From the NCBI RefSeq assembly GCF_017168255.1, contig NZ_JABFAP010000001.1, forward strand, positions 2,598,449 to 2,662,448: a DNA stretch of 64,000 bases, in the 5' to 3' direction. Position numbers and translations under genes: made by a program. This DNA is from Agrococcus sp. KRD186. GTDB taxonomy: Bacteria > Actinomycetota > Actinomycetes > Actinomycetales > Microbacteriaceae. Numbering within the stretch: position 1 is the first letter of the stretch; the number at the start of each line of letters is the position of its first letter. This document shows, piece after piece, positions 1 through 64,000 of the stretch. A model generated the notes under the pieces. The model made no database searches. It saw only the letters and a program-made list of their open reading frames with translations, and was not told the DNA's origin.

Positions 1-903
1 CAGCCCGTCCCGCTCCCCACCACCCCCAAGCAGTGGATCGGCGCCGGCGTGCTCGTCGCGCTCGCGATCGTCGGCCTGGCCACGATCGTCGTCGCCATCG
101 CCCGCTGGTTCGCTGGGCTCGAGCCGGTCGCCGCGTTCATCGCGCAGTACCCCGGCACCTATGAGCTCCCCGAGGGCGCGCCGGTGGGCCTGCCGGTCTG
201 GCTCAACTGGTCGCACTTCTTCAACCTGTTCTTCATCGCGCTGATCATCCGCAGCGGGCTCCAGGTGCGGAGCGAGCGCAAGCCACCCGCGTACTTCACC
301 TCGAAGCGCACCGGCCACAAGGCATCCATCACCGTCTGGCTGCACACGAGCGTCGACATCCTCTGGGTGGTGAATGGGCTGATCTTCGTCGTGCTGCTGT
401 TCGCGACCGGCCAGTGGATGCGCATCGTGCCCACCAGCTGGGAGGTCTTCCCGCACGCCATCTCGGCCGGCCTCCAGTACGCGACGCTCGAGTGGCCGCT
501 CGAGGACGGCTGGGTCAACTACAACGCGCTGCAGCAGCTCGCCTACTTCGTCACCGTCTTCGTCGCCGCCCCGCTCGCGATCGCCACCGGTGTGCGCATG
601 AGCGGCTGGTGGCCCGAGAACGAGCGGCTCAATCGCGCGTACCCGGTGGCCTGGGCGCGCGCGATCCACTTCCCGACGATGCTCTACTTCGTCGCCTTCA
701 TCGCCGTGCACGTGCTGCTGGTGCTCACGACCGGAGCGCTCCGCAACCTCAACCACATGTTCGCCGCGAAGGCCGACGACGACTGGATCGGCTTCCTGCT
801 CTTCGTCGGCGCCATGCTCGTCACCGCGGCGGCCGTCGTCGCCGCCCGCCCCACCCTGCTCTCGCCGATCGCGAGCCGCTTCGGCAAGGTGACCGCCCGA
901 TAG
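1..903 (+). CDS. cytochrome b/b6-domain membrane protein (5' end outside window)
   Basis: The frame is already open at base 1, so the true start probably lies upstream; the first in-window start codon is GTG at 49. The product is a multi-span membrane protein with the layout of the cytochrome b561/Ni-hydrogenase b-type subunit superfamily. Hydrophobic segments occur at about residues 1-25, 55-70, 105-125, 165-190, 210-230 and 245-265 counted from base 49. Histidines in membrane segments (SHFFN, WLHTSVD, IHFPTM, AVHVLL) are candidate haem ligands. Relatives usually anchor and pass electrons to or from a molybdopterin oxidoreductase. No such partner is visible, but it could lie to the left. The exact substrate is unknown. 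Confidence 0.75.
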   Translation, partial: QPVPLPTTPKQWIGAGVLVALAIVGLATIVVAIARWFAGLEPVAAFIAQYPGTYELPEGAPVGLPVWLNWSHFFNLFFIALIIRSGLQVRSERKPPAYFTSKRTGHKASITVWLHTSVDILWVVNGLIFVVLLFATGQWMRIVPTSWEVFPHAISAGLQYATLEWPLEDGWVNYNALQQLAYFVTVFVAAPLAIATGVRMSGWWPENERLNRAYPVAWARAIHFPTMLYFVAFIAVHVLLVLTTGALRNLNHMFAAKADDDWIGFLLFVGAMLVTAAAVVAARPTLLSPIASRFGKVTAR

Positions 904-997
904 CGGCACGGTGTCTGCCCGATAGCGGCACCGGTCGCTGCATGCGCCGTGTGCCGATGTGTCGAGCGGATGCGCTGGCGCACGACAGGATAGACGG

Positions 998-1792
998 GTG
1001 AGTAACGAGATGGAGACCGAGCACCGCAGGCCGATCTTCGCGCTCATCGGGATCGGGCTGCTCTCGGGCTTCCTGTCGGGCATGTTCGGCATCGGCGGCG
1101 GCATCGTCATCGTGCCGCTGCTGGTGCTGCTGGCGAAGTTCCCGCGCAAGCTCGCCGCCGGCACGTCGCTCGGGGCGATCGTGCCCGCCGCGCTCGTCGG
1201 CGTCGCGAGCTACGCGGCGGTCGGCAACGTCGACTGGCTGGTGGCGCTCATCCTCGTGGTCGGCTCGGTCATCGGCGCGCAGGTCGGCGCGCACTTGCTG
1301 CACAAGCTGCCGGTGCTGGCGATCCGCTGGGCGTTCATCGTCTTCCTGGCGGCCGTGGCCGTCAGCCTCTTCCTGGTGGTGCCCTCGCGCGACGCGCAGC
1401 TGCAGCTCGACGTGCTGCCGATCATCGGGCTCGTCGCGCTCGGCTTCGCCACAGGCGTGCTCTCGGGCATCCTCGGCGTCGGCGGCGGCATCATCATCGT
1501 GCCGATGCTCATCCTGCTGTTCGGGCAGAGCGACCTGGTCGCCAAGGGCACCTCGCTCGCGATGATGATCCCCACCGCGATCTCCGGCACGATCGGCAAC
1601 CTGCGGCGCAAGAACGTCGACATCGTCGCCTCGCTCATCGTCGGGCTCTCGGCCTGCGTGACGACCGCGCTCGGCGCGGCCGCCGCCATCGCGCTCGACC
1701 CGCGCACCGCATCCGTCATCTTCGGCGCCTTCCTGCTGGTGCTGATCGTGCGGCTGGTGTTCGAGGCGATCAAGCAGGGGCACAAGGAGTGA
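998..1792 (+). CDS. sulfite exporter TauE/SafE family protein
   Basis: This 264-residue inner-membrane protein shows the internal duplication of the TauE/SafE (DUF81) family. Two copies of a glycine-rich loop, FGIGGGIVIVPLL near residue 27 and LGVGGGIIIVPML near residue 165, each open a half of about four transmembrane helices. The family exports or imports sulfite, sulfoacetate and other sulfur or organic anions; the substrate here cannot be read from sequence. I chose GTG at 998 (VSNEMETEH); ATG at 1010 is a possible later start. The frame extends upstream to 959, but that stretch is not hydrophobic and lacks a ribosome-binding site. Confidence 0.85.
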   Translation: MSNEMETEHRRPIFALIGIGLLSGFLSGMFGIGGGIVIVPLLVLLAKFPRKLAAGTSLGAIVPAALVGVASYAAVGNVDWLVALILVVGSVIGAQVGAHLLHKLPVLAIRWAFIVFLAAVAVSLFLVVPSRDAQLQLDVLPIIGLVALGFATGVLSGILGVGGGIIIVPMLILLFGQSDLVAKGTSLAMMIPTAISGTIGNLRRKNVDIVASLIVGLSACVTTALGAAAAIALDPRTASVIFGAFLLVLIVRLVFEAIKQGHKE

Positions 1793-1844
1793 TGGGCGCG
1801 GCGAATGATGAGCACACAGATGCCGAGCGCAGGGGAGTGACGGC

Positions 1845-2465
1845 ATGACGCGGCACATCGTCTTCCTGCTGATCGGCGCGATCTTCACCGTGATCGGCAG
1901 CACCGTGCTGGCGGTGTTCCTGCGCGTGCTCACCGCCGGTGGCCTGGGGGAGCTGAGCCCGATGGTGCTCATCCCCGCGGTGTTCGCGGTGCTCGGCATC
2001 GTGCTCGTGGTGATGGCGATCCGCGGCATGCTGCGGCACCGGGAACGGCGCGCGATGCCGCTCGCGGTCGTGCGCGCCGAGCCTCCGGGGGCCCGCTCGG
2101 GCCGCTGGGATCTCGACGACGTCGCCAGCGGCATCGCCAGGCGGCTGGTCGGCAGCCCGTGCGCGGTGCACCACGCGGGCGAGCGCATCGAGATCCGCTG
2201 GGCGGGCGAGGTGGCGCAGCATCGCTGCGAGCTGCGCGACGCCGGCGAGGGGGTGCTCTCGCACTCGGACGTGATCGAGTCGGCGCTCGAGGTGCTGCGG
2301 CTGCACAAGGGGGTGACGTTCCGCGCCGGGCCATCGCGCAGCCGCGCGTCGCGGCGCAGCCTGGTGCACGGCTCTGGCGGTGCGTTCGACACCGTCGACC
2401 GGCGAGCGGTGCACACCGCGCTCGACGAGACGCTCGCGCTCGCCGGCTGGCGCCGCGAGGGCTGA
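1845..2465 (+). CDS. hypothetical protein with two N-terminal membrane segments
   Basis: This 206-residue protein starts with ATG behind AGGGGAGTGACGGC, a good ribosome-binding site. Residues 5-30 and 42-62 are hydrophobic helices in a hairpin. The remaining 140 residues are soluble, charged and rich in Arg and Ala, with an apparent alpha/beta pattern (VHHAGERIEIRW, HRCELRDAGEGV). I do not recognise a named family. It follows the TauE-like gene by 52 bp in the same direction and could be co-transcribed with it. Confidence 0.6.
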   Translation: MTRHIVFLLIGAIFTVIGSTVLAVFLRVLTAGGLGELSPMVLIPAVFAVLGIVLVVMAIRGMLRHRERRAMPLAVVRAEPPGARSGRWDLDDVASGIARRLVGSPCAVHHAGERIEIRWAGEVAQHRCELRDAGEGVLSHSDVIESALEVLRLHKGVTFRAGPSRSRASRRSLVHGSGGAFDTVDRRAVHTALDETLALAGWRREG

Positions 2466-2551
2466 CCGCGACGGACCCCCGCGAGCGCTCGCGCCGCTGC
2501 CGCCGACGCGGCATGGACCTCTGCGAGATCTGGGGACCCCGCAGATCGGGA

Positions 2552-2725
2552 CCGCAGATCCCGAAGGGGTCCGGCTGCGGCGGGGCTCGAGCCGGAACGG
2601 GTCCGCAGATCCCGAAGGGGTCCGGCTGCGGCGGGGCTCGAGCCGGAACGGGTTCGCAGATCCCGAAGGGGTCCGGCTGCGGCGCGGCTCGAGCCGGAAC
2701 GGGTCCGCAGATCCCGAACGGGTTC
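2552..2725. repeat. 51-bp tandem repeat, 3.4 copies, intergenic
   Basis: Copies start at 2552, 2603, 2654 and 2705, an exact 51-bp period with a few substitutions. Each contains the near-palindrome GATCCCGAAGGGGTCC (2557, 2608, 2659, 2710, the last as GATCCCGAACGGGTTC) followed by a GGCTGCGGCGGGGCTCGAG segment. It lies between two convergent genes that end at 2465 and 2747, so it may act as a transcription end or be a REP-like element. The same 16-mer family recurs at 23563-23671. Confidence 0.85.
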
Positions 2726-2746
2726 GCGTTGCTGGCCGGCGGGCGG

Positions 2747-4012
2747 CTACTTGACGATGTTCGTCGACTCCGTGGGCGGCGGCAGCGTCAGCGTGCCGGT
2801 GCGGCTCATGCGGTCGTCGCGGCGCACGCGCACCCAGTAGATCGCTCCGACGATGAACGCGACGAGGCACGTGACCGCGGCGACCATGATGCCCCAACGG
2901 GGACCGAAGGCATCCGCCACCCACCCGACGATCGGTGCGCCGATGGGGGTGCCGCCCATGAAGACCGCGCCGTAGAGCGCCATCACGCGGCCGCGCACCT
3001 CGGGGGCGGAGGTGAGCTGCACCATCGAGTTGGCGTTCGTCATGAACAGCTGCGCCGTGAAGCCGGCGAGCGCGAGCGCTGCGCCGAACAGCCAGATGTT
3101 GGGCACCCAGGCGGCGAGGCTGCAGGCGAACACGAACATGCCGATGCCGCCGACCAGGAAGGTCCAGCGCGGGCGCGACGAGCGGGCCGACATCAGGGCG
3201 CCGGTGACCGATCCGATGGCCATCGCGCTCGAGAGCAGGCCGAACACGTCGGCATCCGCCTGGAACTCGGTGGCCGTCATGGTCGAGATGTAGATGGGGA
3301 AGTTCAGGCCGAAGGTGCCGAGGATGAACGCCATCAGGAAGATGATCAGCAGGTCGTGGCGCTTCCGCACGTACTTGAAGCCCTGCACGATGTCGCCCAG
3401 GCCCTTCGCGCCGCGCGGGCTCGGCTGCAGCTCTGCCGCGCGGATGCGCACGAGCGCGACGAGCATGGCGATGAAGGTGAGCGCGTTGATGAGGAAGACC
3501 GGGCCGGGGGAGACCAGCGCGATCAGCACGCCGGCGACTGCCGGGCCGATCAGCCGGGCGCCGTGGAAGGAGGCGGAGTTCAGCGCCACCGCGTTGGCGA
3601 TGTCGTCCTGGCCAACGAGCTCGGAGACGAACGCCTGCCGGGCGGGCATGTCGAAGGCCTGCACGACGCCGAACATGAGCGAGAAGACCTGCACGTGCCA
3701 CAGCTCGACGATGCCGGCGGTGACCGTCACGCCCAGCACGAGCGCGAGCACCCCCATCGCCGACTGCGTCACCAGCAGCACCTTGCGCCGGTCGTACTTG
3801 TCGGCGATGAGCCCGGAGATCGGCACGAGCAGCAGCTGCGGGGCGAACTGCAGGGCCATGTTGAGGCCGAGGGCGGTGGCGTCGTTGTCGGTCAGCACCG
3901 TCAGGACGGTCCACGCCAGGGCGGTCGACTGCATCCAGGCGCCGACGTTCGAGATCAGGGCGCCCGTGAACCAGGTGCGGTAGTTGAAGCGCTTGAGGCT
4001 GCGGAACATCAC
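2747..4012 (-). CDS. MFS transporter (EntS-like drug/siderophore exporter fold)
   Basis: This 421-residue major facilitator protein has about 12 hydrophobic helices. The signature between helices 2 and 3 reads GLIADKYDRRKVLL, the usual G-x3-D-x2-R-R. The N-terminus (SLKRFNYRTWFTGALISNVG) matches the MFS_3 / enterobactin-exporter-type subgroup, whose members export small molecules. Its start overlaps the stop of the upstream MarR-family gene by 4 bp (ATGA), so the two are translationally coupled. A MarR repressor with an exporter is a classic arrangement for induced efflux of aromatic or lipophilic compounds. The ligand is unknown. Confidence 0.85.
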   Translation of the reverse strand: MMFRSLKRFNYRTWFTGALISNVGAWMQSTALAWTVLTVLTDNDATALGLNMALQFAPQLLLVPISGLIADKYDRRKVLLVTQSAMGVLALVLGVTVTAGIVELWHVQVFSLMFGVVQAFDMPARQAFVSELVGQDDIANAVALNSASFHGARLIGPAVAGVLIALVSPGPVFLINALTFIAMLVALVRIRAAELQPSPRGAKGLGDIVQGFKYVRKRHDLLIIFLMAFILGTFGLNFPIYISTMTATEFQADADVFGLLSSAMAIGSVTGALMSARSSRPRWTFLVGGIGMFVFACSLAAWVPNIWLFGAALALAGFTAQLFMTNANSMVQLTSAPEVRGRVMALYGAVFMGGTPIGAPIVGWVADAFGPRWGIMVAAVTCLVAFIVGAIYWVRVRRDDRMSRTGTLTLPPPTESTNIVK

Positions 4013-4428
4013 CGCTCTGCGAGCCGTTCCAGAATGGGCACGGCGCGCTCGATGATCTCGCGCTCCTCGGGGGAGAGCCGGTCGAGCGCGTCGGCGAGCG
4101 CCCGGTTGCGGCGCCTGCGCAGGCCGTCGATCATCTCGTCGCCCTTGTCGCTGATGCGCAGCACCATCATGCGGCCGTCGGTGGGGTGCGCGTCACGCTC
4201 GATGTAGCCGAGCGACTCGAGGTGCTGCAGCGTCTTCACCATGCTGGGCGGCTTCACGCCCTCGCAGGCGGCGATGCGCGCGAGCGTCGGCTCCTCGAGC
4301 TGCTGGATCGCGCCGAGCGCCGACATGTGGTGGAGCGAGAGCGCGTCGTCGCCCTGCTCGCGGCGCATCCTGCGGCCCATGCGCACCAGCGCCACGCGGA
4401 GGGAGGCGGCGAGTGCGGTGGACGGCAT
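4009..4428 (-). CDS. MarR-family transcriptional regulator
   Basis: This 139-residue protein has the winged-helix MarR fold. The recognition region reads PTLARIAACEGVKPPSMVKTL and the wing carries DAHPTDGRMMVLRIS, the family's D-x-R-D/G-R pattern. It is the first gene of a two-gene unit and overlaps the MFS exporter gene by 4 bp, so it probably represses that operon. The start codon sits 6 nt after TAGGCT (complement of 4435-4440), a good -10 box. No ribosome-binding site is visible, which suggests a leaderless mRNA. Confidence 0.85.
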   Translation of the reverse strand: MPSTALAASLRVALVRMGRRMRREQGDDALSLHHMSALGAIQQLEEPTLARIAACEGVKPPSMVKTLQHLESLGYIERDAHPTDGRMMVLRISDKGDEMIDGLRRRRNRALADALDRLSPEEREIIERAVPILERLAER

Positions 4429-4455
4429 GTCGTTAGCCTACCTCACGATCTGTCA

Positions 4456-4625
4456 GGCGCCGTCGGCAGTCGCTGCGGCCCGGCGCCGTCGGCAGTCGTT
4501 GCCGCCCGGCGCCGCCCGCCGCGGCCCGGCTGCTGACTTCCCGCCGGTGCGACCGGTGCCGCGCGCTGGGGTGCCGCGCGCTGGGGTGCCGCGCGCTGCG
4601 GTGCCGCGCGCTGGGGTGCCGCGCG
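4456..4625. repeat. intergenic tandem repeats (26-bp x2, 15-bp x4)
   Basis: Two 26-bp copies beginning GGCGCCGTCGGCAGTCG start at 4456 and 4482. From 4561 a 15-bp unit, GCGCGCTGGGGTGCC, runs four times to 4620 with one substitution. The array reaches the last codons of the convergently oriented gene ending at 4626. It has no coding potential I can support. Confidence 0.8.
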
Positions 4626-5033
4626 TCAGTCGTTCGAGGCTGCCGAAGCTGCGGAATCTGCGGAGGCCGCCGAGGCCGAGCCCACCGGTGCCACGGGCAC
4701 GGGCTGCGGCGCGGGGGCGGGCGCCACCTCCGCCGGAGCCGGGGCCGACGCCGCTGCCGAAGGGGCTGCCGGTGGCTCGCTCGCGCTCGGCGTCGCGGTG
4801 GGCGACGGTGCGACGAGCGCGCTGCCCAGCTTCTCGAGATCGACCGGGGCCGTGCTGCCCGGCGAGCCGGCAGTCGTCCCCTGGATCTCGGCGCCGGCGA
4901 TCTCCGCGCCGGAGACGTCGCGCACGTCCAGTGCGCTGGCGACGCTCATCGCGCCGAGCGAGATGACGCCGACGCTGAGCACGCCGGCCGTGCCGACAAG
5001 GATCCACTGGTTGCGCTTCATGGTCACCAGCAT
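4626..5033 (-). CDS. small exported or membrane-anchored Ala/Pro/Ser-rich protein
   Basis: The 135-residue product begins MLVTMKRNQWILVGTAGVL: a short basic start and a hydrophobic helix (about residues 10-33) ending ASALDV, so it is secreted or anchored by its N-terminus. The rest is low-complexity Pro/Ala/Ser (for example APAPAEVAPAPAPQPVPVAP) without cysteines or a catalytic motif. A second ATG at 5021 (MKRNQ) is an equally likely start. A 22-bp inverted-repeat motif at 5066-5087 lies about 33 nt upstream and resembles one in the histidine-kinase promoter. It may therefore be a target or accessory of that two-component system; this is inference. No family recognised. Confidence 0.65.
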   Translation of the reverse strand: MLVTMKRNQWILVGTAGVLSVGVISLGAMSVASALDVRDVSGAEIAGAEIQGTTAGSPGSTAPVDLEKLGSALVAPSPTATPSASEPPAAPSAAASAPAPAEVAPAPAPQPVPVAPVGSASAASADSAASAASND

Positions 5034-5065
5034 CGTGGCCGCGCGTGAGGCGTGCAGGAGCGCCA

Positions 5066-5087
5066 GATGAGAGCCCTCTCATCTTCG
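5066..5087. promoter_or_regulatory. inverted-repeat operator candidate, matches motif at 6406
   Basis: GATGAGAG-CC-CTCTCATC is a perfect inverted repeat with 8-bp arms (5066-5083), followed by TTCG. Seventeen of its 22 bases match 6406-6427, in the promoter of the histidine kinase. It sits 33 nt before the small exported protein's start. A binding site for the response regulator encoded at 8076 is the simplest reading. Confidence 0.5.
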
Positions 5088-5131
5088 CCGCGGGCGGCCC
5101 CGCGCGGCCGATCGTGGCGGCACGGGGGGCC

Positions 5132-6367
5132 TCAGCCGCTGAGCATCCCCTCGAGCAGCGCGACGGCGATGGTCAGCTCGGCGGTCGCCATCTCGAGGTC
5201 GCCGCGCTCGATCGGCGCGAGCGCGTGCGCGAGCACGTGGACGGCCGTGCGGTGCGCCACGCGCACGCTGCCCGGTCGGTCGGCCGCCAGCCAGCGCCCG
5301 GCCGCCGCATCGAGCAGCCGCCGGAAGCCGGCCGAGCGCTCCGCGTCGGCGCGCGAGAGCACGAGCGAGGCGACGAGGTGCCCCATGAAGGCCGCCTCGT
5401 CGTCGGCCGGATCGCCCAGCCCGCAGGTGTCGATGTCGATCACGCCCGAGATCGCGCTCGCGTCGTCCTCCGCCACGAACAGCTGCCCCACGTGCAGGTC
5501 GCCGTGCACGGTGCGGCGCACATCCTGGTCGACGACGAGGGCGGATGCGTCGGTCGACGTGATCATGGCGGTGACGGCGCGGAGCGGGCCCGCCAGGGCC
5601 GCGGCGTCAGCACCGAGCGCGATGGCGCGATCGACTGCGGCGGCGCTGCGGGTGAGGTACCAGTCGCTGCGGTCGGCGAGCGAGGCGCGGGCGTCGCGGC
5701 CGGTGTCGACGCCGCCCATGTGCTCGCGCAGCGACTCGATCGAGTCGAGCAGCCGCTCGGGGTCGAGCTCGTGCAGCCGCGAGGTGAGGGCCGTGCCCGC
5801 GGCGGTCTCGGTGAGCACGATGCCGAGCTCCGACCAGCCGGTGATGAGCGGCACCGGCACACCGCCGGCGCGCAGCGACTCCTGCAGCTGCACGATCGAG
5901 GCGGAGGCGTCTGGACGCACGATCTTGAGGTACGTCTCCCGCTGGCCTGCACGCATCCGGAACATCGCGCGCTTGCCGGGTCGGTAGACGAGCAGCTCTG
6001 GCCTGCGGTCGATGCTGATGCCGAGTCGGCCCATCAGGGTGGCGGCGGCGTCGGGGAAGCTCGCCGGGGCGAGCGCCGGCAGCCGCGGATCGGCCGGGTG
6101 CAGCCAGATGCGCGCCTCCGGCCGCTCGGGGTCGCCGAGCACGAAGCCGGTCTCGCTCTCGACCTGCTTGCCGGAGGTGTCGACGTACCAGTAGCGGATC
6201 GGCGCATCCTGCCCCGGCTGCGGCGCCTCCTCGAAGCCGGTCAGTGCCCCGGAGCCGTAGGGCTCGCGGCTCAGCACGCGCAGCTCGCCGGCCAGGTCGT
6301 CGCCGAGCGCGTCGCGCAGCATCTGCTCCTCGGCGCTGCGGGTGCCGGGGCTGGTCAGGTGATCCAC
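5132..6367 (-). CDS. APH-fold phosphotransferase (aminoglycoside/choline-kinase-like), copy 1
   Basis: This 411-residue protein has a protein-kinase-like C-terminal half. The catalytic loop is VHGDLHVGQLF (His near residue 288, then the Asp), and the metal-binding motif is VIDIDTCGLGDPADDEA. An N-terminal part of about 130 residues carries RYWYVDTSGKQVESETGF and ARIWLHPADPRLPAL, which the paralogue at 8752 shares. The family phosphorylates small molecules such as aminoglycosides, choline or sugars; the substrate is unknown. It starts with GTG and is divergent from the histidine kinase, sharing an 86-bp promoter region with it. Pairing with the second copy across the kinase/regulator genes suggests a common job. 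Confidence 0.75.
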   Translation of the reverse strand: MDHLTSPGTRSAEEQMLRDALGDDLAGELRVLSREPYGSGALTGFEEAPQPGQDAPIRYWYVDTSGKQVESETGFVLGDPERPEARIWLHPADPRLPALAPASFPDAAATLMGRLGISIDRRPELLVYRPGKRAMFRMRAGQRETYLKIVRPDASASIVQLQESLRAGGVPVPLITGWSELGIVLTETAAGTALTSRLHELDPERLLDSIESLREHMGGVDTGRDARASLADRSDWYLTRSAAAVDRAIALGADAAALAGPLRAVTAMITSTDASALVVDQDVRRTVHGDLHVGQLFVAEDDASAISGVIDIDTCGLGDPADDEAAFMGHLVASLVLSRADAERSAGFRRLLDAAAGRWLAADRPGSVRVAHRTAVHVLAHALAPIERGDLEMATAELTIAVALLEGMLSG

Positions 6368-6405
6368 ACACCGATCTCACCATGTCCGCCTGCGCTCCGC
6401 CTGCA

Positions 6406-6427
6406 GATGAAGGTTCTCTCACCTTCG
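6406..6427. promoter_or_regulatory. operator candidate in the divergent kinase/phosphotransferase promoter
   Basis: GATGAAGGTTCTCTCACCTTCG matches the site at 5066-5087 in 17 of 22 positions and contains its own inverted repeat GAAGGT-N6-ACCTTC (6409-6426). It lies 39 nt before the phosphotransferase start and 27 nt before the kinase start, as expected for an autoregulatory site of the two-component system. Confidence 0.5.
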
Positions 6428-6453
6428 GGCGTCGCGCCCGCGTGCAGGGTTGA

Positions 6454-8091
6454 ATGGGTGCCATGCCCGATTCCGTCATGCCGCGCCTGCGCACGTGGAC
6501 CGTGCGCTCGCGGATCGTGGGGCTGCTGACGGTGCTGACCCTGCTGTCGGTGTTCGCCGCGGGTACGGTCGCCTACTTCGTCGAGCGCTCGCGCGTGATC
6601 GAGCAGATCGACGTCAACCTGGAGTCGGCGCTCGAGTCGGGCAGCTTCACGGTCTCGAGCGCGACGGTGCCATGGGGGTCGGTCGAGCTGGCGCTCACCG
6701 CGGTCGTGCAGCGGGTGGCGCCGGACGGCAACACCGGCACGCTCGGCATCCTCGACGGCCGCGCCGCGCTCGTGCCCGGTGTGCCCGCCGACGTGCAGCT
6801 CGAGAAGCTGCCCGGCTTCGTGGATCGCATCGTGGCCGAGACCGCAGGGCACGCCACCGTGATGGGCACCTACGTCAGCGAGGACGGCGAAGCCGTGCGC
6901 TACGTCGCGGCGCCCGTCTCGCTGGGCGAGGTCGATGAGAGCCGGCCGCCGCAGGCGGTGTTCGTCACCGGCTACGCCGTGCAGCAGGAGCTGGCCGAGA
7001 TCAACGAGGCCGCCCAGGTGTTCACCATCACGGCGCTCGTCGCGACGCTCGTGACGTTCCTGATCGCGCTGTGGGTCTCCGGCCGGCTGCTGCGGCCGAT
7101 CCGGCGGATGCGCGAGGTCGCCGAGCGCTCCTCCGCCGCGAACCTCGACGAGCGGATCCCCACCGGCGACGGGCGCGACGACGTGTCGCAGCTGGCCGTC
7201 ACCGTCAACCGCATGCTCGACCGGCTGGGCGGCGCGCTCGACAGCCAGCGCGAGCTGCTGCGCGATGTCGGGCACGAGCTGAAGACGCCGATCACCATCG
7301 TGCGCGGCCACCTCGAGCTGGTCGACAGCGCCGACCCCGCCGACGTCGACGAGACGCGCGACCTGGCCATCGACGAGCTCGACCGGATGGCGCGGCTGGT
7401 CGACGACCTGCGCTCGGCCGCACGCCTGCGCGACCCGGGCGCGTTCTCGATCCGGCCCACCGACCTGGCCGTGCTCACCGAGCACATCGCCGCCAAGGCG
7501 CGTGCCATCGCGGGCGCCGACATCGCCGACGAGGTCTCGAGCCCGCCGGTGACCGCTGCGCTCGACCCCGACCGCATCACCCAGGCGATGCTGCAGCTGG
7601 TCGCCAACGCCCTGCGGCACGCGCACGGCCCGATCGCGATCGGCGCGCGGGCGCGGGGGCGAGACGTCGAGCTGTTCGTGCGCGACCGCGGGCCCGGTGT
7701 GCCGGACGAGCTGAAGACCGTCATCTTCGAGCGCTTCCGCCGCGGCATCGCCGAGGGCCGCGGCGACGGCGGCTCGGGCCTGGGCCTGTCGATCGTGCAG
7801 CTCATCGCCGAGAGGCACGGCGGCCGCGCGTGGGTGACGGATGCGTGGGTCAAGCAGGCGGGTCAGGAGCAACCGACGCGGGGCTCGGAGTTCATCGTGT
7901 CGCTGCCGGGAGCGGTCGTCATCGACGAGGTGCCGGACCCGGCCACCGGCGTGGGCCAGACTGACCCCGGGGGTGCGGCGACGCATCCGCCGGCCCCGCC
8001 GGCCCCGCCGGCACCAGCACGCGACGGCAACGACCCGGCCAATACCGACCCCGCCAGCAACGACGAGGAGCAGCCATGGCATCGATCCTGA
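6454..8091 (+). CDS. sensor histidine kinase (HAMP, HisKA, HATPase_c)
   Basis: This 545-residue inner-membrane kinase has transmembrane helix 1 at about 20-42, an extracytoplasmic sensor of about 140 residues, helix 2 at about 185-207, then HAMP (LLRPIRRMREVAERSS). The H-box is DVGHELKTPITI with the phosphoryl-accepting His274. The ATPase domain shows the N-box (ANALRHAHG), RDRGPGVPDELKTVIFERF and GSGLGLSIVQLI. A Pro/Ala-rich tail of about 45 residues after the ATPase domain is unusual. It starts at ATG 6454, with 6463 an alternative, and overlaps the response regulator by 16 bp. The signal is unknown. The shared motif upstream suggests autoregulation. Confidence 0.9.
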   Translation: MGAMPDSVMPRLRTWTVRSRIVGLLTVLTLLSVFAAGTVAYFVERSRVIEQIDVNLESALESGSFTVSSATVPWGSVELALTAVVQRVAPDGNTGTLGILDGRAALVPGVPADVQLEKLPGFVDRIVAETAGHATVMGTYVSEDGEAVRYVAAPVSLGEVDESRPPQAVFVTGYAVQQELAEINEAAQVFTITALVATLVTFLIALWVSGRLLRPIRRMREVAERSSAANLDERIPTGDGRDDVSQLAVTVNRMLDRLGGALDSQRELLRDVGHELKTPITIVRGHLELVDSADPADVDETRDLAIDELDRMARLVDDLRSAARLRDPGAFSIRPTDLAVLTEHIAAKARAIAGADIADEVSSPPVTAALDPDRITQAMLQLVANALRHAHGPIAIGARARGRDVELFVRDRGPGVPDELKTVIFERFRRGIAEGRGDGGSGLGLSIVQLIAERHGGRAWVTDAWVKQAGQEQPTRGSEFIVSLPGAVVIDEVPDPATGVGQTDPGGAATHPPAPPAPPAPARDGNDPANTDPASNDEEQPWHRS

Positions 8092-8738
8092 TCGCAGAGG
8101 ACGAGGCGCGCATCGCCTCGTTCGTCGAGAAGGGGCTGAAGTCGTCGGGCTACACGACCCGCGTGGCGCCCACCGGCCCCGAAGCGCTCGATCTGGCGCT
8201 CACCGACGAGTTCGACCTGCTGGTGCTCGACATCGGCCTGCCGGGCATAGACGGCTTCGAGGTGCTCGCGCAGCTGCGCGGCTCGGGCTCGACGATGCCC
8301 GTGATCATCCTCACCGCGCGGGCCGGCGGCGCCGACACCGTCGCCGGGCTCGAGGGGGGCGCCGACGACTACATGGCGAAGCCCTTCCGCTTCGACGAGC
8401 TGCTCGCCCGCGTGCGGCTGCGCATGGCGACGCACGCGGCGAGCCCGGCGTCGGCGTCGGAGCTCGCGCACCAGGGGCTCGAGCTCGACATCCGCACCCG
8501 GCGCGCGACCGTCGACGGTCGCGCGGTCGACCTCTCGGGGCGCGAGTTCGCGCTCGCCGAGGAGCTCGTGCGCCACGCCGGGCAGGTGCTCTCGCGCGAG
8601 CAGCTGCTCTCGCGCGTGTGGGGCTACGACTTCGACCCGGGCTCGAACGTCGTCGACGTCTACATCCGCTACCTGCGCAACAAGCTGGGCGCCGAGCGCA
8701 TCGAGACCGTGCGGGGGATGGGCTACCGGCTGGTGTGA
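8076..8738 (+). CDS. OmpR/PhoB-family response regulator
   Basis: This 220-residue protein has a receiver domain (ILIAEDEARIASFVEKGL; phospho-acceptor Asp52 in LVLDIGLPG; conserved Lys in DDYMAKPFRFDE). A C-terminal winged helix follows, with SREQLLSRVWGYDFDPGSNVVDVYIRYLRNKL typical of the Trans_reg_C domain, quoted here only in part: the DNA-recognition helix is around residues 185-202. It starts inside the 3' end of the kinase gene behind GAGGAG, so the pair is co-translated. It probably binds the paired motifs at 5066 and 6406. The stop codon lies inside a hairpin shared with the convergent phosphotransferase gene. Confidence 0.92.
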   Translation: MASILIAEDEARIASFVEKGLKSSGYTTRVAPTGPEALDLALTDEFDLLVLDIGLPGIDGFEVLAQLRGSGSTMPVIILTARAGGADTVAGLEGGADDYMAKPFRFDELLARVRLRMATHAASPASASELAHQGLELDIRTRRATVDGRAVDLSGREFALAEELVRHAGQVLSREQLLSRVWGYDFDPGSNVVDVYIRYLRNKLGAERIETVRGMGYRLV

Positions 8739-8754
8739 GCGGCCGGGCCGCTCA
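8736..8754. terminator. bidirectional hairpin spanning both stop codons
   Basis: TGAGCGGC-CGG-GCCGCTCA is a perfect inverted repeat with 8-bp arms. Its left arm begins with the response regulator's TGA and its right arm ends with the complement of the convergent gene's TGA. It has no T tract, so it is a weak terminator in both directions or just an overlap of gene ends. Confidence 0.5.
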
Positions 8755-9873
8755 GCGCGAGCGGCGGATGCCCTGCAGGTCGAGCGCCTCGTCGAGCAGC
8801 AGGTTCGCGGCTTCGGCGCTGCGCTCGGCGGCGCGGATGGCGTGGCCCACCAGGTGGAGCGAGGTGAGCGCCGTCGTGTGCGGCGTCAGCATCCAGCGGT
8901 CGGCGGCGGTCTCGGCAAGCGTGTGGAGCAGCAGCGCGTCGCTCGCCCGGCCGGCGACCTCGTTGCGGACGGCGCTCGCGGTCGCGTGCCCGATGAACGC
9001 GGCGGTGTCGTCGCAGCGATCGCCGAGCCCGGCGGTGTCGACGTCGATGATGGATGCGACGGCGCCGTCGGCGAAGAAGAGCTGGCCGATGTGCAGGTCG
9101 CCGTGGATGACGCGCGGAGCGCCGACGCGCCGGATGTCGGGCTGCACCGCCGCGGCCAGCGCGTGCACCTCGCGCTCGCGCTCGGGCAGCAGCGCCGCCA
9201 GCCGGTCGATGTGCCACTCGATCCTCGAGCCCACCGACGCCCGGGCGATGCGCCGGGTGCGCACGCCGGCCAGCCGCTCCCGCAGATCGTCGACCGCGTC
9301 GAGCAGGTCGGATGCGCTGGTCGCGGCCGCGGCGACGGGGCCGCGGATGCCGGGTGCGTCGCGCACCACGAGCACGCCGGAGGGGGCCCAGTGCACCACC
9401 TTCGGCGCAGGCACGCCGGCGTCGCGGCACGCCTGGTGGATCATCGCCAGATCCTCGGCCTCGCCCGGCCGCACCACCTTCACGAACAGGTGGCGCTCGT
9501 GCTGCGTGAGCCGCACCACGGCCCGCCGCCCCGGGCGGTAGGAGAGCACGCGCGCGTCGATGGGGCCCGGCGTGCTGCCGCCCGCGAGCGCGATGCGCAG
9601 CAGCCGCTCGGGATCGAGGGCGGTGCGCAGCGCCGGCAGGCGCGGGTCGAAGGGGTGCTTCCAGATGCGGGCGACGGGCTTGTCGCCGCCGTCGCGGATC
9701 ACGAAGCCGGTCTCCCTGGCGACCGGCTGGCGCGAGGTGTCGACGAACCACTCGCCCTGCTCGGGCCCGTCGTCGACGGTGAAGCGCACGATGCGACCCT
9801 CGCCGAAGGGCTCGCCGGCGATGTGGCGACCGGGTGTCCCGATCGCCTGCTCCAGCAGCCGCGCTTCCAGCAT
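8752..9873 (-). CDS. APH-fold phosphotransferase, copy 2
   Basis: This 373-residue paralogue of the 5132-6367 product shares WFVDTSRQPVARETGF, ARIWKHPFDPRLPAL, the catalytic IHGDLHIGQLFF and the metal site IIDVDTAGLGDRCDD. It is convergent with the response regulator, separated only by a 13-bp hairpin spacer, so transcription can meet between them. The two copies bracket the kinase/regulator pair on both sides. That arrangement suggests they arose by duplication around it and may modify the same class of compound. The substrate cannot be inferred. Start ATG at 9873. Confidence 0.75.
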   Translation of the reverse strand: MLEARLLEQAIGTPGRHIAGEPFGEGRIVRFTVDDGPEQGEWFVDTSRQPVARETGFVIRDGGDKPVARIWKHPFDPRLPALRTALDPERLLRIALAGGSTPGPIDARVLSYRPGRRAVVRLTQHERHLFVKVVRPGEAEDLAMIHQACRDAGVPAPKVVHWAPSGVLVVRDAPGIRGPVAAAATSASDLLDAVDDLRERLAGVRTRRIARASVGSRIEWHIDRLAALLPEREREVHALAAAVQPDIRRVGAPRVIHGDLHIGQLFFADGAVASIIDVDTAGLGDRCDDTAAFIGHATASAVRNEVAGRASDALLLHTLAETAADRWMLTPHTTALTSLHLVGHAIRAAERSAEAANLLLDEALDLQGIRRSR

Positions 9874-9914
9874 GTCCCCATCGTTCCAGGGTTCGGCTGG
9901 GACTCGCCCGCAGG

Positions 9915-10403
9915 TCAGCCGGCGGCGGGCGTGTCGTCGCCGTGCAGGTCGTCGGCGGCGCGCTCCAGCAGCCGCGTGCGCAGCGGCCCGAAGACGCGAT
10001 CGAGCACCGCGATCGCCTCCGCGTCGAGCCCGTCGAGGAAGAGCTCGTCGACGTGGCGAGCGTGCACCGGCCGTGTCCGTCGCAGCCGCATGCGACCCGC
10101 GTCGGTGAGCACCGCATCCGTGCCCCGCCGGTCTGCCTCGCTCGGCTCACGGGCGACCAGCCCCTCGCGCTCGAGGGCGGTGACGCGGTACGTGAGCCGA
10201 CCCGGCGCGAACGCGAGCGCACGCGCCAGATCGCCCATGCGCATCCGCTCGCCGTCCGCCTCCGACAGCACCAGCAGCACGTTGAAGTCGCCCAGGTCGA
10301 GGTCGCACGAGGCCTTCATGCGGTGCTCGAGCTCGTTCATCAGCAGCTGCGAGCCCTCGATGTAGCCGCGCCAGGCGCGCAGGGCGAGCGGTCGGGAGCT
10401 CAC
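9915..10403 (-). CDS. MarR-family regulator of the flavin monooxygenase operon
   Basis: This 162-residue winged-helix protein has the recognition region MRMGDLARALAFAPGRLTYRVTAL and the wing EPSEADRRGTDAVLTD, the MarR pattern. It is the last gene of a three-gene unit, overlapping the FMN reductase gene by 4 bp. A likely target is the TTCAA-AG-TTGAA operator at 12233-12244 in the promoter of the first gene, giving negative feedback. The effector is unknown, but oxidant- or quinone-sensing MarR proteins often control such flavin enzymes. No obvious redox cysteine pair is seen. Confidence 0.8.
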   Translation of the reverse strand: MSSRPLALRAWRGYIEGSQLLMNELEHRMKASCDLDLGDFNVLLVLSEADGERMRMGDLARALAFAPGRLTYRVTALEREGLVAREPSEADRRGTDAVLTDAGRMRLRRTRPVHARHVDELFLDGLDAEAIAVLDRVFGPLRTRLLERAADDLHGDDTPAAG

Positions 10404-11017
10404 GCGTGCCCCAGCATCTGCTCGAAGGAGACGAAGGCGTCGCCCTCGATGTCGAAGGGGTCGGCCTCACGGCGGCGGGGCATCGCGACCATGAGGTCGG
10501 CCAGCTCCTGCCCCTCGCGGGCGATGCGGCGCTCGAGCCCGGATGCGCTGCCCCAGTCCTCGGCGGCGGCGAAGACGCCCGTGGGCACCACCTGCGCCTT
10601 GAGGTAGGCGAACATCGGCCGCATCGCGGTGTCCATCACCATCGAGTGGCGGGCGGTGCCGCCGGTGGCGCCGAGCGCCGTCGGGATGGAGGCGAGCTGG
10701 CCCTCTTCGATGACGTCGAAGAACGACTTGAACAGCCCCGAGTAGCTCATGTTGAACACCGGCGTGACGGCGATGATGGCCTCCGCGTCGATGACCTCCT
10801 TCATGGCGCCATCGAGCGCGTCGGTGGCGTTGTGGGTGAGCATGTGGCTCGCGATGTCCTGCGCCAGCGGGCGCAGCGTGACGTCGACGACCTCGGCGTG
10901 CTGGCCGTGCGCGGTGAGCGCCGTGAGCGTGGCGTCGCGCAGCCGATCGGCGAGCAGCTTCGTGCTGCTGGGCTCGCCGAGGCCGGCCGAGACGACGACG
11001 ATGCGGGGGCTGCTCAT
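10400..11017 (-). CDS. NADPH-dependent FMN reductase, CE1759 family (LLM partner)
   Basis: This 205-residue flavodoxin-like protein starts IVVVSAGLGEPSSTKLLADRL, the family's FMN phosphate loop, and has AIIAVTPVFNMSYSGLFKSFF, the usual P-x-F/Y-N flavin contact. The CE1759 family is defined as the reductase that supplies reduced FMN to the CE1758-type luciferase-like monooxygenase, and that partner gene is directly upstream, overlapping by 4 bp (ATGA). The pair therefore forms a two-component flavin monooxygenase in the cytoplasm. The physiological substrate is not known. Confidence 0.88.
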   Translation of the reverse strand: MSSPRIVVVSAGLGEPSSTKLLADRLRDATLTALTAHGQHAEVVDVTLRPLAQDIASHMLTHNATDALDGAMKEVIDAEAIIAVTPVFNMSYSGLFKSFFDVIEEGQLASIPTALGATGGTARHSMVMDTAMRPMFAYLKAQVVPTGVFAAAEDWGSASGLERRIAREGQELADLMVAMPRRREADPFDIEGDAFVSFEQMLGHA

Positions 11018-12201
11018 GCCTCGCCGCCCTGGCGTGCGATCGCGGCACCGGTGTCGAGGTCGGCGCGGGCGCCCTGCTCCTGCCAGGCGTTGCCCTGCTC
11101 GCCCATCTGCGTGCCCGCCTCACGGGCCGCCGCGACGCGCGCGGCGTGCGTAGGCGCATCCGGAACCCCGTCGGCGCGCAGCAGGTCGAACTCACGGCGC
11201 AGCACCGGCACGACCTCGGTGCCGAGGATCTCGATCTGCTCGAGCACCTCCTCGAGGGGCAGCCCGGCGTGGTCGACGAGGAAGAGCTGGCGCTGGTAGT
11301 CGCCCGCGTAGTCGCGGAACGACAGGGTGCGCTCGATGACCTGCTCTGGGGTGCCGACGGTGAGCGGTGTCGCCTCGGTGAACTCCTCGAGGCTCGGCCC
11401 GTGGCCGTAGACGGGCGCGACGTCGAAGTAGGGGCGGAAGGCGTCCTTGGCCTGCTGCTCGGTCTGCTTCATGAAGACCTGGCCGCCGAGGCCGACGAAG
11501 GCCTGCTCGGGCTCGCCGTGGCCGTAGTGCGCGAAGCGCGAGCGGTAAAGCTGCACCATGCGCTCGGTGTGCTCCTTGTTCCAGAAGATGTTGTTGTGGA
11601 AGAAGCCGTCGCCGTAGTACGCGGCCTGCTCGGCGATCTGCGGGGAGCGGATCGAGCCGTGCCACACGAACGGTGCGACACCGTCGAGCGGTGCAGGGGT
11701 CGAGGTGAAGCCGGTGAGCGGCGTGCGGTGCTTGCCCGACCAGTTGACGACGCTCTCGTGCCAGAGCTTGTGCAGCAGTGCGTAGTTCTCGATCGCGAGC
11801 TCGATGCCGTCGCGGATGTCCTTGCCGAACCACGGGTAGACCGGGCCGGTGTTGCCGCGGCCGAGCGTGAGGTCGGCGCGGCCGTCGCTGAGGTGCTGCA
11901 GCATCGCGAAGTCCTCGGCGATCTTCACCGGGTCGTTCGTCGTGATGAGGGTGGTCGCGGTCGAGAGGATGAGCTTCTCGGTCTGCGCGGCGATGTAGCC
12001 GAGGGTGGTCGTCGGGCTCGACGAGAAGAACGGCGGGTTGTGGTGCTCGCCGGTGGCGAAGACGTCGAGGCCGACCTCCTCGGCCTTCTTGGCCATCGCG
12101 ACCCAGCCCTTGATGCGCTCGTGCTCGGTGGGGGTCTTGCCGGTCGTCGGGTCCTGGGTGATGTCGCTCACCGAGAAGATGCCGAACTGCATGCTGCTCA
12201 T
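11014..12201 (-). CDS. LLM-class FMN-dependent monooxygenase, CE1758 family
   Basis: This 395-residue luciferase-like TIM-barrel enzyme has MQFGIFSVSDI at the start, GLDVFATGEHHNPPFFSSSP, and the phosphate/flavin region ADLTLGRGNTGPVYPWFG, typical of the CE1758 subfamily. It uses reduced FMN from the reductase gene that follows with a 4-bp overlap. I chose ATG at 12201 because GGAAGGACCACCCCC precedes it; the frame is open further upstream to 12237, but that part lies over the promoter. It heads the operon LLM-FMN reductase-MarR. Confidence 0.88.
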   Translation of the reverse strand: MSSMQFGIFSVSDITQDPTTGKTPTEHERIKGWVAMAKKAEEVGLDVFATGEHHNPPFFSSSPTTTLGYIAAQTEKLILSTATTLITTNDPVKIAEDFAMLQHLSDGRADLTLGRGNTGPVYPWFGKDIRDGIELAIENYALLHKLWHESVVNWSGKHRTPLTGFTSTPAPLDGVAPFVWHGSIRSPQIAEQAAYYGDGFFHNNIFWNKEHTERMVQLYRSRFAHYGHGEPEQAFVGLGGQVFMKQTEQQAKDAFRPYFDVAPVYGHGPSLEEFTEATPLTVGTPEQVIERTLSFRDYAGDYQRQLFLVDHAGLPLEEVLEQIEILGTEVVPVLRREFDLLRADGVPDAPTHAARVAAAREAGTQMGEQGNAWQEQGARADLDTGAAIARQGGEA

Positions 12202-12227
12202 GGGGGTGGTCCTTCCGTCGCGAGGCA

Positions 12228-12256
12228 AGTCTTTCAAAGTTGAACAATTAGTGCAA
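12228..12256 (-). promoter_or_regulatory. promoter with MarR-type operator for the LLM operon
   Basis: On the minus strand a -35-like TTGCAC (12256-12251) and a -10-like AAGACT (12233-12228) are 17 bp apart. TTCAA-AG-TTGAA (12233-12244), an inverted repeat with 5-bp arms, overlaps the spacer and -10. The MarR protein at 9915 is the likely ligand. Confidence 0.5.
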
Positions 12257-12285
12257 CGGGTGCTGTGGGCACCCTATTCCCGGTG

Positions 12286-12352
12286 ATCTCAACGTGTCAG
12301 GTGCTCGTTCGGCGCAGGGAGTGCGGCATGAGCGCACCTGACACGTTGAGAT
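12286..12352. repeat. 19-bp perfect inverted repeat with 29-nt loop
   Basis: ATCTCAACGTGTCAGGTGC (12286-12304) is repeated exactly as its reverse complement at 12334-12352. The structure lies just after the stop of the MFS gene (12357, minus strand) and before the LLM promoter, so it can act as that gene's terminator. The long perfect arms and AT-richer composition would also fit a small mobile remnant. Confidence 0.7.
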
Positions 12353-12356
12353 TTGC

Positions 12357-13634
12357 TCAGACGCTGGTTGCCGGGTCGATCGAGGGGCCCTCGAGCGTGG
12401 CGGTCGCGGTGTCGGCGGGCGCGCGCTGCGCGCGGCTGAGCAGCACGAACGGGATCGCTCCGGCCGAGATGATGCCGCTGAGCAGGAGCGAGAAGCCGTA
12501 GCCGCCGATGTCGGCCGAGCGGCCGAGGATCGGCTGCGCGATGGCGCTGCCGCCCGAGCCCATCAGCGAGTCGAACGAGAGCACCGTCGCGCGCTGCTTC
12601 GAGGGGATCATGTCGTTCAGGTAGGCCCGGTGCACGGGGTCGTCGATCGACGTCATCACGCCCCAGACGGCGACCAGCGCGATCGCCACCCAGAAGTTCT
12701 GCACCAGGCCGATGCCCACCAGCACGACGACGCTCGTCACGGCAGAGAGCAGGATCGTCGACGTGCGCTTCCGGAACCACCGTCGCACCACTGGCGCCAG
12801 GAAGCCGCCGGCCATCGCCGAGCCCGACAGCAGCGCCGCCGCCAGGCCGGCGATCGAGTACGCCTCCGGATCGCCCCAGAGCTCGAGCAGGTAGGGCTGC
12901 AGCGCATAGAAGGCATAGAAGCCGACTCCCGCGGTGAACGGGCTCGCGAGCATCAGCCAGCGCACCGGCGGGTTGCCGAGGCCGTGCGTGAGCGAGGCGC
13001 GCAGCACCGTGCGGGTCGCCTCGATCGGCCCCTCGTTGCGGTCGGGCGTGAAGCCCAGATCGCGCATGAGCAGCCCCGCGAGCACCACCATCAGCACGAG
13101 CACGCCCGCCCGCATCAGGAACGGCACCCCCAGATCGGTCAGCTGCGCCACCACGCCGCCGAGCACCGATCCCACCAGCATCGCGCCGCCCGACACGACC
13201 ACCGAGCGGCCGAAGACGTGCTCGAGACTGCCCTTGTAGCCCGTCGCCTGCAGCGCATCCACGAGCCAGGCGTCGACGGCGCCGGTGAAGAAGGTGAAGC
13301 CGAGCCCCAGCAGCATCGACGCCAGCGCCCAGCCCCAGAACGGCGCCTCCCACAGCCACATCAGCCAGTACAGGCCGGTGGTGACCGCGAGCGTCGCCGA
13401 GCCCAGCACGTACGACCAGCGCCGCCCCATCGTGTCGGCGACCACCCCGGTGGGGATCTCGAAGATCAGCACGCCGATCGTGTAGAACGCATTCGCGGTG
13501 AACGCCTCGAGGTTCGTCAGCCCGGCATCGAGCAGGAACAGCGTGTTGATGCCCCAGATGAACGAGGCCGCGAGCGTGTTGCCCAGCACCAGCACGTAGT
13601 ATGTGCCCTGCACGCGGCGAGGGGTCGGCAGCAT
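12357..13634 (-). CDS. MFS transporter
   Basis: This 425-residue, 12-helix major facilitator protein has the loop GVVADTMGRRWSYVLGS between helices 2 and 3 (G-x3-D-x2-G-R-R), and a second copy-like element in the C-terminal half (SIDDPVHRAYLNDMIPS). Such proteins export drugs or take up small solutes; the substrate is unknown. I chose ATG at 13634, preceded by GGAGGGGGTGCGC; GTG at 13640 is possible. It lies downstream of poxB in the same direction with a 25-bp gap, so the two may be co-transcribed. The 19-bp inverted repeat ends the unit. Confidence 0.8.
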   Translation of the reverse strand: MLPTPRRVQGTYYVLVLGNTLAASFIWGINTLFLLDAGLTNLEAFTANAFYTIGVLIFEIPTGVVADTMGRRWSYVLGSATLAVTTGLYWLMWLWEAPFWGWALASMLLGLGFTFFTGAVDAWLVDALQATGYKGSLEHVFGRSVVVSGGAMLVGSVLGGVVAQLTDLGVPFLMRAGVLVLMVVLAGLLMRDLGFTPDRNEGPIEATRTVLRASLTHGLGNPPVRWLMLASPFTAGVGFYAFYALQPYLLELWGDPEAYSIAGLAAALLSGSAMAGGFLAPVVRRWFRKRTSTILLSAVTSVVVLVGIGLVQNFWVAIALVAVWGVMTSIDDPVHRAYLNDMIPSKQRATVLSFDSLMGSGGSAIAQPILGRSADIGGYGFSLLLSGIISAGAIPFVLLSRAQRAPADTATATLEGPSIDPATSV

Positions 13635-13659
13635 GCGCACCCCCTCCGATGCGGCCGGC

Positions 13660-15378
13660 TCAGAAGAGCTGGCGCCAGTTGGTCCGGGCCAGATCGAGCA
13701 GCTCGTCGCCGCGGCCTGACAGTACCGTGCGGATGGCGTAGAGCGCGAAGCCCTTCGCCTGCTCGAAGGCGATCGACGGCGGGATGGTGAGCTCCTGCGG
13801 GTCGCACACCACGTCGACGAGCGCCGGCCCGTCGTGCGCGAACGCCTCGGTGAGCGCCGCGTCGACGCCGGCGGAGTCCTCCACCCTGATCCCCTTGATG
13901 CCCATCGCCTCCGCGACGCCGGCGAGGCTCGGGTTCTCGAGATCGGTCGCGAAGGGCACGAGCCCCGCGGCCTTCATCTCCAGGTCGACGAAGTTCAGCG
14001 ACGAGTTGTTGAACACCACGATCTTCGCCGGCAGCTTGTTCTGCGTCAGCGCCAGCAGGTCGCCCAGCAGCATCGTCACACCGCCGTCGCCCGAGAGCGT
14101 GACCGTCTGCCTGGTGCGATCCTGCCCGAGCACGCCGATGGCCTGGGGGACGGCGTTCGCCATCGATCCGTGGTTGAACGAGCCCAGCATCCGTCGTCTG
14201 CCGTTCATGGTGAGGTACCGGGATGCGTAGACCACGGGAGAGCCGACGTCCGGGATGAAGACGGCGTCGTCCGCGGCCAGTTCACTGATGCGCCGGGCGA
14301 GGTACTGCGGGTGCACCGGCTGGCCCCTGCGCGCCGGGGACGCCAGGTCGTCGAGCTTCTCGCGGGTCTTCGCGTAGTGCTTCTGCGCGTCCTTCAGGTG
14401 CCGGTCGCCCTTCTGCTCGAGGTGCGGCAGCAGCGCCTGCAGCGTCTCGGCGACGCCGCCGACCAGGGCGACGTCGACCGGGTGCCGCCTGCCGATCTGC
14501 GCGCCGCGGATGTCGACCTGCACGTACTGCGCGTCGGGGTAGAACTGCGGGTACGGGAAATCGGTGCCCAGCAGCAGCACCGCATCCGCGTCGCTCATCG
14601 CCCGGAAGCCGCTCGCGAAGCCCAGCAGCCCCGTCATGCCGACGTCGTAGGGGTTGTCGTGCTCGAGGTGCTCCTTGCCGCGCATCGCGTGCACGATCGG
14701 GGCGCCCAGCCGCTCGGCGACCGCCAGCACTTCGGCGTGCGCGCCCGCGGTGCCCGCACCGCCGAGGATCGTCACCGTGCGCGCCTGGTTCAGCACGTCG
14801 GCGGCCTCGAGCAGGTGCATCGGCAGCGGCACCGTGGTCGAGTGGGAGCGGCGGATCAGGCGGCGCCGGTCGTCGGCGATCTCGGCCATCGCCACGTCGC
14901 CAGGGATGACCAGCACCGCGACGCCGCGCTGCTCGATCGCCGCGCGCATCGCGATCTCGAGCAGCCGCGGCATCTGCTTCGGGTCGGCGACGTACTCGAC
15001 GTAGACGGAGCATTCGCGGAAGAGCTCCTGCGGGTGCGTCTCCTGGAAGTAGTTGGTGCCGATCTCGACGGTGGGGATGTGCGCGGCGATCGCCAGCACC
15101 GGCACGCGGCTGCGGTTGGCGTCGTAGAGGCCGTTGATCAGGTGCAGGTTGCCCGGGCCGCAGCTGCCGGCGCAGACCGCCAGCTCGCCCGTCATCTCGG
15201 CCTCGGCGCCGGCGGCGAAGGCGGCGGTCTCCTCGTGCCGCACGTGCACCCACTCCATGCGATCTTCGGTGCGGATCGCCTCGGTGAAGGCGTTCAGCGA
15301 GTCACCGGGCAGCCCGTACACGCGCTGCACGCCGTTGGCCACGAGCGTCTGGACGATGTTCTCCGCAACCGATCCCAT
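13660..15378 (-). CDS. poxB: pyruvate dehydrogenase/oxidase (PoxB-type TPP enzyme)
   Basis: This 572-residue thiamine-diphosphate enzyme starts VAENIVQTLVANGVQRVYGLPGD. The catalytic Glu is in VRHEETAAFAAGAEA, the FAD/Rossmann middle domain contains TVTILGGAGTAGAHAE, and the Mg/TPP motif is LSGDGGVTMLLGD...NNSSLNFVD. PoxB decarboxylates pyruvate to acetate and CO2, passing electrons to quinone at the membrane; stress-response relatives (YdaP type) are alike. ATG 15378 follows CAGGGTGGCGGC. The reading frame extends another 57 bp upstream without a better start. The C-terminus (LDLARTNWRQLF) looks like the short membrane-association tail of the family. Confidence 0.85.
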   Translation of the reverse strand: MGSVAENIVQTLVANGVQRVYGLPGDSLNAFTEAIRTEDRMEWVHVRHEETAAFAAGAEAEMTGELAVCAGSCGPGNLHLINGLYDANRSRVPVLAIAAHIPTVEIGTNYFQETHPQELFRECSVYVEYVADPKQMPRLLEIAMRAAIEQRGVAVLVIPGDVAMAEIADDRRRLIRRSHSTTVPLPMHLLEAADVLNQARTVTILGGAGTAGAHAEVLAVAERLGAPIVHAMRGKEHLEHDNPYDVGMTGLLGFASGFRAMSDADAVLLLGTDFPYPQFYPDAQYVQVDIRGAQIGRRHPVDVALVGGVAETLQALLPHLEQKGDRHLKDAQKHYAKTREKLDDLASPARRGQPVHPQYLARRISELAADDAVFIPDVGSPVVYASRYLTMNGRRRMLGSFNHGSMANAVPQAIGVLGQDRTRQTVTLSGDGGVTMLLGDLLALTQNKLPAKIVVFNNSSLNFVDLEMKAAGLVPFATDLENPSLAGVAEAMGIKGIRVEDSAGVDAALTEAFAHDGPALVDVVCDPQELTIPPSIAFEQAKGFALYAIRTVLSGRGDELLDLARTNWRQLF

Positions 15379-15462
15379 GCCGCCACCCTGGCACGCGGCG
15401 GTCGGCGCGACAATGGCTGCGCGCCGCGGCCGCATGTGCCGATGCGAGCGGATGCGGTGTGC

Positions 15463-16770
15463 TCAGTCGGCGGGGTCGGTGGCGGGCGGGGCGTGGTCCG
15501 CCCGCACCTGCCGGTCGCCGCCGCGCAGCCGCTCGAGCCCCGCCATCAGGTGGTAGATCACGAGCGTCGCGACCGTACCGAGCACGATGCCCTCGAACAG
15601 CAGGGTGCCGGCCGAGAGCGTGAAGTTGGCGATCGCGACGATGAGGCCGACGCCGGCGGCGAACTGGTTGCGCGGCTTCGAGAAGTCGACCTGGTTCTCG
15701 ATCCAGATGCGCACGCCGATGATGCCGATGAGCCCGTAGAGCGCGGTGGTGACGCCGCCGAGCACGCCGGCGGGCACGGCGAAGATGATCGCGCCGATCT
15801 TCGGGCTCAGGCCCAGCAGGATCGCCGTGAACGCCGCCACCCAGTAGGCGGCGGTCGAGAAGACGCGCGTCGCGCTCATCACGCCGATGTTCTCGCCGTA
15901 GGTGGTCGTGGCCGAGCCGCCGAAGAGGCCGGCGATCGTGGTGGCGATGCCGTCGGAGAAGAGGGTGCGGCCGGCGAGCGGGTCGAGGTCGCGGCGCAGC
16001 AGCGCGCCGACGCCCTTCACGTGGCCGAGGTTCTCGGCGATCAGCGGCAGCACGACGGGCACGAACATCAGCAGCGCGGGCAGCAGCGCAGGGTCGAGCG
16101 CGGGCATCGCGAACTCGGGCAGGCCGATCCATGCGGCGTCGGCGACCGGCTGCCAGTCGATCTTGCCGGTCGCCGCCGCGACGGCGTAGCCGACGACGAC
16201 GCCGACCAGGATGGCGAGGCGGCCGATCAGCCCGCGGAAGAGCACCGCGGTGAGGATGACGGCGCCGAGCGTGATGACGGACAGCAGCGGGTCCTTGGCG
16301 AAGTTGTCGCGTGCGGCCGGCGCCAGGTTGAAGCCGATGAGCGCCACGATCGTGCCGGAGACCACCGGCGGCATGACGGCGCCGAGCCAGCGGGTGCCCG
16401 AGAAGTGCACGATGACGCCCACGATCGCCAGCAGCAGCCCGACCAGTACGATGCCGGCGAGCGCGAAGCCGTGGCCGCCCATCGCGGTCGCGGCGCCGAC
16501 CGGCGCGATGAACGCGAACGACGAGCCGAGGTAGCTGGGCAGCTGGTTCTTCGTGACAGCCAAGAAGAGGATCGTGCCGATGCCCGAGAACAGCAGCGTC
16601 GTCGACGGTGGGAAGCCGGTGATGATCGGAACCAGGAAGGTGGCGCCGAACATGGCGACCACGTGCTGCATGCCGAGGCCGATGGTGCGGGCCCAGCCGA
16701 GGCGCTCCTCCGGGTAGACGATGTCGGTCGCGGTCAGGTTCGTCTCGTCGCGCTTGGTCCAGGAGAACAT
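15463..16770 (-). CDS. NCS2-family uracil/xanthine permease
   Basis: This 435-residue membrane protein of the nucleobase-cation symporter-2 family has IGLGMQHVVAMFGATFLVP at its N-terminus, the conserved helix-8 region LPLIAENLGHVKGV, and GGSATTTYGENIGVMSATRV, the substrate-binding helix-10 signature. The E-N-x-G forms are those of uracil permeases. It probably imports uracil or xanthine with protons. I chose ATG 16770, preceded by GAAGGGCAGC; the frame is open to 16818, but that extension lacks a ribosome-binding site. It lies between two TPP enzymes in the same direction. Confidence 0.88.
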   Translation of the reverse strand: MFSWTKRDETNLTATDIVYPEERLGWARTIGLGMQHVVAMFGATFLVPIITGFPPSTTLLFSGIGTILFLAVTKNQLPSYLGSSFAFIAPVGAATAMGGHGFALAGIVLVGLLLAIVGVIVHFSGTRWLGAVMPPVVSGTIVALIGFNLAPAARDNFAKDPLLSVITLGAVILTAVLFRGLIGRLAILVGVVVGYAVAAATGKIDWQPVADAAWIGLPEFAMPALDPALLPALLMFVPVVLPLIAENLGHVKGVGALLRRDLDPLAGRTLFSDGIATTIAGLFGGSATTTYGENIGVMSATRVFSTAAYWVAAFTAILLGLSPKIGAIIFAVPAGVLGGVTTALYGLIGIIGVRIWIENQVDFSKPRNQFAAGVGLIVAIANFTLSAGTLLFEGIVLGTVATLVIYHLMAGLERLRGGDRQVRADHAPPATDPAD

Positions 16771-16840
16771 GCTGCCCTTCGGTGCGGGAAGCCGGGTGCG
16801 TCCGGCGGCGGCAGTCACCGCCTCACGGATCGTATCCGCG

Positions 16841-18532
16841 TCAGTACGCCTGCGAGCGCTGCTCCGTGATGACGTGCAGCAGCACGAAGCGCTCGCCGGC
16901 GCGCCAGCGCGAGAGCGCCTGCTCGACGGCTGCGGGCACCTCGGCGTCGGTCTCGACCCGGATGCCGAAGCCGCCGTAGGCGTTCGCGAGCATCGCGAAG
17001 TCGGGGTTCTCGAGCTGTGTGCCAGAGACGCGGCCGGGGTGGCGGCGCTCCTGGTGGGTGCGGATGGTGCCGTACTCCTGGTTGTCGACCACGATGACCA
17101 GCGGCGTCGCGCCCAGCTGCTTCGCCGTCGCCAGCTCCTGCCCGTTCATCAGGAACTCGCCGTCGCCCGCGATCGAGACGACCTGCCGCTCCGGGAAGTG
17201 CAGCGAGGCGGCGACCGCAGAGGGGATCGAATAGCCCATCGAGCCGTTGCCGCAGCTCACCATCGAGGGGTAGACGCGGGTCGGGAAGTAGCGGTGCGCC
17301 CAGTTCGTGTGCTCGCCGGCGCCAAAGGTGACGAGCGCGTCGTGGTCGAGCTGCGGCACCAGGTGCGCCATCACGGTGTCCATGGATGCGGGACCAGGCT
17401 TCGGCGCGCGCGGCGACAGGGTGCTGAAGGCCCGCTGCTGCTCGCGCAGGCGCGCCGTCCAGTCCGCCCGGGCGTCGTCGGGGGTGAGGTCGATGCGCTC
17501 GAGGTCGCGGGCGAAGGCACCCGGCCGGGCGAGGATGTGATGGCTGACGGCACCGGAGCGGCCACGCAGCGTCGGGTCGATCGAGACCAGGAAGTTGCGG
17601 CGCTCCCAGCCCTGCCGCACCAGGAAGCCGTTGGTGACGACGTCGCCGGGCAGCGTGCCGACGAAGACCAGCAGGTCGCATTCCTCGAGTACGTCGAGGG
17701 TGGGCTTCGGGCGGCCGTAGCCGATCGGGCCCGCGTAGCTGGGCGAGTCGAAGGGCACGATGCCCTCGGTGCGCCACTCGGCGACCGCCGGCAGCCGGTG
17801 CTGCTCGAGCCAGCCGGTCAGGCGCGCGGAGGCATCGGCGTCCCAGTCGCTGCCGCCGGTGACGAACAGCGGCTTCTCGGCCGTCTCGAGCGCGTCGCGC
17901 AGCGCCTCGAGGTCGTTCGCGGTCATGCCGCCCTCGGCGACCGGCAGCTCAGGCTGCTGGTGCTGCGGGATCGTCTCGCGGATGACGTCCTCGGGCAGGC
18001 CGATGACGACCGGGCCGGGCCGGCCAGCGCGGGCGAGGAAGAGCGCGTCGGCGACCACCTCCTGCGCGCGCTCGGCGACGTCGAGGATGACGACGCTCTT
18101 CGCTCCGGCCGCGAACCAGCCGTCCACGTCGAACTCCTGGAACGCCTCCTTGTGGCGGTGCGCCAGCGGGATGAGGCCGATGAAGAGCACCATCGGGGTC
18201 GAGTCCTGCCACGCGGTGTGCACGCCGACGAGCGCGTTGGCGGCGCCCGGTCCGCGCGTCACCATCGCGATGCCCGGCAGCGGGCCGAGCTTGCCCTCCG
18301 CCTCCGCCATGTAGGCCGCGCCGCCCTCGTGGCGGCAGATGACGGTCTCGATCGACGACTCGTGCAGCCCGTCGAGCACCTCCAGGTAGCTCTCGCCCGG
18401 CACCACGAAGGTGCGGCGGATGCCGTGCTCCTCGAGCACGCGGACGATCTCGTGCCCGGCGGTGGCGGTGGTGGGGGCAGCGTCGGCCGCGGATGCGGGC
18501 GCTGGTGCGGGCGCGGAGATGAGCTGTGTCAA
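16841..18532 (-). CDS. acetolactate-synthase-like TPP-dependent enzyme (TTG start)
   Basis: The 563-residue product has the three-domain TPP fold. The catalytic Glu lies in VICRHEGGAAYMAEAEG, there is VTRGPGAANALVGVHTAW, and the Mg/TPP motif is SIAGDGEFLMNGQELATAK...VDNQEYGTIR. The only credible start is TTG at 18532, behind GGAGTCGTC: the next upstream codons have no start and the next ATG is far inside the conserved domain. It resembles the large-subunit family of acetolactate synthase, benzoylformate and sulfopyruvate decarboxylases. No small regulatory subunit gene is next to it, so a catabolic 2-oxoacid decarboxylase role is as likely as amino-acid synthesis. Confidence 0.75.
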   Translation of the reverse strand: MTQLISAPAPAPASAADAAPTTATAGHEIVRVLEEHGIRRTFVVPGESYLEVLDGLHESSIETVICRHEGGAAYMAEAEGKLGPLPGIAMVTRGPGAANALVGVHTAWQDSTPMVLFIGLIPLAHRHKEAFQEFDVDGWFAAGAKSVVILDVAERAQEVVADALFLARAGRPGPVVIGLPEDVIRETIPQHQQPELPVAEGGMTANDLEALRDALETAEKPLFVTGGSDWDADASARLTGWLEQHRLPAVAEWRTEGIVPFDSPSYAGPIGYGRPKPTLDVLEECDLLVFVGTLPGDVVTNGFLVRQGWERRNFLVSIDPTLRGRSGAVSHHILARPGAFARDLERIDLTPDDARADWTARLREQQRAFSTLSPRAPKPGPASMDTVMAHLVPQLDHDALVTFGAGEHTNWAHRYFPTRVYPSMVSCGNGSMGYSIPSAVAASLHFPERQVVSIAGDGEFLMNGQELATAKQLGATPLVIVVDNQEYGTIRTHQERRHPGRVSGTQLENPDFAMLANAYGGFGIRVETDAEVPAAVEQALSRWRAGERFVLLHVITEQRSQAY

Positions 18533-18737
18533 GACGACTCCAAGTTTCGACCGTGCGGAAGAGAGAGGGCGGTGCTCCGGATGCGTCGCGTCGTCGCGGG
18601 CGGGGCGGTGCGGTTCCGTGCGTCCAGGGTTCGCGGACGATCGCGGGGGAGACGGTGGTGCCGTGCTGCTCTCGAGCGTAGAGAAGCGGGCGCTGCGCGC
18701 CCCGACGGCAGGCTGCGAAAGATCGTCGACTCTTGCC

Positions 18738-18755
18738 CGAGGTGCAAGCACCTCG
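18738..18755. promoter_or_regulatory. palindromic operator candidate upstream of UvrA-like gene
   Basis: CGAGGTGC-AA-GCACCTCG is a perfect inverted repeat in the 273-bp divergent spacer 18533-18805. It is 39 nt before TACCGT (18794-18799), which is 6 nt before the GTG start at 18806 and looks like a leaderless -10 box. I see nothing else firm in this spacer. Confidence 0.5.
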
Positions 18756-18805
18756 TATTCCTGTCGCCCGGCGACGGCGTGGGTGGCGCCGGGTACCGTC
18801 GACGC

Positions 18806-21064
<2,259 letters not shown>

Positions 21065-21133
21065 GCCCCGAGGTTCCACTCAGGCGCGGCGCTCGATGCG
21101 GGGACTGCGCCCGTCCCGTCCTACAATCCGGGC

Positions 21134-22024
21134 ATGCCAAAGTTCACCGCGCTGCGCACCGAGTCGACCTTCGTCGACCTGCAGGGCGTCACTGTGCACT
21201 ACTACCGCTGGCAGCCGGGCAAGCCGAAGGCCGCGATCCTGCTGGTGCACGGGCTGGGCGAGCACGCGCTGCGCTACGAGCACGTCGCCCAGCGCTTCGT
21301 GGCGGCCGGCTACGCCGTCTGGGCGATCGACCAGCGCGGCCACGGCGCGACCGGCGTCGAGCAGCACGGCGGCGACCTCTCGAAGCTCGGCAAGCTGGGC
21401 CCGGGCGGCATGCGCGCGGCGGTGGGCGATCTCGTGAGCGCGCTCAAGCGCATCCGCGGCGAGCACCCGAGCCTGCCGCTGGCGATCCTCGGCCACTCGT
21501 GGGGCTCGGTCCTGACCCAGATGCTGCTCAACGCGCACGACGGGCTCGTCGATGCGGCCGTGCTCAGCGGCACCGCCTACCGCGTGCCGGGCTGGATCAA
21601 GCCGGGCGACTACAACGCCCGTCACACGCACCTGGGCGACACCGGGTACGAGTGGCTCTCGCGCGATCAGGCGGTCATCGACGCCTTCGTCGAGGATCCG
21701 CTCACGTTCCCCGCCGAGCCGCTGCGGGTGTTCGGCCCCATCGAGGGCGTGCGCCAGTACGGCGTGCCGAGCCGACGCATTCGGCCAGGGCTCCCGGTGC
21801 TCATCGCGGGCGGCTCCGACGACTCGCTCGGCGGCACCAAGTCGCTGCAGAAGCTCGGCGAGGCCTACCGCCGGCGCGCGGGCCTCAGCGACGTGACCGT
21901 CGTGGTCTACCCGGGTGCCCGGCACGAGATCCTCAACGAGATCAACCGCGCGAAGGTGCTCGACGACATCGTCGAATGGCTCGACGCGCGGCTCTTCCCC
22001 GCGCCGGCCCGGCAGACTGGCTGA
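21134..22024 (+). CDS. alpha/beta hydrolase (monoacylglycerol-lipase-like)
   Basis: The 296-residue hydrolase has LLVHGLGEHALRYEHVAQRF (oxyanion loop), DQRGHGATG, the nucleophile elbow GHSWGS (Ser near residue 122), an Asp in AGGSDDSL and His in GARHEILNE, a complete Ser-Asp-His triad. This layout is that of serine aminopeptidase S33 / monoglyceride lipase proteins, which cleave esters of lipids or small molecules. The start codon lies 6 nt after TACAAT (21122-21127), suggesting a leaderless transcript. It follows the UvrA-like gene by 69 bp but appears to have its own promoter. Confidence 0.85.
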   Translation: MPKFTALRTESTFVDLQGVTVHYYRWQPGKPKAAILLVHGLGEHALRYEHVAQRFVAAGYAVWAIDQRGHGATGVEQHGGDLSKLGKLGPGGMRAAVGDLVSALKRIRGEHPSLPLAILGHSWGSVLTQMLLNAHDGLVDAAVLSGTAYRVPGWIKPGDYNARHTHLGDTGYEWLSRDQAVIDAFVEDPLTFPAEPLRVFGPIEGVRQYGVPSRRIRPGLPVLIAGGSDDSLGGTKSLQKLGEAYRRRAGLSDVTVVVYPGARHEILNEINRAKVLDDIVEWLDARLFPAPARQTG

Positions 22025-22141
22025 GCCGCTCCGCACTGCCCCGCAGGCTGGCTGGGCCGCTTCGCCCTGCCCTGCACGCCTGGCTGAGGCCCTCCGCGCC
22101 GATCGGCTGGCTCAGGGTCCGCTGGCTCAGGGTCCACTGGC
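22025..22141. repeat. intergenic GCTGGCTGAG / 15-bp repeats
   Basis: The space between convergent genes is filled with degenerate GGCTGGCTGAGCC-like units. It ends in three 15-bp copies of CTGGCTCAGGGTCCG type (about 22108-22152), the last running into the final codons of the regulator gene. There is no coding signal. Confidence 0.6.
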
Positions 22142-22894
22142 TCAGGGATCCGCTGACTCGATCACGACGCAGCAGCGCCCGGGTGCCGGATCGAGCCTGG
22201 CACGCAGCGTTCCGGGCGCGACGGTCTCGGTGACGCCGTCCAGCAGCGCCCGGTTCATGCCGCAGACGAGCGTCGTGTGCGCGCGGGAGAGCTCGTGGAA
22301 CGGGCAGTTCGTGAGTTCGATGCCGCGCTCGGTGCGGCGCGGCTCGTAGCCGTGCTCGGCGAGCACCTCGGCGGCCGCGTGCAGCGCATCGTCGTCGTCG
22401 ACCCGCCGGTCCGCCGTCGCGGCACCGCTGCCGCTCACCCCGGCCGGCGCGGCAGCGCCGCGCTCCCGTCGGGCGGCCGACTCAGTGCCCAGCGCACGGC
22501 CGCGTGCGGTGGCGACGCGAGCCACCGCATCCGTCACCGGCTCGCACGTCTCGGCGGCGGCGTCGATCGCGGTCGCCAGCAGCGAGCCCGCGAGGTCGTA
22601 CTCGCGCGGCGGCAGCGAGACGGCGACCGTGCGGTCGGCGCGCCGGTAGCGCTTCGCGGGACGGCCGGCGCCGGGGCCGCCGCGGCCGGCGGGGCGCGCG
22701 TAGTCGGTCTCCAGCAGCCCCGCCTGCTCGAGCTTCTCGAGGTGGAAGCGCGCGCGGTGCACGGGCATCTCGACCGCTGCGGCGGCCTCTTCGCGCCCGA
22801 CCGGTTGCGGCTGCGCGACGACGTAGCGGTAGAGCTCGTGGCGCGCGTCGTCGGCGATCGCGCCGACCGCGGTGACGTCGTCGTCGAGCGGCAT
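22142..22894 (-). CDS. SufR-like winged-helix regulator with C-terminal cysteines
   Basis: The 250-residue protein has an N-terminal ArsR/DeoR-type winged helix (VGREEAAAAVEMPVHRARFHLEKLEQAGLLE) and a C-terminal effector domain with ELTNCPFHELSRAHTTLVCGMN and a late Cys pair in PGRCCVVIES. In SufR and related COG2345 regulators three such cysteines bind an iron-sulfur cluster. ATG 22894 follows CAGGAGCAGCCG; GTG at 22924 is possible. It is divergent from the DoxX-like gene, and a symmetrical site at 22992-23016 in that gene's promoter is its likely operator. The nature of the cluster or effector is inferred only from the cysteine spacing. Confidence 0.75.
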   Translation of the reverse strand: MPLDDDVTAVGAIADDARHELYRYVVAQPQPVGREEAAAAVEMPVHRARFHLEKLEQAGLLETDYARPAGRGGPGAGRPAKRYRRADRTVAVSLPPREYDLAGSLLATAIDAAAETCEPVTDAVARVATARGRALGTESAARRERGAAAPAGVSGSGAATADRRVDDDDALHAAAEVLAEHGYEPRRTERGIELTNCPFHELSRAHTTLVCGMNRALLDGVTETVAPGTLRARLDPAPGRCCVVIESADP

Positions 22895-22959
22895 CGGCTG
22901 CTCCTGTTCGTGGGCGGTGGTCACGTCTGCGCGACCCGATCCTCTATCGGCAGGGGATC

Positions 22960-23016
22960 TTGACGCTAGAGTACTCCGGGTCTATCGTGCAGATCAATGA
23001 CAGTTAGAAATTGATC
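22960..23016 (+). promoter_or_regulatory. promoter and operator of the DoxX-like gene
   Basis: TTGACG (22960-22965) and TATCGT (22983-22988) are separated by exactly 17 bp, a good sigma-70-type promoter. Immediately downstream, GATCAAT (22992-22998) and ATTGATC (23010-23016) form a perfect 7-bp inverted repeat with an 11-bp spacer. A repressor bound there would block transcription. Confidence 0.6.
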
Positions 23017-23065
23017 CGCGGACGGGTCGCACCGGCGGCGGATCCTGCAAGAGAGGAGCGGTGCC

Positions 23066-23509
23066 ATGGCCACGACAGTGTCGTCAACCGGCAGCACCAC
23101 GACCGCGCACACCGCCGCCAGCAGGCGCAGCCCCAGCCAGTGGGCGTTCATGCTGCTGCGGACGGCGTTCACGGTCGCGCCGATCCTGTTCGGGATCGAC
23201 AAGTTCAGCAACCTGCTCACCGACTGGACGCAGTACCTCGCGCCCTGGGTCGACGCGATCGTCCCCGGCGATGCGCAGTTCGCGATGTGGGGGATCGGCA
23301 TCATCGAGATCGCGGCCGGACTGCTGGTTGCCATCGCGCCTCGCTGGGGCGGGCTCGTGGTGGCGGCCTGGCTGCTCGGCATCATCGTCAACCTGTTGAC
23401 GCTGCCGGGTTACTTCGACGTCGCGCTGCGCGATGTCGGCCTGCTCGCCGGCGCGCTGGCGCTGGCGCTGCTGGCCCGCGAGCACGACGGGAGCGCCCGC
23501 CGCGCCTGA
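23066..23509 (+). CDS. DoxX-like small membrane protein
   Basis: This 147-residue protein has four hydrophobic helices (about 28-48, 72-92, 98-115 and 120-138) and the region FMLLRTAFTVAPILFGIDKF, typical of the DoxX/DUF4870-like quinone-associated family. These proteins occur beside redox enzymes or thiol-stress systems; the molecular role is not settled. It has the strong ribosome-binding site GAGAGGAGCGGTGCC. It is divergent from an iron-sulfur-type regulator and carries a symmetrical operator just after its -10 box, so its level is probably tied to redox or iron state. Confidence 0.7.
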   Translation: MATTVSSTGSTTTAHTAASRRSPSQWAFMLLRTAFTVAPILFGIDKFSNLLTDWTQYLAPWVDAIVPGDAQFAMWGIGIIEIAAGLLVAIAPRWGGLVVAAWLLGIIVNLLTLPGYFDVALRDVGLLAGALALALLAREHDGSARRA

Positions 23510-23562
23510 GGCGGCGAGCTCGCGCGCGGCGGACCCCTCGCGAGCGTGGACCCCTCGCGCGC

Positions 23563-23671
23563 GGACCCGTTCGGGATCGAGGGACCCGTTCGGCCACGAG
23601 CGCGCGCGAGCGCGGACCCCTTCGGGATCGCAGGACCTGTTCTATCGGGTCCCCGGATCCCGAAGAGGTCC
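23563..23671. repeat. palindromic GGACCCGTTCGGGATC repeats (same family as 2557)
   Basis: Full or partial copies of the 16-mer occur at 23563-23578, 23582-23593, 23614-23629, and inverted at 23656-23671. The last two pair (15 of 16) into a hairpin with a 26-nt loop, which could terminate the DoxX-like gene. The remaining spacer 23510-23754 holds GGACCCCTCGCG units and no gene. Confidence 0.75.
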
Positions 23672-23754
23672 GTGCTCCGCCAACCCTGGCGCGCGCAGCC
23701 GCCCGTCCCGCCGGCAGCCGCCCCTGGCGCGCAGCCGCGCCGTAGGCTGGTGCC

Positions 23755-24804
23755 ATGCACGGCGAGTACAAGGTCCCCGGTGGCAAGCTCGTGGTCGTCG
23801 ACCTCGAGGAGCGAGACGGCCGCATCGAAGACTTCCGCCTCGCGGGCGACTTCTTCCTCGAGCCCGACGAGGCGCTGGGCGAGATCGACGCAGCCGTAAA
23901 CGGCCTGCCGGCCACCGCATCCGCCACCGAGATCGGCGAGGCCATCAAGGCGGGCCTGCCCGCCGATGCGACGCTGCTGGGCTTCACGCCCGAATCGGTC
24001 GGCGTCGCCATCCGCCGCGCGCTGCAGCACGCCAGCTCGTTCGCCGACTACGACTGGACGATCATCGACGACGAGCCGCGGCTGCCGCTGCTGCACGTCG
24101 CGCTCGACGAGGTGCTCACCGAGGAGGTCGGCGCCGGCCGCCGCGGCCCGACGCTGCGCTTCTGGAACCTCGCCGGCCCCGCCGTCTACCTCGGCTCGTT
24201 CCAGTCGTTCAAGAACGAGGTCGAGCCCGAGGCGGCCGAGCGCCACGGCATCCCGGTGCTGCGCCGCATCACCGGCGGCGGCGCGATGTTCTCCGAGCCC
24301 GACAACGCCATCACCTACTCGCTCTACGTGCCGGGCGACCTGGTGCAGGGCATGAGCTTCCAGGACTCCTACGCGTTCCTGGATGCGTGGGTCATCGAAG
24401 CGCTCAAGGGGCTCGGCATCGATGCGTTCTACGCGCCGCTCAACGACATCACCAGCGCCAAGGGCAAGATCGGCGGCGCCGCGCAGAAGCGGCTCGCGTC
24501 GGGCGCGGTGCTGCACCACGCGACCATGTCGTACGACATCGACGCCGACAAGATGACCGAGGTGCTGCGCATCGGCAAGGAGAAGCTGAGCGACAAGGGC
24601 ACCACGAGCGCGAAGAAGCGCGTCGACCCGCTGAAGTCGCAGACCGGCATGGAGAAGTCGGCGGTGCAGGAGGCGCTCAAGGGCACCTTCCGGAAGCTGT
24701 TCGGCGGCACCGATGGCGCGCTCACGGACGCCGAGCTCGCGGAGGCGACCGAGCGCATCCGCACCAAATTCGGCACCGAGGAGTGGCTGCACCGGGTTCC
24801 GTAG
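23755..24804 (+). CDS. lipoate-protein ligase family protein with accessory domain at the N-terminus
   Basis: This 349-residue protein has a first part of about 95 residues (GKLVVVDLEERDGRIEDFRL, GDFFLEP) that looks like the small accessory domain normally found at the C-terminus of bacterial LplA. The catalytic ligase domain follows: PTLRFWNLAGPAVYLG, the signature RRITGGGAMFSEP, and the probable adenylate-contacting Lys in KGKIGGAAQKR. It should attach lipoate to the E2/H proteins of 2-oxoacid dehydrogenases or the glycine cleavage system. TAGGCT lies 6 nt before the ATG, so a leaderless mRNA is likely. Substrate (lipoate or octanoate) is not decided by sequence. Confidence 0.8.
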   Translation: MHGEYKVPGGKLVVVDLEERDGRIEDFRLAGDFFLEPDEALGEIDAAVNGLPATASATEIGEAIKAGLPADATLLGFTPESVGVAIRRALQHASSFADYDWTIIDDEPRLPLLHVALDEVLTEEVGAGRRGPTLRFWNLAGPAVYLGSFQSFKNEVEPEAAERHGIPVLRRITGGGAMFSEPDNAITYSLYVPGDLVQGMSFQDSYAFLDAWVIEALKGLGIDAFYAPLNDITSAKGKIGGAAQKRLASGAVLHHATMSYDIDADKMTEVLRIGKEKLSDKGTTSAKKRVDPLKSQTGMEKSAVQEALKGTFRKLFGGTDGALTDAELAEATERIRTKFGTEEWLHRVP

Positions 24805-24875
24805 CCGGCAGTCGGCCAGAGTCACGGGTGCGGCCCAGGTTTGCGACAGTCCGGCTCCGTAGGATGTGACGCCTC

Positions 24876-25775
24876 ATGGACTTCTCGTTTGCATTCACGC
24901 CCGACCTGCTCGCCATCTTCCTGACGCTGTTCGTGCTCGAGATCGTGCTCGGCGTCGACAACGTCATCTTCATCTCGATCCTCGCCGCGAAGCTGCCGGA
25001 GTCGCAGCAGGCGAAGGCGCGCAACCTCGGCCTCACGCTCGCGATGGTGATGCGCGTCGGCCTGGTGCTGCTGGCCGGCTGGATCATCACGCTCAACACC
25101 GACCTGTTCACGGTGTTCGGCATGGGCTTCTCCGGCCGCGAGCTCATCCTCATCCTCGGCGGCGGCTTCCTGCTCTACAAGGCCATCCACGAGATCCACC
25201 TGAAGCTCGAGGGCGAGGAGGGTCCAGAGGCATCCGTCGGCAAGGCCACCTTCGGCGCCGTGCTCGCGCAGATCCTCGCGATGGACCTGGTCTTCTCGCT
25301 CGACTCGGTCATCACCGCGGTCGGCATGACGAGCAACATGATCGTCATCATCGCGGCGGTGGTGATCTCGTTCGGCATCCTGCTGTTCTCGGCGAAGTAC
25401 ATCTTCGACTTCGTCAACCGCCACCCGACGGTGAAGATGCTGGCACTGTCGTTCCTGCTGCTGATCGGCGTCTTCCTCATCGCCGAGGGCTTCGGCTTCG
25501 AAATCGACAAGGCCTTCATCTACGGCCCGATGGTGTTCGCGGTGCTCGTCGAGGGGCTCAACCTGTGGGCCGCAGCGCGCCGCCGCAAGCGCCTCGGCAA
25601 GGCCGACGACTCGGTGCGCCTGCACCTGCGCACCTACGCCGGGCCGGTGCGCGGCGAGGCCGGCGACGTGCAGGCACCGGCGGTCGCCGCAGCGCCGGTC
25701 GCCGCAGCGCCGGTCGCCGCAGCGCCCGTCGAGGAAGCGCCCGTCGAGGAAGCGCCGAGCGACCGAACCGACTGA
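24876..25775 (+). CDS. TerC-family integral membrane protein
   Basis: This 299-residue protein has seven to eight hydrophobic helices and the TerC/YkoY signatures VLGVDNVIFIS near residue 25 and MDLVFSLDSVITAVG near residue 142, whose acidic residues sit within helices. Relatives export Mn2+ or insert metals into secreted proteins; tellurite resistance is a side effect. The C-terminal 35 residues are a low-complexity tail with three copies of VAAAP and two of VEEAP, encoded by 15-bp repeats. The 71-bp leader is too short for the Mn riboswitch seen before many relatives, and I see none. Confidence 0.82.
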   Translation: MDFSFAFTPDLLAIFLTLFVLEIVLGVDNVIFISILAAKLPESQQAKARNLGLTLAMVMRVGLVLLAGWIITLNTDLFTVFGMGFSGRELILILGGGFLLYKAIHEIHLKLEGEEGPEASVGKATFGAVLAQILAMDLVFSLDSVITAVGMTSNMIVIIAAVVISFGILLFSAKYIFDFVNRHPTVKMLALSFLLLIGVFLIAEGFGFEIDKAFIYGPMVFAVLVEGLNLWAAARRRKRLGKADDSVRLHLRTYAGPVRGEAGDVQAPAVAAAPVAAAPVAAAPVEEAPVEEAPSDRTD

Positions 25776-25819
25776 CCGACGGGCTTGTCGTTCCGCGCGC
25801 CGCCAGGTTGGATGGGGCC

Positions 25820-26137
25820 ATGAGCGATCAGGCAAGCCAGACCCAGGTCGTCGTGGGCGACGACTCCGACCGCGGCCGCTATGAGGCGCACATCGGCGAC
25901 CACCTCGCCGGCGTGCTCTCCTACGTCGACGATGCCGACGGCAACCGCGTGCTGCAGCACACGGTCGTCGGCGACGAGTACGGCGGGCACGGCGTCGGCA
26001 GCGCGCTGGCGCGCTTCGCGATGCAGGATGCGACGGATGCGGCGCGCAAGATCGTGCCCCAGTGCACGTTCGTGCAGGGCTGGTTGGGCAAGCACCCCGA
26101 GCACCAGTCGCTGGTGGCGCACGCCTACGAGGGCTGA
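25820..26137 (+). CDS. small GNAT-like acetyltransferase (YidJ/GCN5-related type)
   Basis: The 105-residue protein contains the acetyl-CoA-binding stretch HTVVGDEYGGHGVGSALARF and an ending CTFVQGWLGKHPEHQSLV. This is the pattern of the one-domain N-acetyltransferase family whose conserved C-terminal HPE-x-Q motif sets it apart. The acceptor is unknown. ATG 25820 is the only sensible start, since the preceding frame is non-conserved. It ends 59 bp before the tRNA-Gly gene. Confidence 0.78.
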   Translation: MSDQASQTQVVVGDDSDRGRYEAHIGDHLAGVLSYVDDADGNRVLQHTVVGDEYGGHGVGSALARFAMQDATDAARKIVPQCTFVQGWLGKHPEHQSLVAHAYEG

Positions 26138-26196
26138 CGCCCGGCGGCGTCGCGTACACTGGTGGCAGCCGCACGGTGCACACCGGGCGCGGCCAC

Positions 26197-26267
26197 GCGG
26201 ATGTAGTTCAATGGTAGAACTTCAGCTTCCCAAGCTGATAGCGCGGGTTCGATTCCCGTCATCCGCT
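26197..26267 (+). tRNA. tRNA-Gly (anticodon CCC)
   Basis: The acceptor stem GCGGATG pairs with CATCCGC. The D arm is GTTCAATGGTAGAAC. The anticodon stem-loop TCAGC-TTCCCAA-GCTGA gives anticodon CCC (codon GGG), and the T arm is GCGGG-TTCGATT-CCCGT. The discriminator is T and no CCA is encoded. The gene is intact, but its 3' 41 bases are also the left attachment site of the integrated element, and its own terminator now lies beyond attR. Confidence 0.93.
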
Positions 26268-26268
26268 C
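26227..26268 (+). other. attL core, 42-bp direct repeat
   Basis: The 42 bp from TTCCCAAGCTG (anticodon loop) to CATCCGCTC are identical to 34185-34226. The repeat restores the 3' part of the tRNA on the left, as usual for tyrosine-integrase elements in tRNA genes. The bases flanking the two copies differ on both sides, so the boundaries are exact. Confidence 0.93.
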
Positions 26269-26286
26269 GAGGTCAACACCCGCAGG

Positions 26287-26364
26287 ATTCCGCGGAATTC
26301 TGAGGGTCGAGACACTCACGAGGGCAGCGCGTTCAGACCCTGCCGTGGACTCACGTGGACTCAC
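26287..26364. promoter_or_regulatory. left arm-type recombinase sites (candidate)
   Basis: The palindrome-containing ATTCCGCGGAATTC (26287-26300) and two adjacent copies of GTGGACTCAC (26345-26364) lie between attL and the integrase start. Both motifs recur inside the other end (34131-34144 and 34046-34065). This is what accessory arm sites of a lambda-type integrase, or binding sites of the excisionase, would look like. Confidence 0.6.
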
Positions 26365-26386
26365 GTGGTGAAAACGGGACTGAACG

Positions 26387-27787
26387 ATGACCGCGAAAAC
26401 CGCCCGCACCGGCACCCGCAAGAGCGCAACACGCCGCACCCCCAGCACCTGGGGCACGACCGAGCAGCTGCCCTCGGGCCGCTGGCGAGCCCGCTATCGG
26501 CTCGCCGGCCGCAGCATCGCCGCCGGCCGCACGTTCGACACCCGCGAGCAGGCCGCCGCCTGGCTCGCCGGCGAGCACGCCGACCGCTCGCGCGGCGTCT
26601 GGGTCGACCCCGAGACCGGCTCGCAGACGCTCGCCGACTACGCCCGCGAGTGGCTCGCCGGCCGCGTCGACCTCACCCCGCGCACGGCCGAGCTGTACGC
26701 CGACACGCTCGAGCGCTGGGTGCTGCCGCGCTTCCAGCTGCCCGGCCGGCGCGGCGGCATCGAGCTGGGCAGCATCGAGCTGCGCGAGCTGTCGCCGGCG
26801 GTGGTGCGCGCCTGGCACTCGGCCATGTTCGACGCCGCCCGCGCCGCCGGCCTCGCCCGCCAGGCCTCGGCCTCGACCGCCCGCGACCCGCACCCGGCCC
26901 GCCGCTGGGCCGCGCACAAGGGCATGAGCGTGCCCGCCACCGGCAAGCTCTCCGACGAGGTGCTGCGCGCCTGGCGGGCCGCCGGCGAGCCGGTACTGCC
27001 GGTGCTGCGCGCCAAGCCCGAGCACGACCTGGCCTCGGCCGGCCGCTCGACCGCCGCCCGCGCCTACGCGCTGCTGCGCAACATCTGCAACGCCGCCAAG
27101 GCCGACGAGCTGCTGACCGGCGACAACCCCTGCCGGGTGCGCGGTGCCGGCCAGCACACCGCCGCCGAGCGCTCGACCGCCAACCCCGCCGAGGTCGCCG
27201 CGCTCGCCGCCGCGATGCCGGTGCACCTCTCGGCCGCCGTCACGCTCGCCGCCTGGTCGGGGCTGCGACGCGGCGAACTGTTCGCCCTCGCCCGCCGGCA
27301 CGTCGACCTCGACGCCGGCACGCTGCGCGTCGAGCGAGCACTGCTCGAGCTGCGCGGCCAGGGCATCACGTTCGGCGAGACCAAGACGCGCAAGAGCCGC
27401 CGGCTGGTGCACCTGCCGCCGTTCGCGGTGGCGATCCTCGAGGCGCACATGCGCGAGCACGTCGCAGCTGCGCCCGACGCGCTGCTGTTTTCGACCAACG
27501 GCGCACCGGTGAGCGTGTCGCGGCTGTCGCAGTGGTTCAAGGCCGCCCGGCTCACGGTCGGCCGGCTCGACCTCACCTGGCACGACCTGCGCCACACCGG
27601 CGCGACGCTCGCCTACCGCGCCGGCGCATCGGTGCCCGAGGTGCAGGCCCGGCTCGGCCACACGACCATGCGCGCCGCGCTGATCTACGCGCACGCCGCC
27701 GACGACTCCGACCGGATTCTCGCCGAGCGCCTGGACGCGCTCTACGCCGCCGAGTCGACCGCGCCGAGACTGCGCGCGGTGGGCTGA
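26387..27787 (+). CDS. tyrosine-type site-specific integrase
   Basis: The 466-residue integrase has an N-terminal arm-binding region (SGRWRARYRLAGRSIAAGRTF), a core-binding SAM-like domain (about 75-230) and a complete catalytic domain: Arg294 in WSGLRRGEL, the beta-hairpin Lys region ETKTRKSRR, His399 and Arg402 in HDLRHTGATL, His425 in RLGHTT and nucleophile Tyr434 in ALIYAHA. It lies 119 bp from attL and reads into the element, the normal position for the enzyme that integrates it into tRNA-Gly. The core-binding domain carries an insert of about 50 residues (near 150-200) compared with compact phage integrases. Confidence 0.92.
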   Translation: MTAKTARTGTRKSATRRTPSTWGTTEQLPSGRWRARYRLAGRSIAAGRTFDTREQAAAWLAGEHADRSRGVWVDPETGSQTLADYAREWLAGRVDLTPRTAELYADTLERWVLPRFQLPGRRGGIELGSIELRELSPAVVRAWHSAMFDAARAAGLARQASASTARDPHPARRWAAHKGMSVPATGKLSDEVLRAWRAAGEPVLPVLRAKPEHDLASAGRSTAARAYALLRNICNAAKADELLTGDNPCRVRGAGQHTAAERSTANPAEVAALAAAMPVHLSAAVTLAAWSGLRRGELFALARRHVDLDAGTLRVERALLELRGQGITFGETKTRKSRRLVHLPPFAVAILEAHMREHVAAAPDALLFSTNGAPVSVSRLSQWFKAARLTVGRLDLTWHDLRHTGATLAYRAGASVPEVQARLGHTTMRAALIYAHAADDSDRILAERLDALYAAESTAPRLRAVG

Positions 27788-27810
27788 CCATGAGAGAAGC
27801 CCCGCATCGC

Positions 27811-27836
27811 ACGCCTGCAACGCCTGCACGCCTGCA
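27811..27836 (-). repeat. inverted-orientation iteron cluster (ACGCCTGCA x3)
   Basis: Three adjacent copies of ACGCCTGCA (the third lacking its first A) follow the integrase stop. They are the reverse complement of the TGCAGGCGT units at 31738-31885 and probably bind the same protein. Confidence 0.6.
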
Positions 27837-27909
27837 CCTGTCGGCCGAGTGTCAACCGAGTGCTACACCTCGGCTGGCCCATGTGGGTGCGCGGGTGCAT
27901 GGTGGACTC

Positions 27910-28308
27910 ATGCAGACGACAGTGGCGACGAACGGGCACCGGGGGACACCTCCCATGCCCACCGGCCTGGTGTCGATCACCGGGCAGCTGCTGCCGCACA
28001 AGATGCACGAGCTTGTGCGCTGGGCCGAGTCGGTCTCGCGCGAGGTGGCCGAATCGTGGGCCGCGCTCGGCGTCTACACCGGCTCGGGTCGCTGGGGCCG
28101 CCACTGGCTGCGCGTGCGCGGCTGGGCGCAGCTGCTGCTGGTGCTCACCGAGGCTCGAGCAGCGCTCGAACTGCTCGAGGCCGAGCCGCACCCGGTGCAG
28201 CGGCGACGCGCCACGGATGACGCGCCGCCCCCGCCGCGAGCACCGCGCGTGCTCACGGCCGCGCCGCGCGCGCCAGGTGCAGTCGCCGCCGACCCGGCAG
28301 CGATCTAA
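27910..28308 (+). CDS. hypothetical protein of the integrative element
   Basis: This 132-residue protein has a helical core (residues 15-95) rich in Trp, Arg and Glu (LVRWAESVSREVAESWAAL, GRWGRHWLRVRGWAQLLL) and a Pro/Ala-rich disordered tail. I do not recognise the family; a DNA- or protein-binding accessory role is a guess. The ATG follows GGTGGACTC, which also resembles the GTGGACTCAC arm-site repeat. The gene is between the integrase and the MITE-like insertion, in the same direction as both. Confidence 0.5.
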   Translation: MQTTVATNGHRGTPPMPTGLVSITGQLLPHKMHELVRWAESVSREVAESWAALGVYTGSGRWGRHWLRVRGWAQLLLVLTEARAALELLEAEPHPVQRRRATDDAPPPPRAPRVLTAAPRAPGAVAADPAAI

Positions 28309-28375
28309 GCACCGCGCAGCCGCTCGACCCCCGCGCCCATCGCGCGCGCAGTCGCAGCTGACGATCCAGGGCTGA

Positions 28376-28635
28376 CCCCAATGCCGTTCGGTTAGCCGTC
28401 GGGCGGTGATGTCAAGCAGCGCGTCCGCGTGGCTCCCGTTGGAGAGCCGCAGCCCTTGTAGAAGTGGATCTGTCCGCCAAGACCGATCTCTTCACAAGGG
28501 CTGCGCGCGTGATCAAACGCGCCATCTCCAAGTACCGGGCCAAGGGCCGCGAGATCGACCGACGCACCTATCCCGCGACACTCCACACCAGAATCTTGAC
28601 CCCCGGCCCCGACGGCTAACCGAACGGCATTGGGG
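28376..28635. mobile_element. MITE-like element with 28-bp perfect terminal inverted repeats
   Basis: The ends are CCCCAATGCCGTTCGGTTAG and onward (28376-28403) and its exact reverse complement (28608-28635), flanked by a 4-bp CTGA duplication. Inside is a second inverted repeat, GCAGCCCTTGT / ACAAGGGCTGC (about 28450-28503). An open end reads ARVIKRAISKYR...RTYPATLHTRIL and stops in the right terminal repeat, resembling the C-terminal tail of an IS4-type transposase. No transposase core remains, so it would depend on a full IS elsewhere. It fills most of the 28309-28681 gap. Confidence 0.7.
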
Positions 28636-28659
28636 CTGACCCCACCCCAGAATTAGGGC

Positions 28660-28680
28660 GCGTTGTTCGAAAGGCAACGC
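28660..28680 (+). promoter_or_regulatory. small inverted repeat over the operon's ribosome-binding site
   Basis: GCGTTG-N9-CAACGC surrounds AAAGG just before the ATG at 28682. It could be an autoregulatory operator of the HTH protein or a hairpin limiting translation of the operon. Confidence 0.35.
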
Positions 28681-28681
28681 A

Positions 28682-28894
28682 ATGCACACCCCCAACCAAG
28701 AGCAGCGCCGCCTGCTCACCCTGCTCGAGGTCGCCGAGGTGCTCGGCACCGGCGAGCGCATGGCCCGCCGCATCGTCAGCGAGCGCCGCGTGCCCGTCGT
28801 CAAGGTCGGCCGTCACGTGCGCGTGTGGTCAGACGACCTCGACGCCTACCTCGAGTCCAACACCGAGCCCGCAACCCGCGCGGCCAAGCGATGA
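28682..28894 (+). CDS. excisionase-like helix-turn-helix protein
   Basis: This 70-residue protein is a single MerR/excisionase-type HTH domain: LLTLLEVAEVLGTGERMARR (recognition helices), then ERRVPVVKVGRHVRVWSDDLDAYL, the wing and last helix typical of the helix_turn_helix_17 excisionase family. In such elements it directs excision together with the integrase and often represses the early promoter. It is the first gene of a five-gene unit; its TGA overlaps the next ATG by 4 bp. Confidence 0.82.
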   Translation: MHTPNQEQRRLLTLLEVAEVLGTGERMARRIVSERRVPVVKVGRHVRVWSDDLDAYLESNTEPATRAAKR

Positions 28895-29130
28895 GCGCGC
28901 CGCTGCCTGCGCGCGCCCCCCTGCACGCGCAGCTGCTGCTGACCGTGCTGCCTCACCTGTCGCCCGCCGTGCTTGAGCACCCCGGCTCGCGCGCATTCCG
29001 AGCAGCCGTGCGCCGGGCAGCGCTCGAGCACGCCGGCGGGCTGACGCTAAGCCGGCGCGAGCTGGCCGCCGGCGTCGCCTGGCTGCGCCGAGCCGGCTGC
29101 TGGCCCGGCGCCGAGGCGGTGCACGCATGA
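28891..29130 (+). CDS. small hypothetical protein of the replication operon
   Basis: The 79-residue product is Ala/Arg/Leu-rich and mostly helical (LLLTVLPHLSPAVLEHPGS, AVRRAALEHAGGLTLSRREL). It has no known motif. Its start overlaps the stop of the excisionase-like gene (ATGA) and its own stop overlaps the next start in the same way, which argues that it is translated. The function is unknown. Confidence 0.6.
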   Translation: MSAPLPARAPLHAQLLLTVLPHLSPAVLEHPGSRAFRAAVRRAALEHAGGLTLSRRELAAGVAWLRRAGCWPGAEAVHA

Positions 29131-29393
29131 TGCACCTCGAGCGCGCCAGCCACATGCCCGGCCCATCCCTCAACCGCGTGCGTGCGCAGCAGCGTGCCCT
29201 CGTGGCCGAGTTGCGCGAGCAGCTCGCGCGGTGCGAGCCCGACACCCCCGCCTATGCCGAGCTCGCGCACGACCTGCACGAGGTGTACCGGCGGATGCTC
29301 GGCCACTCGAGCAGCTCGCCGCAGGCCCGCGACGACCTGCGCCGCGAGCAGCACCGGCAGCGATGGGAGGCCGACAATGCCGACGACGCATGA
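29127..29393 (+). CDS. small coiled-coil-type hypothetical protein of the replication operon
   Basis: This 88-residue charged helical protein has VRAQQRALVAELREQLARCE as a probable coiled coil. The ending DDLRREQHRQRWEADNADDA reads on 17 bp into the primase gene, in another frame. Small proteins of this size before a primase in satellite elements are often replication accessory factors, but no family is recognised here. Confidence 0.6.
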   Translation: MMHLERASHMPGPSLNRVRAQQRALVAELREQLARCEPDTPAYAELAHDLHEVYRRMLGHSSSSPQARDDLRREQHRQRWEADNADDA

Positions 29394-30129
29394 CGCCCTC
29401 GCCCTCGCCGCCGCCGGCTGGCAGCTGCTGCCGCTGCGCGGCAAGGTGCCGCTCACGGCGCACGGCGTGCGCGACGCATCCGCCGACCCCGAGCAGGTGC
29501 GCGCCTGGTGGCCCGCCGGCGCGCTGCACAACCTCGGCGCGCGGGTGCCCGGCGGGCTCGTAGTGCTCGACCTTGACCCGCGCAACGGGGGCACACTCGA
29601 CACGCTCGCCGGCGCAGCTGGTGACGAGCTGCCGGCCACGCTCACGGTGCTGTCGGGACGTGGCGACGGTGGTCGGCACCTGTACTTCCAGCACCCCGGC
29701 GGCCGGCTCACCTCCACCCGCCTGCCCGAGGGCATCGACGTGAAGACCTCGACGGGGTACTGCGTCATGCCGCCGAGCCTGCACCCGGCGACCGGGCAGC
29801 CCTACCGCTGGCTCGGCGACGCCGGCCCGGCTCGGCTGCCGCACACGCTCGCGCAGCTGCTGCGCGTGCCGTCGCTGCCTCGGCCGGCGGCACCGCTGCG
29901 CGCCGATGCCGGGCTCGACGCCAAGGCCGCGCATCTGGTCGAGTACGTCGGCCGGCTGCCCGAGGGCAAGCGCAACGCCGGGCTCTACTGGGCCGCCTGC
30001 CGAGCGCATGACGAGGGGCAGCCGGCTGGCACGTTCGACGCGCTCGAGCGAGCCGCGCTGAGCATCGGCTTGCCCGCCGCCGAGGCTCGCGCCACCATCG
30101 CATCGGCGCGCCGAGGCGGTGCCGCATGA
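29377..30129 (+). CDS. prim-pol domain DNA primase/polymerase (N-terminal type)
   Basis: The 250-residue protein has the bifunctional primase-polymerase signature. LALAAAGWQLLPLRGKVPL opens the domain, LVVLDLDPRNGG carries the metal-binding D-x-D, and SGRGDGGRHLYFQ contains the conserved basic/His motif. VKTSTGYCVMPPSLHP and GQPYRWL complete it. A helical tail of about 70 residues resembles a PriCT-type end. It is split from its ATPase partner, which overlaps it by 4 bp. Start ATG 29377 follows GGGAGGCCGACA. It would prime or initiate replication of the excised element. Confidence 0.85.
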   Translation: MPTTHDALALAAAGWQLLPLRGKVPLTAHGVRDASADPEQVRAWWPAGALHNLGARVPGGLVVLDLDPRNGGTLDTLAGAAGDELPATLTVLSGRGDGGRHLYFQHPGGRLTSTRLPEGIDVKTSTGYCVMPPSLHPATGQPYRWLGDAGPARLPHTLAQLLRVPSLPRPAAPLRADAGLDAKAAHLVEYVGRLPEGKRNAGLYWAACRAHDEGQPAGTFDALERAALSIGLPAAEARATIASARRGGAA

Positions 30130-31634
30130 CGCCCACCGACGTGCCCGACGTGTCTGGCTTCCCTGAACCGCCCGAGCCCGAGCCGCAGGCCGAGGCTGGC
30201 AAGGCTGACGAGCGGCCAAGCGCGGCGACGCGGCTGGTGCGGCTGGCTGAGGGCCGCTACCGGCTCGGTGTCACGCCGAATGGCGAGCCGTTCGCCAGCG
30301 AGCGCGTGGGCAGCCAGCAGCACATCGCGCTGCCGCTGCGCGGTGGTCGCCTCGGCCTGCGCTTTGCGCTCGCCAGCGACTACTACGACCTCGAGGGCAA
30401 GGCAGCGCCGCAGGCGGCGCTGACGGATGCGCTGAGCGTGCTCGAGGGCAAGGCGCGCCGGCTCGAGCCGGTCGACCTGGCGATGCGGGTCGCCGAGGTC
30501 GACGGCGCGCTGTGGATCGACTCGGGCCGGCCTGACGGCAAGGTGTTCCACGTCACGCCGCAGGCGGTCGAGCTGCTCGACTCGGCACCGGTCATGTTCC
30601 GGCGCACCGAGCTGACCGACGCCATGCCGCTGCCCGAGCCCGGCGGCTCGCTCGCCGAGCTGTGGGACTTCCTGAACGTCGCGCCCGGCGACCGCCCGCT
30701 GCTCATCGCCGCGATGGTCGCCGCGTTCCGGCCCGATATCCCGCACCCCATCCCGACGCTGGCCGGCGAGCAGGGCACCGGCAAGAGCACCGCCGCCGCG
30801 ATGCTCGTGCAGCTGCTCGACCCGACGACCGTGCCGCTGCGCAAGCCGCCGCGCGACTCCGACTCGCTCGTGACGGCGCTCTCGGGCTCATGGGTGGCCG
30901 CGCTCGACAACATCTCGACGATGCCCGATTGGCTCAGCGACTCGCTGTGTCGAGCGGTCACCGGCGACGGCGACGTGCGCCGGCAGCTCTACACCGATAG
31001 CGGGCTGGCGGTGTTCCGGTTCCGGCGGCAGGTGGTGCTGACCGGCATCGACTTCGCCGGCCTGCGCGGCGACCTCGCCGAGCGGCTGCTGATGATCGAG
31101 CTGCACCGCATCCCCGACGACGCGCGCCGCGATGAGGAGTCGCTGCAAGCCCGCTGGGATGAGGCCCGCCCGCGTATCCTCGGCGCACTGCTCGAGCTGG
31201 TGGCGCAGGTGCAGCAGCTGCTGCCGACGATCAAGCTCGCGCAGTTGCCGCGCATGGCCGACTACGCCCGCGTGCTGGCCGCCGTCGACCGCCTGCACGG
31301 CACCGCCGGCCTGGCGCACTACCGCGCCCAGTCCGCCGAGGTCGCGGCCGACACGCTCACGTCGTCACCGTTCACGGCGCTACTGCTCGGGCTGCGGCTC
31401 GACGTGCTGGGCACGGCAGCCGAGCTGCTCGAGGTGGTGCGACCGCACGACGGCGAATGGCGCGAGCCTCGCGACTGGCCGAAGAACGCCCGCGCCGTCA
31501 CCTCGACGCTGCGCCGCGACGCGCCCGCGCTGCGTAAGAACGGGTGGACGGTGGACGACGAGGGCGACGACCGCACCGGTGTGAAGCAGTGGCACGTGTG
31601 CAGCCCCGAAGCAACCTGCAAGCACGACGCCTGA
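30126..31634 (+). CDS. D5/primase-helicase-like P-loop ATPase (replication protein)
   Basis: The 502-residue protein has an N-terminal accessory region (about 1-175) and an AAA-type ATPase core: Walker A TLAGEQGTGKSTAAAML near residue 220, Walker B-like WVAALDNIST near 262, and sensor VVLTGIDFAGLRGDLAERLL. The layout matches the helicase partner of prim-pol proteins in phages and satellites. It overlaps the primase gene by 4 bp and is followed by the iteron array, so it is the probable replicative helicase or initiator acting there. The last 60 residues look like a winged-helix (WPKNARAVTSTLRRDAPAL). Confidence 0.8.
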   Translation: MTPTDVPDVSGFPEPPEPEPQAEAGKADERPSAATRLVRLAEGRYRLGVTPNGEPFASERVGSQQHIALPLRGGRLGLRFALASDYYDLEGKAAPQAALTDALSVLEGKARRLEPVDLAMRVAEVDGALWIDSGRPDGKVFHVTPQAVELLDSAPVMFRRTELTDAMPLPEPGGSLAELWDFLNVAPGDRPLLIAAMVAAFRPDIPHPIPTLAGEQGTGKSTAAAMLVQLLDPTTVPLRKPPRDSDSLVTALSGSWVAALDNISTMPDWLSDSLCRAVTGDGDVRRQLYTDSGLAVFRFRRQVVLTGIDFAGLRGDLAERLLMIELHRIPDDARRDEESLQARWDEARPRILGALLELVAQVQQLLPTIKLAQLPRMADYARVLAAVDRLHGTAGLAHYRAQSAEVAADTLTSSPFTALLLGLRLDVLGTAAELLEVVRPHDGEWREPRDWPKNARAVTSTLRRDAPALRKNGWTVDDEGDDRTGVKQWHVCSPEATCKHDA

Positions 31635-31737
31635 GGGTGACGCGCCCCCGGTCACGCCCGCTCGTGACCGGGGGCGACCTGTGCCGGCGTCGCGCCGGCG
31701 TCATGCAGGCGTCGCGGCTGGCTGACGCCTGCACCGG

Positions 31738-31885
31738 GTGCAGGCATTGCAGGCGTTGCAGGCGTCGGATGCAGGCCCGCTCTCGGCATGAGTGCAGGCG
31801 TTGCAGGCGTTGCAGGCGTCGGATGCAGGCCCGCTCTCGCCGCTTGCCCTCGAGGTGCAGGCGTTGCAGGCGTTGCAGGCGTCGA
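31738..31885 (+). repeat. iteron array, TGCAGGCGT repeats in three clusters (candidate origin)
   Basis: Clusters begin at 31738, 31792 and 31855, each with three direct 9-bp TGCAGGCGT-like units and ending GTCGGAT or GTCGAAT. The spacings of 54 and 63 bp are both multiples of 9. The array lies directly after the ATPase gene, with single units nearby at 31704 and, inverted, at 31723. The rest of the 647-bp gap 31635-32281 holds a hairpin at 31909 and AT-richer DNA to about 32060. No gene is convincing there. Confidence 0.7.
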
Positions 31886-31908
31886 ATACCGGCCATCTCT
31901 CATTGGTG

Positions 31909-31934
31909 GGGGCCGATTTTTTCAGGTCGGCCCC
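31909..31934. terminator. hairpin GGGGCCGA / TCGGCCCC with T-rich loop
   Basis: Perfect 8-bp arms enclose TTTTTTCAGG, beside the iteron array. It may be a terminator of the operon. Equally, it may be a structural part of the origin, because the T run is in the loop and not after the stem. Confidence 0.45.
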
Positions 31935-32281
31935 TCAGGACATCCCGCGCCGCCCCGTCTTGTTCCCCCCGATCCGCCCAGAAAAACCGCCGCCGAAGCG
32001 GGCGCAGCCCAGAGCTGCCGAAGCAATCGCGATGCGGCCCTATCTCTACGTTTTCCCAGGGCACGACGAATGCGCGGGCCGGTGGCCCGTTTGCGAGTGC
32101 ACGCTAGCGGCCGTGGCCGCGCGGTACGAAGCTCGGCGGCGTGTCATGCCCGCTCATGCCCGCTCGTGCTGCTCGCCAGCCGGACGACGGCACCGGCGGC
32201 GGTGAGCTGCCAAGCCGCTGCTCGCCGCCTCGCGTAGCCACGCCCGCGCGGCGCAACGATCCTTGCGCCGCGCGTTGTGCG

Positions 32282-32548
32282 CTAGGCGGTGCGGCGCAGC
32301 CAGGCGCGTGCGCCGATGTCGGTCAGCTGCCACCGGCTGCTGACCTCGAGCCCGAGTTGCTCCGCTGTAGCCTCGGCCGCTGCGACGAGCTCAGCGCCGG
32401 CCTTGACCGGCTCGAGCGGTGCGAGCCAGCCGAGCGCAATCGGCTCGGACGGGTGCGCGAGCTGCACGCCCACGTGTGGCACCGGCAAGTCGCGCCAATC
32501 CTCCCCGACGCGCGTGACGACCACGTAGGCGCGTGGCTCGGAGGTCAT
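32282..32548 (-). CDS. small hypothetical protein coupled to the second recombinase
   Basis: This 88-residue acidic protein begins MTSEPRAYVVVTRVGEDWRD and ends RWQLTDIGARAWLRRTA; the pattern beta-alpha with a C-terminal helix is not one I recognise. It overlaps the 3' end of the triple-domain recombinase gene by 4 bp, so both are made together. The two form the only leftward unit in the element. Confidence 0.6.
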   Translation of the reverse strand: MTSEPRAYVVVTRVGEDWRDLPVPHVGVQLAHPSEPIALGWLAPLEPVKAGAELVAAAEATAEQLGLEVSSRWQLTDIGARAWLRRTA

Positions 32549-33987
32549 GCTGCTGCCACCGCTTCGACCGCCGAGCGCAGGCGCGAGGGCGATAGCTGCA
32601 CGTAGCGCTGCGTGGTGGCCGGGCTCGAGTGGCCGAGCAGCTGCTGCACGGTCAGCAGGTCGCTCGAGGCGGTGTAGGCGAGCGTCGCGAAGCGGTGCCG
32701 CAGCGCGTGCATGGTCACGCCGTCGGGCAGCAGCGCTGAGATGCGCTTGCCGAGGTAGCGGGCGCTCAGGTGGCCATCGAGCCGGCCGGGGAATGCGTAG
32801 CCGTCCGGCAGTGCGAGCAGCTCGCGGGCGATGCTCGCCGGCAGCGGCACGGTGCGCTGTTTGTCGCCCTTGCCGTGCACGAGCAGCTCGTGCCCGCCCT
32901 CGGCCGGCAGCACATCGCACCGGTGCAGCACGGCGACCTCGCCGCGCCGCAGGCCCAGCTCGGCCGCGAGTCGCAGCGCGAGCGCGTCGGCATCGTTGGC
33001 TCGGGCGAGCGCGCCCCGGTACTCGTGCTCGAGCGCCGGCCTCGGCCGAGGCTGGCCGGCCTTGACGATGGGGAAGCGCCGCAGCGGCGACTCGAGCACC
33101 CTGCCGGTGTCCTCGGCCCAGCGGTAGAAGCCAATGAGCGCCGAGCGCGCCATGCGCCGAGTCTCCGGCTTCCAGCGCTTGCCGCCCATCCAGGCCAGCA
33201 CGTCATCGAGAGTCACCGCCCATGGCTCGAGCGATGCGTGCTCGCGCGCGAAGCGGGCGAGGATCTCGTGCCGCGACCGCACGGTGGACTCGAGCCGGCC
33301 GGCAGCGCGGGCCGAGGCGGCGAAGCTGCGCAGCGGCTCGCGCCACGCCTCGGGCACCGGCTTGGCGACCGCGCGCCGGCTCGGCTCGGCGCTCGGGTCG
33401 ACCGGCACCCGCCGGGTGCTCGCCGCCCACCGGTAGAACGCCCGCAGCGACGTGCGGTGTGCCTGCCGGTTGCTCGGGGCACCGGGCAGGCTCTCGAGCC
33501 AGGCCGCGAGCTGCTCGCCGGTCACCTCCCACGGCGAGCAGTCGGCCGCAGCTGCGAAGCGCGTCACGTGCTTGAGGCGCAGCGCGACCGTCGCCGGTTG
33601 CCGCTTGGCCTGCGCCTCGGCCGCCTCGAATGCCGTCAGCGCATCCTGCCAGCGCGCGGCGAGCGTGTAGCGCGTCACCGCCGGCCGTGCCGGTGCCGGG
33701 CTGGCGATGACGTGGCCGGCCTCGACCGCCCAGCCGTAGAACGCCCGCAGCGCGATGCCGTGGTGCTTGCGCGCATCCGGCGACGCCGGGTGCTGCTCGA
33801 GCCAGGCCGCGACATGCTCGCGCGCCACGGCGAACGGTGGCCGCTGCACCTCGCGCGCGAACGTGCGCAGGTAGCCGACGCGCTGCGCCGCCGTCACCGG
33901 CGACAGCAGCGCCTCGAGCTGCGCCTGCTCGAATGCCTCGAGCGCCTCGGCCCACGCGCCCGATGCGCGCCTCTGGGTACTGGTCAT
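32545..33987 (-). CDS. tyrosine recombinase with three tandem core-binding domains
   Basis: This 480-residue XerC/D-like recombinase has catalytic residues Arg347 (LGLRRGEV), Lys373 (HGKGDKQRT), His427 and Arg430 (HALRHRFAT), His453 (LGHSSPATT) and Tyr462, so it should be active. The N-terminal 310 residues are three repeats starting at about 12, 113 and 215. Each has the SAM-like core-binding pattern W-x3-L-x2-F ... F-A ... PW-x-VT ... L-AAWL ... LRAFYRWA. Usual relatives have one. It sits at the right end, reading leftward, opposite to the other integrase. It might resolve dimers of the replicating form, assist excision or act at a second target. Confidence 0.88.
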   Translation of the reverse strand: MTSTQRRASGAWAEALEAFEQAQLEALLSPVTAAQRVGYLRTFAREVQRPPFAVAREHVAAWLEQHPASPDARKHHGIALRAFYGWAVEAGHVIASPAPARPAVTRYTLAARWQDALTAFEAAEAQAKRQPATVALRLKHVTRFAAAADCSPWEVTGEQLAAWLESLPGAPSNRQAHRTSLRAFYRWAASTRRVPVDPSAEPSRRAVAKPVPEAWREPLRSFAASARAAGRLESTVRSRHEILARFAREHASLEPWAVTLDDVLAWMGGKRWKPETRRMARSALIGFYRWAEDTGRVLESPLRRFPIVKAGQPRPRPALEHEYRGALARANDADALALRLAAELGLRRGEVAVLHRCDVLPAEGGHELLVHGKGDKQRTVPLPASIARELLALPDGYAFPGRLDGHLSARYLGKRISALLPDGVTMHALRHRFATLAYTASSDLLTVQQLLGHSSPATTQRYVQLSPSRLRSAVEAVAAA

Positions 33988-34045
33988 CTGCTCCCCCTCG
34001 AATGTGGCCGCAGACTAAGCACCCCCGCCCACATCTGTCCAGCGC

Positions 34046-34144
34046 GTGGACTCGCGTGGACTCGTGACCGGTAAAACGCGGTCAATCGCGGTCGCCAGCG
34101 GTCAACGTCTGATAGCCTGACTCCCGCATGATTCCGCGGAATTC
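34046..34144. promoter_or_regulatory. right arm-type recombinase sites (candidate)
   Basis: GTGGACTCGC and GTGGACTCGT (34046-34065) mirror the GTGGACTCAC pair at the left end, and ATTCCGCGGAATTC (34131-34144) matches 26287-26300 exactly. Between them is AT-richer DNA with GGTCAATCGCGGTCG repeats. The space 33988-34184 also serves as the second recombinase's promoter region. Confidence 0.6.
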
Positions 34145-34184
34145 CGGGGCATCACGCACTGTTAGGGCAGGAGCCCTGGCGCGT

Positions 34185-34226
34185 TTCCCAAGCTGATAGC
34201 GCGGGTTCGATTCCCGTCATCCGCTC
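34185..34226 (+). other. attR core, 42-bp direct repeat
   Basis: This is an exact copy of 26227-26268. It keeps the tRNA's 3' half (anticodon loop to acceptor) but lacks the 5' half, so it is not a tRNA gene. The chromosomal side continues with the original tRNA terminator. Confidence 0.93.
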
Positions 34227-34231
34227 CACTC

Positions 34232-34252
34232 GGCCCGGTCGCAGACCGGGCC
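34232..34252 (+). terminator. displaced tRNA-Gly terminator
   Basis: GGCCCGGT-CGCAG-ACCGGGCC followed by TTCGTGCT lies 5 bp after attR. On an element-free chromosome it would follow the tRNA directly. Confidence 0.7.
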
Positions 34253-34308
34253 TTCGTGCTGTCCGGGCACGGACCGTGCACGTCGGGGCAGCGAGTCTCG
34301 CTGCCGGC

Positions 34309-34668
34309 TCAGGTGCCCTCCGGCACCCCGGCGATCGACATCGCGTTGCCGTCCGGATCGACGAAGGTCGCGTGCTGCACGCCGTTGCCGTAGGTCTCGT
34401 GCTCGTCGGGCACGATCCCGCTCGCGGCCAGCCGCTCGACGATCTCCTGCACGCCCCGCACCGCGAAGGTGATCGTGCAGGCGCCGGCGCGCTCGGCCCG
34501 CTCGTCGACGACCAGCCAGGCGTCGGCGCCGACCTGCCAGAGCGCCTCCTCGCCGATCATCTGGTCGGCGGGGCGGCCGAAGAACGTCGCGTACCACCGC
34601 ATCCCCGCCGCGCGATCGCTCACGCACGCGATCGACAGCAGCTCGACGAAGCGCTCACTCACGCGCAT
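34309..34668 (-). CDS. VOC (glyoxalase/bleomycin-resistance) family protein
   Basis: The 119-residue protein has the paired beta-alpha-beta-beta-beta modules of the vicinal-oxygen-chelate fold: LLSIACVSDRAAGMRWYATF, then ITFAVRGVQEIVERLAASGI and HATFVDPDGNAMSIAG, the last being the signature strand pair of the family. Members bind metals or sequester antibiotics; metal ligands are not complete here. It is the first chromosomal gene beyond the integrated element. Confidence 0.78.
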   Translation of the reverse strand: MRVSERFVELLSIACVSDRAAGMRWYATFFGRPADQMIGEEALWQVGADAWLVVDERAERAGACTITFAVRGVQEIVERLAASGIVPDEHETYGNGVQHATFVDPDGNAMSIAGVPEGT

Positions 34669-34872
34669 CTCCGCCCGGGCCTGCCGGGTGCCTGCGTGAC
34701 GTCGTCGAGCGCGACCGCCTCGGTTGCGATGATTGTGGCCATGGCACGACCCTCGCGCGCCGGGCCGGAGACGTCAACGGGTCACCGGCTCTCGGCGAAC
34801 CCCGAGCACGCACCCGTACGCTCGCCGGATGACCGCAGCACCCGCACGCCGCTCGACCGCTGAGGCGCACCC

Positions 34873-35640
34873 GTGACCGCCGCCGGCGCACCGCGGCGCC
34901 GACGCGGACGCGGCGTGCTCGTGCTGGTGATCCTGCTGGTCGTCGTCGCCGTGCTCGTCGTGGTCGCCGAGCTCGTCGCCCGGCAGGTGGTGCCGGGCAT
35001 GATCCGCTCGGCCGTCGCCGAGCAGCTCGCGCTGCCCGCCGAGCACCCGATCGACGTGGAGGTGGACGGCATCCTCCTCCCGCAGCTGCTCACCGGCACG
35101 CTCGACCAGGTGCGCATCGCCTCGCAGGACGTCGCGGTCGGCCCGGTCGGCGGTGACGTGCGCGTGGAGGCGCAGGGCGTGCCGATCCGCGGTGACGCGC
35201 CTGCGGAGGGAGGCGCCGCCGAGGTGCGGATGATGCCCGAGCAGCTGCGCACGCTGCTCGCGACGATCGACGGCTTCCCCGCTGAGACGGTGGGCCTCGC
35301 GGCGCCGAACGTCACGGCGTCGGGCGAGGTCGAGCTGCTCGGCGTGACCATCCCGGTGGGGGTGGCGTTCGAGCCCTCCGTCGCTGAGGGCGACATCGTG
35401 CTCACGCCCGCCGAGGGCACCATCGGCGACGCCTCGGTCACCGCCGACCAGCTGCGCGGCCAGCTCTTCGGCCTGCTCGACCCGCTCCTGGAGGATCGCC
35501 GCCTGTGCATCGCCGAGCACCTCCCGGCCGCGCTCGCGCTGCAGTCGATCGAGGTGACCGGCGAGGAGATCGTCGCCGACTTCGACATCGACGGCGGCAT
35601 CCTCGCCGACCCGGCGCTGCGCGAGCCGGGCAGCTGCTGA
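34873..35640 (+). CDS. DUF2993 (LmeA-like) lipid-binding envelope protein
   Basis: This 255-residue protein has a basic start and one hydrophobic helix (about 14-36), then an extracytoplasmic domain with repeated amphipathic strands (VDVEVDGILLPQLLTGTLDQV, ITASGEVELLGV). That is the pattern of the DUF2993 family, related to LmeA of mycobacteria, which binds phospholipids in the envelope. It starts at GTG 34873. The 204-bp region upstream (34669-34872) shows only weak promoter-like sequence. Its precise lipid is unknown. Confidence 0.7.
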   Translation: MTAAGAPRRRRGRGVLVLVILLVVVAVLVVVAELVARQVVPGMIRSAVAEQLALPAEHPIDVEVDGILLPQLLTGTLDQVRIASQDVAVGPVGGDVRVEAQGVPIRGDAPAEGGAAEVRMMPEQLRTLLATIDGFPAETVGLAAPNVTASGEVELLGVTIPVGVAFEPSVAEGDIVLTPAEGTIGDASVTADQLRGQLFGLLDPLLEDRRLCIAEHLPAALALQSIEVTGEEIVADFDIDGGILADPALREPGSC

Positions 35641-35712
35641 CACGGCCAGCCGCGGCGGTCGGCTGACGCGACCGCCTGCACCGCTCACTCGGGCCGGGTC
35701 GTGTCGGCGCCG

Positions 35713-36234
35713 CTACTCCGGCGCGGGCACGTCCGGCACCGTCAGCGGCTGCAGCACGCCCAGCTCCAGCCACGTCAGCGGCGCGATGACCGACAGCGCG
35801 GCGATCAGCAGCAGCGTCAGCACCACCACGATGTACTGCACGCGCCGCCGGCCGTGCGAGATGCGGCGGAACCCCCACGCGATCGGCACGCCCACGAGGG
35901 CCACCATCAGCGCGATCGTCGGTGCCACCCAGTGCGGCACGCACGCCAGCACGGCCAGCAGCGCGATGCCGATGGCGAGCGGCAGCATCGACTTCTCCCG
36001 CTTCCCGTCGCCCTCGGGCTCCGGCGGCGCGACCCACGGCGGCTCGGGCGCCTCGATCTCCGAGGGCGGGGTGACGGATGCGTCCTGCGGCCCCCGGGTC
36101 GGCCGCAGACCGCGGGTCCACGGCGCGGCCGCCGAGGGCGGCTGCTGCTCGGGCTGCGGCTCGCCGCGGCGCTCGCGCGCGGCCGGATGGCCCGGCGGCG
36201 CCCACCGCCGTGCCTCCTCGTCGCGCCCGTCCAC
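35713..36234 (-). CDS. hypothetical protein with proline-rich N-terminus and three membrane helices
   Basis: The first 85 of 173 residues are Pro/Glu/Arg-rich and disordered. After KREKSMLPLAIGIALL come two helices in quick succession (about 85-103 and 108-122), and a third at about 137-157. I chose GTG 36234, the first start with an open frame and a plausible ribosome-binding site; there is no ATG nearby. No family recognised. It is convergent with the DUF2993 gene. Confidence 0.6.
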   Translation of the reverse strand: MDGRDEEARRWAPPGHPAARERRGEPQPEQQPPSAAAPWTRGLRPTRGPQDASVTPPSEIEAPEPPWVAPPEPEGDGKREKSMLPLAIGIALLAVLACVPHWVAPTIALMVALVGVPIAWGFRRISHGRRRVQYIVVVLTLLLIAALSVIAPLTWLELGVLQPLTVPDVPAPE

Positions 36235-36314
36235 GTATCCATCATCCCGCCCCCGGCTCGGGGACGACCGCGCCGGGGCCGGCGCCGGGCTCGCCGTGCC
36301 GGCGCCGACGCCTG

Positions 36315-37247
36315 CTAGGGCAGGTGCAGGTCGATGCGCGACTCGGTCGCGTGCCAGCCCTCGGCCGCGAACGCCCGCTGCATCGGCACGTTCGCGTCGT
36401 CGGTGTCGGCGATCAGCGTGTGCGCGCCGCTCGCCAGCAGCTCGGCCGTCGCAGCCGCGACGAGCTCGCGCCCCAGCCCGCGGCCGCGAGCAGGCTCGGC
36501 GACGCCCACCTGCGGCACCAGCCCGATGCCGCTCGGCAGCGTGATCCACGAGACCAGTCCCGCGTCCCAGCTGCCGTCAGGTCCCTCCGCGACCGCGAAC
36601 CTGATGGAGTCGATGGGGTCGGCGTGCAGCAGCTCGCGCGCCCAGCGCTGCGCCGCGATCTCGAGCCCGTGCTCGGCGACCGCGAGCCGGTCGCGCACGT
36701 CGAGCGAGCCGGGCAGCACCCGCTCGAGCAGCGAGACCAGGCGATCCTCGTCGCCCTCACCGGCTCGCTCGAGCCGCAGCCCGGGCGTCGGCCGAGCGCT
36801 GAGCGCGTCAACGGGCAGCTCGTAGTGCCGCCGGGTGACGAGCACCCGCCAGCCGAGCGCATCGAGCGGCGCGAGCACCGACAGCACCGCGGGGTCGCCG
36901 AGCGGCTGCTCGGCCGGTCCGCCGAACGAGACCTCGGCCTCGTCGCTCGGCAGCGCCCACTCGGTGGCCCGTCGCAGCAGCCCGGCGGATGCCTCCTGAT
37001 CGTCGGGCAGGCACAGCACGTCGATGAGGCGCGCCTCACCGAAGTCGCGCGCGGCGACCAGCCCGCGCACGTGCTCGCCCTCGGTTGCCGCCCACACGAG
37101 GTCGGGCCGCCGGTGGCCCTTCTCGAAGGTGCGCTCGAGGGAGGCGGCCGCCAGCCGGGATCGGTTGGCGGGGGTGTCGATGGTGAAGGTGCTGGCGCGC
37201 AGCCAGCGGAGTGCCTCGTCGGTCGAGGCGGGGGAGCGGAGCTCCAT
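36315..37247 (-). CDS. GNAT-family acetyltransferase, two-domain
   Basis: The 310-residue protein is about twice the normal GNAT length. The C-terminal copy has the acetyl-CoA motif QVGVAEPARGRGLGRELVAAA near residue 245 and ends with TDDANVPMQRAFAAEGW. The N-terminal half (LVWAATEGEHVRGLVAARDF, RLIDVLCLPDDQEASAGLL) is a degenerate copy that has lost the loop. The substrate is unknown. ATG 37247 follows GGAGGACCAC. A 14-codon reading frame and a hairpin lie upstream (37315-37359), so attenuation is possible. Confidence 0.75.
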   Translation of the reverse strand: MELRSPASTDEALRWLRASTFTIDTPANRSRLAAASLERTFEKGHRRPDLVWAATEGEHVRGLVAARDFGEARLIDVLCLPDDQEASAGLLRRATEWALPSDEAEVSFGGPAEQPLGDPAVLSVLAPLDALGWRVLVTRRHYELPVDALSARPTPGLRLERAGEGDEDRLVSLLERVLPGSLDVRDRLAVAEHGLEIAAQRWARELLHADPIDSIRFAVAEGPDGSWDAGLVSWITLPSGIGLVPQVGVAEPARGRGLGRELVAAATAELLASGAHTLIADTDDANVPMQRAFAAEGWHATESRIDLHLP

Positions 37248-37314
37248 GTGGTCCTCCAGTCGGCGACGCGCAGCGCACGTCGCGGAAGGGTGAGCCGGCC
37301 TCGAGGGCGCGGGC

Positions 37315-37359
37315 CTACAGGGAGGAGCGGTCGTCGAGGGCGGCGGTGCGGGTGAACAT
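37315..37359 (-). CDS. possible 14-codon leader peptide (MFTRTAALDDRSSL)
   Basis: A very short frame begins ATG behind AGAGGAGGCCGCG, one of the best ribosome-binding sites here, and stops 68 nt before the GNAT gene. Between them GCGACG...CGTCGC can form a hairpin. The rest of 37248-37505 holds nothing else clear. Translation is unproven. Confidence 0.4.
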   Translation of the reverse strand: MFTRTAALDDRSSL

Positions 37360-37505
37360 CGCGGCCTCCTCTCGACGGCCCGGGCGTGCCAGTGGACGGC
37401 GAACCGGGGTGCGGCGAGCGTAGCAGGGCGGATCGGGCGCGGTCGAGGCACGCGGTCGCGCGGCCCCGCCGCGCACGGCACCCACGCCATCGCAGCGGCC
37501 GTCTC

Positions 37506-38417
37506 TCACGGCACGAGCGGCATCTGCCCCGTCGTCGGTGGCATCGGCCGCACCCGTGCGGCGGTGAGCGCGACCCCCGCCGAGGCTGCCACCACGAGCG
37601 CCAGCGCCAGCAGGTCGAGCGTGCCCAGCAGCTCGCCGATCACCAGGAAGCCGAAGATCGCGGCCGCCGCGGGCTCGAGCGCCATCAAGATGCCGAACAC
37701 GCGGGTCGGCACGCGGCGCAGCGCGAGCATCTCGAGGCCGTAGGCGATCGCGCTCGAGAGCATGGCCACCGCGAACGCCGGCAGCAGCACGCTCACGTCG
37801 GCCGCGAGCGCGTCGATGGCGCCGAGCAGCCCGAACGGCAGCACCGCGATCGTCGCGATCACGAGCGCGCCCGCGAGGCCGCCGACGCCGGCCACGTGCC
37901 GGCCCACCGAGGCAGAGGCGAGGATGTACAGCGCCCAGCAGACGCCCGCAGCGAGCGCGAAGACCACCCCGAGCGGATCGAGCGCTCCGCCGATCGACTG
38001 CGCGCCGAGCACGCCGACGCCGATCGCGGCGAGCCCCACCCAGGCGAAGTCGACGGCGCGCCGCGACTGCACGAGCGCCAGCACGAGCGGCCCGATGAGC
38101 TCGAGCGTCACCGCGACCGCGATCGGGATGCGCGGCAGCGCCAGGTAGAACAGCAGGTTCATGGCCGCGAGCGAGAGCCCGAGGAACACGATCGAGCGCC
38201 AGGCCGCCCGGTTCCACGAGCGCATGCGCGGGCGCGCGATCAGCAGCATCACCACGGCCGCGATCCCGAGTCGCAGCAGGGTCAGCGCCGCCGGGTCGAT
38301 GCGGTCGAAGAGCGTCTTCGCGATCGACGCGCCGAACTGCACCGAGGCGATCGAGCACAGCACCAGCAGCACGCCCGCGAGCAGACCGCCGGAGGAGAGA
38401 CGACGGATGCGGGGCAC
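37506..38417 (-). CDS. EamA/DMT-family transporter (RhtA-like)
   Basis: This 303-residue protein has ten hydrophobic helices in two EamA halves, with FGASIAKTLFDRIDPAALTLLR and GILMALEPAAAAIFGFLVIGE, the conserved end of the RhtA (threonine/homoserine exporter) branch. It probably exports amino acids or related metabolites. GTG 38417 is the chosen start; the GGAG before it is only 2 nt away, so the true start could be slightly inside. It lies divergent from the ABC transporter genes. Confidence 0.8.
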   Translation of the reverse strand: MPRIRRLSSGGLLAGVLLVLCSIASVQFGASIAKTLFDRIDPAALTLLRLGIAAVVMLLIARPRMRSWNRAAWRSIVFLGLSLAAMNLLFYLALPRIPIAVAVTLELIGPLVLALVQSRRAVDFAWVGLAAIGVGVLGAQSIGGALDPLGVVFALAAGVCWALYILASASVGRHVAGVGGLAGALVIATIAVLPFGLLGAIDALAADVSVLLPAFAVAMLSSAIAYGLEMLALRRVPTRVFGILMALEPAAAAIFGFLVIGELLGTLDLLALALVVAASAGVALTAARVRPMPPTTGQMPLVP

Positions 38418-38548
38418 CGCTCCAGCGTAGGCGCGCCCGGCCGCGCGAGCGGCATCATCCGCCGGGCCGCGCGAGCGGCATCATCCGCTCGGCTGATCTT
38501 GCAGGCGAGCCGTGCAGAATCCATCGCTTCCCCGTGCAGGATGAGCGC

Positions 38549-39529
38549 ATGACGGATCACGACGCGCACGCGCCCGACGCCGGCGGCATCGTCGTCGAGG
38601 GCGTCGCGCGCAGCTTCGGCTCGGTGCAGGCGGTGCGCGAGATGAGCTTCCACGCGCTGCCCGGCCGCGTCACCGGCCTGATCGGCCCGAACGGCGCCGG
38701 CAAGACCACGCTGCTGCTGATGCTCGCATCGCTGCTGGCGCCGGAAGCCGGCTCGATCCGCATCGAGGGCGCCGATCCGGTGCACGACCCGCGAGCGGTG
38801 CGGCGCGCGATGGGCTGGATGCCGGATGTGCTGGGCACCTGGCGCACCCTCTCGCCCCGCGTGATCCTCACGACCGTCGGCCGGCTGCACGGCATCCCCA
38901 GGGCGGCCGCCCGCGCTCGCGCCGACGAGCTGCTCGTCGAGGCCCGGCTGGAGGAGCTCGCGGACCGCCCCAGCCGGGTGCTCTCGCGCGGCCAGCAGCA
39001 GCGGCTCGGCCTCGCCCGCGCGCTCGTGCACCGCCCGCGCGTGCTGCTGCTGGACGAGCCGGCCGCCGGCCTCGACCCCACCAGCCGCGTCGAGCTGCGC
39101 GGCCTGCTGCGCGGCTTCGCCGCCGGCGGCGGCACGGTGCTCATCTCGAGCCACGACCTCTCGGAGCTCGACGAGATGGCCGAGGACGCCGTCTTCGTCG
39201 ACCGCGGCGAGGTGGTCGGCGGCGAGCGGCTCGTGCTCGCCAGGCAGGCGGCGCGCGAGTGGCGCATCCGGGCGCTCGACCAGGGCGCGTCCGGCACCTC
39301 GGCGCTCAACTACCAGCTGGCGAACATCGGCGTCGCCTTCGACCGCGTGCGCATCGAGGGCGAGATCGCCTACGTGGCGCTCGATCGCGACGAGGACGCG
39401 GCGGATGTCCTGGGTCGCCTCGTGCGCGCCGGCGTCGCCATCACGCACTTCGCGCCGGCGGTCGGCGACATCGAGCGCACCTACCTCGGCCTCGCGAACG
39501 GCGCCGACCCCTCGGGAGGTGCTCGATGA
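38549..39529 (+). CDS. ABC transporter ATP-binding protein
   Basis: The 326-residue ATPase has Walker A LIGPNGAGKTTLLL, the signature VLSRGQQQRLGLARA (SRGQ in place of the usual SGGQ), Walker B RVLLLDEPAAGLDP and the switch His in SSHDLSE. It belongs to the CcmA/NatA-type group that pairs with one multispan permease. The C-terminal 100 residues form an extra domain found in many such proteins. ATG 38549 has AGGATGA ahead. It overlaps the permease gene by 4 bp. The substrate is unknown. Confidence 0.88.
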   Translation: MTDHDAHAPDAGGIVVEGVARSFGSVQAVREMSFHALPGRVTGLIGPNGAGKTTLLLMLASLLAPEAGSIRIEGADPVHDPRAVRRAMGWMPDVLGTWRTLSPRVILTTVGRLHGIPRAAARARADELLVEARLEELADRPSRVLSRGQQQRLGLARALVHRPRVLLLDEPAAGLDPTSRVELRGLLRGFAAGGGTVLISSHDLSELDEMAEDAVFVDRGEVVGGERLVLARQAAREWRIRALDQGASGTSALNYQLANIGVAFDRVRIEGEIAYVALDRDEDAADVLGRLVRAGVAITHFAPAVGDIERTYLGLANGADPSGGAR

Positions 39530-40629
39530 GCGCGACCACGACCGCATCGCCGCCGCCACCGACCCCGGCGGCCGCGCCCCGCGCATCCGTCGCCGCCTGG
39601 CTGCGCATGCTCGGCGTCGTCGTCGGGCTCGAGCTGCGGCAGCGGGTGCGCTCGGTCGCCTGGTACGTGCTGCTGGGCATCGTCGCGCTGGTCGTCGGCG
39701 GCGTCATCGTGGTGCTGTGGCTGTCGCTGCAGGGCTACCAGCGCGACATCGGCGGCGCGATCTTCGCCACCACCATCTTCCTGGTGATGCTGGTCACCTC
39801 GCTCGTGACGCCGGCGCTGTCGGGCAACGCCATCAACGGCGACCGCGACGGCGGCACGCTGGCCTCGACGCAGGTGACGCAGGTGTCGGGCACGCAGCTC
39901 GTGCTCGGCAAGGTGCTCGGCTCGTGGATCGCCTCGCTCGGCTTCCTCGCCGTCTGCGTGCCCTTCATGGTCGCCGGTGCGCTGCTGGGCGGCCTGCGCA
40001 TCGAGGCGGTGCTCATCTCCATCCCGCTGGTGGTGCTCGAGATCGGCGTGATCTCGGCGATCGGCGTGGGGCTGTCGGGGCTGATCCGCAAGCCCGTGCT
40101 GTCGACGGTCGTGACGTATCTGGTGGTCGCGTTCTTCTCGGTGGGCACGCTGATCGGCTTCGGCGTCGGCACGATCGCCTTCCAGAGCGAGGAGACCCGC
40201 ACCGAGCTCGCGTGGGACTTCGACGAGCAGACGGGCGACTCCATCTGCCGCGACACCGACCGCACCTACGAGACCGTCGTGCCGCGGCCCGATCGGGTCT
40301 GGTGGATGCTGGCCGCCAACCCCTACGTGATCCTGGCCGACGCCATCCCCCCGCACTTCGATGCGAGCGGCTACCCCGACGACGTCTTCGGCCAGATCGG
40401 CATCGCCGTGCGCAGCGTGCAGGAGCCGCCGCACGTCGAGTCGTGCGCCGACTACGGCCCCGACGGCAGCTGGCGGGACCCGTACGAGGGCATCTACGAG
40501 CGCACCGCGCCGAGCTGGTTCGTCGGCATGGGCATCCACGTGCTGCTCGCGTCGCTCGCCGTGTGGGGCGCGATCGCCGCAGTGCGGGCGCCGGCCCGCA
40601 CGCTCGCCCCCGGCAGCCGCATCGCCTGA
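39526..40629 (+). CDS. ABC-2-type transporter permease
   Basis: This 367-residue membrane protein has six or seven hydrophobic helices. LRQRVRSVAWYVLLGIVAL is the first, and GNAINGDRDGGTLASTQVTQV the usual cytosolic loop of ABC-2 permeases that contacts the ATPase. A large extracytoplasmic loop (about residues 215-325) contains two Cys (CRDTD, SCADYG) that could form a disulfide. ATG 39526 lies behind GGGAGGTGCTCG. Together with the preceding ATPase it forms an exporter or multidrug-type pump. Confidence 0.83.
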   Translation: MSATTTASPPPPTPAAAPRASVAAWLRMLGVVVGLELRQRVRSVAWYVLLGIVALVVGGVIVVLWLSLQGYQRDIGGAIFATTIFLVMLVTSLVTPALSGNAINGDRDGGTLASTQVTQVSGTQLVLGKVLGSWIASLGFLAVCVPFMVAGALLGGLRIEAVLISIPLVVLEIGVISAIGVGLSGLIRKPVLSTVVTYLVVAFFSVGTLIGFGVGTIAFQSEETRTELAWDFDEQTGDSICRDTDRTYETVVPRPDRVWWMLAANPYVILADAIPPHFDASGYPDDVFGQIGIAVRSVQEPPHVESCADYGPDGSWRDPYEGIYERTAPSWFVGMGIHVLLASLAVWGAIAAVRAPARTLAPGSRIA

Positions 40630-40648
40630 TGCGCGCTGGAGCTCAGAG

Positions 40649-40670
40649 CCTCGGCCCTTTCGGGCCGGGG
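40649..40670. terminator. hairpin after the ABC permease gene
   Basis: CCTCGGCCC-TTTC-GGGCCGGGG forms a strong GC stem with one mismatch, 20 bp after the permease stop. Confidence 0.55.
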
Positions 40671-40778
40671 CCGCGACGCCAGCGCCGGTGGCCGTCTCGG
40701 CGACCGGGACCCAGCGCATCCGACTTGTCGAGAGCGCGCCGTCGGCGCCCGCTCGTCGCGGCGGGCAGGATGGGAGCC

Positions 40779-41252
40779 ATGACGCTTCCGACGAAGGCCG
40801 CGACCATTCAGCAGCAGCTCGCCGAGCTCGGCATCGAGCGCGAGATCATCCACTTCCCCGAGGGCGTGCACACGGCGAAGGCCGCAGCGGCCGCGCTCGG
40901 CATCGAGGTCGGCGCGATCGCGAACTCGCTCATCTTCTGGATGGCGGATGCGCCGCTGCTGGTGATGACGTCGGGTCGCCACCGCGTCGACACGGCTGCG
41001 CTCGCCGAGCAGCTCGGCGCCGGCCCGATCGAGCGCGCGACGCCGGCGCAGGTGCGCGCCGCGACCGGTCAGGTGATCGGCGGCGTGGCTCCCTTGGGGC
41101 ACCCGGCGCCCATCCGCACGATCGTCGACGTGGCGCTGCGCGACTACCCGCAGCTCTCCGCGGCGGCGGGCGTGCCCGAGGCGGTCTTCATGCTCAGCTA
41201 TGACGAGCTGCTGCGCATCACTGACGGCGAGGAGCGCGTCGTCGGCGCTTGA
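40779..41252 (+). CDS. YbaK/EbsC-family aminoacyl-tRNA deacylase
   Basis: The 157-residue protein shows the YbaK/ProXp fold: HFPEGVHTAKAAAAALGIEVGAIANSLIFW, then LLVMTSGRHRVDTAALAEQL and GQVIGGVAPLGHPAPI, the conserved GG-x-P-x-G motif of the family. These enzymes hydrolyse mischarged Cys-tRNA(Pro) or Ala-tRNA(Pro) and so guard translation. The family's substrate-binding Lys is replaced by the HTAK pattern here, as common in the EbsC-like branch. ATG 40779 follows GGGAGCC. Confidence 0.82.
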   Translation: MTLPTKAATIQQQLAELGIEREIIHFPEGVHTAKAAAAALGIEVGAIANSLIFWMADAPLLVMTSGRHRVDTAALAEQLGAGPIERATPAQVRAATGQVIGGVAPLGHPAPIRTIVDVALRDYPQLSAAAGVPEAVFMLSYDELLRITDGEERVVGA

Positions 41253-41280
41253 CCGCGCCGGATGCGGTCGCGCGGCTGAG

Positions 41281-41355
41281 ATGTGCACGCGCGCTGGGCG
41301 TCGCGAGCGGAGTTCGGCGGGATGTGCTGCGGTTCGACCGAAGCCGCGTGCACAT
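41281..41355. repeat. 11-bp inverted repeat with 53-nt loop
   Basis: ATGTGCACGCG (41281-41291) and CGCGTGCACAT (41345-41355) are perfect inverted copies between the YbaK gene and glgX. They might bind a regulator twice or form a long-loop hairpin. Confidence 0.5.
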
Positions 41356-41425
41356 GTTGTCCCGCGCTCCCGCGCATCCCACCTCCCTCAGCCCCCGCAG
41401 ACGATCGCGACCTACACTCGGCAGA

Positions 41426-43711
<2,286 letters not shown>

Positions 43712-43719
43712 GGAGAGCC

Positions 43720-46074
<2,355 letters not shown>

Positions 46075-46094
46075 TGCGCCGCGAGGCAGGGCGG

Positions 46095-46150
46095 ACCGAC
46101 TGGTGAGGACCGACCGGTGAGGACCGACCGGTGAGGACCGTCCGGTGAGG
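46095..46150. repeat. 14-bp tandem repeat, four copies
   Basis: ACCGACCGGTGAGG is repeated at 46095, 46109, 46123 and 46137 with single changes between treY and the next gene. Each unit contains GGTGAGG, a ribosome-binding-like string. Confidence 0.8.
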
Positions 46151-46158
46151 GCTGCGCG

Positions 46159-46608
46159 GTGACGGGCTGGCTGCAGGCGAGCCTGCGCGCCCACGTCGTG
46201 CTCGTGCTGGGCTGCGCCGCGCTCGTGGTGCTCGGCGTGCTGGGCACCACCGAGCCGGGCCTCGGGCTGCTCGCCCTCGGGGTGCCGCACGGCACGATCG
46301 CCAGCGGGACGGCGGGTGACGCAGCCGTGCCCGGCCCGCTGCCGCTCTCGCTCGCAGCCGCCATCCTGGTCGCCCTGGCGCTCGCGGTCCTCGCCGCGAC
46401 ACGAGCCCGCGAGGCCGGCCGCTGGGCGCTGCTCGCGATCGCCGCCGTCACGGCCGTGAGCCGCGTGGTCTCCGGCGCCGCCTCGGGCGAGCTGCTGGTC
46501 GCCGCCGCCATCAGCGCCGCCTGGCTGCTGCTCTCGGGTCTGCTGTTCCTGCCGAGCTCCACCGAGTGGTTCCGCGACGCCCGGTCGCACCGCGACGCCC
46601 GCCCCTGA
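46159..46608 (+). CDS. hypothetical membrane protein between treY and treZ
   Basis: This 149-residue protein has four hydrophobic helices (about 12-32, 55-78, 88-106, 112-132), a short cytoplasmic start, and a C-terminal DARSHRDARP tail that looks like a 5-residue repeat. I do not recognise a family. It interrupts the treY-treZ pair, which is usually adjacent. The 14-bp repeat occupies its upstream space, and the start is GTG, so expression may be low. Confidence 0.55.
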   Translation: MTGWLQASLRAHVVLVLGCAALVVLGVLGTTEPGLGLLALGVPHGTIASGTAGDAAVPGPLPLSLAAAILVALALAVLAATRAREAGRWALLAIAAVTAVSRVVSGAASGELLVAAAISAAWLLLSGLLFLPSSTEWFRDARSHRDARP

Positions 46609-46680
46609 CCGCGCTCAAGCCTCGCGCGCATCCGGCGAACTCCCACCGCTCACGGAGCCGCACCTGCGACCATCGGAAGC

Positions 46681-48444
46681 ATGAGCGAGCAGCACGACTA
46701 CCGGGTGTGGGCGCCCGATGCCGAGCGCATGCGCGTCGTCGCGGGCGACCCCAGGGGTGAGCCGTCCAGCGTCGAGATGGCGCGCGAGGACGGCGGCTGG
46801 TGGCACGCCGTCGCGCCCGCCGGCGACTACGGCTTCCAGATCGGCGACGAGGACGACGTGCTGCCCGACCCGCGGTCGCGACGCCAGCCCCACGGGGTGC
46901 ACGAGCGCTCCCGCGTGTGGGACGCATCCGCCCACGATTGGGACGACGCCGACTGGACGGGGCGGCCGATCGCCGGCGGCGTGCTGTACGAGCTGCATAT
47001 CGGCACGTTCACGCGCGAGGGCACGCTCGACGCGGCCGCCGAGCGGCTCAGCCACCTGCTCGAGATCGGCGTGACGCACGTCGAGCTGCTGCCGGTGAAC
47101 GGCTTCAACGGCACGCACAACTGGGGCTACGACGGGGTCGCCTGGTACGCGGTGCACGAGGGCTACGGCGGCCCGGCCGCCTACCAGCGCTTCGTCGACG
47201 CCGCGCACGACGCGGGGCTCGCCGTCGTGCAGGACGTGGTCTACAACCACCTCGGCCCGAGCGGCAACTACCTGCCGCGCTTCGGACCGTACCTCTCTAC
47301 CGAGGGCCGCTCGACCTGGGGCGAGCACGTGAACCTCGCCGAGCCGGAGGTGCGCCGGTACATCCTCGACAACCTGCGCTTCTGGTTCGAGGACATGCAC
47401 GTGGACGCGCTGCGGCTCGACGCCGTGCACGCCCTGGTGGACACGGCGTCGACCGAGCACGGCGAGACGCACATCCTCGAGCAGATGGCGATCGAGACCA
47501 CAGCGCTCGCGGCGCACCTGGGCCGCCCGCTCGAGCTGATCGCCGAGAGCGACATGAACGACCCGGTGCTCATCACCCCGCGCGAGGCCGGCGGCTGGGG
47601 GCTCGACGCGCAGTGGTCGGACGACTTCCACCACGGCCTGCACGTGGCGCTGACCGGCGAGACGCACGGCTACTACGCGGACTTCGTGCCGCTGGGCGCG
47701 CTCGCGAAGACGCTCGAGCGCGGCTTCTTCCACGACGGCACCCACTCCTCCTTCCGCGGGCGCGACCACGGGCATCCGATCGACACGGAGCGCTCGCTCT
47801 CGTGGCGGCTGGTCGTGAGCGCGCAGAACCACGACCAGATCGGCAACCGCGCCCGCGGCGACCGCATCACCGAGGCGCTCACCGAGTCGCAACTGCTGTG
47901 CGCGGCGCTGCTGCTCTACGCCGGCCCGTCGACGCCGATGCTGTTCATGGGGGAGGAGTGGGCGGCCTCGACGCCGTTCCAGTTCTTCACCTCGCACCCC
48001 GAGCCCGAGCTCGGCCGGCTCACCGGCGAGGGGCGACTGGCGGAGTTCGAGCGGATGGGTTGGGACGAGTCGGTCGTGCCCGACCCGCAGGATCCGGCGA
48101 CCTTCGAGCGCTCGAAGCTCGACTGGAGCGAGGTGCGCCGCGAGCGGCATGCGCGGGTGCTCGACGGCTACCGGCAGCTGGCGTCGCTGCGACGCGAGCT
48201 GCCGGCGCTCACCGATCCGCACTGGAGCCACGGCCGCGTCGAGGTGTTCGAGGAGGCCGGCGTGCTGCGGCTCGTGCGCCGCGGCTCGGGGGTCGGGGCC
48301 CCGGTCGAGATCGTGCTCAACGTCGGCGACAAGCCGCAGTCCGTGCCCGTGACGCGTCGACGCATCCGCTTCCAGACGCATCCGGACGTCGCCGTCTCGG
48401 GCGAGCTCTCGCTGCCGCCCGGCAGCGGCGCGCTGCTGACCTGA
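46681..48444 (+). CDS. treZ: malto-oligosyltrehalose trehalohydrolase TreZ
   Basis: The 587-residue enzyme begins with a CBM48-like domain (YRVWAPDAERMRVV) and a GH13_10 core. Nucleophile Asp247 lies in ALRLDAVHAL, acid/base Glu289 in LIAESDMND and Asp385 in QNHDQIGNR. HEGYGGPAAYQRFVDAAH and FMGEEWAASTPFQFFTSHPEP are TreZ signatures. It releases trehalose from maltooligosyltrehalose. With GlgX and TreY it completes a glycogen-to-trehalose route. It starts at ATG 46681 and is 72 bp after the membrane protein. Confidence 0.93.
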   Translation: MSEQHDYRVWAPDAERMRVVAGDPRGEPSSVEMAREDGGWWHAVAPAGDYGFQIGDEDDVLPDPRSRRQPHGVHERSRVWDASAHDWDDADWTGRPIAGGVLYELHIGTFTREGTLDAAAERLSHLLEIGVTHVELLPVNGFNGTHNWGYDGVAWYAVHEGYGGPAAYQRFVDAAHDAGLAVVQDVVYNHLGPSGNYLPRFGPYLSTEGRSTWGEHVNLAEPEVRRYILDNLRFWFEDMHVDALRLDAVHALVDTASTEHGETHILEQMAIETTALAAHLGRPLELIAESDMNDPVLITPREAGGWGLDAQWSDDFHHGLHVALTGETHGYYADFVPLGALAKTLERGFFHDGTHSSFRGRDHGHPIDTERSLSWRLVVSAQNHDQIGNRARGDRITEALTESQLLCAALLLYAGPSTPMLFMGEEWAASTPFQFFTSHPEPELGRLTGEGRLAEFERMGWDESVVPDPQDPATFERSKLDWSEVRRERHARVLDGYRQLASLRRELPALTDPHWSHGRVEVFEEAGVLRLVRRGSGVGAPVEIVLNVGDKPQSVPVTRRRIRFQTHPDVAVSGELSLPPGSGALLT

Positions 48445-48496
48445 GCTGCTCAGCCGGCAGGGGCGTACGCCACGAGACTCGTGGTGGCTTCCGCCG

Positions 48497-49885
48497 TCAC
48501 TCGCTCGTCCGGTAGGCGACCAGCCCGGTCGCCTCCAGCAGCACGTTGACGCCGTCGCCCGTCTCGATGCCGAGCAGCGAGACGATCATGGGGTCGAGCA
48601 CTGGCTCTGCGATGGGCTCGTGCTCGGGCGAGCACCAGGTGCTCTCGCTGAAACGCACGAGCGTCGCGTCTTCTCCACCGCGATTCCAAGCACGCTCCAG
48701 CGGGTCGAGCGACACGCAGGGCAGCGCGACGCCGTCAGGGACCGGCGTGGCCGCACCGGAGTCGATGTCGATCACGACGGGGCCGTCATCGCTCTGCAGC
48801 AGCAGGCCGCGAGGGGAGGTCATGGAATACGTGTCATGCCGGTTCGACTCGTCGAACAGCGCCTGGCTCCAGGGAACCGACCAGAGGTTCTCTCCGGTCG
48901 TCAGATCGGCTCGAACGATGTCGTAATCGACGTCGACAGCTTCACTGCTGCCGTCGCCGTCGGCGTCGGGTGCATAGGCGCCGCTCCTGTAGGCGAGGCC
49001 CGTCGCGACACCGCTGCGCAGATCAACCTGCAGCAGTCGCAAGCCATCACGTGACCACGACGTCTCGCCCGATGCCGGATCGATCGCAACCGTCCTGATC
49101 GCAGCCTCGTCCCATGCATCGTCGTCGTCAGCGTAGGTGCCGTTGGATTCCAGCAGGATGATCTCCTCGTCGCCGGTGATGACCTCGACGACCTCGTCCC
49201 CGGACGGCTCTCGGTCGAACAGCGCCGAGAAGGGCTGCGACCAGACCCGCTGGCCAGCCGACTGCAGCGAGATCTCTGCTGTCCCGCCATCCTGATAGAG
49301 GCCTACGTTCAAGGAATACAGGCCCTCATCACGCTCGACGAGCGGAATCTCGCCAAGAGCGACCTCCGGGCCCAGCCGCAGGAACTGGCTGTACTCGCCG
49401 TCGGGCACCGAGAAGCAGAGCGCGCGGGGCTCGCTCGTGGGCTCGCACGCTCCGATGTTCCTGATCTCTTCCCACGAGGTCTCGAGATCGTCGCCAGCTG
49501 CCTGCCATGCGATCTCGTCGCCGCTGCGTGGGTCGACCATGCGCCAGGTCATGCCGTGTTCGCCGGGCACCATGAACATCGCCACCTCGTTGCCCTCAGC
49601 GCTCAGCGCCCACGCGGAGGAAAGGCTGCCGTCAGCCCAGGTGGTCGCCTCCTGGGCCCATAACTGCTCACCGGTCTCGCCATCCCACGCCTGCATGCTG
49701 TAGTCGTCGTCACCGTCACTCACGGGCGCGATGAGGACGCCGTCGATCTCGACCGGTGGACGCATCACCGGGGCGTCGACGCGCCAGACTTCGGTGACGG
49801 TGGGCTGCGACGCGCAGGCGGTGAGGGCGATGGCGCAGGCGCCCATCGCGGCTGCGGCGGTGACGGTGGCGGTGCGGGCTCTCAT
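48497..49885 (-). CDS. PQQ-like beta-propeller lipoprotein
   Basis: This 462-residue protein begins with a signal peptide ending in the lipobox ALTACAS (Cys near residue 24 of the ATG-49885 form), so it is a membrane-anchored lipoprotein outside the cell. The rest contains repeated strand patterns (MQAWDGETGEQLWAQEA, VDPRSGDEIAWQA, IDPASGETSWSRDG, ADLTTGENLWSVPW), typical of PQQ/quinoprotein-like propeller repeats used for binding proteins or ligands. It has no enzyme signature. By eye its base composition is less GC-rich than that of its neighbours, with more A- and T-ending codons, so it may be a more recent arrival. Confidence 0.65.
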   Translation of the reverse strand: MRARTATVTAAAAMGACAIALTACASQPTVTEVWRVDAPVMRPPVEIDGVLIAPVSDGDDDYSMQAWDGETGEQLWAQEATTWADGSLSSAWALSAEGNEVAMFMVPGEHGMTWRMVDPRSGDEIAWQAAGDDLETSWEEIRNIGACEPTSEPRALCFSVPDGEYSQFLRLGPEVALGEIPLVERDEGLYSLNVGLYQDGGTAEISLQSAGQRVWSQPFSALFDREPSGDEVVEVITGDEEIILLESNGTYADDDDAWDEAAIRTVAIDPASGETSWSRDGLRLLQVDLRSGVATGLAYRSGAYAPDADGDGSSEAVDVDYDIVRADLTTGENLWSVPWSQALFDESNRHDTYSMTSPRGLLLQSDDGPVVIDIDSGAATPVPDGVALPCVSLDPLERAWNRGGEDATLVRFSESTWCSPEHEPIAEPVLDPMIVSLLGIETGDGVNVLLEATGLVAYRTSE

Positions 49886-49929
49886 GATTCGAGGATGCCT
49901 CACGCGCCCCAGGTGCTTCCTGAGCGTCG

Positions 49930-50307
49930 TCAGCGCCGCGGCTCAGCGAGCACGTCGAGCGTCTCGCGCACCGGCTCCGTCTCGCACACCACCACGAGCA
50001 CGAGCGTGACGATGCCGAGCGCGATCGCAGCCGTGACCTGGCCGGTGCCGGCGAGCGTGGCGACCGCGCCGCCGAGGATGACCGCCTTCGCCACCCACTT
50101 CACCGGCCGCGGTGTCTTCGCCTTGCGTGCGGCGAGCAGCGCCCAGGCGGTGGTCACGAGCACGAAGGCAGCCACTGCGCCGATCGCGCCGGCCGCATCT
50201 CCCCATTGTGAGCCGATGATCCAGCCCCACATCGACAGGATCAGCCACGCGACGAACTCGACGACGACGAGTGCCGCGAGGATGAGGAGCACTGCTGGTC
50301 CGCGCAT
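49930..50307 (-). CDS. YrdB-family (DUF2568) small membrane protein
   Basis: The 125-residue protein has four hydrophobic helices and the pattern VVVEFVAWLILSMWGWIIGS...VLVTTAWALLAARKAKTPRPV, matching the YrdB/DUF2568 family, whose function is not known. ATG 50307 is preferred to the upstream frame start at 50352. It follows the lipoprotein gene upstream in the same direction (26 bp between its stop side and that gene's start). Confidence 0.7.
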   Translation of the reverse strand: MRGPAVLLILAALVVVEFVAWLILSMWGWIIGSQWGDAAGAIGAVAAFVLVTTAWALLAARKAKTPRPVKWVAKAVILGGAVATLAGTGQVTAAIALGIVTLVLVVVCETEPVRETLDVLAEPRR

Positions 50308-50413
50308 GGCGTCAGCCTGGCATGCCCAGGTGTCGAGAGGTTGCTTGTCCACGCTGCTCGAGCATTCGCCCGCATGGCGGCGGATCGGGACGCGGCTCGG
50401 CTACCGTTGCCCC

Positions 50414-51433
50414 GTGACCCAGACCGTAGCCGAGCTCGATTTCCCCCTGCTCGGCTTCCTCGAGACGCGGCGCGGGCCGATCGTCGAGATCGCGCTCTCC
50501 GGCACGCCCACCGGGCTGGCGCGCACCTACGTGCTGGTGCCCGAGGGCGCCGGCGAGATCCCGCCCGGCGTCTACAGCACCGCCGTCAAGCAGGTGGTCG
50601 ACCTCGATGAGGACTTCGGCTGGGTGGTCGAGCTCGAGCTGGAGCCCGAGGCCAAGGATGCCGAGGTGCGCACCGACACGACGCTCGACGACGAGTGGGA
50701 GTCGGACGAGCGCGACCTGTTGATCGCCTCCATGCCCGACCGCTTCCTGCAGGAGCCGCCGGCCGAGCGCGAGGGCGACGCGCCGGTGAACCCCTACGGG
50801 CTCTGGGCGATCGACGAGCGGGGCGTGCCGTTCCGCGTCGAGGCCGAGCTCGACGAGGAGTCGGGCGGCCTCATCATCGAGGCGGCGACGCGCTTCGGCA
50901 AGGCGCGACACCCGTGGACCTACGGCGCCGTGCGCGCCGACACGCTCGTGATCGAGCAGCACGCGCTCGCCGCCGACGACGCGCTGCTCGAACTGCAGCT
51001 GTTCGTCTTCGACGGCAGCGACGACGTCGAGTATCAGCGCTGGCAGGTCGGCACGCGCCGCGCCCTCGAGGCCGCGGCGACGCATCCGCTGCCCGCCTTC
51101 GACCCCGGTGCATGGATGCGGTGGCTCACCCCGGTGGGCGGCGGCGACCCGGTCGCGTTCAGCGGGTTCCTCGAGCCCGAGAAGCGCGTGATCGAGCTGC
51201 AGCCGGTGATGCCGCAGGAGCCGGCATGGGCGACCGGGCGCGTGCTGACGATCCCGCGCGAGCGGCCCGATCAGGAGTACGAGGCGAGCCGCGAGGTGAC
51301 GGTCTACGGCAAGCCGTTCAAGGAGCTGCGCTCGTCGGTCGCGAAGATCCAGAAGCGGCCCGCGACGCCGGTCGGCCGCTTCGTGCTCGAGGCCGAGGGC
51401 TACATGCCCGAGGGGTGGAGCGCGCTGGGCTGA
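50414..51433 (+). CDS. hypothetical protein (339 residues)
   Basis: This soluble acidic protein has no signal peptide. Short strand motifs (PLLGFLETRRGPIVEIALSG, RTYVLVPEGAGEIPPGVYST, VNPYGLWAIDERGVPFRVEAE) and a C-terminal basic stretch (YGKPFKELRSSVAKIQKRP) can be seen, but I do not recognise the family. It starts at GTG 50414, 6 nt after TACCGT (50402-50407), so the mRNA is probably leaderless. It reads away from the lipoprotein and YrdB genes. Confidence 0.6.
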   Translation: MTQTVAELDFPLLGFLETRRGPIVEIALSGTPTGLARTYVLVPEGAGEIPPGVYSTAVKQVVDLDEDFGWVVELELEPEAKDAEVRTDTTLDDEWESDERDLLIASMPDRFLQEPPAEREGDAPVNPYGLWAIDERGVPFRVEAELDEESGGLIIEAATRFGKARHPWTYGAVRADTLVIEQHALAADDALLELQLFVFDGSDDVEYQRWQVGTRRALEAAATHPLPAFDPGAWMRWLTPVGGGDPVAFSGFLEPEKRVIELQPVMPQEPAWATGRVLTIPRERPDQEYEASREVTVYGKPFKELRSSVAKIQKRPATPVGRFVLEAEGYMPEGWSALG

Positions 51434-51604
51434 GGTCGGCTGCGTGCCCGGATGCGTCGGGTCGGGTCGGTGGGCAGCGCGGCGTCGCGCGTTCTCCACA
51501 GCCGTCCAGTGCCCGCCGCGCCGTGTCAGTGGCACCGCATACTCTCCGTACAGACGTTCGAAGAGGATGCGCACCCGGCGGTGACGGCGGGATCGGAGGA
51601 GTCG

Positions 51605-53347
51605 ATGGTGACGAGGATCGAGCAGGCAGCAGCCGCGGTCGCAGCCGCGCAGGCTGCGTTCGCCGATGCCGCTGCGCTCGAGTCCGCTCCCGAGGCCGAG
51701 ATCGCTGGGCTGCTGACGCAGATCGCGGCGCTCGCTCGGCTCGTCCAGGCGCAGCAGGTGCGGCTGGCGGGCGCGATCGATTCCCGCTCCCTCGGCTCGC
51801 CCGAGACCGACCTGTGCCGCAAGCTGGGCAAGGACAGCGCGAAGGAGGCCGTCGCTGCAGCCTTCGGCATCCGCGTGCGCGAGGCGCAGGACCTCCTGTC
51901 GATGGCTCGCTCGACCGCTCGCGGCATGAGCATGACCGGCGGCGACATCGAGATCAAGTACCCGAGCGTGGCGACCGCGCTCGACGCGGGCGAGCTGTCG
52001 CTGTCGCAGGCGCGAGCGATCGTGCGCACGCTGGAGCCGGCGGCGTCGCGCGCCGACCTCGAGCAGCTCGCCTGGGCCGAGCGCTGCCTCGTGGATGCCG
52101 CCCTCGACCCCGAGCGACCGCTCGCGCCGGAGCTGCTGGTCGACCAGGCACGACTCTTCGCCGCGGTCATCGACCCAGACGGCGTGCAGCCGAACGGCGA
52201 GCGGCAGCGGGCGATGCGCTCGCTCAAGCTGTGGCAGCGCGCCGACGGCATGTGGCCGCTCGAGGCGCTCTTCACGCCAGAGGCGGGCTCGGAGCTGAAA
52301 GCGATGCTCGACGCGCTGACCGGGCCCAGGGTGCGCGTGCGGTTCCGCGATGACGCCGACAGTGCCGAGCAGCAGGAGCCGGTCGACGACCGCTCGATCG
52401 AGCAGCGACGCCACGACGCGCTCCTCGGCATCGTGCGAGCCCAGGCTGCTTCCGGCAAGGCGCCCACCGTTGGCGGCGAGGTGCCGCGGCTGGTCTTCAA
52501 CGTCACCGAAGAGGCCTTCGAGGCCTACCGTCGGGGTCTCGAGCATCCCGACCGCACGCTCCAGATCGAGCACACGGGTGCGCTCGTGCCGATCGAGACC
52601 GTCGACCGGCTCCTGTGCGATGCCGTCGTGCAGCGCGCAGTCGTCAGTGCGAGCGGCGAGGTGCTCGACCTGGGGCGCACGAAGCGCGACTTCAACCGCG
52701 CTCAGCGCCGTGCGCTGGCCAAGCAGTACGGTGGCTGCGCCAACTGCGGCGCACCCGCCTCCTGGTGCGAGGCGCACCACGTGCTCTGGTGGGTCCGAGG
52801 AGGCCCGACCGATCTGAAGAACGGCCTTCTGCTCTGCAGCCACTGCCATCACGAGGTGCACGCCGGCCGGCTGGTCGTGGTGGGCGAGCCCGGCAACTGG
52901 CGCGTCGTCGCGCAGCTGCGGCCGCCGGATCGCTACGCCCGCAGTGTTCGAGGTGACCAGCGGCGTGGGATCGCATCGGCACCCGGCATCGGCGCGCTGG
53001 CACGGATCGCCGTGCAGCGGGGCGCGCTCGCGTCCGCCATGCGCGGCCCGGAGCCGATCCTCGCGGATGCGGACGGGCCGGAGTCGCCGGCGGGTGGGGC
53101 CGCGGTCCTCGCGGCCGACGCCGCGCCGAGCCTGGCCGTCCGCATCTGGGATGGGGCGCCGGCCCGCACCCGCGCCGGGAAGCCGACCCGCACCCGCGGG
53201 ACACCGGCCCGTGCTCGCCAGCCGCGTACGTCGGCCGGTGCGATCGAGCAGCGGCTGCGACGGCGGCTCAGCGACTGCCGGCGATCGGCACCCCCGAGGC
53301 CCGCCGTCGACTACCTACCGTCGATCCCGGTGGTGCTGCGGCCCTGA
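51605..53347 (+). CDS. DUF222 / HNH endonuclease family protein
   Basis: This 580-residue protein has an N-terminal helical DUF222 (13E12-repeat) region with alternating Ala/Leu/Gln, and an HNH domain CANCGAPASWCEAHHVLWW...NGLLLCSHCHHEVH (about residues 375-420) with the Cys and His pairs that bind zinc and a catalytic His. Families like this are multi-copy in Actinobacteria; their target is unknown, with a phage or mobile-element origin suspected. The last 150 residues are a low-complexity Arg/Pro/Ala tail. ATG 51605 follows GGATCGGAGGAGTCG. A TACTCT box lies upstream. Confidence 0.78.
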   Translation: MVTRIEQAAAAVAAAQAAFADAAALESAPEAEIAGLLTQIAALARLVQAQQVRLAGAIDSRSLGSPETDLCRKLGKDSAKEAVAAAFGIRVREAQDLLSMARSTARGMSMTGGDIEIKYPSVATALDAGELSLSQARAIVRTLEPAASRADLEQLAWAERCLVDAALDPERPLAPELLVDQARLFAAVIDPDGVQPNGERQRAMRSLKLWQRADGMWPLEALFTPEAGSELKAMLDALTGPRVRVRFRDDADSAEQQEPVDDRSIEQRRHDALLGIVRAQAASGKAPTVGGEVPRLVFNVTEEAFEAYRRGLEHPDRTLQIEHTGALVPIETVDRLLCDAVVQRAVVSASGEVLDLGRTKRDFNRAQRRALAKQYGGCANCGAPASWCEAHHVLWWVRGGPTDLKNGLLLCSHCHHEVHAGRLVVVGEPGNWRVVAQLRPPDRYARSVRGDQRRGIASAPGIGALARIAVQRGALASAMRGPEPILADADGPESPAGGAAVLAADAAPSLAVRIWDGAPARTRAGKPTRTRGTPARARQPRTSAGAIEQRLRRRLSDCRRSAPPRPAVDYLPSIPVVLRP

Positions 53348-53380
53348 GCACGGCTCTGAGCCACGACCCCGAGGCGGCGA

Positions 53381-54367
53381 TCAGTGCCGGGCGGCCACGG
53401 TCTCGGGCTCCGGGCAGGCGAAGCGCCGACGGTACGCCGAGGGCGAGACGCCCAGCTGGCGAGTGAAGTGATGCCGCAGCAGCGCGGCCTGCCCGAAGCC
53501 CGACCGCTGCGCCACCACATCCAGGCCCAGGTCCGTCGCCTCGAGCAGCTGCTGCGCGCGCTGCACGCGCTGCGAGGTGAGCCAGGCGGCAGGCGTGGCG
53601 CCCAGCTCGTCCCGGAAGCGGCGCGCGAAGGTGCGCTCCGAGAGGTTCGCGCGCCGGGCGAGCGCCGCGACCGAGTGCTCCTCGTCGAGGTGCTCGACCA
53701 TCCAGTCGATGAGCGGCGCGAGCGTCTCGGCGCGCTGCTCGGCGACCGGGCCGATCGCGAACTGGCTCTGGCCGCCGTCGCGCAGCGGCGGCACCACCAT
53801 CGAGCGAGCGATCGTCGCCGCGACCTGCGCGCCCTGCAGCTCGCGCACCAGGTGCAGTGCCGCATCGATGGCGGCCGCGGTGCCCGCGCTCGAGGTGATC
53901 GGGCCGTCGTCGACCCAGAGCGCGTCGCGCTCGACGACCAGTTGCGGGAACTCGGCGGCGAGCTCGTCGGCGTGCGCCCAGTGGGTCGCGACCCGGTGGC
54001 CGTCGAGCACGCCGGCCCGGGCGGCGACGAACGCGCCAGTGCACATGGTCAGCACCCGCGCGCCGCGCGCCACCGCCCGCTGCAGCACCCTGGCCACCGG
54101 CACGCTGCACCCGACGTCGGCGCTGCACTCGTCGTACGGGGTGACGATGACGATGTCTGCCTCGTCGGCGAAGTCGAGGCCCTCCTCGACCATCACCGGC
54201 AGTCCGAGGCCGCCGGCGACGCGCACCGGGCCGGGCGTGGGCGTCACGACGCGGAAGTCGTTGCGGGGCACGCCGCGCTCGCTGCGGTCATAGCCGAAGA
54301 CCTCGGCGGCGACGCCGAGCTCGAAGATGTTGACGTCGTCGTCGACGATGCAGGCGACCTTGAGCAT
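53381..54367 (-). CDS. GlxA-type transcriptional regulator (DJ-1/PfpI plus AraC domain)
   Basis: The 328-residue protein has an N-terminal DJ-1/PfpI-like domain (VACIVDDDVNIFELGVAAEV, with the nucleophile-elbow-like VLTMCTGAFVAARAGVLDGHRV) and a C-terminal AraC/XylS pair of HTHs (NLSERTFARRFRDELGATPAAWL, SGFGQAALLRHHFTRQLGVSPSAYR). The Cys in TMCTGAF may bind a ligand or act as a redox sensor. It is divergent from the small membrane-protein gene at 54485, and the 117-bp spacer contains paired direct repeats that look like its operators. Confidence 0.83.
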   Translation of the reverse strand: MLKVACIVDDDVNIFELGVAAEVFGYDRSERGVPRNDFRVVTPTPGPVRVAGGLGLPVMVEEGLDFADEADIVIVTPYDECSADVGCSVPVARVLQRAVARGARVLTMCTGAFVAARAGVLDGHRVATHWAHADELAAEFPQLVVERDALWVDDGPITSSAGTAAAIDAALHLVRELQGAQVAATIARSMVVPPLRDGGQSQFAIGPVAEQRAETLAPLIDWMVEHLDEEHSVAALARRANLSERTFARRFRDELGATPAAWLTSQRVQRAQQLLEATDLGLDVVAQRSGFGQAALLRHHFTRQLGVSPSAYRRRFACPEPETVAARH

Positions 54368-54412
54368 GGAGTCCTCCTCGATCCGTCCCGCCATCCGCGT
54401 CTGCGACCGCTT

Positions 54413-54470
54413 TGGCGGAATCTTGGCGAGCATTGTCCATCCTGCCACTGGTGGCAGGAACTTGGCAAGC
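54413..54470. promoter_or_regulatory. paired direct repeats in the divergent GlxA promoter
   Basis: TGGCGGAATCTTGGCGAGC (54413-54431) and TGGCAGGAACTTGGCAAGC (54452-54470) agree in 17 of 20 aligned positions. Within the second, CCTGCCAC-TG-GTGGCAGG (54441-54458) is also a perfect palindrome. AraC-type proteins bind direct repeats, so the GlxA-like regulator is the likely ligand. Confidence 0.6.
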
Positions 54471-54484
54471 GCAGACTTTCTGCC

Positions 54485-54763
54485 ATGGACATCGCACTCA
54501 TCGCACTGATCGTCGTCGGCGGGGCAGCAGTCACCGCCACCCTCGTGGCACTCGTCCGTCAGCGGGCGCCACGAGTGGTCATGGATCCCGCGCGGCTCGC
54601 GCGCCTGCGCGACCGCATCGCCGAGCAGGAGGAGCAGCGGCACCACGACGAGCTCGTCGCACGCATCGCCGCCGAGAGCGACGCGCGCGACGTCTCGATC
54701 GCCCCGCAGCGCCGCGACCCGCGCGACCCGAACCCCGAGCGCATCTGGGCCGGAGCCTTCTGA
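54485..54763 (+). CDS. small membrane protein, paralogue of the next
   Basis: The 92-residue protein has one helix (MDIALIALIVVGGAAVTATLVALV) followed by a charged coiled-coil-like tail ending DPRDPNPERIWAGAF. The short helix plus R-Q-x-A-P-R basic hinge matches the 51-residue product at 54898. It is divergent from the GlxA-type gene and overlaps its operator region. No family known. A GCAGA-CTT-TCTGC inverted repeat directly precedes its ATG. Confidence 0.65.
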   Translation: MDIALIALIVVGGAAVTATLVALVRQRAPRVVMDPARLARLRDRIAEQEEQRHHDELVARIAAESDARDVSIAPQRRDPRDPNPERIWAGAF

Positions 54764-54766
54764 TCC

Positions 54767-54806
54767 GCACGCGCGCCGCCGGCCACCCGACCGGCGGCGC
54801 GCGTGC
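54767..54806. terminator. 16-bp-arm GC hairpin
   Basis: GCACGCGCGCCGCCGG pairs perfectly with CCGGCGGCGCGCGTGC (8-nt loop), followed by TGTTGAG, 4 bp after the 54485 gene's stop. Confidence 0.85.
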
Positions 54807-54880
54807 TGTTGAGCGAGGCAACTCGCGTCTGGCGCGGCGATCGACGCAGGCGCATCATGGCGGCATGGAACCTGCATGGG

Positions 54881-54896
54881 GCAGTCAGCTGACTGC
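54881..54896. promoter_or_regulatory. perfect 16-bp palindrome just before a start codon
   Basis: GCAGTCAGCTGACTGC is self-complementary and ends 1 bp before ATG 54898. The paralogous gene at 54485 has GCAGA-CTT-TCTGC in the same place, so both may share a regulator or an RNA element. Confidence 0.55.
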
Positions 54897-54897
54897 C

Positions 54898-55053
54898 ATG
54901 GACCCCACGTGGCTCGCCATCATCGCCATCATCGGCGTGCTCGGCGCGATCGGCAGCCTGGTCGTGCTGCTGCGCCAGCACGCCCCGAGGGCGAGCATCA
55001 TCCCCGACCGCGTCGCCCGCCGCCGCGAGCCGGGTCGGGCGATCGCGCAGTGA
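54898..55053 (+). CDS. tiny membrane protein, paralogue of 54485
   Basis: The 51-residue product MDPTWLAIIAIIGVL... has one helix then the basic tail LLRQHAPRASIIPDRVARRR, matching residues 1-45 of the previous gene in layout and motif (RQ-x-APR). The frame is open from ATG 54865 too (62 residues); the palindrome and the matched start context (GCCATGGAC) favour 54898. Function unknown. Confidence 0.55.
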   Translation: MDPTWLAIIAIIGVLGAIGSLVVLLRQHAPRASIIPDRVARRREPGRAIAQ

Positions 55054-55080
55054 CCGCCGCCCGCCGGTAGCGTTCGGAGC

Positions 55081-56571
55081 ATGCGCCTTGCGAACGTCCG
55101 CCTGCTCGCGAGCACGGCCGATCAGTCACTGACCGACCTCGACATCGTCGACGGCGTCATCGATCGCGTCAGCCCCGCCGGCTCCACGCCGTCCGCGGGC
55201 GAGCGGCACGACCTCGAGGGCGCGACGGTCATCCCCGGCCTCTGGGACGAGCACACCCACATGGGCCAGTGGGCTCGCCACCGCACGCGCCCCAGCGTGC
55301 TCGAGGCCGGCAGCGCCGCCGAGGCCGCGGCCATCGTCCGCGACGCCGCCCGCGCGCACTCCGGCGACGATCCGCTGGTGCTGGTCGGCATGCGCGACGG
55401 GCTGTGGCCCGCGGCGCCCACGCTCACACAGCTCGATGACGCGACCGGCGCCGTCCCCACGCTCATCGTCTCGAGCGACGTGCACTGCTCCTGGCCCAAC
55501 TCCGCGATGCTCGCGCGCCTCGGCCTCGAACTCGACGGCCCGCTGCTGCGTGAGGAGGCCGCCTTCGAGACCCTGCAGGTGATCGAGCGGATGCTCGACG
55601 CCGACACGCTCGACCGTCACGTCGTCGACGCCCTGGCCGCCGCGGCCGCGCGAGGCGTCGTCGGGGTCGTCGACCTCGAGTTCAGTGACGCCGTCGGCGC
55701 CTGGCAGCGGCCCGGCAGGGCGACCGCGGTGCACGTCGAGGCGGGCATCTACCAGCACGACCTGGACCTGGCGGAGCAGCGCGGCCTGCGCACGGGCGAC
55801 CTGATCGCGGGCACCGCGCGCGTCGGCCGCTTCAAGGTGATCACCGACGGCTCGCTCGGCACCCGCACGGCGTGGACCGCGCATCCGTACGACGACGGCC
55901 TGGGGGCGACGGGCAGGGGCGTGCGCAACGAGGACGACCGCGACCTCGACCGGCTGCTGGCCCGCGCGAGCCGGCTCGGGCTCAGCGCGGCGGTCCACGC
56001 CATCGGCGACGCCGCCGTCACCGCGGCCATCGACGCCTTCGAGCGCGCGGCTGTCGCGGGCCGCGCGACCGCCGACGACCGCATCGAGCACGCGCAGCTG
56101 GTCGCCGCGGCCGACATCCCGCGCATGGCCCGGCTCGGCCTCACCGCCTCGCTGCAGCCCGAGCACGCGCTCGACGACCGCGAGCTGACCGACTCGCTCT
56201 GGGGCGACCGCGCCGGCGACGCCTACCGCATCCGCTCGCTGCTCGACGGCGGCGTGCGCGCCGTGCTCGGCTCCGATGCGCCGGTCACCCCGCTCGACCC
56301 GTGGCGTGCGATCGCGACCGCCGTCACCCGCACGCGCGGCGACGAGCAGCCCTGGCAGCCGGAGGAGGCGATCGCGCTCGAGCAGGCGATCGGCGCCTCG
56401 GCGCGCACCCGCATCGCCGCGGGGGAGCCGGCCGACCTGGTCGTGCTGGCGGATGCGCTGCCGAGCGCCGATGACATCGCCCACGACCCGAACGCGGCGG
56501 CCGGGCGCCTCCGGGCGGCGGCGATCACGGCCACCCTGATCGCCGGCGAGGTCGTGCACGGCTCCCTGTAG
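55081..56571 (+). CDS. amidohydrolase family protein (YtcJ/NfdA-like)
   Basis: This 496-residue metal-dependent hydrolase has the early metal motif WDEHTHMGQWARH, then VHAIGDAAVTAAIDAF with a metal His, EHAQL with another, and GSDAPVTPLDPWRA with the catalytic Asp. The order fits the YtcJ/NfdA subgroup, which removes N-formyl or similar groups from amides. The substrate is unknown. TAGCGT lies 7 nt before the ATG, so a leaderless mRNA is likely. It follows the small membrane proteins, in the same direction, after 27 bp. Confidence 0.8.
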   Translation: MRLANVRLLASTADQSLTDLDIVDGVIDRVSPAGSTPSAGERHDLEGATVIPGLWDEHTHMGQWARHRTRPSVLEAGSAAEAAAIVRDAARAHSGDDPLVLVGMRDGLWPAAPTLTQLDDATGAVPTLIVSSDVHCSWPNSAMLARLGLELDGPLLREEAAFETLQVIERMLDADTLDRHVVDALAAAAARGVVGVVDLEFSDAVGAWQRPGRATAVHVEAGIYQHDLDLAEQRGLRTGDLIAGTARVGRFKVITDGSLGTRTAWTAHPYDDGLGATGRGVRNEDDRDLDRLLARASRLGLSAAVHAIGDAAVTAAIDAFERAAVAGRATADDRIEHAQLVAAADIPRMARLGLTASLQPEHALDDRELTDSLWGDRAGDAYRIRSLLDGGVRAVLGSDAPVTPLDPWRAIATAVTRTRGDEQPWQPEEAIALEQAIGASARTRIAAGEPADLVVLADALPSADDIAHDPNAAAGRLRAAAITATLIAGEVVHGSL

Positions 56572-56658
56572 GGCCCGCCGCGGCCCCGAACCTGCGGGCC
56601 GCGCGCGCCATCGGCTCGACGGCACTGCCGTGCGCATCCGACAGCGGATCGGCAGTCG

Positions 56659-56679
56659 GGTTGTGTCGATCGCACAACC
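56659..56679. promoter_or_regulatory. inverted repeat GGTTGTG-N7-CACAACC (operator candidate)
   Basis: Perfect 7-bp arms around TCGATCG lie 130 bp upstream of the acyl-CoA-oxidase-like gene. It has no T tract, so a regulator site (TetR/GntR-type size) is more likely than a terminator. The gap 56572-56808 holds no gene. Confidence 0.45.
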
Positions 56680-56808
56680 GGCATCGCCGACGGTGCGCGC
56701 TCGACTGTGCGGTGGGTCACGCACCCGTGCGCCCGGCCGGCCACCTGCCTACCGTGGAGATGCACCTGTCGCAGGTGCCGCATCCGCACGTCTGTCCGAG
56801 GGGGACCA

Positions 56809-58998
56809 ATGTCCGACACGAACCGCACCCGACGCCAGCGCAGCGAGGAGCCTCGCATGCACGGCAGCGTCGACGTCGACTGGCTCGGCCGCGACCTGCG
56901 AGGCGACTGGAGCGAGCAGCGGCTGCGAGCCCTCAAGAAGGTCGCCGACCCGCGCTACCAGCGCATCGACGACCTGACCATGGCCGACCATCGGCAGCGC
57001 ACGCTCGAGCAGATCCGGCTGCTCGTCGACGACGGTGCCGTGCTCGCCGCCTTCCCGAAGCGGCTCGGCGGCTCCGACGACCACGGCGGCAACGTCGCCG
57101 CGTTCGGGCTGCTCGTGCTCGCAGACCCGAGCCTGCAGATCAAGGCGGGCGTGCAGTTCGGCCTGTTCGGGGCGGCAGTGCTGCACCTGGGCACCGAGCA
57201 CCACCACGACACCTTCCTGCCGCCGATCATGCGCTTCGAGGTGCCGGGCGCCTTCGCCATGACCGAGACCGGCCACGGCTCGGACGTCGCCTCGATCGGC
57301 ACGACCGCGACCTATGACGAGGCCACCGAGGAGTTCGTCATCCACACGCCCTTCCGCGGCGCGTGGAAGGACTACATCGGCAACGCCGCCCTGCACGGCA
57401 AGGACGCGGTGGTCTTCGCGAAGCTCATCACCCGCGGCGTCGACCACGGCGTGCACGCCTTCTACGTGCCGCTGCGCGACGAGACCGGCGCGTTCCTGCC
57501 CGGCCGCGGCGGCGAGGACGACGGCTACAAGGGCGGCCTGAACGGCATCGACAACGGCCGGCTCCACTTCACGAACGTGCGGGTGCCGCGCACCAACCTG
57601 CTGAACCGCTACGGCGACGTCGCGTCCGACGGCACGTACTCGAGCCCGATCGACAGCCCCGGGCGCCGCTTCTTCACCATGATCGGCACCCTCGTGCAGG
57701 GGCGCGTCTCGCTCGACGGCGCCGCGGTCGTCGCGCAGGAGGCCGCGCTCGCCATCGCCATCCGCTACGGCGCCGAGCGCCGGCAGTTCAACGCCTCCAG
57801 CGAGACGCAGGAGGAGGTGCTGCTCGACTACCGCCGTCACCAGCGCCGCCTCTTCACGCGCCTCGCGAAGGCCTACGCCCAGGCGTACGCGCACGAGCGG
57901 CTGCTCGCGCAGTTCGACGGCGTCTTCTCGGGCCGCACCGACACGCCGGAGGAGCGCGAGGATCTCGAGACCCTCGCCGCCGGCCTCAAGTCGCTCTCCA
58001 CCTGGCAGGCGCTCGACACGCTGCAGGAGGCCCGCGAGGCCTGCGGCGGTGCCGGCTTCATGGGCGAGAACCGCCTGGTGCAGCTGCGCGCCGACCTCGA
58101 CGTGTACGTCACCTTCGAGGGCGACAACACGGTGCTGCTGCAGCTGGTCGGCAAGCGCCTGCTGGGCGACTTCGCCAAGCAGTTCAAGGGCGCCTCGAAG
58201 GGCGACATCGCCCGCTTCGCCGCCGACCAGTTCTTCGAGCGCGCCACCACGCTCGTCGGCCTGCGCACGCTCAGCCAGGACGTGCGCGACCTGCGCAACG
58301 TGAAGAAGTCGTCGCTCGCCCTGCGCGACCAGGAGGTGCAGCGCGACCTGCTCGAGGACCGCGTCGAGACGATGGTCGCCGACATCGCCGGCCGCCTGCG
58401 CCACGCCCCGAAGGACCAGGCCAAGGCGGCTGCCGCGTTCAACGCCGAGCAGCACCAGCTCATCGAGGCCGCCCGCGCCTGGGTCGAGCTGCAGCAGTAC
58501 GACGCGCTCTCGGCAGCGGTCGAGCGCGCGCCCGAGGCGACGAAGAAGGTGCTCACCCACCTGCGCGACCTCTTCGCCCTCACCATCGTCGAGGAGCACG
58601 CCGCCTGGCACCTCGAGAACGGCCGCCTCTCGGGTGCCCGCTCGCAGGCGGTCACCTCGACGATCGAGCGGCTGCTCGCCAAGCTGCGCCCGCACGCGCT
58701 CGACCTGGTCGCGGCCTTCGGGCTCGGCGACGAGCACCTCCGCTCGCACATCGCCACCGGCGCAGAGGGCGTGCGGCAGGCAGAGGCGCAGGCGCACTAC
58801 GACGCGCTGCGGGCCGCTGGCGAGCTGCCGGTGCCCGAGAAGCGCGCGAAGGCCAGCAACCCTGATGCGCAGCCGATCGCCACCGCCGGCGCTGCCCCGG
58901 TCGCGCCGTCCGAGTTCGACGACGAGGCAGACGAGTCGGTCGATGCAGGGGCGGATGCGGCTGCCGCCGGCCGGGGTGCAGAGGTCCCGACCCGCTGA
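56809..58998 (+). CDS. acyl-CoA dehydrogenase/oxidase family protein (long form)
   Basis: This 729-residue protein is about twice a normal acyl-CoA dehydrogenase and fits the peroxisomal-type acyl-CoA oxidase layout. The FAD/substrate region is GAFAMTETGHGSDVASIGTTATYDEATEEFVIHTP, a glycine-rich GGAGFMGENRLVQLRADLDVYVTFEGDNTVLLQLV supplies the catalytic-base region (one Glu in the family), and a C-terminal helical dimerisation domain follows. It likely oxidises acyl-CoA in fatty-acid degradation, passing electrons to oxygen or ETF. ATG 56809 (GAGGGGGACCA) is chosen; ATG 56857 with GAGGAGCCTCGC is an alternative. A low-complexity acidic tail ends it. Confidence 0.82.
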   Translation: MSDTNRTRRQRSEEPRMHGSVDVDWLGRDLRGDWSEQRLRALKKVADPRYQRIDDLTMADHRQRTLEQIRLLVDDGAVLAAFPKRLGGSDDHGGNVAAFGLLVLADPSLQIKAGVQFGLFGAAVLHLGTEHHHDTFLPPIMRFEVPGAFAMTETGHGSDVASIGTTATYDEATEEFVIHTPFRGAWKDYIGNAALHGKDAVVFAKLITRGVDHGVHAFYVPLRDETGAFLPGRGGEDDGYKGGLNGIDNGRLHFTNVRVPRTNLLNRYGDVASDGTYSSPIDSPGRRFFTMIGTLVQGRVSLDGAAVVAQEAALAIAIRYGAERRQFNASSETQEEVLLDYRRHQRRLFTRLAKAYAQAYAHERLLAQFDGVFSGRTDTPEEREDLETLAAGLKSLSTWQALDTLQEAREACGGAGFMGENRLVQLRADLDVYVTFEGDNTVLLQLVGKRLLGDFAKQFKGASKGDIARFAADQFFERATTLVGLRTLSQDVRDLRNVKKSSLALRDQEVQRDLLEDRVETMVADIAGRLRHAPKDQAKAAAAFNAEQHQLIEAARAWVELQQYDALSAAVERAPEATKKVLTHLRDLFALTIVEEHAAWHLENGRLSGARSQAVTSTIERLLAKLRPHALDLVAAFGLGDEHLRSHIATGAEGVRQAEAQAHYDALRAAGELPVPEKRAKASNPDAQPIATAGAAPVAPSEFDDEADESVDAGADAAAAGRGAEVPTR

Positions 58999-59018
58999 TC
59001 CCGGCATGCCGCGGGCGG

Positions 59019-59043
59019 GCCCGGTCCCCGTGCGGGGCCGGGC
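59019..59043. terminator. GC hairpin after the acyl-CoA-oxidase-like gene
   Basis: GCCCGGTCCCCG-TG-CGGGGCCGGGC has one unpaired base in the stem and lies 20 bp after the stop. Confidence 0.6.
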
Positions 59044-59066
59044 TCGCTTCATGTGCGATCCCTAGG

Positions 59067-59102
59067 GCGTATGCGGCTGGCCGCATTGCGTACGGCATAC
59101 GC
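59067..59102. promoter_or_regulatory. nested inverted repeats upstream of the desaturase gene
   Basis: GCGTATGC (59067-59074) pairs with GCATACGC (59095-59102), and ATGCGGC-TG-GCCGCAT lies inside (59071-59086). The two overlapping dyads about 85 bp before the start look like a double operator, as for TetR-type regulators of lipid desaturation. Confidence 0.5.
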
Positions 59103-59184
59103 TGAATGCATCCGGGGTCCCGATCATGCAGATCGACGGGTCCTCCACCGGCTGGGAAGTCGCCGATGACCCCGAGGGGGCCGA

Positions 59185-60288
59185 ATGACCACGACGACCG
59201 CACCAGCGGTGACGCACGGAGCGCTGCGCACCACGATCAAGGCATCCGAGCGCTCCGACGAGGACCGCCGCGCCGACTTCCGGGTCGTCGCCAAGGCCGT
59301 CCGCGACGCCGGCCTGCTCGAGCGCGCCGTCGGCTTCTACGCGTGGCTGATGGTCGGCCTCGGCGTCGCCCTCGTCGGCCTGCTGGTCGGCTCCGTGCTG
59401 CTGGGCGACAGCTGGTTCCAGCTGCTCATCGCCGCCGGGCTCGGCGTCGTGCTCACGCAGATCGCCTTCATCGCCCACGAGGCCTCGCACCGCCAGGTGC
59501 TGCAGTCGGGCCCCGCGAACGACCGCCTCGGCCGCATCCTCGCCGCCGGCGTCGTCGGCATCAGCCACCAGTGGTGGATGACGAAGCACTCGCGCCACCA
59601 CGCCAACCCCAACCAGATCGGGCGCGACCCCGACATCGAGATCGACACGATCTCGTTCCTGCCGAGCGATGCCAAGAAGGCCCGCGGCCTGCAGCGCGCG
59701 ATCACGCGCCAGCAGGGCTGGCTGTTCTTCCCGCTGCTGACGCTCGAGGGGCTGAACCTCCACCAGCACTCGATCCGCACGCTGCTCGAGCGCCGCCCGG
59801 TCACCGGCCGCTGGATCGAGCTCGGCCTCATCGCGACCCACTTCGCGGTGTACATCGGCCTCCTCCTCTTCGCGATGCCGCCGCTCATGGCGCTCGCCTT
59901 CTTCGCGGTGCAGATGGCCGTCTTCGGCATCGGCATGGGCGCATCCTTCGCCCCGAACCACAAGGGCATGCCGACGGTGAGCCGCGACGCGAAGCTCGAC
60001 TTCTTCACCAAGCAGGTGCGCACCTCCCGCAACGTGCGCGGCTGGGGCATGACGATGCTGCTGGGCGGCCTGAACTACCAGGTGGAGCACCACCTGTTCC
60101 CGAACATGGCGCGCCCGCACCTGCGGAAGGCGAGCGACATCGTGCGCGCGCACTGCGCGACGCACAACATCCCCTACGTCGAGACCGGCCTGATCGGTGC
60201 CTACGCTGCCGTCATCCGCTACCTGAACCGCGTCGGCCTCGCCGCCCGCGACCCGTTCGACTGCCCGATGCTCGACATGCGCCGCTGA
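59185..60288 (+). CDS. membrane fatty-acid desaturase (acyl-CoA/lipid type)
   Basis: This 367-residue protein has four hydrophobic helices in two pairs and the three histidine boxes of the desaturase family: HEASH (about residue 100), HSRHH (about 130) and a distal QVEHH (about 300), the diiron ligands. It introduces a double bond into acyl chains of lipids or acyl-CoA, probably with ferredoxin. The LNYQVEHHLFPNM pattern marks it as the delta-9/delta-12-type front-end-related branch (QxxHH). ATG 59185 follows GAGGGGGCCGA. It precedes the acyltransferase gene by 27 bp. Confidence 0.87.
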   Translation: MTTTTAPAVTHGALRTTIKASERSDEDRRADFRVVAKAVRDAGLLERAVGFYAWLMVGLGVALVGLLVGSVLLGDSWFQLLIAAGLGVVLTQIAFIAHEASHRQVLQSGPANDRLGRILAAGVVGISHQWWMTKHSRHHANPNQIGRDPDIEIDTISFLPSDAKKARGLQRAITRQQGWLFFPLLTLEGLNLHQHSIRTLLERRPVTGRWIELGLIATHFAVYIGLLLFAMPPLMALAFFAVQMAVFGIGMGASFAPNHKGMPTVSRDAKLDFFTKQVRTSRNVRGWGMTMLLGGLNYQVEHHLFPNMARPHLRKASDIVRAHCATHNIPYVETGLIGAYAAVIRYLNRVGLAARDPFDCPMLDMRR

Positions 60289-60314
60289 CGGCGGCCGTCT
60301 CGGCGACGAAGCAG

Positions 60315-60944
60315 ATGCGCAGGATGCCGATCCGCCGCGCGCTCGCGCGGCTGCACTGGGCGGTCAGCCCGTGGACGCTGCTGCGTGAGCAGCCACGGCC
60401 GGACGGCACGCTGCACGAGGGGCCACGGCTGCTGATCGGCGCCCCCCACACCTCGAACCGCGACTTCGTGCTGATGCTCGCCATCTCGTGGGATGCGGGC
60501 CTGGCGGTGCGCTGGCTCGGCAAGCGCGAGCTCTTCCAGGGCCCCTTCGGTCGCGTCATGCACTGGCTCGGCGGCATCCCCGTCGACCGCGACGACCCCG
60601 CGGGGCTCGCCGAGCGCGTGGTCGAGCTGGCTCGCACCGACCCGCGCGCGGCGATCGTCGTCACCCCCGACGGCACGCGCAGCTCGAGTCAGTGGCGCAG
60701 CGGCTTCTACCGCATCGCCTACGAAGCGGATGTGCCGGTCACGCTCGGCTTCGTCGACTCGGTCACCGGCACCACGGGCCTCGGGCCGACCGTCTGGCTC
60801 ACGGGCGACGTGCCGGCCGACATGGATCGCATCCGCGCCTTCTACGCCGGCAAGCGCGGCATCATCCCCGAGCGCACCACCGAGCCGCGGCTCGCCGACG
60901 AGGCGGGCCTGGCCGAGCGGCTCGCAGCCGAGGGGCGACCCTGA
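60315..60944 (+). CDS. PlsC-like 1-acylglycerol-3-phosphate acyltransferase family protein
   Basis: This 209-residue protein has the acyltransferase motif H-x4-D as APHTSNRDFVL (about residues 45-55), followed by GKRELFQGPFGRVMHWLGGIPVDR and the substrate motif VTPDGTRSSSQWRSGFY (E replaced by PDG in the usual EGTR). It is shorter than PlsC. It would transfer an acyl group in lipid synthesis or remodelling, consistent with the desaturase gene just upstream. ATG 60315 (MRRMPIRR) is chosen; ATG 60324 is possible. Confidence 0.78.
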   Translation: MRRMPIRRALARLHWAVSPWTLLREQPRPDGTLHEGPRLLIGAPHTSNRDFVLMLAISWDAGLAVRWLGKRELFQGPFGRVMHWLGGIPVDRDDPAGLAERVVELARTDPRAAIVVTPDGTRSSSQWRSGFYRIAYEADVPVTLGFVDSVTGTTGLGPTVWLTGDVPADMDRIRAFYAGKRGIIPERTTEPRLADEAGLAERLAAEGRP

Positions 60945-60951
60945 GCCGAGC

Positions 60952-61016
60952 CGGAGCCGACCCGGAGCCGACCCGGAGCCGACCCGGAGCCGACCCGGAG
61001 CCGACCCGGAGCCCGG
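60952..61016. repeat. 12-bp tandem repeat GGAGCCGACCC(G), five copies
   Basis: A clean 12-bp unit fills the spacer between the acyltransferase stop and the FMN-barrel gene. Confidence 0.8.
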
Positions 61017-61057
61017 CCCCCCTGGCGCGAGCGCCGCAGCAGTGCGAGCATGAGGCC

Positions 61058-61516
61058 ATGAGCCAGCATGCGGGGCGCGAGAACCCGGTCCACGAGATCA
61101 GCGAGGACGAGTGCCTCAAGCTCCTCGCCCTGTTCGAGTTCGGCCGCATCGCCTTCCGCGTCGGCGACCTGCTCGAGGTGTTCCCGGTCAACTACCACTC
61201 GGCAGGCCGTGAGATCACCTTCCGCACCGCCCCCGGCACGAAGCTCGCCGGTGCGCTGATGGCCCACGACGTGGTCTTCGAGATCGACAACATCGGCGTC
61301 AAGGAGGCCTGGAGCGTCATCGGGCACGGGCGGGCGCGCCGGCTGGAGGCTCAGGACGAGATCGAGGCCGCCTCTGCGCTGCCGATCCACCCGCTCATCC
61401 CGACGGTGAAGCGCGAGTTCGTGCGCATCGACCTCACCCGGCTCTCCGGCCGCCGCTTCCACCGCTGGGCCGAGCCCCACCCCGACGACGAGCCGCTGGT
61501 CGACTCGACCGACTGA
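61058..61516 (+). CDS. pyridoxamine-phosphate-oxidase-like FMN-binding protein
   Basis: This 152-residue split-barrel protein contains [50 protein letters not shown] and [18 protein letters not shown], the sequence of strands found in the PNPOx-like / Rv2074-type F420 or FMN proteins. It probably binds a flavin or F420 and reduces a small molecule; it is not the vitamin B6 enzyme proper. ATG 61058 is the first start after the repeat. The next gene is an F420-dependent-reductase-like protein, which supports a link with that cofactor. Confidence 0.7.
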
Positions 61517-61614
61517 GGCTGCTCACCCTGCTCGAGATGGGCGACGCCAGCGCGGGGAATGCGCCCGGCGAGCCCGCTGTTGTCAGACACCAGAGCAACC
61601 CCGGGGAGTCACGC

Positions 61615-62295
61615 ATGTCGCAGCAGGTCGAGTCCATCGCCGAGCGCAGCCAGCCGTCGTCAGAGACGATCACGGTCGCCATCCTGGGCGCCGGCAAGAT
61701 CGGCACGGTGCTGGCCAAGCTCGCGCTCGCCGCCGGCCACCGCACGCTCATCGCCGGCTCGGGCAGCGCCGCGCGCATCCGACTGATCGTCGAGTACCTG
61801 GCGCCGGGCGCCGAGGCGATGGTGTCGGCGGATGCCGCTGCCGCGGCCGACGTCGTCATCCTCGCCCTGCCGCTCGGGCAGTACGACCGACTGCCGGCGG
61901 AGCAGCTCGAGGGGAAGCTCGTCATCGACGCCATGAACTACTGGTGGGAGACCGATGGCATCCGCGACGAGTTCACCGACCCCGAGCGGTCGACGAGCAC
62001 GATCGTGCAGGAGTTCCTGCCCGCTTCGCGCGTCGTCAAGGCCTTCAACCACATGGGCTACCACGACCTCGCCGACTGGCCTCGGCCCGCCGGGCATCCG
62101 CAGCGCCGAGCGATCGCGGTCGCGGGCGACGACACGCGCGACGTCGAGCTGGTCGCGGGCCTCGTCGACGACTTCGGCTTCGACCCCGTCGTGCTCGAGT
62201 CGCTGGCCGCCGGCCTGCACCTGCAGCCGGGCTGGGCCGCGTTCGGGGCGAACGAGGACGCCGAGACGCTGCGCGGTCTCATCGCGACGGCCTGA
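61615..62295 (+). CDS. NAD(P)-binding F420-dependent-reductase-like protein
   Basis: The 226-residue Rossmann protein has the dinucleotide loop [18 protein letters not shown] near residue 20 and a second domain ([32 protein letters not shown]). The order matches the F420H2:NADP oxidoreductase / TrkA-like family that exchanges hydride between F420 and NADP. ATG 61615 follows GGGGAGTCACGC; the frame is open upstream but poorly conserved. It ends before a terminator shared with the tRNA cluster, which is transcribed towards it. Confidence 0.75.
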
Positions 62296-62369
62296 CGCAT
62301 CCGTCGACCCCGACATCGAGGGTCGCATCGGCGTGTCTTGAGGCTCAGGAGTGTCGCGGGAACACCGAA

Positions 62370-62388
62370 GCCCCCGCTGAACGGGGGC
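62370..62388. terminator. terminator between the reductase-like gene and tRNA-Phe (bidirectional)
   Basis: GCCCCCG-CTGAA-CGGGGGC with flanking AA / TTCTC can end transcription from both sides. Confidence 0.85.
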
Positions 62389-62395
62389 TTCTCTG

Positions 62396-62468
62396 TGGCT
62401 CCGACGGGCGTCGATCCCGTGACCTCACGATTTTCAGTCGTGCGCTCTACCAACTGAGCTACAGAGCC
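62396..62468 (-). tRNA. tRNA-Phe (GAA)
   Basis: On the minus strand the gene reads GGCTCTG...CGGAGCC with D arm GCTCAGTTGGTAGAGC and anticodon loop CTGAAAA (GAA). The discriminator is A and no CCA is encoded. It is the last tRNA of a leftward Glu-Asp-Phe cluster. Confidence 0.93.
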
Positions 62469-62540
62469 GGACTCCTGCGAGCCTGACGGGCTCGCGCCCG
62501 CCCGTGCGCGAGACCCTCTCTTTCGAGAGGGCCTCAGGCA

Positions 62541-62618
62541 TGGCGACCCTGACGGGACTTGAACCCGCGACCTCCGCCGTGACAGGGCGGCGCGCTAACC
62601 AGACTGCGCTACAGGGCC
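62541..62618 (-). tRNA. tRNA-Asp (GTC), CCA encoded
   Basis: The anticodon loop CTGTCAC gives GTC. The acceptor GGCCCTG pairs with CAGGGTC with one G-T wobble; discriminator G is followed by CCA in the DNA, unlike the neighbouring tRNAs. The D loop has one extra base. Confidence 0.92.
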
Positions 62619-62660
62619 TAACTGGTAGAACCCATCGTACAGACCAAAATCCGTACTGAG

Positions 62661-62733
62661 TGACCCCAACGGGATTCGAACCCGTGCTGCCGCCGTGAAA
62701 GGGCGGTGTCCTAGGCCTCTAAACGATGGGGCC
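62661..62733 (-). tRNA. tRNA-Glu (TTC)
   Basis: The acceptor GGCCCCA pairs with TGGGGTC; anticodon loop CTTTCAC gives TTC (codons GAA/GAG). It is the first gene of the three-tRNA cluster read leftward from about 62760. Confidence 0.93.
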
Positions 62734-62817
62734 GTATGCCGAAGCATGCGACTACCGAGGAGCAACGCTACAGGACGGTTGCAGCTCCGTGCAAACCGAC
62801 GCGAAATCGCGACACGC

Positions 62818-62872
62818 CCACCTGAAGTTCTGCTGAACAAACCTTCAGGTGGAACATGAAACTTGGTAGCGT
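62818..62872 (+). promoter_or_regulatory. inverted repeat and promoter of the envelope-hydrolase gene
   Basis: CCACCTGAAG (62818-62827) and CTTCAGGTGG (62843-62852) are perfect inverted copies. TTCAGG (62844-62849) and TAGCGT (62867-62872) are 17 bp apart and can act as -35 and -10. The remaining space 62734-62959 shows no gene. Confidence 0.5.
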
Positions 62873-62959
62873 GGGCCCGATTGTGTCGTGACGAACGCGG
62901 TGAGCCGGGTGCACGATGGTGGACGAAGCGGCGGTACGACGCCGCGAGACGGGACGACC

Positions 62960-64000
62960 ATGGCTTTGCCCGACCGGCAGACACGTGCCGAGCGAGCTCC
63001 TTCGCGCGGTCGCAGGCTGCGCCTGGGCATTGCCGCGAGCCTCGCGGTCGGCGCCATGCTCGCCACGCTGGTCACGCCGGGCGTGCCGGCTGCGGAGGCC
63101 GTCGACGAGTACGGCTTCCCGACCTGGGCCGAGGTGGAGGCCGCGCGCGGCAACGTCGCCGCCAAGAATCAGCAGATCAGCGACATCCGCGCCCTCATCT
63201 CCCAGCTGGAGACGGATGCCGCCGACGCGCAGGCGCTCGCCGATCAGCGCGCGGCCGAGGCGATCGAGGCGCAGCGCGTCTACGACGAGGCGGTCGCCGT
63301 CGCCGAGCGGCTGCAGGAGCAGGCCGACGAGGCGACGGAGCGTGCCGAGCAGTCGCAGCGTGCGGCGGGGCAGCTCGCGGCGCAGCTCGCGCGCTCCGGC
63401 GGCACCGGCGACATGAGTGCCGAGCTCTTCGCCAATCCCGGCTCGGCCGACACCTGGCTGTACCGGCTCGACATGATCGACCGGGTCGCCGGCACGGCGG
63501 ACACGCTCTACGAGCAGGCGCAGCAGGACGCGAACACGGCCCAGTCGCTGCAGGACCAGGCCGCCGTCGCCCGCGACGCGCTGCAGGAGCTCAAGGAGGC
63601 CGCTGACGCCGCGCTCGTGGCCGCGCAGGAAGCCGCTGCGGCCGCGCAGGCCGCCGTCGAGGCGCAGCAGGAGCACCGCGTCGAGCTCGAGGCGCAGCTC
63701 ACGGTGCTGGTCGAGAACCGTGCCGCGACCGAGGACGACTACCAGGCCGGGCAGCGGCACCGGGCCTGGCTGGCCGAGGAGGAGCGGAAGCGCCGCATCC
63801 GCGAGGCGCAGGAGCGAGAGGCGGACCGTCAGCGCGCGATCGCTGAGCAGCAGCGGCTCGCCGAGGAGGCCGCGCGCAACAACGCCGGCAGCGGCGGCGC
63901 CGGGAGCAGCGGCGGCGGCTCCACGGTGCCCGTCACGCCCCCCGCGAGCAGCGGCTGGGTGACCCCGCACTACGGCCGCGTCACGTCCAGCTACGGCTGG
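62960..64000 (+). CDS. exported coiled-coil protein, probably M23-type peptidoglycan hydrolase (3' end outside window)
   Basis: The frame stays open to base 64000 (347 codons, incomplete). A signal peptide (basic RGRRLRLGIAASLAVGAML, cleavage near PAAEAVDEYG) is followed by about 260 residues of coiled coil (EVEAARGNVAAKNQQISDIRA, RLQEQADEATERAEQSQRAA, LAEEERKRRIREAQEREADR), then a Gly/Ser linker and the start of a globular domain (SSGWVTPHYGRVTSSYGW). The GRVTSSYGW-type beginning is that of M23 LytM-like endopeptidases, the NlpD/EnvC-like activators being related. ATG 62960 follows GGGACGACC. The catalytic residues lie beyond the window. Confidence 0.75.
   Translation, partial: MALPDRQTRAERAPSRGRRLRLGIAASLAVGAMLATLVTPGVPAAEAVDEYGFPTWAEVEAARGNVAAKNQQISDIRALISQLETDAADAQALADQRAAEAIEAQRVYDEAVAVAERLQEQADEATERAEQSQRAAGQLAAQLARSGGTGDMSAELFANPGSADTWLYRLDMIDRVAGTADTLYEQAQQDANTAQSLQDQAAVARDALQELKEAADAALVAAQEAAAAAQAAVEAQQEHRVELEAQLTVLVENRAATEDDYQAGQRHRAWLAEEERKRRIREAQEREADRQRAIAEQQRLAEEAARNNAGSGGAGSSGGGSTVPVTPPASSGWVTPHYGRVTSSYGW

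Follow-up and report, generated by a model that had tools for sequence, protein, structure and literature searches.

What a tyrosine recombinase with three core-binding (CB) domains does in an element that already carries an integrase is the question raised by a locus in Agrococcus sp. KRD186, analyzed here as part of a 64,000-nt stretch of DNA (hereafter, the window). The 480-aa open reading frame at positions 32545-33987 encodes a tyrosine recombinase that a sequence-only reading had described as three repeats of the SAM-like core-binding domain, spaced by 101 and 102 residues, joined to one intact catalytic domain. The coordinates given there hold for the minus strand, on which the frame lies; read on the plus strand, the same interval is interrupted by an internal stop. 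The recombinase ATG is preceded by GAGGGGGAG, and the stop codon overlaps, in an ATGA, the start of an 88-aa ORF on the same strand (32282-32548), which had no match in Pfam, PHROG or PADLOC.

The three repeats, denoted R1, R2 and R3, are all genuine CB domains. Pairwise alignment scores were 181 for R1-R2, 117 for R1-R3 and 137 for R2-R3, compared with maxima of 58, 68 and 64, respectively, and means of about 30-32, in 500 shuffles; alignment of the single repeats with the catalytic part gave scores of 24-31, that is, no repeat-like similarity. A profile derived from 48 single-CB relatives detected exactly three domains in the full-length protein: R1 (residues 9-100; 33688-33963, minus strand; 62.9 bits), R2 (residues 110-201; 33385-33660, minus strand; 73.5 bits) and, on the catalytic side, R3 (residues 212-305; 33073-33354, minus strand; 87.2 bits), in agreement with the spacing given in the sequence-only reading and with E values of 1.3e-18, 6.9e-22 and 3.6e-26 (Z 1000), whereas shuffled repeats reached at most 10.1 bits (300 shuffles per repeat). 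The 48 single-CB domains were excised with an earlier profile seeded partly by R1-R3; the final profile contains none of the three. The AlphaFold2 model, built on 27 sequences, consists of four-helix bundles at residues 3-89, 109-190 and 213-293, followed by the catalytic fold; the mean pLDDT is 92.3, and the pTM of 0.57 means that the relative placement of the domains is not fixed by the model. In Pfam searches of the whole protein, SAM_1 matched R2 above the cut-off and SAM_4 matched R3 slightly below it, with no domain match over R1; when the repeats were searched singly, Pfam SAM models matched R2 and R3 at E 0.025 and 0.03, and none matched R1. The first CB of two three-CB relatives (L069 and L073, see below) matches SAM_1 at 5.7e-4 (below the cut-off) and 1.6e-4 (at the cut-off), and R1 is the best-matching stretch for the PHROG integrase profile phrog_5127 (E 1.9e-5).

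The catalytic domain (residues 319-480; 32548-33033, minus strand) matches Pfam Phage_integrase at 1.1e-15 and retains the complete R-K-H-R-H-Y set, with R347, K373, H427, R430, H453 and Y462 invariant in all 27 aligned sequences, the window protein included. Foldseek matches to Brujita Int, XerA, XerH and lambda Int identify the tyrosine recombinase fold. Profile comparison, structure prediction and residue conservation thus confirm a tyrosine recombinase with three true CB domains and one intact catalytic domain.

The nearest solved structure is that of the Brujita phage integrase (5vfz; 2.7e-16 by sequence, 4.5e-43 by profile, and ranked first by Foldseek among PDB entries), which, like the window protein, combines CB and catalytic domains with no arm-binding domain seen. 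The Brujita enzyme, however, has a single CB and is the phage's own integrase, whereas the window protein has three and resides in an element with another integrase; the Brujita enzyme forms a distant, very long branch in the recombinase tree of 61 rows described below. The window protein accordingly departs from the one-CB plan of the simple YRs (IntBrujita-like) in having three CBs, again with no arm-binding domain seen. The complex integrases of the lambda Int type offer a possible functional analogy, as they also have a second, N-terminal DNA-binding module; theirs, however, is an arm-binding fold, whereas the added module of the window protein is a CB duplicate. More than one CB is shared with RitA: in the survey of tyrosine recombinases (YRs) by Smyshlyaev 2021 (PMC8138268), RitA is stated to have two sequential CB domains that are absent from all other YRs. 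The ritA gene belongs to the ritA-ritB-ritC trio of neighboring recombinase genes in recombinase-in-trio elements, whereas no recombinase gene adjoins the window gene, its neighbors being the 88-aa ORF and genes of the element. The pHG1 proteins taken as RitA from gene order (n=2) are 26-27% identical to the catalytic part, with a weak or absent CB profile match, and pHG1 RitC gives a 32% match. Membership in RitA is ruled out by the three CBs, the lack of a recombinase trio and the distant similarity to pHG1. No description of three-CB tyrosine recombinases was found in the open-licence literature, so that this three-CB form of a known family has apparently not been described before.

The window protein is not the only one of its kind. 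At least 11 multi-CB proteins were found: three intact three-CB proteins, namely those of the window, Microbacterium sp. UC1 (L069) and a Salinibacterium MAG (L073); one three-CB protein divided over two frames, in Plantibacter (L070, equivalent to L045, the G120 locus); and seven two-CB proteins, from Microbacterium aoyamense (L071), Microbacterium sp. RU33B (L074), a Microbacteriaceae MAG (L072, equivalent to L046, G335), L047 (G281), Flavimobilis (L075), Oerskovia (L076) and a viral contig (L090). The distinct recombinase architecture envisaged in the sequence-only reading is therefore supported by the three CBs, the intact catalytic residues and the occurrence of two- and three-CB relatives beyond this genus. 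Among the matches listed for 398 genomes of the family, four genomes (the window's own, G120, G335 and G281) yielded E <1e-100 to the window protein, and the next-best match, at 1.1e-66, started at residue 198. Some weaker matches start at residues 147-185, partly with internal stops; L040 and L041, taken from these, have one CB. Further relatives came from scans of genome contigs and viral contigs, the former with two short peptide patterns and hence a sample of the relatives. None of the nine matched phage records and neither of the two matched plasmid records covered 80% or more of the R1-R2 stretch. In Plantibacter, the split falls within the second CB (positions ~9562-9720 of the locus) and may reflect decay, sequencing error or frameshifting. 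In Flavimobilis, a one-CB and a two-CB recombinase of the same family are encoded in tandem by overlapping genes (64-897 and 894-2006).

To place these proteins, a tree was built from 61 rows, 11 multi-CB and 50 single-CB, with midpoint rooting only; each locus was entered once, and every row had to contain a complete CB and a complete catalytic part. One clade with support of 100/92 unites eight multi-CB rows (the window, L047 and L069-L074) and sits beside single-CB integrases of small prophages. The Flavimobilis and Oerskovia proteins fall just outside this clade, among single-CB rows, and L090 is found elsewhere. Four changes of the multi/single label are needed on the tree, and well-supported branches impose three of them, which implies that gain or loss of extra CBs happened more than once.

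The sequence-only reading proposed that the enzyme could reach several sites, bridge two recombination sites or recognize an extended target. Do the extra CBs read DNA in the same manner as the CB adjoining the catalytic domain? From the general CB-DNA geometry of tyrosine recombinases, the basic pair that opens the last CB helix (the ETRR position) would contact DNA. This pair is present in 10 of 11 catalytic-side CBs and 37 of 49 single CBs, compared with only 4 of 14 extra CBs, which speaks against equivalent DNA reading by all three CBs and argues against ordinary core reading by R1 and R2. Mean net charge follows the same division (+4.3 for catalytic-side, +4.5 for single and +2.4 for extra CBs). 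The FYxWA core is preserved in the extra CBs (F in 14/14, Y in 13/14, W in 11/14, A in 13/14). A Fisher test accompanying the CB comparisons gave p 0.0007, a value that is descriptive only as related sequences were treated as independent. A 39-row tree of CB domains, which took 14 single CBs rather than the 49 of the residue and charge counts, places all four first CBs and 9 of 10 middle CBs in a group of their own (13 rows; moderate support, 88/85), away from the single CBs and those on the catalytic side; the split second CB of Plantibacter was left out of both the tree and the residue counts. R1 and R2 retain the CB fold but probably not the DNA contacts of the catalytic-side CB.

Loss of the basic pair in most extra CBs, together with the Plantibacter relative split over two frames, would also fit a gene that is the functionless, decaying remnant of another integrated element. 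We consider this highly unlikely, given that the window gene is an uninterrupted frame with coding-type GC at third positions, that the catalytic residues are intact in all aligned sequences and that multi-CB proteins recur in several genera and element types.

The recombinase gene lies in a 7,958-bp element, not noted in the sequence-only reading, that is delimited by perfect 42-nt direct repeats corresponding to the 3' portion of tRNA-Gly(ccc). The target tRNA gene (26197-26268, plus strand; ARAGORN) contains attL (26227-26268, plus strand), and attR is at 34185-34226 (plus strand). Next to the tRNA gene, a conventional integrase (26387-27787, plus strand; Pfam, PHROG) is encoded, hereafter the primary integrase. 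An Lsr2-like DNA-binding stretch (residues 166-199; Pfam 7.9e-6, slightly below the cut-off; PHROG 2e-5) lies inside its core-binding region; in relatives of this integrase, the stretch is weak in L074 (0.0021) and was not found in L069. Downstream, all on the plus strand, follow an HTH_17 protein (28682-28894; Pfam HTH_17 2e-9) that might be an excisionase or regulator, a bifunctional primase-polymerase (29182-30129; Pfam Prim-Pol 1.2e-35), a VapE-like helicase (30126-31634; Pfam VapE-like 0.0014, below the cut-off), which is 39% identical over 478 aa to the helicase of L047, and 9-bp iterons, TGCAGGCGT, in three arrays with three copies each (31739-31884). The multi-CB recombinase gene is located at the far end of the element from the tRNA gene and oriented inward, on the strand opposite to the helicase and outside the helicase operon. 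Arm-like 10-bp repeats are present at both element ends, CGTGGACTCA on the left (26344-26368, plus strand) and CGCGTGGACT on the right (34043-34064, plus strand). In addition, the palindrome ATTCCGCGGAAT occurs within a 30-nt near-repeat (87%) just inside both ends (26276-26305 and 34120-34149), and part of the iteron unit recurs, imperfectly and in inverted orientation, shortly behind the primary integrase gene (27790-27828).

With the integrase at an att site with 42-nt repeats and its own primase/helicase replication module, the element displays PICI-like traits. No packaging or structural genes were detected in it by Pfam searches of seven proteins (two of them outside the element) or BLAST with the structural proteins of Rahul and Barebow, and PADLOC gave no match to a defense system among five proteins. 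Helicases of the window type (E up to 1e-30) are found in 6 of 398 genomes. Half of these six helicase-bearing elements carry a multi-CB recombinase; in the other three, a single integrase was the only recombinase within the 11-20 kb examined around each, hence the multi-CB recombinase is not essential to this type of element. Two of these latter three, both without a multi-CB gene, have genes for a major head protein (L119) and a tape measure protein (L117); tape-measure matches are weak in L047, L071 and L073, and there are none in L069 and L074. Because the related elements L119 and L117 encode head or tape measure proteins, the window element is described here as phage-satellite-like, a grading that rests on these relatives.

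A separate integrase is encoded near the multi-CB gene in all eight members of the clade (the window, L047 and L069-L074), that is, in 8 of all 11 multi-CB cases; the count covers the eight cases with enough context, with L075, L076 and L090 outside it. In Oerskovia (L076), another recombinase is encoded ~7 kb from the multi-CB gene. A tRNA gene adjoins the separate integrase in seven of the eight clade cases, the exception being L071, where no tRNA gene was detected next to it. Flanking att repeats were identified in five of the eight (the window, L047 at 94% identity, L069, L073 and L074) and not in L070 or L072, L071 being outside that search. In L069 (8630-8977), L071 (10146-10469) and L074 (10149-10484), the multi-CB gene is overlapped by the gene of a small protein with the pattern CPxxWC...HGG, conserved at 36-41% identity; the 88-aa ORF of the window has no significant similarity to this protein.

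Which of the two recombinases acts at the tRNA gene? Arm-like end repeats of the window type also occur in L069 and L074, the primary integrases of which are 57-60% identical to that of the window, and L073 has both a different primary integrase and a different end repeat. Since the type of end repeat tracks the type of integrase, we infer that the primary integrase, rather than the multi-CB protein, is apparently the enzyme for the tRNA-Gly site. The two enzymes could nevertheless be partners at the tRNA site, with the multi-CB protein serving as a co-recombinase or directionality factor and R1 and R2 binding the end repeats. The arm-like repeats at both ends, as well as the location of the multi-CB gene ~0.1-0.7 kb from attR in the window, L069 and L074, are compatible with such a partnership. 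We nevertheless judge it unlikely: in L047, L072 and L073, the multi-CB gene lies mid-element, behind the helicase, the end of which overlaps the recombinase start; L073 combines a multi-CB gene with a different integrase and end repeat; and only one recombinase was seen, within 11-20 kb, in three of the six helicase-bearing elements.

Outside the multi-CB group, the closest relatives are the integrases of phages Rahul, Coeur and Barebow and of Microbacteriaceae prophages, most of the best rows being 38-47% identical to the window protein over R3 and the catalytic domain. Integrases of the Rahul/Barebow type differ from it in having one CB each in those counted (Coeur is not among these). Phage structural genes are found beside single-CB relatives in 17 of 20 loci and 13 of 14 regions (overlapping sets), and in 13 of the 14 regions they resemble those of Rahul and Barebow. 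Repeats of tRNA type, 32-41 nt long, occur beside the single-CB integrase gene in 7 of 14 regions, and all 13 regions scanned for tRNAs (L103 is outside the scan) contain tRNA-Arg(acg) or tRNA-Lys(ctt). The prophage integrases thus apparently serve the phage's own tRNA integration, whereas the element of the window protein has another integrase. The unrooted tree suggests a phage origin of the multi-CB recombinase.

These affinities raise the alternative that the protein is a captured integrase of helper-phage type that acts on helper att sites, forcing excision or blocking lysogeny by a competitor. Its nearest kin are indeed integrases of small actinophage prophages, 7 of 14 with att repeats at tRNA-Arg(acg) or tRNA-Lys(ctt), and the element of L073 likewise uses tRNA-Lys(ctt). 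In the window's genome, however, only two weak further matches were obtained (1.3e-8 and 9.4e-5), so no such prophage integrase is present there. Nor was a mimic of a helper att site found in the window element: beyond the element's own two att copies, the T-arm-like pattern gave a single chance-like match, inside the primary integrase gene (on both strands). On balance, action on helper att sites of this kind seems improbable. A few scattered matches to the T-arm-like pattern occur in other elements.

Searches for another target among the eight elements revealed no shared non-coding core site. Of the 24 14-mers common to at least three elements, those that were placed fall within predicted genes, chiefly integrase and recombinase, and no local inverted repeat among those listed was common to the elements compared (inverted-repeat rows arising from masked bases in one element were disregarded). 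Iterons were considered as the partner of the three CBs and dropped. Besides the three arrays in the window, a single array of 9-bp iterons is present in the three-CB element L073, with none in five shuffled controls per element; the three-CB element L069 has no iterons, and L119, which lacks a multi-CB gene, has two 9-bp arrays, both inside its helicase ORF. The simpler reading of the window iterons is a possible replication origin.

The interpretation that we favor, to which we assign roughly an even chance, is that the multi-CB protein serves a satellite-like tRNA-Gly element as its second, accessory recombinase, with R3 and the catalytic domain acting on the core and R1 and R2 docking elsewhere. 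A simple recombinase resembling the Brujita integrase, probably from a small actinophage, would have undergone duplication of the CB domain. The element would integrate at tRNA-Gly with its own, different integrase, leaving the multi-CB protein, which is probably active, as the accessory enzyme. R3 and the catalytic domain would form the usual clamp on the core half-site, and R1 and R2, as an added N-terminal module, may dock on flanking DNA or on partner subunits in the manner of an arm-binding domain. Where the gene is coupled to that of the helicase, the recombinase would probably be made during replication of the element, and it could act on the DNA of the element or of a helper, perhaps to resolve multimers or to recombine a site of the helper. 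A more specific version of this proposal, that duplication of the CBs has produced a new type of docking module at the N terminus, and with it another evolutionary path from simple to complex recombinases, and that the enzyme is a satellite recombinase for a site in the helper phage or the replication product rather than for its own tRNA site, is doubtful at present.

The natural series of proteins with one, two and three CBs offers a route to ask how recombinases gain docking modules. The presence of this multi-CB lineage outside RitA, beside single-CB relatives and in elements already equipped with an integrase, hints at a second, as yet unexplained step of recombination in satellite-like elements of actinobacteria.
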